Shown here one piece after another: positions 1 through 27,895 of a stretch of 27,895 nt of DNA. How positions within the stretch are numbered: the stretch's first letter is position 1; every line of letters begins with the position of its first letter. The DNA is from a virus: the IMG/VR virus record IMGVR_UViG_3300009430_000006, positions 1-27,895 of that record. One strand, 5' to 3'. Under the pieces are notes generated by a model that was given only the letters and a program-made list of their open reading frames with translations, was not told the origin of the DNA and did not search any database. The position numbers and the translations under genes were made by a program.

Positions 1-170
1 AGTCGGGCATTCTTATGAATGTTCATTCGGAGCGATCCTGAAAAACTGAGGTGTTGTAACTCCAGTCTCCTCGATCTGCTTCGAATGGACAACCTATGGA
101 AAGCTCACATCTAGAGCAATTCCAGCGAAAGCATGCCCCCCGCGAAGGCGGGGGTAGGAACCGGCTTCGC
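1..170. other. probable host flank outside the prophage
   Basis: No convincing gene is seen on either strand. The stretch ends in a palindromic repeat of rhizobial type (110-171). It lies beyond the proposed prophage right end, so I infer that it is chromosomal DNA. It is too short to identify the neighbouring host gene. Confidence 0.5.
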
Positions 171-171
171 T
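110..171. repeat. host REP-like palindrome, right arm truncated
   Basis: The left arm is TCTAGAGCAATTCCAGCGAA at 110-129. Its reverse complement should begin TTCGCTGGAATT, but at 166-172 only TTCGCTG is found and the match stops at 173. Between the arms is a perfect 7-bp stem (CCCCCGC 137-143, GCGGGGG 148-154, loop GAAG). The abrupt loss of the right arm coincides with the proposed phage end. Assignment to a repeat family of Hyphomicrobiales is from memory. Confidence 0.5.
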
Positions 172-226
172 GTAGCGCGCCCTAACTTTCTGGAAAAATT
201 GCCCGGACTTTCTGGAAAATCCAACG
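171..226. repeat. prophage right end with tandem transposase-binding sites
   Basis: The 13-mer ACTTTCTGGAAAA occurs at 185-197 and again at 207-219, exactly 22 bp apart. Each copy contains the small dyad TTTC-TG-GAAA. In Mu the A-transposase sites at the right end (R1, R2) are adjacent units of about 22 bp, so this is what a Mu-like right end should look like. A TG dinucleotide at 171-172, the usual terminal bases of Mu-family phages, starts the proposed end 14 bp outside the first copy. The exact terminal base is inferred, not proven. Confidence 0.6.
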
Positions 227-233
227 CCCATCC

Positions 234-1037
234 TCACCCCTTTCCGGTGATAATAAGCTCTCGCGCTCTGGTTGTATCTGTGCCGCATGTATAGCTCAGT
301 GTCACCGGCTCAATGGTCGCCCAGGCGAAAAGCCGCCGCACCTCCGGCACGTCATTGAGCGTCAGGATGAAGCGCCCTTTGACGCCGCGCAGGGCCTCTG
401 CCATCGCATCGAACTCCTCGCGCGCGAAAGCATTTTTGCCATAATAATCCTCCACGCCCCAATAGGGCGGGTCGAGGAAGAAGAGCGTGCCGTTGCTGTC
501 CCACCGGCGCATGAAATCCTGCCATGGCAGGCAATCAATCGTCACGCTGGAAAGCCGCTCATGCGCCGCTTCGAGCAGCGGCACGAGCTTGGTGATGTCG
601 AACCGCGCGGGGTCGGTGCGTGATATGCCGAACGTGCGGCCATCCACCTTGCCGCCGAAAGAGAGGCGCTGGAGATAGAGGAATCGCGCCGCCCGCTCCA
701 GATCAGTCAGGCTATCCGGCTCCTGCGCCATCAGCCGCTCGAACTCCGCGCGGCTAGTGAGCCTCCATTTGAGCATATCGAGAAACGCCTCGTAATGCCG
801 TTGAAGAATGCGGAAGAATGTCGCCACATCGCGGCTTTTATCGTTGATGGCCTCGACCTTGGGGCGGGCATCGCGCCGGAAGAACACCCCGCCCATACCC
901 ACGAACGGCTCGGCATAAAGGCTGTGCGGCGTGGCCGAGATCATCGGCACCAGCCGTTTGGCGAGCAGGCGCTTGCCGCCGATATAAGCCGCGACGGGCG
1001 AGACCGGCGCGACGGGGAACAAATGTGAAACGCTCAT
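234..1037 (-). CDS. D12-class (Dam-type) adenine-N6 DNA methyltransferase
   Basis: The 267-residue protein has the hallmarks of the D12 class N6-adenine methyltransferases: the N-terminal YIGGKR motif (residues 18-23), the SAM-binding motif EPFVGMGG (about 43-50) and the catalytic DPPYWG (189-194). It would transfer a methyl group from S-adenosylmethionine to adenine in double-stranded DNA. It is the last gene before the phage right end, where Mu carries the DNA-modification gene mom, so protection of phage DNA from host restriction is the likely role. No restriction partner is visible. The ATG overlaps the stop of a 27-codon ORF by 4 bp (ATGA), suggesting translational coupling. The target sequence cannot be told from here. 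Confidence 0.9.
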   Translation of the reverse strand: MSVSHLFPVAPVSPVAAYIGGKRLLAKRLVPMISATPHSLYAEPFVGMGGVFFRRDARPKVEAINDKSRDVATFFRILQRHYEAFLDMLKWRLTSRAEFERLMAQEPDSLTDLERAARFLYLQRLSFGGKVDGRTFGISRTDPARFDITKLVPLLEAAHERLSSVTIDCLPWQDFMRRWDSNGTLFFLDPPYWGVEDYYGKNAFAREEFDAMAEALRGVKGRFILTLNDVPEVRRLFAWATIEPVTLSYTCGTDTTRARELIITGKG

Positions 1038-1117
1038 TGCATCAATCCAGAGAATCGCGTTTTGTTCACGTCCGGCGCAAGCCGGGCGTGACGGCGATGA
1101 TGATGCTCCGTGCTCAT
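1034..1117 (-). CDS. possible 27-codon leader ORF before the methyltransferase
   Basis: An ATG at 1117 opens a 27-codon frame with His and Arg-rich start (MSTEHHHRRHARL) that ends in TGA overlapping the methyltransferase ATG as ATGA. No strong ribosome binding site is seen, and a stable hairpin (1067-1090) lies within it. In Mu, mom is preceded by the overlapping regulator com, but this ORF is far smaller and has no zinc-finger cysteines. It may be chance; the coupling arrangement is the only support. Confidence 0.2.
   Translation of the reverse strand: MSTEHHHRRHARLAPDVNKTRFSGLMQ
1067..1090. repeat. stable hairpin with GCAA loop, REP-like
   Basis: CACGTCCGGC (1067-1076) pairs with GCCGGGCGTG (1081-1090), with one G-T wobble, closing a GCAA tetraloop. 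On neither strand is it followed by a T-run, so it is not a typical intrinsic terminator. It resembles alphaproteobacterial extragenic palindromes and sits in the 183-bp gap (1038-1220) before the methyltransferase. The rest of that gap shows no other clear feature. Confidence 0.5.
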
Positions 1118-1220
1118 CGGTGGGGGCGCGTCGCCAAACTCACCCCATGCGGGTAGAACCGCCCGTCATGCCGCTGCCGTGATGCCGAATGCCGTGCCAG
1201 TTCAATTCAACGCGCGGCGC

Positions 1221-1472
1221 TCAAGGCCTCGCATTACCCGTTTCCTCGAAATTGCCCGGCGGTTCATCCGGCGTTTTGGGTGGTGAAACAGCTTCCCTGA
1301 TAATGGCATAGCGTGTGGATGTCAGATCAATGCTGACCATCGATGTCGGGTAGTGGAGCGTGCTGGTCGATACGCGCACGTCTTTCTTGCCGCTTGCGCC
1401 TTTCTCCCAAAGCTCCACCTCCACCTTGATGTTTGTGGTGTCCGCGTTCTCGATGCGCACTGTTTTTATCAT
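1221..1472 (-). CDS. small phage protein of unknown function
   Basis: The 83-residue protein starts at an ATG with a good Shine-Dalgarno (AAGGAG about 8 bases upstream). The N-terminal part (MIKTVRIENADTTNIKVEV...) looks like a compact beta-strand-rich domain; the last 20 residues are Pro- and Glu-rich and probably disordered. It follows the tail-tip protein closely (21-bp gap) and is co-oriented, so it belongs to the tail-tip/accessory end of the late operon. I do not recognise a functional family. Confidence 0.7.
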   Translation of the reverse strand: MIKTVRIENADTTNIKVEVELWEKGASGKKDVRVSTSTLHYPTSMVSIDLTSTRYAIIREAVSPPKTPDEPPGNFEETGNARP

Positions 1473-1493
1473 TTGTTTTCTCCTTTTGGGATG

Positions 1494-2387
1494 TTAAGCC
1501 ACCGTGATGCCGTAGGCCGTGGCGATGTTCTGCTCGATTGCGCGTATATCTGCCAACGGCAGAACCGAGTTGTAAAACACGATGTCGGACGGGTTGCCCA
1601 CGCCGGATGCGGTTCCAGCCGTCCCGATGAGGCCCATATCCATGTTTGCGACAGTGAACGCCGCGACGGCGGATACCGGAGCAACGATCCCGGCGTTTCT
1701 GTTGATGTAGCGCGTAAAACCGTTGAGGTTTGCAACTGCTGATTTTGTCAGAGAGTAAATGAAAGGTGTCCCGGGAGCAAAATCCACTCCCCATAACTGG
1801 TTGTTGCCCGGACTGCGGGTCGTAAATCGACCCGTTCGATCAAAGCCGATCCAGTATCGGGCGCCAACGATTGTATTTATCCGGAAAAAAGTGTCCAGAT
1901 TGGCAAATGCCGTCGTTGGAGCCACCCAACCGCCCAGACCGGTGATGAGGGTGAACGGCGATACGTCGGTAAACGGCCCAAGCGGAAGGCTCATGGTCGA
2001 TGAATTGGTTGCGTTTTGCGTCAGCCGCCCGAGATAAACACCGTTATTGACCAGCATATGCTGGTTTGCGGAGTTTGGAATATTGACGTGTCTATTGTTG
2101 CCCGAAATGTCGTAGAGGTAGGAGACGAAACCGCTCCCTGATCCGCAATGTGCCAGTATCTGGGCTTGATTGAGCCACCGGTTGCCGTTGGCGTCCGGGG
2201 TTGACAGGGGGTAGATCGGGGCCACAGCACCGTCACTGTCACGCCTGACGTTGACGAGCGGCCCTGACCAGTTGCCGCCTGCCGGAACGCGCAGGGAATA
2301 AACAGCGCTCGCCCCTGCAAAGGGACTTACGACCGGGGCCTGCTGACCGAACCCCGTGATGCGCATGGAGGTTGCCCGGAGCCGCAT
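1494..2387 (-). CDS. tail-tip protein with arabinofuranosidase-B-like domain
   Basis: The 297-residue protein contains the pattern of the alpha-L-arabinofuranosidase B catalytic-type domain as found in many phage tail proteins: AVYSLR near residue 28, VRRDSDGA near 48, then HCGSGSGFVSYLYDISGNNRH (about 79-99), followed by lectin-like beta-strand repeats. The FxxxxYDxSGN-type motif is present. In phages this fold usually serves as a receptor-binding or glycan-binding module, and enzymatic activity is uncertain. Its ATG overlaps the stop of the preceding gene by one base (TGATG). Base composition is noticeably less GC-rich than in the head genes, as is common for receptor-binding genes under exchange. 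A role in recognising a surface polysaccharide is an inference. Confidence 0.7.
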   Translation of the reverse strand: MRLRATSMRITGFGQQAPVVSPFAGASAVYSLRVPAGGNWSGPLVNVRRDSDGAVAPIYPLSTPDANGNRWLNQAQILAHCGSGSGFVSYLYDISGNNRHVNIPNSANQHMLVNNGVYLGRLTQNATNSSTMSLPLGPFTDVSPFTLITGLGGWVAPTTAFANLDTFFRINTIVGARYWIGFDRTGRFTTRSPGNNQLWGVDFAPGTPFIYSLTKSAVANLNGFTRYINRNAGIVAPVSAVAAFTVANMDMGLIGTAGTASGVGNPSDIVFYNSVLPLADIRAIEQNIATAYGITVA

Positions 2388-3244
2388 CAGTTGAGCTCCG
2401 TGGTATAGAGGGTTGCCGCCGCCCCGCTCGGCCCGAAGATGACGGCGATGTTCGGGTTGGCATGCACCGAGAGGTCGAGTTCCATGCGCTCGCCGGAAGC
2501 GATGAAGAGTGAGGTTGCCGCAGCCGCCGTCTGCGCGCCGTTGCCGATCTGGATAAAGGCATCCGAGGTGCGGGCGTAGATCGTGAGAGCCCGCGCCCCG
2601 GCTGTGAGCGGCGTGTTGACGCTGGCTGCCGTGGTGGTGAGCGGACGGGAGACGCCTTGCGCCAGCAGGGTCTTGACCGCTTGCCGCCCGGATACATCCG
2701 TCAGCATGGCACGGGTGTTGGTGCCGTCCGTGCCAGCGATGACGTTGACCGTTGTGGGGGCAGCGGTTCCCGGTGTCGCGCCGGAAGCGAGCGTAACCGG
2801 CACGCGCCCGCCGGACAGGGCGGGGATACGGTCGAGCAGGGTTGTCCAGTTCGTGAGCGCGGTCGCCATGCCGAGAGCAAGGCGCTTGATCCCGGCGATG
2901 ACGCTGTAGTCCCCCGTGCCATTGGCGGGAGCGGCGGCCACCGTCGTTGCACCGATATCGGCATCAATGGCGGCGAGGCTGGTGTTTCCCGTGGTTTGCA
3001 AAGCCTCCGTCGCCGCGCCGGTGGGCAGGGGGAGCGCGGTGGCGAGTTTGGTATTGACCCCCTCAACCGCCGCTTTGACGGCAAGCTGTGTCGCCTCCGT
3101 GGTGTCGGAGGAGCCGCCGCCACCGCCGCCTCCGGTGGTGCCGTCCGCGATGACGTGGGGCACGAGCACATCGACGCCGTCGATCGTCTCGACACTGACT
3201 TTGACGTTTTTCCCGAAGCTGCCGGAAAATGATGCTTTAGGCAT
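2387..3244 (-). CDS. tail-associated structural protein with Gly-rich linker
   Basis: The ATG at 3244 is chosen because AGGAGG lies 8-9 bases upstream; an upstream in-frame start at 3289 would overlap the previous gene. The 285-residue protein has a short N-terminal beta domain, a run of seven glycines (about residues 41-50), then an Ala/Thr-rich region with the motif IPALSGGRVPVTL that recurs in phage tail/virion accessory proteins, and a C-terminal beta-rich part (ARTSDAFIQIGNG...). It lies between the DUF1353 gene and the arabinofuranosidase-like gene, one base after the former's stop. A connector or adaptor for the receptor-binding protein is plausible but not shown. Confidence 0.65.
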   Translation of the reverse strand: MPKASFSGSFGKNVKVSVETIDGVDVLVPHVIADGTTGGGGGGGSSDTTEATQLAVKAAVEGVNTKLATALPLPTGAATEALQTTGNTSLAAIDADIGATTVAAAPANGTGDYSVIAGIKRLALGMATALTNWTTLLDRIPALSGGRVPVTLASGATPGTAAPTTVNVIAGTDGTNTRAMLTDVSGRQAVKTLLAQGVSRPLTTTAASVNTPLTAGARALTIYARTSDAFIQIGNGAQTAAAATSLFIASGERMELDLSVHANPNIAVIFGPSGAAATLYTTELN

Positions 3245-3245
3245 G

Positions 3246-3674
3246 TCATGCCCCTCCTTGTTGACGTTGAAGATATCGCCCGCCACCAACCCGCACCCCG
3301 GCCCACATGAACCAGGCGAGCCACGGCGAGGTGCCGAGCGCGAGGGCGGCGATGCGGAATTCGCGATCCGCCCAGCGGCGGGCCTCTCGGGGCGTCATGC
3401 CGGAACGCGGAATGACGCTGTTGAAAACCCCTTGCCGGATCAGCCCGTAAAGCCAGTCGTGCAGCAGCGCGGCCCGGCCATAGGTGCCCCACACGGCGAG
3501 CACGAGGCGCAGGGCGGGCGGGATGCTCGCCCCATCCGTCTCGAACCCGGCTGGCACCTCGATGAAAAAGCCCGAACCCTTGCGCCCCACCTCGTAGCGC
3601 ACGGTGTCGAGAATGCGCCACCGCTTGCCGGGCACAAGCTCTTCGAGCTTCAAGGGGCCGGTGAAGCGGCTCAT
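3246..3674 (-). CDS. DUF1353 family phage protein
   Basis: The 142-residue protein carries the DUF1353 signature: FETDGASIPP (about residues 44-53) followed by LLHDWLYG (about 70-77). The family is common among tailed-phage tail-end genes. Its molecular function is unknown; conserved Asp and His residues suggest metal binding or catalysis. A hydrophobic patch near the C-terminus (LGTSPWLAWFMWAG) might contact the membrane. The ATG overlaps the stop of the preceding gene as ATGA, indicating coupled translation. Confidence 0.8.
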   Translation of the reverse strand: MSRFTGPLKLEELVPGKRWRILDTVRYEVGRKGSGFFIEVPAGFETDGASIPPALRLVLAVWGTYGRAALLHDWLYGLIRQGVFNSVIPRSGMTPREARRWADREFRIAALALGTSPWLAWFMWAGVRVGGGRYLQRQQGGA

Positions 3675-4282
3675 AGCGTTTTCATGATGGCGTCACCCGC
3701 CGCGAAAAGCGCATCGATATCCGCCTCCGTCTTGCCGATGAGCGGCGCGAACTGCACCCAGAGCGGGTGCGAGCGCTTGTATTCGAGCGCATATTCCCAG
3801 AAGTCCTTCACGTCCTTCGGGGTTTCCGGGGCCGCAACCGCCGCCTCGATGAGGTCGCGCACGCCAAGCTGGTTTGCCGCAAGGCGGATGGCGACGGGCG
3901 AGAGCACGAGATTGGCGAGCCGCGCCGCTTCCGCCGCCGCCGCCGCTTCGGCCTCCGCCTTTTCCCGCGCGCGGCGTTCGGCGGTGGTTTCGGGGCGGGG
4001 TTCCATCGCCCATGTTTCAGCCGGGGTGACGCCGTATTCGGTGATCTCGATCGGCACCAAGCGGTTCGCCGTGCTGGCCTGCTGGTCATACCACGGGCCG
4101 GAGCCGACAAAATTGGCAACGATTTCAACTGTGCCATCCGCCTTGAGCCGGGCGGCGGTTTGCGGCGCGAGGTCGAGGCTTTCAACCTCGACGATGACGC
4201 TGTTCGGCGGCAAGGGCTGGCCGATGATTTTGCCCGCCTCGGAGATAACGTTGTTCTGGTTAGGGTAAGCGATGATTTTCAT
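3671..4282 (-). CDS. tail fibre-linked protein, possible fibre assembly factor
   Basis: The 203-residue protein starts at an ATG with GGAG six bases upstream. Residues 1-95 form a beta-rich N-terminal domain (MKIIAYPNQNNVISEAG...), residues about 100-125 an Arg/Glu/Ala-rich coiled-coil segment, and the C-terminal third is helical. It lies directly after the large tail fibre gene (12-bp gap), the usual place of a fibre assembly chaperone in Mu and P2 relatives. I cannot match it firmly to a named chaperone family, so the role is inferred from position and architecture. Confidence 0.6.
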   Translation of the reverse strand: MKIIAYPNQNNVISEAGKIIGQPLPPNSVIVEVESLDLAPQTAARLKADGTVEIVANFVGSGPWYDQQASTANRLVPIEITEYGVTPAETWAMEPRPETTAERRAREKAEAEAAAAAEAARLANLVLSPVAIRLAANQLGVRDLIEAAVAAPETPKDVKDFWEYALEYKRSHPLWVQFAPLIGKTEADIDALFAAGDAIMKTL

Positions 4283-4294
4283 TGTGATCTCCGA

Positions 4295-5683
4295 TCAGCG
4301 ATAAACAATATAAAGACTTGACGATGTAACCGATTCGCCTGGCTCTAAATTTGTGTATGCTCTGAATGATGTTGTTGTTTTTTGATCAATAAAGACTTGT
4401 CTGTTACGCTCATTCTGCCCACCATTCAGCGTTGTTGATAAAAACCCTACAACGCTATAGCCTGTGTCAGGCTGGGCGGGGATTGTGATGTTTGTAATAT
4501 GTGCGTTCAAAACCCCAGTCTGAATTATATTAAGCCCAATACCAAGGCTTGTCTTGAGCGCTACCAAGTTTAGTAGTGTATTCGGGTCAACCCACGCGGG
4601 CGGGCCACCAGCATTGCCGGTGAGAACCTTGCCCGCATTACCATAATTCGCGCCTGCAATGCCAAGCTGGCCAGCGGGGCCAGCCCGGAAGCGCTCCACC
4701 CCGCCCGTGACGAGCGCGAGCGTATCTGCCGCCGGAAAGATGATGCCGGTGTTGGTATCCGCGCTTTGTGCAATTGCGGGCGCTGCCAGCGTGCCAGCGG
4801 GCATGAGCAAGGCCCCGCTCATCGTGTCCCCCGCCTTCGCAACCTTGCCGTCCATCGCGGCTTGCGTGGCCTTGGCATCAAGCGCGGCTTGCAGGCCGGT
4901 GGTGTCGGCAATGGCGTGGCTGTGTGCCGAGGGGGTGAAGGTGGAGGGTTTATTGAGGATATTGGCCCATTCGGTGGGCGAGACAAACTGATAGGGTTGC
5001 CAGCCACCCGCTGCCAGCTTGAGATAGTGGGCAGGGTCACTCTCGGCCTTGCTGTTGTCGGACACGATATGCCCGATGGGCGCAACGGCCAAGGCCCAGT
5101 CTGCCCCGTCCCATTGCGCGATGGCCCCGGCCTGCCCGATCCACGCGCCGGTTGGCGCGGAGCCGATGATATAGGTCGCCCCCAGCACCGGGCTTGCCGG
5201 TGGTGCATTGAGCACACCATTGATGGTGAGCCATTGCGGGCGCAGCTCATGCGCCAGCGGCACCACCACATCCTCGCTCACATTGAGCGAGACATTCGCC
5301 TGCCCGGAAACCGGAAACACGATATCGAGCACCATCGAGACGATATCGCCGCCCGCGCCGAGAAACTCCACCTCCGCATGGGAGGCGATGGCGATCATCG
5401 CGCCCGCCGCGTCAAACACGCCGATCTCGCGCACCGTGAACGGCCCGGCCTCGGCGGGGATCGCCGTGCGGATGCGCCACATCGTCGGGGTGTCATTGTC
5501 CCGCGCGGAAAGCGTGACAGGGTAGGCATCGCCCACCCGGCGCACGAGGTCTGTCATCAACCGGTTCGGGGTGATGCTCGCGCCATTGCCATCCCCCACC
5601 CGCACGGTGGTGAGATTGAGCGGCGTGCCGCCGATGCTGGCAGCCAGCTTCTGCTCGCCGATGCTCGTGAGTATTCCGCCCAT
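4295..5683 (-). CDS. tail fibre protein (DUF3751 N-terminus, DUF2793-like middle)
   Basis: The 462-residue protein starts MGGILTSIGEQKLAAS, typical of the phage tail-collar fibre N-terminal domain (DUF3751, P2 gpH-like) that attaches the fibre to the baseplate. Residues about 155-225 contain PASPVLGATYIIGSAPTGAW and IAQWDGADW, as in DUF2793. A helical segment follows (SAHSHAIADTTGLQAALDAKATQAAMDGKV) of the kind used for trimerisation, then a C-terminal receptor-binding region. The C-terminal coding part (4321-4440) is about 40% GC by hand count, far below the surrounding genes, which suggests recent exchange of the tip. It follows gpI as gpH does in P2. A REP palindrome lies just upstream (5701-5747). 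Confidence 0.85.
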   Translation of the reverse strand: MGGILTSIGEQKLAASIGGTPLNLTTVRVGDGNGASITPNRLMTDLVRRVGDAYPVTLSARDNDTPTMWRIRTAIPAEAGPFTVREIGVFDAAGAMIAIASHAEVEFLGAGGDIVSMVLDIVFPVSGQANVSLNVSEDVVVPLAHELRPQWLTINGVLNAPPASPVLGATYIIGSAPTGAWIGQAGAIAQWDGADWALAVAPIGHIVSDNSKAESDPAHYLKLAAGGWQPYQFVSPTEWANILNKPSTFTPSAHSHAIADTTGLQAALDAKATQAAMDGKVAKAGDTMSGALLMPAGTLAAPAIAQSADTNTGIIFPAADTLALVTGGVERFRAGPAGQLGIAGANYGNAGKVLTGNAGGPPAWVDPNTLLNLVALKTSLGIGLNIIQTGVLNAHITNITIPAQPDTGYSVVGFLSTTLNGGQNERNRQVFIDQKTTTSFRAYTNLEPGESVTSSSLYIVYR

Positions 5684-5700
5684 GTCATACCTCTCCTTTT

Positions 5701-5747
5701 CGCATCATCCTGCCCGAAAACCGGAACCCGCTTTTCGGGATGATGCG
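5701..5747. repeat. REP palindrome 1 (between gpI and tail fibre)
   Basis: CGCATCATCC (5701-5710) pairs with GGATGATGCG (5738-5747), and CCCGAAAA pairs with TTTTCGGG inside. The centre reads AAAACCGGAACCCGCTTTT. It fills most of the 65-bp gap between the two genes. The element matches a widespread Hyphomicrobiales intergenic palindrome known to me; four more copies occur in this window. Confidence 0.85.
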
Positions 5748-5748
5748 T

Positions 5749-6408
5749 TTATCCTCTCATCCGATATGTAACGCGGCTGATAATGCCCACGCCGCTGTAA
5801 ACCCGTGCCGTTGTGATCATCGCCTCACGCGGGGCCGCGCGCATGCGCATCGAGACCCGCGAGACGAGGCCGATGCCGATATGCAGCGTGACGGGCGCAG
5901 GCGGCGCGATGATCTCGATGCCGATGGTTTGCGAGGCGCGCTGCGTATTGCGCACCATGCGTGTGATCTGGCGCTTGAGCCGGGGCGTCACGCCCAGGCC
6001 ATCCTCCGGGTAAACCGGGGCGTCGAGCGTCACCGAAACGCGGTGCGTGCCGGGCGCGGCGGGCGGGCTCGCCTGAAACCATTGCTGCCACGCCGTAACG
6101 CGGATGCCGAGCAGGCCAAGCCCGAAGCGCACGCCCCGGATATACCCGATCTCCTTGTGAAGATCGAAGCTCGCCTTGAGCATGGCGCGGATCGTGGCAT
6201 CCGGCAGGCCCGGCTCGATGAAGATATGCAGCCCGAACTCGCGGATCAGCAGCGGCAGGATGCTGGCGGGGGCAGCGTCGATCCGCTCATGCAGCGTCAG
6301 GCGGAAATCCGGTTCGGCCAGCGCCTGACGCGCCGTCTCGCCAAAAGCCACGCCGCGCGGATCACGGATCGATGCCGGGATGAGGGCCGGGGCGAACCTC
6401 ACGCTCAT
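5749..6408 (-). CDS. I: P2 gpI-like baseplate/tail protein
   Basis: The 219-residue protein resembles the phage tail protein I family (P2 gpI), which helps build the baseplate and connects to the tail fibre. The diagnostic stretch is PLLIREFGL...EPGLPDATIRAMLKASFDLHKEIGYIRGVRFGLGLLGI (about residues 52-105). Its ATG overlaps the stop of the J gene as ATGA, and gene order J-I-fibre is the same as in P2. The C-terminal 60 residues are Arg- and Met-rich and less conserved-looking. Confidence 0.85.
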   Translation of the reverse strand: MSVRFAPALIPASIRDPRGVAFGETARQALAEPDFRLTLHERIDAAPASILPLLIREFGLHIFIEPGLPDATIRAMLKASFDLHKEIGYIRGVRFGLGLLGIRVTAWQQWFQASPPAAPGTHRVSVTLDAPVYPEDGLGVTPRLKRQITRMVRNTQRASQTIGIEIIAPPAPVTLHIGIGLVSRVSMRMRAAPREAMITTARVYSGVGIISRVTYRMRG

Positions 6409-7538
6409 ATCAGCACCACCACGTTGACGGTGAGGCTGGTGAGGGCAAGAAACTCGTCCTCATCGAGCTGCGCGAAGTCCAGCCCGGTGATGGTGGCATT
6501 CACCACGCCGGTGAGCGCACGCACGCGGGCCTCAACGTCATGCGGGGCGATTTCCGGCGCGAGCCGCTGGCCCCATTCATTCAGGAGCGCCAGGGCGGCG
6601 GCGCGGGCATCATCGGCGATCGTGCTCGCCGCACCGCGCACCTGAAGCGTCAGAACCGGCGCAGCCGTAACGGCAACAGGGGGAAAAACCGTCACTTCAT
6701 CCCCGAAGCGATTTTCAAGCGCGCGTTCGGTGTTGAATTCCGCAAGCACGGCGGCGCGCAGATCCGGCCCGGCTGGCCCGCTCGCCGTGAGCGGGTAGAG
6801 ATTGATATGGCAGGGCTGTGGCCGCACCACGCCGCAATCCACCAGCGCGGACGAGGTGCCCATCGCGGTTTCGCGATACCAGGCATAGCCGCCACCGGAG
6901 GAGACGCGGTCAAACGCATTGGCGAGGCGGAGCCGATAGGCCTCGATCTCCTCGATCTCGGCCCCGCCCTCGCTGGTGGTGAGGTTTGCAACGCTCACGC
7001 CCTCGAATGGCTGTTCCAGCGTGTTGATCTGCCCCGGCAGGAGGCCGTTCGCGGCGCTGCCAGCCACAACGGCCTGCGCAGGCACATCGACGCCGAGCAA
7101 CCCGGCCCGGATCGTGGCGGCGCTGATCGTCTCGAACATCACCGCCTGCGTTCCGACCCGCGTTCCGGCCGGGATGTTGAAATTCGAGCCTGCCACGCCC
7201 GAAAGCGTGAAGCGCAGGGTGGTGAGCGCCTTCGCAGCAGGCAGGCGCTGGGTGGAACGGTTGACGCCGAGCCGCTCGATATGCCCCTCGGTCGCGAATG
7301 CCACGAAATGCTGTTCGGCGGTGGCCTGCGCCTCCTCGCCCAGCAACGCCATGGCATAGGCCAGAGCCTCGATCAGCAGCATCTCCACCTGCATCGGGTA
7401 GAGCGTGCGGCCCGATGCCGCCTCGAAAAACGCGACATAGCGCGCCTTGAGCACGCCCGCATCCCGCGTGAACAGGGCAGGCGGCGCGAGCGCCTTCAGC
7501 GTGTCGAGGCTGTAGGGGCCGGGATCATCACGCCGCAT
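6405..7538 (-). CDS. J: P2 gpJ-like baseplate wedge protein
   Basis: I chose the ATG at 7538 because GGGAGGG lies about 5 bases upstream; an in-frame start at 7568 would run into the REP element. The 377-residue product has the baseplate J-like features: a helical N-terminus with LIEALAYAMALLGEEAQA, FATEGHIERLGVNR (about 83-96), the IPAGTRV motif, and GGAEIEEIEAYRLRLANAF with SSGGGYAWY downstream. In P2 and T4 (gp6) this protein forms the wedge of the contractile-tail baseplate. It lies between W and I as in P2. Confidence 0.9.
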   Translation of the reverse strand: MRRDDPGPYSLDTLKALAPPALFTRDAGVLKARYVAFFEAASGRTLYPMQVEMLLIEALAYAMALLGEEAQATAEQHFVAFATEGHIERLGVNRSTQRLPAAKALTTLRFTLSGVAGSNFNIPAGTRVGTQAVMFETISAATIRAGLLGVDVPAQAVVAGSAANGLLPGQINTLEQPFEGVSVANLTTSEGGAEIEEIEAYRLRLANAFDRVSSGGGYAWYRETAMGTSSALVDCGVVRPQPCHINLYPLTASGPAGPDLRAAVLAEFNTERALENRFGDEVTVFPPVAVTAAPVLTLQVRGAASTIADDARAAALALLNEWGQRLAPEIAPHDVEARVRALTGVVNATITGLDFAQLDEDEFLALTSLTVNVVVLI

Positions 7539-7561
7539 GATGCCCTCCCGAACCAAAGGTC

Positions 7562-7600
7562 CGCGCAAGCGAAAAGTGGGAACCGGTTTTCGGACAAGAG
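7562..7600. repeat. REP palindrome 2 (between gpW and gpJ)
   Basis: The core CGAAAAGTGGGAACCGGTTT at 7570-7589 continues to TTTTCG at 7587-7592; CGAAAA (7570-7575) pairs with TTTTCG. The outer arms are degenerate. It is the same family as copies 1, 3 and 5 but in the opposite orientation, and it lies in the 78-bp gap between the W stop and the J start. Confidence 0.75.
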
Positions 7601-7616
7601 GGCAGATGAAAAATCA

Positions 7617-8057
7617 TCATGCAGCACTCCCTGTCAGCACGCCGGGGCGGCGCTCCTCCGGCAAAATGACGATGGTGGATTTGATGTCGCGGGTCACATC
7701 CGCGCGTTCGCGCCAGAACACCGGGAAACGGAAGTGATCCCAGTCTTCAGCGGTGACGGCCACACGCTCGACGATGATGCGCGGCTCCCAGAGGGTGATG
7801 GCGTCGAAAATCTCGCGCGTGACGAGCGGGATGGCATATTGCGGGCGCTTGTCGATATACGGCATGAGCCGCGTGCATTTTTCCGGCTGGAGCGGCACCG
7901 AACCCTTCTCGGTCAACACAATGGTGTTGATCGCCTGCACCAGATCATCGAGCACGCTGACGGTTTCGCCAAGGCCCGCGCCCGCGCCTTCATTGCGCGC
8001 GAGACGCGGCTGCCAATGCCGGTAAGGGATGGTTGCGTAGTTGACGAGCGTGCCCAT
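7617..8057 (-). CDS. W: P2 gpW / T4 gp25-like baseplate protein
   Basis: The 146-residue protein has the GPW/gp25 family pattern: VLDDLVQAINTIVLTEKGSVPLQPE followed by LVTREIFDAITLWEPRI and VERVAV. The T4 homologue gp25 is a lysozyme-like-named but structural wedge component that starts sheath assembly. The gene lies between the spike V and J. The 66-bp gap upstream (8058-8123) is very GC-rich with alternating GC and shows no clear gene. Confidence 0.85.
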   Translation of the reverse strand: MGTLVNYATIPYRHWQPRLARNEGAGAGLGETVSVLDDLVQAINTIVLTEKGSVPLQPEKCTRLMPYIDKRPQYAIPLVTREIFDAITLWEPRIIVERVAVTAEDWDHFRFPVFWRERADVTRDIKSTIVILPEERRPGVLTGSAA

Positions 8058-8123
8058 GAACGCGACCTTGCGCGCGCGCGGGGCGCAGGCCAGCGGTGCA
8101 GCGCACCGCGTTAACGCGATAAC

Positions 8124-8618
8124 TCACGAAACAGGCGGGCCGGATGGGCCGGGCGGTGCCGTGACATGGCCATGCGTCTTGTCGATCGACACGCCATCAT
8201 TTTTGACATAGCCGTTATTGAGGTCGACATTGCCTTTGGTGATGATGTTGCTCGCTTCCAGCGTCAGCACGCCGGGTGTTTTGATCGTCAGCCCGCCGCC
8301 GCTCTTGTTGTAGGAAAAATCGAGGCCACCTTCGAGCATCGCCTTCATGAGCCCGCCATCGCTGGTGGGGGTTGCGTCCTTCTCGGAATAGGAGGCACCG
8401 ACGATGCAGCCATCTTCGCCCTGCCAGTCCACCATGCAATTGACCTGTGAGCCGATATCCGGGGCGTTGTAGAATTTGGATTTGCCCGTGAACGGGCTGT
8501 TCCAGCGCAGCCAGTAGCTGCGCGTTCCGTCCTCATCCTCGAATGTCACGCGCGAGCGGCCCCTCGCATAATCATTCAGCAGCACGATACCGGGCTTGTA
8601 GGGGCTGTTCATCGTCAT
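8124..8618 (-). CDS. V: P2 gpV-like baseplate spike protein
   Basis: The 164-residue protein (ATG at 8618, or an equally possible ATG at 8612) has an N-terminal OB-fold-type region (VNCMVDWQGEDGCIVGASYSEKDATP), a beta-helical stretch (GGGLTIKTPGVLTLEASNIITKGNVDLNNGYVKNDGV) and a C-terminal HGH motif near residue 150. In P2 gpV and phi92 gp138 such HxH histidines hold an iron ion at the tip of the membrane-piercing spike. It is shorter than P2 gpV (211 residues) but has all parts. The upstream sequence lacks a strong ribosome binding site and contains a 15-bp tandem duplication. Confidence 0.85.
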   Translation of the reverse strand: MTMNSPYKPGIVLLNDYARGRSRVTFEDEDGTRSYWLRWNSPFTGKSKFYNAPDIGSQVNCMVDWQGEDGCIVGASYSEKDATPTSDGGLMKAMLEGGLDFSYNKSGGGLTIKTPGVLTLEASNIITKGNVDLNNGYVKNDGVSIDKTHGHVTAPPGPSGPPVS

Positions 8619-8648
8619 CGGTTTTCACGCTCTCGGTTTTCACGCTCT
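8619..8648. repeat. 15-bp tandem duplication at the gpD/gpV junction
   Basis: CGGTTTTCACGCTCT occurs twice head to tail (8619-8633, 8634-8648). The copy nearer gpD includes its TGA stop; the other copy fills the rest of the gap to the gpV ATG. The duplication is exact. Confidence 0.9.
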
Positions 8649-9727
8649 CTGTGCCGGGTTTGCAAAACCCATGCGGCCATTAGACCCCGTATCGGTTGCA
8701 GTTTTGCTGCTGCCCGTTCCGGTTGCACCCTTGACGGCGGCTTCCTTGATCTTCTCGAGCTCCATCGATGTCGTGTGGCTGGTGCGGGTGAGATGATGGC
8801 GGGACTGGCTGATGATATAGCGTCGCGCCCATTTCCCGAAGCCTGCGCCCAGCTCGATGATATTGCCTGCCAGAAACAGCGGGTCGCCCCGCATCTCGAC
8901 ATCGGCGGTATATTGCCTGGCGTTTTTCTTCTGCAATTCGCTCATCGCCCGGCGTTTGCCATGCGCCTCGCTCTCGAAACGTTCATTGAGGCGCAGCGTA
9001 TCGCCGGTCTTGACGTCACCATCGGCCACCGAAACGGAGAGCTTCTTCTTCTTGTTACCGTCGAAATATTCGACCTTCGCCTTGGAATAGGTCTCATCGG
9101 TCTTGCGGCTCAGGCTGGCGCTGATGAAATCCTCATCACGGGTTGTTATGATGCGCACGGCCTCCCGCTCATGCAGTTTCGTCCGATCTGTGAAAATCAA
9201 CTTCGTGCCGCGCACCGTGAAATAGCAGCCATATTGATCGGCGATCCGCGCGAGAAACCCGAGGTCTGTCTCCTGCCGTTGCGTGATGCGGTCGAACGTT
9301 ATGGCGGGTATCTCGCCCATCACCTCGAGGCCATTTTTGGATGCAACCCTGTTTGCAATACCGTAGAGGTCGACCTGCTCATATTCGACCGTTTTTTTGT
9401 CCGCAGGCTTTTGGTGATGGGGGCAGCCACGCCCTTGAACGAAAACGTATCGCCCTTTCGGCCAAGGCTCGCGCCCGGCTCGTCGATTTCAAAAGAGCCG
9501 CAGGGCACATAAAGGCCCATCCTGTTGGCGATGAAAAGCTCCACCGTGTCACCGTCTTCCGGGCACCAGCTGTCACGCCATTTGCCCGTATCATCCTTGA
9601 CGGTAACCTCGATCTCGTCGTTCTCACCATGCTTCTTGTCGGTATAGGAGACGGAAATCACCTCGTGACCAATCGCGGTGGTGATATCAATCCCGCGATA
9701 AACGAGCTTCCAGGGCGATGCAGACAT
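8640..9727 (-). CDS. D: P2 gpD-like tail hub protein, frame broken at an A7 tract
   Basis: Two overlapping frames together encode a gpD-type baseplate hub (T4 gp27-like) of about 362 residues; P2 gpD has 387. The first starts MSASPWKLVYRGIDIT (ATG 9727) and after KSLRTKK runs into unrelated residues and a stop at 9320. The -1 frame continues as TVEYEQVDLYGIANRVASKN into EIPAITFDRITQRQETDLGF, which is typical gpD sequence. The break is at seven A's on the minus strand (9392-9398), read ACA AAA AAA CGG, so the slip site has the form A AAA AAA C. A 6-bp stem (9368-9373 with 9385-9390) follows one base later. One missing A, a sequencing error, or a -1 ribosomal frameshift would all explain it. 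Gene order X-D-V supports one functional gene. Confidence 0.85.
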
Positions 9728-9728
9728 A

Positions 9729-9962
9729 TCAGCGTTTCCAGGGCGGCAGGAGCAGCGGATCAATCGTTGCCGCATCGAGCAGCGGCACGCGGATCGTCAT
9801 CCCGTATGGCAAAACAGGCGGCACAGGCACGAAATCGGCGAGAAACAGCGCCCGGTTGGCCTCGATGAGCACAGACATGCGGCTCGCATCGCCATAATAG
9901 AGATAGGCGATGCTGTCCCATCGCTCGTTGATGCCGGTCACATGCTCGATATAGCCGCTCAT
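9729..9962 (-). CDS. X: P2 gpX-like tail protein (LysM-like)
   Basis: The 77-residue protein matches the tail protein X family: GYIEHVTGINERWDSIAYLYYGDASRMSVLIEANR and a C-terminal PYGMTIRVPLL. The fold is LysM-like and the protein sits in the baseplate/hub region of contractile tails. The ATG at 9962 is preferred over a GTG one codon upstream; it overlaps the U stop by one base (TGATG). The stop is one base from the D start. Confidence 0.9.
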   Translation of the reverse strand: MSGYIEHVTGINERWDSIAYLYYGDASRMSVLIEANRALFLADFVPVPPVLPYGMTIRVPLLDAATIDPLLLPPWKR

Positions 9963-10480
9963 CACAGCACCCTGCGGATCAACTCGGCTGCCGTGCCGAT
10001 GGTTTTGACGCTCCGCACGGCATCGATGCCGGAGCGGATCAACCCGGCTGCCGTGCCGAGGGCGATGGATTGCAGGAAGGCCAGGGGGTCGGGCATCGGC
10101 ACCTCGACCAGCTCAACCGCGATTTTATAACGCGTCGGCGCGCCTCCGGGCCGGGTTTTGAGCGGGGTTACGGAGAGCGACTGGATCAGGAAGCGCCCGC
10201 CGGAATAGCCGCCATCCCCCGGCACGAAGGGTAGCGGGATACGGTTCGAAAACGCGGCCTTTATTTTCGAAAATTCCGCATAAACATCACAGAAGCTTTC
10301 ATCGAAAAAAAACTCGATTCTGCGGGTGGTGTTGTTGTCGCCCCGGTCTTCAACCGGCTTTTTGCCATAAGCGACATCATGCTGCACAAGCTCGGCGGAG
10401 AGATCCTCCGAAAGCGCGGTCGGCCCCGTCAGGGCCTGCTCGCCAAGCGGAATATCGCCGAGAAACGCAAAGACATTCAT
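9962..10480 (-). CDS. U: P2 gpU-like tail terminator/baseplate protein
   Basis: The 172-residue protein matches the P2 gpU family: an N-terminal FAFLGDIPLGEQALTGPTALSEDL, then RIEFFFDESFCDVYAEFSKIKAAF and ALVP-like FVPGDGGYSGGRFLIQSLSVTPLKT. The family acts in tail completion in P2. An alternative GTG start is three bases upstream. It follows the tape measure after a gap holding REP copy 3, and is coupled to X by a one-base overlap. Confidence 0.85.
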   Translation of the reverse strand: MNVFAFLGDIPLGEQALTGPTALSEDLSAELVQHDVAYGKKPVEDRGDNNTTRRIEFFFDESFCDVYAEFSKIKAAFSNRIPLPFVPGDGGYSGGRFLIQSLSVTPLKTRPGGAPTRYKIAVELVEVPMPDPLAFLQSIALGTAAGLIRSGIDAVRSVKTIGTAAELIRRVL

Positions 10481-10499
10481 CACGGTTTTTCCTGTTTAT

Positions 10500-10544
10500 G
10501 CATCATCTTGTCCAAAAACCGGCATCCACTTTTGGGGATGATGC
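10500..10544. repeat. REP palindrome 3 (between tape measure and gpU)
   Basis: GCATCATC (10500-10507) pairs with GATGATGC (10537-10544), and CCAAAA pairs with TTTTGG. The centre reads AAAACCGGCATCCACTTTT. The element fits exactly between the restored tape measure stop (10547) and the U start (10480), which supports the restored reading frame. Confidence 0.85.
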
Positions 10545-10546
10545 CA

Positions 10547-13163
10547 TCAATACTTCAAACGGTTCTGGCGCGCGGTTTCGCGTTCGACAATTTTCGCGAT
10601 CTGCTGCCCGAGCTCGGGCAGAACGCTTTCAAGCTGGCTTTTGATATCGCCCGCAGCACCACCCGTCAGATTGACCGAGAAATTGACGGTGATGTTCGAG
10701 CCTTCCCCCCCCCGTTCCACCCGGTGAAGCGGCGCGCGCGGGCGAGCTGCCAAAACTCTGCGCAACGCCGGGGGCATCCGGCGCAGCCCCGGCATAAGCC
10801 ATGCCGGAACCGGGCAACGAGGCGGCAAGCCCGGCTGCCACCATGCGGGCGGCGGCAAAGGCGCGCGGCGCACCGGCTTCAATCGCCCCGGCGAGGGTTT
10901 GTGAAAACTGCACCTTGTCGAGATCGGAAAGCGGGCCGACCTTGGCGGGCGAATGCGGCAGGTGGTCGCGCATTTTCTGCACGGTTTGCGCAACAGCGGC
11001 AACGGCGCTTGCCGCCCCGGCGCGGATGCCAGCGGCCAGCGTTTCCATGAGGCGCACGCCATGGCTGTGAAAATCCTGCGCGGCGAGCACGGCATTGGCG
11101 GCGCTGGCCGCCTGCGTTGCTGCGGGCGGAATAGCATTGATCTGCTCATTGGCTTTGGTGGCCTGCGCGATTGTGGTCGTCACATCGACAGCTTTGGTTA
11201 CGGCAGGCTGCTCTGTGCCGCCGCCAAAGCCGAGCAAACCCTTTGCACCCTCGTAAACATTGGAGATGCGGGTAAAAACACGATCGATAAAATCTGTGAC
11301 CGGGGCGAAGGCAGAGGTCACCGCGCTGATCAGCGACGAGCCGAGATCGGCAAAAAAGCCGACAAACCCGTTAAAAGCGCCCTTGATCGCGTCAATCCCG
11401 GCCTGAATGCCGTTCGCAACACCATCCCATGCCGCCTTCATGGTCGATTTGATGCTCTCCCATGCCGCGCTTGTGGTGGTTTTGATGCCCTCCCACAAGC
11501 TCTCGAACATCGGGCCGAGCTTGTCCCAGTTGGTATAGATCAGCGCCGCCCCCACCGCGATGGCGGCAATCACCGCGCCGATCGGGTTGGCGATCATGGC
11601 AGCCCCCATGCCAATGAAGGCCCGTCCAGCTACCATGAATGCAACGCCTAGCGCTCGCAAAGCGGGTATTGCGGCGGCAGCCAATGATTTTATCTTTTTG
11701 CTCAAAAGCACAAACGAGAATGCGGAAATCAGTCTTAACTGCACGTAAAGATTACTTAATATCCAAGATAACCCACCTGCTTGGGCAATACCTATTTTAA
11801 TGCCAAGCCAAAAACTACGCATCAAGCCGCCAACGGCAACCAGAAAACGCACCGCTTTTATCAGACCAACGATAACTCCTGAAAGCTGCGCAATCCCACT
11901 GGCAAACACCAGCGCACTGAATTTCAGCGCCGCCATCACCACCATCAAGCCCGTGAAGGCCGCGAGCGCCGTCATGATGCCCGCCGTCAAATGCGGATGC
12001 GCCTCGATCAGCCTTGTCGCGATATTGAGCCATTCCGTCAGCTTTTCGATAAAAGCCCCGACAACCGGCGCAACCGCTGTGCCCAGGGCCAGCCAGAACC
12101 CCTCCATCGCCGTGCCGAGGGCTTTCTGCTTCTCGATTGTCAGCCCCATGCGGGTGAGGAAATCCTGATCAATAACACCTGTTGCGCCGCGTGCTTTTGC
12201 AAGAATATCCTCATATTTCTTGAAATCCTGCATCAAGGCGCGCGCGCCAGCCAGCGCCTGCTTGTCGCCAAAGATGTTCTGGAGTTTGGAAGCATCGCCC
12301 CCTGTCGCCTTGTTCAGAACCTCGTTCATCGTCTCGAAAACGCGCCCAGCTTTCTTGCCTTTTTCCATCACGGCGACAATATCAATGCCAAGCTCTTCAA
12401 ACGCTTTTTTTGTTGGCCCGAGCGTGATTTTGTTCATGAGATCTTCAAGCGCTACAACGGCGCTCTGATCCTGCCCCGTCTGTCCACGGATAACCTGCAG
12501 GACAGCGCCGATCTGCGCGGCGGCATCTGCGCCTTTCTGGCCCATTGCACCGAATTGCGCCGCGAGCTGGGGCAGATAATGCGCCATGCCCTTCAGCTCG
12601 AACTGGCCCTCCTTGCCGGATTGCGCCAGCGCATCGAGCGCCTTGGTCAATTCCGCACCAGGCGCAACGCCAAGGTTATTGATCAGGGCAACGGTTGTTT
12701 TCGAAAGGTCTTCCATTGAAGCCTTTGTCGCCACGGAAGCCTTGGCGATCAACTCGATCGATTGGCGGGCAGCTTCGAATTTCACCCCCCCCTCAACCAG
12801 CTTGTCCACGCCGGAGAGCAGCTCGACAGCGGTTTTATTGACGCTCGGGCCCAGCGCTTTCATCTCGTTGCCAAACGCAACCAGCTTTTGCCCTGTCAGC
12901 TCACCCTTGATGCCGACATCGGTCAGCTTGTCCTCGAACGTGGCAAAAACATTGGTTGCCTTGATCATCGGCCCGATAACGGCAGCCGCGCTCGCGGTGG
13001 CGTCAAACAGGTTGGCGCGCGCCCCGTCCTTGGCCTTGTTGATGCCCTCCTGCATTTTCGAGAGGCGGCCCAGGCCGTTTTCGAGGCGAATAATGCTTTT
13101 TTCGACGCCCTCGATCACGCGGGAGGCTTTGTCCACCGCTTCGAGGATCATCATCACTTTCAT
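10547..13163 (-). CDS. tail tape measure protein, C-terminal frame broken at a G9 tract
   Basis: The protein is about 871 residues once the frame is restored. Residues about 60-330 match the phage tape-measure core of the TP901 type (FATFEDKLTDVGIKGELTG, then ELLSGVDKLVEGGVKF). Several hydrophobic segments follow (about 390-560), as usual for tape measures, which fill the tail tube and enter the membrane at injection. In the first frame the C-terminus degenerates after GGTGGG into a 20-residue tail ending at 10629. One frame over, it continues as EGSNITVNFSVNLTGGAAGD...ARQNRLKY with stop at 10547. The switch is at nine G's on the minus strand (10705-10713): eight would give an open frame. AGGAGG lies just upstream of the ATG. 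The segment 11700-11820 is about 40% GC, unlike the rest. Confidence 0.9.
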
Positions 13164-13175
13164 GGCTGATCCTCC

Positions 13176-13331
13176 TTATTTTGCAGGCTTGCGTGCCGCC
13201 TTCGCGCGTGCCTCGTTCAGCTCGGCCTGCGCCTGATACCAGCCCATGAACTCCCGCGCCGAAAAGCGCATGAGCGTTGCAAAATCCCACCCCTCATTCA
13301 CCATGGCGCACACCATGGCGGGGGTGGCCAT
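13176..13331 (-). CDS. E': tail assembly chaperone E' (51 codons, frameshift partner of E)
   Basis: This frame encodes 51 residues starting MATPAMVCAMVNEGWDFAT, with W, F and helical pattern (FSAREFMGWYQAQAELNEARAKAARK) like the C-terminal half of P2 gpE+E'. Its ATG shares one base with the E stop (TGATG), and its stop overlaps the tape measure's ribosome binding site, exactly the lambda T / P2 E' position. It is in the -1 frame of E and open back to a TGA upstream of the GGGAAAC heptamer at 13337-13343. I therefore expect it mainly as the C-terminal part of an E-E' fusion of about 153 residues, with independent initiation also possible. Confidence 0.85.
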   Translation of the reverse strand: MATPAMVCAMVNEGWDFATLMRFSAREFMGWYQAQAELNEARAKAARKPAK

Positions 13332-13636
13332 CAGCCGTTTCCCGCCTCGTCCTCATCCTCACCGGCAAAAACCTTGCCCATCAGCGTGATGAAATCCGCG
13401 CCCTTCACCTGCTCCTGCAACTCGCCGACCGTCAGGGACTTGCCGTTGAACGTGCAGATGCGCTGGATGAGGTAAAGCTGGAAGCCGCCTGCGCCCGCGC
13501 CCTTTTTGGCAGCCCCGGCAGCGCCCTGCGCGGCAAGAACGTGCTGGATCGAATAATCCGGGTCGAACGACACCTCGATCTTCGAGCGCGGCAGCGTGAA
13601 GGTCACAAGATTGGGGGAAAGGGTTTTGTCGGCCAT
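13331..13636 (-). CDS. E: tail assembly chaperone E (P2 gpE / Mu gp41-like)
   Basis: The 101-residue protein has the tail-assembly-chaperone pattern of the Mu41/P2 gpE type: an N-terminal beta strand region (VTFTLPRSKIEVSFDPDYSIQHVL), an Ala/Gly-rich middle and helix-forming FQLYLIQRICTFNGKSLTVGELQEQVKGADFITLMGKVF, ending in an acidic tail. Such chaperones coat the tape measure protein before tube assembly. AGGAG lies six bases before the ATG. The last codons contain the slippery heptamer G GGA AAC in the correct phase for a -1 shift into E'. Position between tube and tape measure is canonical. Confidence 0.9.
   Translation of the reverse strand: MADKTLSPNLVTFTLPRSKIEVSFDPDYSIQHVLAAQGAAGAAKKGAGAGGFQLYLIQRICTFNGKSLTVGELQEQVKGADFITLMGKVFAGEDEDEAGNG
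13337..13343 (-). promoter_or_regulatory. -1 frameshift slippery heptamer GGGAAAC
   Basis: On the minus strand the E codons read GCG GGA AAC GGC TGA, so the heptamer G GGA AAC has the X XXY YYZ phase needed for tandem -1 slippage. After the slip the ribosome reads CGG CTG ATG GCC and stays open to the E' stop at 13176. Lambda uses the near-identical GGGAAAG at its G/T junction. A possible stem (CCATGG 13301-13306 with 13313-13318) lies downstream. Confidence 0.8.
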
Positions 13637-13697
13637 GAAAGGCTCCTGAAATCATGAGAGGGGAGAAACGATGCCGGAGGCGCTGATGCATCAGGCG

Positions 13698-14213
13698 TTA
13701 CGACCAGACATCCTGGCCGCCGACGCGGGCAATATTGGCGAGCGGGGCGAACTCGAAGAGGTAGCCATCCGATTCCGTGCTTTTCATCGTCCAGTTGATG
13801 ATGGAGCATTCATGCTCGATGCCCATGCCCTCGCCGTTTTTGAAGGCGTCGAACGAGCTGGATTTGAACAGCAGCGAGACATTGGTGTTGAGCCTGTAGC
13901 TCTCGCCCGTCTCGAACCCCTCGGCCGAGAAAATATCGACGAACTGCTCGAACTGGAAATTCACCGCGCGGTTCGGCAGCAATGTGCGCAGCAGCAAATC
14001 GGTTTCGAGCCAGGCGAACGTGATGCTCGCATTGAGCGGCTCCATCGTGCGGCCCGGCAGGTCGATCTTGATCTTCATGCCGAGCGCTTCGTGGGAAACG
14101 GTCTCGTAGCCGATCTTGTCCGGGCCGAATTCCTTGATGCGCCCGACATGCCGGTTGCCCTCGAGGTAAACATCGGCATTCGTGGTTTGGCCGAGGCGGA
14201 TTTCGCGTGCCAT
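13698..14213 (-). CDS. FII: major tail tube protein (P2 FII-like)
   Basis: The 171-residue protein fits the contractile-tail tube family: DVYLEGNRHVGRIKEFGPDKIGYETVSHEALGMKIKIDLPGRTMEPLNASITF and a C-terminal MKSTESDGYLFEFAPLANIARVGGQDVWS. It would polymerise into the inner tube inside the sheath. P2 FII has 172 residues, so the length agrees. GGGAGAGAG precedes the ATG. It follows the sheath gene by 17 bp and precedes E, the P2 order. Confidence 0.9.
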   Translation of the reverse strand: MAREIRLGQTTNADVYLEGNRHVGRIKEFGPDKIGYETVSHEALGMKIKIDLPGRTMEPLNASITFAWLETDLLLRTLLPNRAVNFQFEQFVDIFSAEGFETGESYRLNTNVSLLFKSSSFDAFKNGEGMGIEHECSIINWTMKSTESDGYLFEFAPLANIARVGGQDVWS

Positions 14214-14230
14214 GAACTCTCTCCCCAGTG

Positions 14231-15529
14231 TTAATTGGCCAGCCCGAGCGCAGCGCGCACGAGGCCGAGATCGATGTAGCTTTCCACCGAAAGCCGCTCC
14301 ATGACGCCGATCGGCGCGCCGTCGAGGCGATACCAGAAGCGGCCTTCAAGGATTTCCTCCGGCGTGTTTTTCGCGCGGTTGAACCGGAAAACACCGCCGT
14401 AAAGCCAGCCGTCGCGCTCCTTGAGGTTGATGTAGCGCTGGATGGTCTCTTCGATGTAGTCGATCCGCTGCGGCGTGCCGCGCCGGTCGACATGCTGCAT
14501 GAGATAGAACTGGATGGCCTCGTGCAGCACGTCATACATCGCGCGCACATGCAACTTGCGGTGATAGCCCGCCGCCGCCGTGCCCTGCGAGGAAGCTTCA
14601 TTGCCCCAGGTGACCGTGCCGGTGCCGAACACGCCGTTATTGACGGTGACGATTCCGGCCTCGTTCAAAAAGTTGGTATCCGAGGAATAATCGCCCGGCG
14701 CGAAAAGCAGCGGGATTTCCGGGTTCGAGACATCCGCCATCGCGCGGTTCGAGGGCGAGGCGGAAGGCCCGCCGTCATCATCATTCTCCTCGCGGTTGAC
14801 GACCTCGTTCCACACCCCGGCAAAATGCGCCGAAAGCGGCTGCAGGCTCTGCCCGCCGGTCACGGCATCGAGCGCGAACACATGCGGCGCGCAGTAAACG
14901 AGGCGATCATCCCCCGCTGCATAATCCTGCCCGACGCCGCGCTTTGCCACGATCTGCTGCTTGGTGAGGCCGGGCGGCAGATCGGTGATGGCATGGCCCT
15001 TCACGCGGTTGGCAACGGCAAGCATTTTCTGCCGCACGCCCAGAAGCGTGCTGAAACCGGGGGCGATGATGCGGCGCGGGAAATACCCGAACTGCGAATA
15101 GGTGTAATAGGCCCCTTCCAGCCCCTTCGGCTGGCCGCTCGCGCCAAGCTCGCCGATGATATCGGTTGCAGTGAGGGCGGTGGGATTGGGCTGGCCGGAA
15201 ACGAGATGCGTTGCGGGGTTGAACACGTTGCGCACGATGATGGTGCCGATGCCCTTGCCCCTGTCCTTGTTGAACATGGCATGCAGCGTGGTATTGATGG
15301 AATAGGCCCCGCCACCGGCATCGAATTCACCGAAAGCGGCAACGGCATCCTCCTTGGTGCGGATGATGATGTCCTTCTCGATGTAGTTCGCGCGCGCTTC
15401 AGGGGTCGAATGAACAAGATGCACAGGGGCCGCCCCGACGAGATAGGTTGTCGCCGCCTTGACATCCCGCACGGTCGAGGTGCCAAGCTTGACCTCGATG
15501 ACTTCCGGGCCACGATGATAATTAGCCAT
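14231..15529 (-). CDS. FI: tail sheath protein (P2 FI-like)
   Basis: I chose the ATG at 15529 (MANYHRGPEVIEVKLG), which has AAGGA upstream and overlaps the preceding stop by 8 bases; an in-frame start 19 codons earlier has no support. The 432-residue protein has sheath-family features: an N-terminal strand used for handshake contacts (GPEVIEV), VGAAPVH, APGFSTLLGVRQKMLAVAN (about 170-190), and the C-terminal HVDRRGTPQRIDYIEETIQRYINLKERDGWLYGG...GRFWYRLDGAPIGVMERLSVESYIDLG. It forms the contractile outer sheath. Confidence 0.93.
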   Translation of the reverse strand: MANYHRGPEVIEVKLGTSTVRDVKAATTYLVGAAPVHLVHSTPEARANYIEKDIIIRTKEDAVAAFGEFDAGGGAYSINTTLHAMFNKDRGKGIGTIIVRNVFNPATHLVSGQPNPTALTATDIIGELGASGQPKGLEGAYYTYSQFGYFPRRIIAPGFSTLLGVRQKMLAVANRVKGHAITDLPPGLTKQQIVAKRGVGQDYAAGDDRLVYCAPHVFALDAVTGGQSLQPLSAHFAGVWNEVVNREENDDDGGPSASPSNRAMADVSNPEIPLLFAPGDYSSDTNFLNEAGIVTVNNGVFGTGTVTWGNEASSQGTAAAGYHRKLHVRAMYDVLHEAIQFYLMQHVDRRGTPQRIDYIEETIQRYINLKERDGWLYGGVFRFNRAKNTPEEILEGRFWYRLDGAPIGVMERLSVESYIDLGLVRAALGLAN

Positions 15530-15758
15530 TGGTTTCGTCCTTTTTCGTAACGGGTTTCGCGACGGGCGGAGAGGGTTGGGCTGCAACCGGGCTGATCATC
15601 CCGAAGGCCAGCCAGTCCTGCACATCGCTGTGCGTTTCAGGCAGCTCGACCTCATCGCCATTGGAAACCACGCCCGAGAAGAGCGGTTTTTCGCCATCGA
15701 CGCCTTCGGGCCAGATTTCGATTGCGGTCTGGGGGCCGTTCCACTTGAATTTGCTCAT
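15522..15758 (-). CDS. small protein at the Mu gp38 position, unknown function
   Basis: The 78-residue protein (MSKFKWNGPQTAIEIWPEG...) has a beta-rich N-terminal half with EVELPETHSDVQDWLAFGMISP and a Pro/Lys-rich tail. Its stop overlaps the sheath start by 8 bases. Mu has a similarly small gene (gp38) between gp37 and the sheath, and this gene holds the same place. I do not see a clear family signature; a head-tail or sheath-initiation accessory role is only positional inference. Confidence 0.7.
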   Translation of the reverse strand: MSKFKWNGPQTAIEIWPEGVDGEKPLFSGVVSNGDEVELPETHSDVQDWLAFGMISPVAAQPSPPVAKPVTKKDETNG

Positions 15759-16267
15759 GATGTCCTCACGCGGTGTGGCGGGGCTGCAATGGCGGGGATA
15801 ACCGCCTCGAAGGTGATGTGGCAGAGGCAGACGCCCTCATCCATGTCATCGATCGCGTCATCGATGGGGACGAGCGGCTTTGACCCCGCGAAGCTCGTGC
15901 CATGCAAGGCGAGCCGGATATCTTCCATGCGCTGCTGGATGAGACCGACCTCCTGCCCGTCGAGGAGGCGATGCAGATAAACGACCATGATCGTCAGGCT
16001 GCGCGATGCGCTCAAAGCCCCGGCCATGCCGCTCCTGTCATATTGCGAGCCCTGGTAGAGCAGGGTGATCGCGGTATCGTTTTCCCCGATGTCGAATTCT
16101 TTCTTGTCGCCACCGAATATCTCGATCGTCTGGATCGTTCCGGCCATATGCAGCTCGAGATGCGCCTTGATCGCCTCAAGCACATGCGCCACAGGGTTGC
16201 CGCGTGCGGCAAAGGCTTTCGCGCCCACAACATTGGGGTGATCACGGGGGAGCAGCATCTCGCTCAT
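15755..16267 (-). CDS. DUF1834 (Mu gp37-like) tail completion protein
   Basis: The start MSEMLLPRDHPNVVGAKAF (ATG 16267) is preferred because the frame upstream of it, as far as 16342, is simply the REP element. The 170-residue product has the DUF1834/gp37 arrangement: VLEAIKAHLELHMAGTIQTIEIFGGDKKEFDI, a strand AITLLYQGSQYD, then MVVYLHRLLDGQEVGLIQQRMEDIRLAL and a C-terminal strand. The family is placed at the head-tail interface of Mu-like phages. ATGA coupling joins it to the next gene. Confidence 0.8.
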   Translation of the reverse strand: MSEMLLPRDHPNVVGAKAFAARGNPVAHVLEAIKAHLELHMAGTIQTIEIFGGDKKEFDIGENDTAITLLYQGSQYDRSGMAGALSASRSLTIMVVYLHRLLDGQEVGLIQQRMEDIRLALHGTSFAGSKPLVPIDDAIDDMDEGVCLCHITFEAVIPAIAAPPHRVRTS

Positions 16268-16285
16268 CTCAGAACCCCCCGCCGA

Positions 16286-16329
16286 GTATTTTCGGGCGAA
16301 GTGGGCACCGGTTCGCGTGAAGAAAATAC
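16286..16329. repeat. REP palindrome 4 (between gp36- and gp37-like genes)
   Basis: GTATTTTC (16286-16293) pairs with GAAAATAC (16322-16329), and CGAA (16297-16300) with TTCG (16312-16315). The centre is GAAGTGGGCACCGGTTC, a shortened variant of the same family in the orientation of copy 2. It fills the 71-bp gap between the two genes. Confidence 0.85.
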
Positions 16330-16338
16330 GAGACCATT

Positions 16339-16791
16339 TCAAAACCCCTGCAAGATCGAGGGGGCGCGGGCAGGCGGGAAATCTGTGAGAATGGCCTTGT
16401 TGATCGCCTGGTTGGCATCATCCGAGGCATCACCCCCCGCGCCGTCGATCTCGAGCACCATCTTGCCGGACGAGATATCCCGCAGCATCGAAACCGCGTC
16501 CTGATAGCGCTTCTCGACCACGTCATTCATCGCGCTTTGCTGGCCACCCTTGCCGCGCAGGCGATAGCGGGCGATATCGGCGCAAAGCCCGCGCAGCAAT
16601 TCAGGGGCCGCGCTCATGGCAAGCGGGTAGCGGGCACGCACATAGCCCGCGATCATCGCTTCAGCCGTGCCAAGCTCCTCCTGCACCTTCGCCTCATTGA
16701 CCACGCGCTCATCCCGCGTGCCGATACCGGCGATCTGGAGGGCTTCCTCCTCGCCGATACGGGCAACGAACTGGGCGGGCGTCAAAAGCAT
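16339..16791 (-). CDS. DUF1320 (Mu gp36-like) head-tail connector protein
   Basis: The ATG at 16791 lies 8 bases after AGGA; another ATG two codons upstream is too close to it. The 150-residue protein has the gp36 family pattern: LLTPAQFVARIGEEEALQIAG, EAMIAGYVRARYPLA, LRGLCADIARYRLRGK and EKRYQDAVSMLRDISSGKMVL. These helical proteins act as adaptors between the head portal and the tail. It follows the small head gene 16818-17048 with a 26-bp spacer. Confidence 0.85.
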   Translation of the reverse strand: MLLTPAQFVARIGEEEALQIAGIGTRDERVVNEAKVQEELGTAEAMIAGYVRARYPLAMSAAPELLRGLCADIARYRLRGKGGQQSAMNDVVEKRYQDAVSMLRDISSGKMVLEIDGAGGDASDDANQAINKAILTDFPPARAPSILQGF

Positions 16792-16817
16792 GGTCATGAT
16801 CCTTGTTGCCTGACGCT

Positions 16818-17048
16818 TCAGGCAGCGGGCGCGGTTTCGGAAGAGGAGGCACCGGAAGCAGGCGCGGTTTCGGGCGCGGGAACGACAACACCAAGCGCGA
16901 TGAGCGCCGGGGCTTCGGTTCCGGCATCGAGCAGGACGATTTCACCGGGCGCATAACGCGCGCCGTCATGCCGCAACGGCGTGAGAACCGTGAAGGAGGC
17001 TTTTTCTGTGGTGACTTCAGGATTGCGGGCTTTGGACGTTTTGGCCAT
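16818..17048 (-). CDS. small head-region protein, unknown function
   Basis: The 76-residue protein starts MAKTSKARNPEV and has a central segment TVLTPLRHDGARYAPGEIVLLD typical of a short SH3-like beta fold, then an Ala/Pro/Ser-rich low-complexity tail. GAGGAG lies five bases before the ATG. It sits between the major capsid gene and the gp36-like gene, the place of Mu gp35. I do not assign a function; a minor head component is likely from context. Confidence 0.75.
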   Translation of the reverse strand: MAKTSKARNPEVTTEKASFTVLTPLRHDGARYAPGEIVLLDAGTEAPALIALGVVVPAPETAPASGASSSETAPAA

Positions 17049-17120
17049 GATCGCTCCTCGTGCTGGAAGGAAGGGCGGCGCGTGCCGCCCCCGGTATCGA
17101 TTGGTTGCATCCGCGCGTGG

Positions 17121-18077
17121 TTATGCCTGCGCGGGCACCGCGTTCTTGAACAGGAACCCGGCATCGGCCCCCACGAGATAGGGGCGGCGCTCGATCTTGG
17201 TCGGGTATTTCCACGAGAGGATATCGCGGTCGTAATACCCGCTCATCACGCTCGGCATGCCCTTGAGCCGGTAGGTATAGGCAAAGCTCGGCTCCATATA
17301 GGTGGGGGCAGGGTTGCGCGGGGTGTAATGCAGGATGGCGTCATTGCCCCAGATATCCGTGGCCTCGGCGCTCTCTGCAACGCCATCGGGCAGGTAGACC
17401 GCCTTGCCGATGATGATCTCGTCGAGGCCGAGATACTGCGCCAGCATCTGCGCCGTGATCGATTGCGCGGAGGTGTATTTGAACTGATCCTTGATGACGG
17501 GGTGGTCGGTCAGGGCATCGAACACATCCGAGCCGATCGTCAATTTGTTCGGGTCGCGCCCGATCAGGCGGCGGATCGTGGCTTTCGCCTCCTTGATCTG
17601 CGCGCGCGGATCGGAGGCGGCATCGATCCATTGATCGGTGCCGGAGAGGGTAATCTTGCTGCTGGCAGCATAATTCGCGGCATTGCGCACGATGCCCGCA
17701 GCCTCCACCTCATGTCCGAGGTCAAGAACGTCCATCACCATCTGCACCGCACCCTGGGCGAGATCGACGCCGGGCACGCGTTTTGCCTCATCCTGCACCT
17801 CCTCGGGAACGAGGGCGGCGAGTGCGTCCTGTGCCAGGCTGACGGGGTCGGAGGCATAGCCGTATTGCAGCGTCAGCACCGGTGAGCCGGGCGCGCGGCG
17901 GGTGTTGTATTTGCGGAAACTGTCCTTGCCGAATTTCAGCGTGCGGACATTGCGTGCCGGAATATCGACAACCGGGAAAACCCGCTGCGCGATCAATTCC
18001 TGATTGCGGTAGCCCCGCGCGAAATTGGAAAGAACGACGTCGACAACGCCTGCGTCTCGTGTGGTCATGGCGGACAT
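17121..18077 (-). CDS. major capsid protein
   Basis: The 318-residue protein is a probable HK97-fold major head subunit. Support is its position after scaffold and cement genes, its length, and a capsid-like sequence: ELIAQRVFPVVDIPARNVRTLKFGKDSFRKYNT near the N-terminus, a helical middle (QVMMDVLDLGHEVEAAGIVRNAANY-like), KEAKATIRRLIGRDPNKLTIGSDVFDALTDHPVI (about 158-195), and ADIWGND-type strands toward the C-terminus. It does not obviously match the classical Mu gpT sequence. It is probably an alternative capsid lineage seen in other Mu-like phages. AGGAG lies six bases before the ATG. Confidence 0.85.
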   Translation of the reverse strand: MSAMTTRDAGVVDVVLSNFARGYRNQELIAQRVFPVVDIPARNVRTLKFGKDSFRKYNTRRAPGSPVLTLQYGYASDPVSLAQDALAALVPEEVQDEAKRVPGVDLAQGAVQMVMDVLDLGHEVEAAGIVRNAANYAASSKITLSGTDQWIDAASDPRAQIKEAKATIRRLIGRDPNKLTIGSDVFDALTDHPVIKDQFKYTSAQSITAQMLAQYLGLDEIIIGKAVYLPDGVAESAEATDIWGNDAILHYTPRNPAPTYMEPSFAYTYRLKGMPSVMSGYYDRDILSWKYPTKIERRPYLVGADAGFLFKNAVPAQA

Positions 18078-18113
18078 GGAAGGCTCCTGAACAAGGTTGG
18101 GGGCGCGGGGCGA

Positions 18114-18443
18114 TTACTTGAGGTGAACGAGAATGGTCTGCCCCGCCGCTGTCGCGGCAGAGAGCGCACGACCCGCGCGGTTGGCAGCCGAGCCGCCATC
18201 CGCCACAGCCCGGCCCTGCGCATCGGGGATGATCGGCGCACCAAGCGCGATCACGCCCCCGGCGATCACGCCGACGACACCGGCGTAATCGACCGCAAAA
18301 TCATCCCCGGCCGCGAAATCGGTTTTCGCCACGCCGAACACCACATCAGCCGCAGCGGCCTGCGCCCCGGCATAGGTGACAAAGCGCTGCTGCACGCCCG
18401 CGCCCGAAGCCTTGATGGTCTGGGTAAAGGTCTGATAATGCAT
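18114..18443 (-). CDS. DUF2190-like capsid cement/decoration protein
   Basis: The ATG at 18443 is chosen because AGGAG lies six bases upstream; an ATG two codons earlier abuts the Shine-Dalgarno. The 109-residue protein (MHYQTFTQTIKASGAGVQQRFVTYAGAQAAAADVVFGVAKTDFAAGDDFAVDY...) has the small beta-rich Ala/Gly/Val pattern of DUF2190 proteins, which decorate capsids next to the major capsid gene. The 10-bp gap after the protease/scaffold gene and the capsid gene downstream fit that role. Confidence 0.75.
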   Translation of the reverse strand: MHYQTFTQTIKASGAGVQQRFVTYAGAQAAAADVVFGVAKTDFAAGDDFAVDYAGVVGVIAGGVIALGAPIIPDAQGRAVADGGSAANRAGRALSAATAAGQTILVHLK

Positions 18444-18453
18444 TTTCATCTCC

Positions 18454-18912
18454 TCAACGGCTCTGGACGGCGAGAACCGCCGCCATGTAATCGGTGTTCG
18501 GGTGCTCGGCCTGATAGGCGATAGCCTTGCTGTGCAGCGCGAGCGAGGCCGGGTCGACCGCAGCGCCATCCGCCGTGGCGAAGGCGACTGACGCACCCCC
18601 CTCCGGCGGAACAACAGAACCACCCAGCGGAACAACCTTCGGCAAATCCTGAAGAACGGCCTTGAGCGCGCCGAGCGCACCTTCTTTTCTGGTCTCGCCG
18701 CCATCGGCAAAGGCGATCTCGGCCGGAGCCGCGACCAGAGCATCGAGAACGCCGACGATGCGCGCCTTCGAGGCAGGGATTATCTTGCCTTCCGCGACAA
18801 GCGCATCGGCAAAAGCAGCATTGGCCAGCGCCGCAGCTTCACGCTCCTTGCGCTTATACTCGGCGATTTCCGCCTGCATCGCCTTGAATTCGGGGGTCTG
18901 ATCCTGTGACAT
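18454..18912 (-). CDS. nested scaffold protein start inside the protease gene (Mu Z-like)
   Basis: An in-frame ATG at 18912 begins MSQDQTPEFKAMQAEIAEYK and is preceded by AAGGA ten bases upstream. From there to the shared stop the 152 residues are helical and charged, typical of a scaffold. Mu makes its scaffold Z from an internal start in the protease gene I, and lambda does the same with C/Nu3. The internal start is visible; its use is inferred. Confidence 0.65.
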   Translation of the reverse strand: MSQDQTPEFKAMQAEIAEYKRKEREAAALANAAFADALVAEGKIIPASKARIVGVLDALVAAPAEIAFADGGETRKEGALGALKAVLQDLPKVVPLGGSVVPPEGGASVAFATADGAAVDPASLALHSKAIAYQAEHPNTDYMAAVLAVQSR

Positions 18913-19617
18913 CGGGGGCTGTTCCTTGTTCGGGGTTCGGGCGGGCGCGGCAAAACCCGGCCCATCGGGCATGTCGGGCGCATCGCGCTCCGCCGCGTTG
19001 TTGATCCAGTCGATGTGATATCCCGGCAAAGCGTCATCCGCCGCCTGTTTGCCGAATTTGCCGATGAGCCATTCGCGCATCGAGCGCAGCGCGCCCGCAA
19101 CCTCGCGCAGACCGTTTTCAGCATCCGCAAATTCGAAAATCGCCACGCCCTCATTGCCCGCGAAAGAAACAGGCCTGAGGCCGGGAACGGCGGGCGCAGC
19201 AGCCCCGAGAAACCCGACATGACGCGGATACCAGCCGCCCGGCTTGGGGTTGTTGCTGGCATCGGGCGCGAAAAACGCCATGGAAACCTTTTTGAAGCGC
19301 CCGGCGCTTACCGCCTCGGCGAAACTCGGCTCGACCTCGTCAAATTCGGCCAGCAGGCGCTCGCTCGCGTCATCATAGCGAAACCGGCTCGCCCAGCCAT
19401 AAGCAGGCGCGTCGATCGCCGGGTGGCCGATAACAGCGGGAGCCGGGGCAGCGGCATCATAGGCAGATGCGATTTTCCGCAAGTCATCCGCGCTGAATGT
19501 GATCGGCACACCGCCCATCGGGGTGAACGTGCCGGGGCGGAACACCTCGATAACCCGAGGCGGGGTGGTGGAGCCGGGAGAGGGATTTGCAATGCTCATA
19601 CCGCTTTTGTGCGACAT
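18454..19617 (-). CDS. I: prohead protease (Mu gene I-like) with scaffold C-terminus
   Basis: The 387-residue protein matches the Mu protease I family: VIEVFRPGTFTPMGGVPITFSADDLRKIASAYD (about 22-55), PAVIGHPAIDAPAYGWASRFRYD, a conserved SMAFFAPD, and GGWYPRHVGFLGAAAPAVPGL containing a likely catalytic His. It would cleave scaffold and head proteins during prohead maturation. A helical scaffold part follows. The start is uncertain: ATGs at 19653, 19617 and 19599 all lack a strong ribosome binding site. It is preceded by the largest gap in the head module. Confidence 0.88.
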   Translation of the reverse strand: MSHKSGMSIANPSPGSTTPPRVIEVFRPGTFTPMGGVPITFSADDLRKIASAYDAAAPAPAVIGHPAIDAPAYGWASRFRYDDASERLLAEFDEVEPSFAEAVSAGRFKKVSMAFFAPDASNNPKPGGWYPRHVGFLGAAAPAVPGLRPVSFAGNEGVAIFEFADAENGLREVAGALRSMREWLIGKFGKQAADDALPGYHIDWINNAAERDAPDMPDGPGFAAPARTPNKEQPPMSQDQTPEFKAMQAEIAEYKRKEREAAALANAAFADALVAEGKIIPASKARIVGVLDALVAAPAEIAFADGGETRKEGALGALKAVLQDLPKVVPLGGSVVPPEGGASVAFATADGAAVDPASLALHSKAIAYQAEHPNTDYMAAVLAVQSR

Positions 19618-19856
19618 GACGCGTTCGGGAGTAGCGGTGCGCGGCACCACCATGCCCTGAAGAAAATGACGGGCGGATACCCGCCCGGATACCACCATCC
19701 CGCATGTCGCGCGGTTTGGCAAGCGCACCCCGCTTCACAGCATCAAATTTGACGCCGACCTGACGCTCGCTGAGGCCGGTCGCGCACATGCCCGCTAGGG
19801 TAGCCGCAGAGAGCACCCAAACGCCCGCCCTTGGCCGTTTATTCGGGTTTTGTATT
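19618..19856. promoter_or_regulatory. 240-bp gap before protease gene, Mu PI-like promoter position
   Basis: No convincing gene is seen. One minus-strand frame could encode a short peptide containing LSERQVGVKFDAVKRGALAKPRD, but its start is unsupported. A perfect hairpin (19670-19687) lies in the middle. In Mu the late promoter PI lies immediately upstream of gene I, so a late promoter activated by a C-type protein is expected here. I could not identify the -10 or activator site. Confidence 0.35.
19659..19687 (-). terminator. hairpin with weak T-rich tail, possible terminator
   Basis: CGGGCGG (19670-19676) pairs perfectly with CCGCCCG (19681-19687) around a 4-base loop. On the minus strand it is followed by TCATTTTCTTC. 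The tail is imperfect, so termination would be partial. It could separate the packaging/portal transcript from the protease-capsid transcript. Confidence 0.4.
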
Positions 19857-20393
19857 TCAGGTGCCCTCGACCTTGAGATAATCCTCGATCGCGTGGCGTG
19901 CGGCCTGCTCGTCACGCGGCCCGAAGCCCACAATCGGGCGCGCGGGAATCGTTACCTTTTTCAGGTAGATACCACCCGCCTTGTTGCGCCCGGCAATGCC
20001 TGCGCCAACAGGGATGCGCAAAAACTTGCCTTTTCTGGGCTTGATCACCGCGCCGAAATGCTGGGCTGCCGCGTAAGGCGTGTTGATGCCCACCTTCAGC
20101 GTTTTGCCCTGCACCTGCCAGGCACCCGATTGTTTGAGCCTGCCGGAGCGTTTGAGGACAGGCCCGCTCTTTCCACCGCGCAACATCACGGTGAGGGGGG
20201 AGAGCTTCTGCCATTTTTTTCCCTGAGGATCCTCACCCCGGTCAAACCGGGCATTCTGCTCTTTCAGCAAGGCTTCGCCGACGATTTTCAAACCGCCTTC
20301 GATATTCCGCGCCCTGTCGGAAAGCAGCCTGAGCGTTGCCCGCGCACGCCCCGCATCATCTTTCTTCAGCACCATCTTGAGTTCAACGGGCAT
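19857..20393 (-). CDS. G: virion morphogenesis protein (Mu gpG-like)
   Basis: The 178-residue protein has the gpG / phage virion morphogenesis pattern: GEALLKEQNARFDRGEDPQGKKWQKLSPLT (about 43-71), LKRSGRLKQSGAWQV, GINTPYAAAQHFGAVI (about 103-118) and the C-terminal IPARPIVGFGPRDEQ. In Mu this protein joins head and tail completion. Good AGGAG lies before the ATG. It is separated from the minor head gene by a structured 118-bp gap. Confidence 0.88.
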   Translation of the reverse strand: MPVELKMVLKKDDAGRARATLRLLSDRARNIEGGLKIVGEALLKEQNARFDRGEDPQGKKWQKLSPLTVMLRGGKSGPVLKRSGRLKQSGAWQVQGKTLKVGINTPYAAAQHFGAVIKPRKGKFLRIPVGAGIAGRNKAGGIYLKKVTIPARPIVGFGPRDEQAARHAIEDYLKVEGT

Positions 20394-20440
20394 GGCAGGC
20401 TCCTTCTTGCTTTTCCTGACGCTTTTTGATAAATTACCTT

Positions 20441-20479
20441 ATTGGCAGTTGCAGGGCGATCTGTAACCATCCTGCCAAT
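20441..20479. repeat. 8-bp inverted repeat in the F-G gap
   Basis: ATTGGCAG (20441-20448) and CTGCCAAT (20472-20479) are perfect inverted copies around 23 bases. It lies beside the terminator-like hairpin at 20483-20513, so the F-G gap (20394-20511) is mostly structured RNA if transcribed. An operator or attenuator is possible; no protein match was made. Confidence 0.5.
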
Positions 20480-20482
20480 CGT

Positions 20483-20513
20483 AAAGCGGTGGGTCGCCCC
20501 AGCCGCTTTTTTT
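20483..20513 (+). terminator. intrinsic terminator oriented on the plus strand
   Basis: AAAGCGG-TGGG (20483-20493) pairs with CCCA-G-CCGCTTT (20498-20509) with one bulge around a TCGC loop, and seven T's end at 20513. The T-run is on the plus strand, opposite to all genes here. It would stop antisense transcription. On the minus strand the hairpin forms just after the minor head gene stop but without a T-tail. Confidence 0.6.
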
Positions 20514-21798
20514 ATTGCTTCCGCCGATAAAGCAAAGCGCCGTTCCTGTATTTTTCGAGATATTCCGGATCCGGGGTCTTTGTGCCCCGTTCTGTAGGCT
20601 GGAAGATGGTTGACCCTTCCCAGCCATCACTTGACCATGCAAACGATGAAAAACCTAACCCATCTGGCGTTGAGCGAATATAACGGCGCACCAGGCGGAA
20701 TTTTTGATTGAAATATTGCCAGTCGATCCAGATCTCGTCCGGGTCTTGCAAGGCTTCGGCGAGGCGCAGCATGTCGCGTTCCCGCCCCTGCTTGCCGCCC
20801 TTGAACCGGCCCTGCCCGTCGGTAAAAAGGTCGTTGGATATCGGGATGGCGTGGCCGGAGGCATCCCGGAACAGCACGGATTTTTCAGGCGTGGCGCCGA
20901 ATTGCTGCAAGAAGGCTTGCGCCGCCGCTTTGGCATCGGTATCGGCGGGCAGGCGCGCCGAACGGAACGGGCGTGCAATATCCTTCAGGGGCGGAAGCGG
21001 CGCGGATGGCAGGCGCGGGCCGATCGGCGGCTCGAGCGGTTTCTGCAATTCGCGCGGCACCAGCCCTTTGGCCCAGCTTTGCCCCGGCGCATGATCCCAG
21101 CCGAAATCGATCCCGTTCGGCACCTGCACCTTGTCGCCCGTTTTCGGGTCGATGACGGTGCGGGTGGTGACGGGCGGAGATCGGGAGGGTTCAAGGCCCT
21201 CCGCCTTCAGTTCCCTGTCTGTCATGGTTTCGACGCCGCAGGAGCAGTTCCAGCCATTCGGCGGGTAATGCGTGTCCCACCATTGATCATCCCAGGCGAG
21301 AATGGTGCCGTTGAACACATCACGGTGTTCGGGCCGCGCGCGCTCCGGCTCGCGGTAATAGGCATGGCGATAGCGCCACCATTTATAGACCTTGACCACA
21401 TCCGGGTCTGTCATCTGCTTGTAGCGCCCGGCGGCGTAAGCGGTGCGCAGGTTCGTTTCATAAATCACCCGCGCGCGCCAGGCGCGCCCGGCTTCGGTTC
21501 CCTCGCCCGTCCAGCCCGTCCAGCCATGCTTCGCCACGATCTCGTCAAAGCTCTGGCGAAAATCGGCAAGTGTCGTTTTCCCCGCCACAGCCTTTTCGAT
21601 CTCGGCCTTGAAATCCGCGAGCAAGGCATCCTTCATCGCGCCTGCGACCACGAAACCGCGATCATGCGCGCGGCCTTCGATATCGCGCCACGTTTTGCTT
21701 GGCAGCGCGATTTTCTGCTTCAGGAAATCAATCGCTTCCTGAAACTGCACCGTAAATTCGGGTGGCTCGGCAAAGAGCAGAGGAGCATCTGCGCTCAT
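20512..21798 (-). CDS. F: minor head protein (Mu F-like) with C-terminal PBECR2-type nuclease domain
   Basis: Residues about 1-210 of this 428-residue protein match the Mu F-like minor head family: EAIDFLKQKIALPSKTW, YETNLRTAYAAGRYKQM, RPEHRDVFNGTILAWDDQWWDTHYPPNGWNCSCGVETM. The last 140 residues are an added domain: LPADTDAKAAAQAFLQQFG, EKSVLFRDASGHAIPISNDLF, ALQDPDEIWIDW and YLEKYRNGALLYRRK. This is the pattern of the phage-barnase-EndoU-type (PBECR2) nuclease domains that occur on MuF proteins, which may enter the host with the DNA. The assignment is by motif memory. No immunity gene is visible next to it. ATGA coupling joins it to the portal gene. Confidence 0.88.
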   Translation of the reverse strand: MSADAPLLFAEPPEFTVQFQEAIDFLKQKIALPSKTWRDIEGRAHDRGFVVAGAMKDALLADFKAEIEKAVAGKTTLADFRQSFDEIVAKHGWTGWTGEGTEAGRAWRARVIYETNLRTAYAAGRYKQMTDPDVVKVYKWWRYRHAYYREPERARPEHRDVFNGTILAWDDQWWDTHYPPNGWNCSCGVETMTDRELKAEGLEPSRSPPVTTRTVIDPKTGDKVQVPNGIDFGWDHAPGQSWAKGLVPRELQKPLEPPIGPRLPSAPLPPLKDIARPFRSARLPADTDAKAAAQAFLQQFGATPEKSVLFRDASGHAIPISNDLFTDGQGRFKGGKQGRERDMLRLAEALQDPDEIWIDWQYFNQKFRLVRRYIRSTPDGLGFSSFAWSSDGWEGSTIFQPTERGTKTPDPEYLEKYRNGALLYRRKQ

Positions 21799-23417
21799 TT
21801 TTTTGCCGCCGCCGTTTTGGCTGCAATCTCGTCCCGAACATCAGATCGCCCGGTCATATCGGCCACGGCAAAAGCGCCGCCGATCAGGTTCCCCATGGCA
21901 TCAAGGCTCAAATCCGGATCAAGCGCGAGAAGGCGGGCCGAAAACGCCTCGAAATCCTCGCCGTTGCGGATGGCGTCATCCAGGCTGTTGCGGATGCGGC
22001 CCACCCAGTCATCGAGCATGGGCGCGGCAAAGCCTTCGAGCTGGGCTGCAACATCCTGCATGCCATGGTCATGACCACCACTACCGGCAAAGGCCGCGTC
22101 AGGCTGTTGCGCCACGCCTTTTGCCACCTGACGCTGCATTCTGGCATCCTGCGCCTGTTTTTCCCGCAGGCTGGCATCAAAATAGGGTGCGAGGCTTTTC
22201 AGCACATCCGGCTCGACTTCCGGCAACAGCCCTGCATCGATATGCGCCTGTGCCGCCTCGACAAACCTTGCCCCGCTCCCTGAAAGGGCCGAGCGCATCA
22301 GGGCAAGCTCGTCAGAGGCATTCTTGACACGCTTGGCGCGCAGATCCTCGTGCAGGCTTTCGTCTTTCGGGCGCGGGCGGCGGATCAGCGGCGGGTTTGC
22401 CCCCGGCATGTTGAAATCAATCAGCCACTGGCACAGGGTTTCGCGCAAGGTGGAGCCGAGCAGGTCGGCATCCGCATCGATGATCTGCTCCTCGACGTCG
22501 CGGTGCGTTTCGGAGGCGGCACGCGAACCGGCACCATCGATATTGGTTGCCAGCGTCGAGCCGAAAACGCAGAGGCTCATCTGCTGATCCCAATACCGGC
22601 ACCATTCCTCATAGCTGGCCGTGCCGCCGCGCTTGGCTTCCAGCAGCTCGATTTCAGACCCCAGCGGCACGACCGCCGCGCCCTTGCTCACCATATCCTT
22701 CAGCGCTGCAAGGAGCGCGCGTTGATTTTCGGGCAGAGAGCCTTCGGGGTATTTGCCGACAGGGGTGGGGGAGGCGAATTTTTCCAGAAACGTCAGCCAG
22801 AAGGCGATCCCCTCGCGCTTGAACAGCACCGGCCAGAACAATTTTGAGCCAAGGCCCAGACCATAGGCGTTGTTCCCGACAACCCCGAAGCGGTGAACGA
22901 CGAATTTGCGTTCGGGCAGCTCGATCCCCTTCACGGGGTCTGTGCGCGTGAGAAGGCGGAGCCTGAAGTCGAAATCAAAGGCGAAGCGGCGCTGGTCATG
23001 CGTTTTTGTCGCCTTGATCCCCACGCCATCCGGCTGGTTTTCCCAGATGATCTCGGTAACCGCAAAGCCTTTCAGCGTGGCATCGAGAAGATCAAGGCAG
23101 ATCTGGTCAAAGTTCAGCCGCTTGAGCCGTTCTTCCACCATCTGCGCGGCCTTGACGTCCTTTGCATCGCTCGATGCCGGTTCAACCACCCATGCACGCG
23201 CCACAAGCCCCATTTTGCGTTTCTGGAGCACGGCATAGGCATGGGCATCACGCGCCACGGTGTCGTAGATTTTGAGGCCTCCACCGCCGCCACGGGCGAT
23301 CAGCGTATCATCAAGCGGCTGCAGGATATCCGTGTAATACGGGATGGTGATGTCATTGCTGACGGTTGCGATAAGTGTTTTCGCAATGGGCGGGAGCGAT
23401 TTGGGTGCATCAGCCAT
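21795..23417 (-). CDS. portal protein, DUF935 (Mu gp29-like)
   Basis: The 540-residue protein matches the DUF935 portal family: DITIPYYTDILQPLDDTLIARGGGGGLKIYDTVARDAHAYAVLQKRKMGLVARAW at the N-terminus, LLDATLKGFAVTEIIWE (about 110-126), HRFGVVGNNAYGLGLGSKLFWPVLFKREGIAFWLTFLEKFASPTPVGKY (about 170-218). It forms the dodecameric DNA gate at the head vertex. GAGGA lies about nine bases before the ATG. Terminase before and minor head protein after is the Mu order. The gap to the terminase gene holds REP copy 5. Confidence 0.92.
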   Translation of the reverse strand: MADAPKSLPPIAKTLIATVSNDITIPYYTDILQPLDDTLIARGGGGGLKIYDTVARDAHAYAVLQKRKMGLVARAWVVEPASSDAKDVKAAQMVEERLKRLNFDQICLDLLDATLKGFAVTEIIWENQPDGVGIKATKTHDQRRFAFDFDFRLRLLTRTDPVKGIELPERKFVVHRFGVVGNNAYGLGLGSKLFWPVLFKREGIAFWLTFLEKFASPTPVGKYPEGSLPENQRALLAALKDMVSKGAAVVPLGSEIELLEAKRGGTASYEEWCRYWDQQMSLCVFGSTLATNIDGAGSRAASETHRDVEEQIIDADADLLGSTLRETLCQWLIDFNMPGANPPLIRRPRPKDESLHEDLRAKRVKNASDELALMRSALSGSGARFVEAAQAHIDAGLLPEVEPDVLKSLAPYFDASLREKQAQDARMQRQVAKGVAQQPDAAFAGSGGHDHGMQDVAAQLEGFAAPMLDDWVGRIRNSLDDAIRNGEDFEAFSARLLALDPDLSLDAMGNLIGGAFAVADMTGRSDVRDEIAAKTAAAKK

Positions 23418-23486
23418 GGGTCTTGATCCTCAAAGTCGTTTTCGTGTGACAAGAACGGCAAAAGCACTCTTTTCTTTTATTTTTTC

Positions 23487-23530
23487 GCATGTTGTTACGC
23501 AAAACCGGTGTCCACTTTTGCGCAACATGC
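23487..23530. repeat. REP palindrome 5 (between terminase and portal)
   Basis: GCATGTTG (23487-23494) pairs with CAACATGC (23523-23530) and GCAAAA with TTTTGC inside. The centre is AAAACCGGTGTCCACTTTT, nearly the family consensus. It lies in the 114-bp gap between the terminase stop (23532) and the portal start (23417). The remainder of that gap is AT-rich with a T-run near 23470-23485 but shows no gene. Confidence 0.85.
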
Positions 23531-23531
23531 T

Positions 23532-25199
23532 CTAATATCCCATAAAGGGGCTTGAACGCTCGCCTGGTGCCGTCTGGATCTGCTCATTGCCGGTCATCGC
23601 GCGCCCGCCATATTTCACAGCGCCAGACCAGAGCATTTCGAGCGCGTCCGGCCCGTCATCATGCGCGCCGGAGGGCCATTGCCGCAGCTGCTCAAGCAGG
23701 CTGGTCTGGCTGGCATGCAGGCGGATCAAACCCGCCGCGAGCGGGGGCTGCAACCGCTCGATGCGCAAGGCCTTGTCGGTGTTCGGGGTGATGGGGATGG
23801 CAGGCAGCGCTACCTCCTGCAACACGGCGCGCTTCATGAGTTCGGTGCGCAAAAATTCCTGAAACTGCACCGCCTCGATGAACCAGAGCGTCGGCTTGTA
23901 TTCCCGCGCCATGGCGATGGTGTCCTCGATGATGACATCCGGCAGGCGACGGCGGATCGAGGCCTCCACAACATCGAGCACGCCGTTCAGCGGGTTGAAC
24001 CCGCCGATCAGGATGGCCGAGGGGTCGCCATGCGTGCCGCGACGGCCCAGAGACGGATCAACAGCGCCGAAATAGATCAATTTCGGCACCTTCACCACCC
24101 AGAAACTGATCGCGCGGAACGGCGAATTCTCGCTGACAGGCTCACCCTGCTTCTCGCTCATGAAGGCGGTTTCGCTCGTGGCGCGCTTGACCATCAGGGC
24201 ATAAAGCGGCTCCACCTCCGGCCAGTTGACCACCGCGCCAAGATCCATCTCTTCGCGGTTCGCCTCGTAAAAGCCCCGCGCTTCCTCCTCATCGACATTG
24301 AGGAAGATTTCCTGCCATTGATCCCATAAATCCATCCGATCCGGGAAGGTGATCACGGCCCGCATATGCGTGACATCCATGCCCGGCTTGCGCGAAAGCC
24401 GGACGAGCACGCTGTCATAATGCAGCACTGTGCCGACGATGACGAGATCCATCGAGCCATCGGGCGGGCCAAGCTCGAAGATGGTTTTGAGAACCCAGCT
24501 TTCCAGCTTGTTGCGGTATTCGGGCGAGAGCACGTTCTCGTCGTTCTCGATATCATCGAGCAGCACGAGATCAGGCCGATAAGGCCCGAAGCGCTTGCCG
24601 CGCAATTTCTGGCGCGCACCTGCGCCCAGAATCATCACCTCGTTGCGGGTCACGATCTCGCCCTCGCGCCAGCGCCGCCCGGCACCCGCAAAGCCAGGGA
24701 AATCATAGGCAAGGCGCGGGTTGCTTTCGAGTTCGACCTTGATGGCCTCGACCATCAGGGCCGCCTGCTCATAGGTGTCCATCACCACCACCACGAAGCG
24801 CTTGGCTTGCCGCAACGCGCACCAGATCGGGAAAATCTGGCTGGCAATGGTGGATTTTGCCGCCCCGCGCGGGGCAATCGTCAGTTTCCTGTGCCCTTCG
24901 CGCCCTGCCGTCGCGGGCCTGGTCAGCATGCCCGGCAAATCGGCATAAAGATGCCTGTGAAGGCGCGAGGAGGGGGCCTTGATGTAATGCGGAAAATAGG
25001 TGCGGGCAAAAAACTCGAACCCGTCCTGCGCCATCACCTGTTCGATGCGGCTTTTCTGCGCCGCACCATCAGCCGGAAAGCCCGCAACCTCCACCTCGAT
25101 GCGGCTGCGCAAGGAGGCCTGCAAGGCCTGCACGGCTTTCGAGAAACCTGCCTTGCTGATGGCCTTCTTGACATCATAACCGGGGGCGAGCGCGCTCAT
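23532..25199 (-). CDS. terL: terminase large subunit (Mu gp28-like)
   Basis: The 555-residue protein is a packaging ATPase-nuclease. The Walker A-type loop APRGAAKST is at about 109-117, Walker B LVLLDDIEN at about 211-219, the coupling motif IVGTVLH at about 254-260. The C-terminal RNase H-like nuclease domain shows AVDPSLG (Asp about 381), WFIEAV (Glu about 442) and HDDGPDALEM (about 513-522). It cuts and pumps DNA into proheads, and in Mu-like phages packages headful DNA into host flank. The small partner is probably the DUF1804 gene three bases upstream. Confidence 0.95.
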   Translation of the reverse strand: MSALAPGYDVKKAISKAGFSKAVQALQASLRSRIEVEVAGFPADGAAQKSRIEQVMAQDGFEFFARTYFPHYIKAPSSRLHRHLYADLPGMLTRPATAGREGHRKLTIAPRGAAKSTIASQIFPIWCALRQAKRFVVVVMDTYEQAALMVEAIKVELESNPRLAYDFPGFAGAGRRWREGEIVTRNEVMILGAGARQKLRGKRFGPYRPDLVLLDDIENDENVLSPEYRNKLESWVLKTIFELGPPDGSMDLVIVGTVLHYDSVLVRLSRKPGMDVTHMRAVITFPDRMDLWDQWQEIFLNVDEEEARGFYEANREEMDLGAVVNWPEVEPLYALMVKRATSETAFMSEKQGEPVSENSPFRAISFWVVKVPKLIYFGAVDPSLGRRGTHGDPSAILIGGFNPLNGVLDVVEASIRRRLPDVIIEDTIAMAREYKPTLWFIEAVQFQEFLRTELMKRAVLQEVALPAIPITPNTDKALRIERLQPPLAAGLIRLHASQTSLLEQLRQWPSGAHDDGPDALEMLWSGAVKYGGRAMTGNEQIQTAPGERSSPFMGY

Positions 25200-25202
25200 G
25201 CC

Positions 25203-25703
25203 TCACCCGTAGCTCTGGCTCAGCGCTTCGCCAAAGGGTTCGAGCACCTCAAGCAGGGCGGGGGCGAGATCAGGCCGTGTGCGCCCGATAAAGTCGCCAA
25301 GCCGCGTCAGAACATCCATCGCGATGCCAAGTTCGGAGATTTTCGGCGAAACCTTGCCGGAAGCGGAAATCATTTTCGTGAAGCTGTCTGACAGGCTGGC
25401 AATGGTTTTCGCGCGGTCGATCGCCGAAAGCCCCTTTTCGGTTTTGAGATCCTCGATCGCGGCGCGGTGCTGGACGATATAATCCTCGATCACCTCGATC
25501 AGCACGGCATCAAGGCCATCGCCGGAAATGGTATTTGCCGCGCGCGAGGCCTCCCAGTCATCGCCATCGGCTTTTGCCTCGGCCTTCCAGCGCGCGATGG
25601 TGCGCTCCGGAATGCCTGTTGCCAGCGCGATCATCGGCAAGCCCTGCCGTTCGCGCACATAGCGGCGGCGCGCATCGCGCTTCTTGTCTCCATCATGCGC
25701 CAT
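25203..25703 (-). CDS. DUF1804 protein, probable small terminase subunit
   Basis: The 166-residue protein begins with a helix-turn-helix (ARRRYVRERQGLPMIALATGIPERTIARWKAEAKADGDDWEASRAAN, about 11-57), the DUF1804 hallmark in Mu-like phages. The rest is helical. A DNA-binding HTH followed directly by the large terminase gene is the standard arrangement of a small terminase, so recognition of the packaging site is the likely role. It is two bases after the preceding stop. Confidence 0.82.
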   Translation of the reverse strand: MAHDGDKKRDARRRYVRERQGLPMIALATGIPERTIARWKAEAKADGDDWEASRAANTISGDGLDAVLIEVIEDYIVQHRAAIEDLKTEKGLSAIDRAKTIASLSDSFTKMISASGKVSPKISELGIAMDVLTRLGDFIGRTRPDLAPALLEVLEPFGEALSQSYG

Positions 25704-25705
25704 GG

Positions 25706-25924
25706 TCAGTTTTTCCCGGAGAGCTTGCTGATGATGAGGGCAACAGCAACGGAGGTGATGCCGCCAGCCAGAGAACCGAAAGAGGCGGCGCGCGTCTCGG
25801 CATCGCGCATGCGCTCGTCGAGCTTGTCGAGTTTGCCGTCCATCTTGTTGAGGATCTCGGTTTGACCCTGCTGGATGGTTTCGACCCGTGTCAGCCTCTC
25901 GATGATTTCTGACGGCATGCTCAT
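25706..25924 (-). CDS. XhlA-like small membrane protein
   Basis: The 72-residue protein has a coiled-coil N-terminal two-thirds (ERLTRVETIQQGQTEILNKMDGKLDKLDERMRDAE) and one C-terminal membrane segment (about 50-66, GSLAGGITSVAVALIIS). This is the layout of haemolysin XhlA-type proteins and of small lysis-associated membrane proteins in phage late operons. It is coupled to the zinc-finger gene by ATGA. A lysis accessory role is inferred. Confidence 0.75.
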   Translation of the reverse strand: MSMPSEIIERLTRVETIQQGQTEILNKMDGKLDKLDERMRDAETRAASFGSLAGGITSVAVALIISKLSGKN

Positions 25925-26127
25925 AGCCTCATCCTTTCAGACTGTTCCTGGCACGCAACGCAGCGCGTTGCGAAAGGCGCGGCCTTGCGGCGCGCGGCGG
26001 GGATGTCGCAGCCGCAATCCTCGCATTCCACCGCGCCGGAGGGGCGGAGGCGATGCGCAAGGGCATGGCCGAGCAGGGCGCGCTCGGCATCGAGCCGTTC
26101 TTCGGCAAGATCCACTGCGTCACTCAT
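25921..26127 (-). CDS. TraR/DksA-type zinc-finger protein
   Basis: The start MSDAVDLAEERLDAERALLGHAL (ATG 26127) is chosen as it overlaps the o-spanin stop (ATGAGTGA). The 68-residue protein has a short N-terminal helix and a four-cysteine finger, CEDCG ... CVACQ (about 40-60). TraR-like proteins bind in the RNA polymerase secondary channel and mimic DksA plus ppGpp. Many Mu- and P2-like phages carry one. Here it would tune host transcription during late expression; that is inference. Confidence 0.85.
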   Translation of the reverse strand: MSDAVDLAEERLDAERALLGHALAHRLRPSGAVECEDCGCDIPAARRKAAPFATRCVACQEQSERMRL

Positions 26128-26383
26128 GCGATGCTCCAAGTGCGGCTTTGCGCCGGGTTTCGCATTCGCGCAGGGCGGCACGGTCGCCGCCCCACAGGCT
26201 CGCCACCTCGCGGGAGGAAACGGCGCGCTCGGGCACCCGCACGGGCGCGCGGCACGGCACGCGCGCGGCATCCGCCACGGCGGGGGCCGCCAGCACCGTG
26301 CGGATGACGGGCTCAGCGGGCGTTGAGCAGGCGGGCACGGCCAGCATCAAGGCCGCAATTGCCGCCATTCGGCAGGGCTGCAT
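26120..26383 (-). CDS. Rz1: o-spanin lipoprotein (Rz1-like)
   Basis: The ATG at 26383 has GGAGAG about 6 bases upstream and lies inside the i-spanin gene in another frame. The 87-residue product has a signal peptide ending in a lipobox (ALMLAVPAC, Cys about residue 19), after which the mature lipoprotein is Pro/Ala/Arg-rich and contains further cysteines. This is the pattern of Rz1-type outer-membrane spanins that pair with Rz to fuse the two membranes at lysis. The overlap with Rz is about 70 bases. Confidence 0.85.
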   Translation of the reverse strand: MQPCRMAAIAALMLAVPACSTPAEPVIRTVLAAPAVADAARVPCRAPVRVPERAVSSREVASLWGGDRAALRECETRRKAALGASHE

Positions 26384-26666
26384 TCTTTCTCTCCATATCG
26401 AGCAGGGTGTCGCGCAGGGCGGTGATTTCAGCCTCCGCCGCGCGCGACATCGTGGCGGTTTCGCGGTCGCGGCGGGTGCGCTCCGCCTCGGCCTCGGCAT
26501 TCGCGCGCATGATCGCGGCCTGCCAGAAGGTATCACGCGCCGCCTTTTCCCGCGCGATGCGGGCTTCGAACAATGCGTTGATTTCGAACAACAAACCGGC
26601 GACCACCACCAGAATAACGGCGGGTTTCACGAACTTGCGCAGAAGCGGAGCGAAAAGGGCGATCAT
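26313..26666 (-). CDS. Rz: i-spanin (Rz-like)
   Basis: The 117-residue protein has one N-terminal membrane segment (VKPAVILVVVAGLLFEI, about 13-29) followed by a long coiled-coil periplasmic part (FEARIAREKAARDTFWQAAIMRANAEAEAERTRRDRETATMSRAAEAEITALRD) and a short C-terminus with NGGNCGLD. This is the Rz topology. It overlaps the holin stop as ATGA and hosts the out-of-frame o-spanin start. Confidence 0.85.
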   Translation of the reverse strand: MIALFAPLLRKFVKPAVILVVVAGLLFEINALFEARIAREKAARDTFWQAAIMRANAEAEAERTRRDRETATMSRAAEAEITALRDTLLDMERKNAALPNGGNCGLDAGRARLLNAR

Positions 26667-26974
26667 GGCTGCGCCTCCTCACGATGCGGCTCCGGCGGCG
26701 GCCATTTCAGGCGCGGGCCGGGCTGTGCCGGTGATTTCAGCGCCATGGTGCGCATATCCATCGAGCCGAAGGCGCGGTGAATGCCGAGAATGGCGGCGAT
26801 GAGCGCCACCATGCTCGGTGCCATCACCCAGGCCATCTCGATGGCGAGGCGCTGGCCTGCCAACGCGCCCCCGGTGAGAGCAAGCAGCACGACCCAGCCG
26901 AGAACGAGCGACCAGCCAAGCGCCTGTTTGGTGGTGGAATAGGTGGGTTTCTGCAAAACCGCGCCCTCACGCAT
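26663..26974 (-). CDS. putative holin, two transmembrane segments
   Basis: The ATG at 26974 (MREGAVLQKPTYSTTKQ) overlaps the endolysin stop by 8 bases; a start 13 codons earlier would overlap more. The 103-residue protein has two hydrophobic helices (LGWSLVLGWVVLLALTGGALAG and AWVMAPSMVALIAAILGIHRAFG) and a polar, Pro-rich C-terminus. Size, two helices and placement between endolysin and spanins support a holin. No family is recognised with certainty. Confidence 0.75.
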   Translation of the reverse strand: MREGAVLQKPTYSTTKQALGWSLVLGWVVLLALTGGALAGQRLAIEMAWVMAPSMVALIAAILGIHRAFGSMDMRTMALKSPAQPGPRLKWPPPEPHREEAQP

Positions 26975-27566
26975 CACGCACCTCGTTTCCACCGGCAAGC
27001 GCGCGCTTCTCATGCGGCAGCAGCGGGCGCGCGAGGCGCACGGGCTTGTCGAACGGCGGGGGCAGTTTTGCCACGCCGCGCGGCCAGAAATGGCCCACGA
27101 GCCTGCTTTTCTGGAAGAAATCCACGCTCACGGCATCGCTCTGGTTGCCGCCGAGCCCGGCGAACATGATGCCATTCTCGCCCGCATAGAAAAACACATG
27201 GCCCGAAGCTGGCCCGCGCGAGGAGGAAATGACGGTGATGCAGCCAACCATCGGCGCATCGAGCCGTTCGAAAGCCCCCGAAATCGCAAAGCTGCGCGCC
27301 ATGGCGGATTGCGAGCCGGTAATGCCCGCCCCGGCCAGCATCGCGTTGATGAAAATGGCGCACCAGGGCACCACGCCATCCTCGCCCTCAAAGGGGAGAG
27401 CCGCGATTTTGCGATAGTCGAGAATGCGCGGGTTGCTGCCCTTGCCCGCAACCTCGGTTTCACCGAGTTCGGCCATGGCTTTGACCATCCAGGGCGGCAA
27501 AACCCAGTTGGTGAGGTGCGGCACGCGCTTCAAGGACTTGGCGCGGATATCGTCTTTCGTGCTCAT
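26967..27566 (-). CDS. endolysin, TIGR02594/CHAP-type cysteine hydrolase
   Basis: The 199-residue protein fits the TIGR02594 group of peptidoglycan hydrolases with a CHAP/NlpC-like fold: VPWCAIFINAMLAGAGITGSQSAMARSF with the catalytic Cys at about 69, SGHVFFYAGE with the His at about 123, and GGNQSDAVSVDFF with the Asn/Gln after it. It has no evident signal peptide, so it needs a holin, which is the next gene. GAGG precedes the ATG by five bases. It likely cleaves peptide bonds in the cell wall at lysis. Confidence 0.88.
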   Translation of the reverse strand: MSTKDDIRAKSLKRVPHLTNWVLPPWMVKAMAELGETEVAGKGSNPRILDYRKIAALPFEGEDGVVPWCAIFINAMLAGAGITGSQSAMARSFAISGAFERLDAPMVGCITVISSSRGPASGHVFFYAGENGIMFAGLGGNQSDAVSVDFFQKSRLVGHFWPRGVAKLPPPFDKPVRLARPLLPHEKRALAGGNEVRDA

Positions 27567-27660
27567 GGGGGCCTCGGCAAATCAATGGCGGTGAGGCACA
27601 TTACGCGCGCGCGCGGCGCTTTTTGGCGGGGCGATGCACCGCCGGAAACCACAAAAACTC
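27567..27660. promoter_or_regulatory. gap before the lysis genes, candidate late promoter position
   Basis: The 94-bp gap separates the HTH gene and the endolysin. It contains an alternating GC run (about 27604-27615) and an inverted GGCGG/CCGCC pair. Mu's late promoter Plys lies directly before its lysis gene, so a late promoter is expected here, but no convincing promoter bases were found. Confidence 0.25.
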
Positions 27661-27894
27661 TCAGCGGGACGCGTCAGATTTCAGGAAATCCTCGATATTG
27701 ATCTGACGGGGGTCGGCCTCGCGCCCCTTGCGGCCCATGGGGCGGGGCGAAGGCGCGCCGGAATTCAGGAGGCGCTTGACGCCGGAGCGCGTGAGGCCAA
27801 GGCTGCCCGCGATCTGGCTGTTCGTCAGCCCCTGCGCCGCCATGTCACGCGCGCGGCGCGCCCGCGCATCCGCCGTGATGAGCTTCAGGGGCAC
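27661..27894 (-). CDS. small HTH protein, start may lie outside the window
   Basis: The visible 77 residues contain a helix-turn-helix (ARRARDMAAQGLTNSQIAGSLGLTRSGVKRLL, about 12-43) like those of resolvase- and LuxR-type HTHs, then a basic Pro-rich stretch and a C-terminal INIEDFLKSDA. The first codon is a GTG at the very edge of the window, so the true start may be upstream. Its place directly before the lysis genes is that of the Mu late activator C, but I see no clear Mor/C family signature. A late-gene regulator is a guess from position. Confidence 0.65.
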   Translation of the reverse strand: MPLKLITADARARRARDMAAQGLTNSQIAGSLGLTRSGVKRLLNSGAPSPRPMGRKGREADPRQINIEDFLKSDASR

Positions 27895-27895
27895 A

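Follow-up and report, generated by a model that had tools for sequence, protein, structure and literature searches.

A candidate −1 programmed ribosomal frameshift at G_GGA_AAC joining a putative tail assembly chaperone pair in an unannotated, mainly alphaproteobacterial phage family

A −1 frameshift in the expression of tail assembly chaperones is common among tailed phages, and such sites are said to form a class of the type set out by Xu, Hendrix and Duda in 2004. One known example is lambda gpG/gpGT, in which the tape measure gene is immediately preceded by a small gene that carries an in-phase heptamer (G_GGA_AAG) near its end and is extended in the −1 frame. The ratio of gpG to gpGT is ∼30:1, and the tail tube protein is bound by the extension, which may recruit it to the tape measure (PMC5009743). 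Phage P2 makes gpE and gpE+E′ at T_TTT_TTG, also by a −1 extension, within the gene order FI-FII-E-E′-T. Mu shifts by −2 at the chaperone position (PMC5009743). GGGAAAC is the slippery site reported for the tape measure chaperone of Caulobacter phage Colossus (PMC3556154) and for the haloarchaeal virus HCTV-1 (PMC5009743).

The locus described here lies in a window of 27,895 bases, the whole stretch of a virus record that was analysed. It encodes a Mu-like head, with members of the Mu portal and Mu F families, and on its − strand a contractile tail module with sheath, FII-type tube and GpU. Between the tube gene and the tape measure gene lie two overlapping frames (13636-13176), giving the order tube, E, E′, tape measure, and relatives are arranged alike. 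The features are as follows.

14231..15529, − strand: tail sheath protein, FI-like (phrog_23, 1.6e-49; PF04984, 3.9e-06, sub-threshold)
13698..14213, − strand: tail tube protein, FII-like, the upstream neighbour of E (PF04985, 3.6e-15)
13331..13636, − strand: E, putative upstream tail assembly chaperone in the position of lambda gpG or P2 gpE (101 aa, stop TGA)
13337..13343, − strand: slippery heptamer G_GGA_AAC, candidate −1 programmed frameshift site
13176..13337, − strand: E′ as it would be fused after the slip, −1 frame (53 aa from RLMATP..., stop TAA)
13176..13331, − strand: E′ reading frame counted from the ATG that it has itself (51 codons and TAA), from which free E′ could be made by re-initiation
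13287..13327, − strand: predicted hairpin, a possible stimulator, starting 9 nt downstream of the heptamer
10629..13163, − strand: tail tape measure protein, on which the chaperones presumably act (PF10145, 1e-20; phrog_28, 1.2e-61)

Two other genes of the window have features of their own. The tape measure frame is broken at a nine-G run (10705-10713, − strand), and the conserved C-terminus of the protein (SNITVNFSVNLTGG...RQNRLKY) continues in another frame, down to 10547. Since a C-terminus of the same kind stays in one frame in relatives, the break is probably an assembly indel. At 20512-21798 (− strand) the Mu F domain of a Mu F-like protein is followed, at the C-terminus, by a PBECR2 nuclease-like domain (PF18810, 6e-31).

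The first-pass annotation had placed GGGAAAC in exact phase in the last codons of E, ahead of a 51-codon E′ in the −1 frame, and had proposed the junction DEAGN-RLMATP; all of this, the coordinates included, was borne out when the frames were read. E, with AGGAG upstream of its ATG, ends in GAG GCG GGA AAC GGC TGA, where the heptamer (13343-13337, − strand) is divided as G_GGA_AAC three codons before the stop, the phase on which re-pairing of the P- and A-site tRNAs with GGG AAA depends. The E′ frame is −1 relative to that of E, and its ATG shares bases with the stop of E (TGATG) and lies 12 nt past the heptamer's first base. Reading after a −1 slip gives ...DEAGN-RLMATPAMV.... A −1 shift can reach E′ within a stretch of 7 codons that holds a single X_XXY_YYZ heptamer, and in the +1 frame a stop comes 12 codons past that of E. 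On both strands of the window together GGGAAAC occurs 4 times against 3.7 expected, which is chance level, and relatives were therefore needed to judge its significance.

E alone as a query yielded no relatives in viral contigs or phage records. We therefore turned to the sheath and the tube of the tail and used them as baits to fetch relatives from viral contigs and genomes. A hidden Markov model of E then defined 33 distinct E loci between tail tube and tape measure genes; clusters below 70% E identity (n=21) served as divergent sets. The relatives that bear organism names are alphaproteobacterial (Rhodoblastus, Rhizobium, Agrobacterium, Allorhizobium, Phyllobacterium, Hoeflea, Loktanella, Marinosulfonomonas and a few less precisely named bins), and Rhizobium phage RR1-B is a relative from the phage collection.

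These loci showed an in-phase X_XXY_YYZ heptamer 2–11 codons before the E stop in 31 of 33 cases (17 GGGAAAC, 12 GGGAAAG, 1 CCCAAAC and 1 CCCTTTG), with E′ in the −1 frame in every one of the 31. Synonymous resampling with each locus's own codon usage predicts such heptamers in the last 13 codons of 1.5 of the 33 loci, as against the 31 seen, and the background in long genes of the same loci is 98 of 4530 13-codon windows (2.2%). The same search recovered TTTTTTG from the positive controls, five P2-type phages and Wolbachia WO. Although the heptamer varies in sequence between relatives, it remains slippery, and all 29 GGGAAA-type loci spell its glycine as GGA, a codon that accounts for only ∼3–15% of the glycine codons nearby. 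The codons open to a working −1 shift, bounded by the −1-frame stops and the E stop, number a median of 11.5, and the heptamer falls inside them in all loci except L012.

L014, a Rhodoblastus MAG prophage, was considered as an exception and dismissed: its frame is broken inside E (about 7150-7201), probably by a sequencing indel, just upstream of an intact GGGAAAC, where it reads GAG GGA AAC TGA with E′ intact in the −1 frame. With L014 counted, 32 of 33 loci combine E′ in −1 with an in-phase slippery heptamer. Relatives that keep E′ and have lost the heptamer, the case that the first-pass annotation had singled out as damaging to its proposal, come down to L012, and the proposal stands up to this check. 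L012 is the sole relative without a canonical heptamer; in it E ends GAG GGG GAG TAA (5872-5920; GAGGGGGAGTAA) and E′ is conserved in −1. True loss, a non-canonical site and a G-run error are the candidates for this unexplained exception.

If the heptamer and the overlap had come about by chance, and E′ were a decayed or non-coding frame, the GGGAAAC count of the window would be as expected, which it is. The comparative data nevertheless refute this explanation, to which we give next to no probability: the heptamer is present in 20 of the 21 divergent clusters and E′ is conserved as protein. Across the family the site, in phase just short of where E ends, is conserved beyond chance; in the window alone the heptamer count is not significant. 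A fusion produced by transcriptional slippage, or made to appear by an assembly indel, might draw support from the apparent indel elsewhere in the window, at the nine-G run of the tape measure gene. Transcriptional slippage requires runs of ∼8 or more, however, whereas GGGAAAC has no long homopolymer, and the arrangement recurs in assemblies that have nothing to do with one another, isolate genomes and phage RR1-B among them, such that this origin too is of negligible likelihood.

The E′ frame is open in all relatives examined and encodes a core of the form (M/L)VxxGW...L.AM...(E/D)F.FW. The stretch between heptamer and core is itself conserved as protein in the −1 frame, as LSxPxQHxF in the rhizobial group and WPSxxAVVAMV in the other, and the conserved sequence of E′ extends upstream of the common internal methionine. 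In most loci no start codon is found other than at position −4 of the GW core or close to it, already within conserved E′ sequence. In L015, L016 and L026 the E′ frame lacks ATG, GTG and TTG altogether ahead of its core, and for this reason E′ in these three relatives seems reachable solely as a fusion. Because starts are absent and the upstream stretch of E′ is conserved as protein, we infer that the product shared by the family is the E–E′ fusion.

It had been suggested, from the TGATG-coupled ATG, that both a fusion and a free E′ could be made. The coupled ATG is there in the window, but free E′ does not hold as a family trait, no other locus having an ATG at the E stop; it would be a possible peculiarity of the window phage. 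The view that E′ is altogether a small protein in its own right, started at the window ATG through termination-reinitiation on TGATG, with the heptamer incidental, could appeal to the TGATG overlap, to further in-frame ATGs in the window and to a predicted domain that is complete when started at the window ATG. The three loci without any start and the restriction of the coupled ATG to the window speak against it, and as it also leaves the conservation of the heptamer unexplained we judge it highly improbable. A frameshift fusion accompanied, in the window phage only, by some free E′ from the coupled ATG deserves more weight, although we still think it unlikely: the overlap is compatible with re-initiation, but the coupled ATG is not conserved and the nearest GAGG lies ∼17 nt upstream of it, too far for a normal ribosome-binding site.

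Stimulatory elements were sought on both sides of the heptamer. The RNA of 13343-13270 has a predicted folding energy of −32.9 kcal/mol (z −2.33), and 3 of 200 shuffles were as stable. Across the family the mean z at the site is ∼−1.0, not better than at several other offsets, and since stability does not peak at the site we claim no conserved stimulatory structure; the predicted hairpin would at most be local to the window phage. Ahead of the heptamer, Shine-Dalgarno-like stimulators occur in some loci and not in others. The motif itself is weak in Escherichia coli, where re-pairing of the A-site tRNA from AAC to AAA is near-cognate and the best motifs permit cognate A-site re-pairing, although G_GGA_AAC is among the commoner motifs of insertion sequence elements thought to use frameshifting (PMC4066793). 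Motif weakness is no strong objection here, because a chaperone pair needs a low rate of shifting.

The proteins gave little purchase for homology searches. Neither E nor E′ of the window reached a Pfam or PHROG family, the E′ listing being limited to HTH_39 at chance level (E 0.14), and NCBIfam returned chance matches only. PF23857 (Phage_TAC_19) matched 6 of 29 E relatives weakly (best E 0.0093) and the window E not at all. Structure searches found nothing at E ≤ 0.001 for E (PDB, BFVD) or E′ (BFVD); a few weak BFVD hits of E carry a tail assembly chaperone annotation, which is suggestive only. The AlphaFold2 model of E is moderate (mean pLDDT 76), and that of E′ consists of three helices (mean pLDDT 92.7), the first beginning at residue 6 after the slip. 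The chaperone role and the names E and E′ are thus drawn from position and expression logic and not from homology. The naming after P2 proposed by the first-pass annotation is apt for position and arrangement and does not extend to homology, as comparison of P2-type E with the family E by hhalign gave a probability of 0.3% and GpE models do not match E′.

Set against the described systems, the locus has the arrangement and −1 extension of both lambda G/T and P2 E/E′, which had been offered as analogues of the frameshift and serve well as such. The lambda heptamer GGGAAAG recurs identically in 12 relatives of the window E; the window phage, by contrast, is contractile-tailed and has GGGAAAC, and the family models show no protein homology to the lambda pair. 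P2 shares the gene order and differs in its heptamer. Colossus, a phage of an alphaproteobacterium, has the same GGGAAAC but is a large siphophage. The annotated homologue examined is that of Rhizobium phage RR1-B, whose RHYG_00038 and RHYG_00039 (L013, 5722-6224) are direct homologues of E and E′ with GGGAAAG and E′ in −1, but were deposited as two separate hypothetical proteins with no frameshift annotated, the E′ coding sequence starting at TTG. That E′ was annotated as a separate coding sequence corrects in a small point the earlier view that E′ is too short for the usual gene finders, which need not miss it.

Mu resembles the window in its head genes and in having a chaperone gene before the tape measure gene, and differs in that its extension is −2 whereas that of the window E family is −1 in all loci. 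Three gammaproteobacterial relatives by sheath (L055–L057: Pseudomonas phages Komp_PAO1_1 and Bise, and Escherichia Phi06_2974 B) have an E′-like extension in the +1/−2 frame and no X_XXY_YYZ heptamer; in L055 and L056 this extension is without a frameshift annotation. Profile comparison of the family E with these three Mu-like E proteins gave a probability of 1.1%. The direction of the shift thus differs between lineages with related sheaths, perhaps through a switch, perhaps through a replacement of the chaperone genes, no homology between the E proteins having been detected. That, in contrast to E. coli, the 'mammalian-like' G_GGA_AAC shifts efficiently in these mainly alphaproteobacterial phages owing to a different ribosome or tRNA set of the host, and that the lineage switched from a Mu-like −2 to a −1 shift, is a speculation that we hold to be doubtful.

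We consider it very probable that E and E′ are a tail assembly chaperone pair made by −1 programmed ribosomal frameshifting, a reading that draws on the reading frames, the phase of the heptamer, its conservation across the family and the absence of alternative starts in several relatives. Most ribosomes would terminate at the TGA of E and give E by itself. The remaining minority would slip back by one base, tRNA-Gly on GGA and tRNA-Asn on AAC moving to GGG AAA, and would continue as RLMATP... past the E stop to yield an E–E′ fusion of ∼153 residues. If the lambda pair gpG/gpGT is a guide, many copies of E and few of E–E′ would coat the tape measure protein, with the three-helix domain of E′ recruiting the tail tube subunit. 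The slip, its rate and the chaperone role are inferred from these patterns in sequence and from the analogy.

In conclusion, the locus represents a new phage family, mainly alphaproteobacterial and not annotated before, that uses a known mechanism rather than a new one. It extends the conserved tail-assembly frameshift by a well-supported tail chaperone family that current protein models fail to see, and the one annotated homologue examined had been deposited as two hypothetical genes. Related phages of this family also provide a natural set of G_GGA_AAC and G_GGA_AAG sites, useful for testing A_AAC shift sites on bacterial ribosomes outside E. coli.
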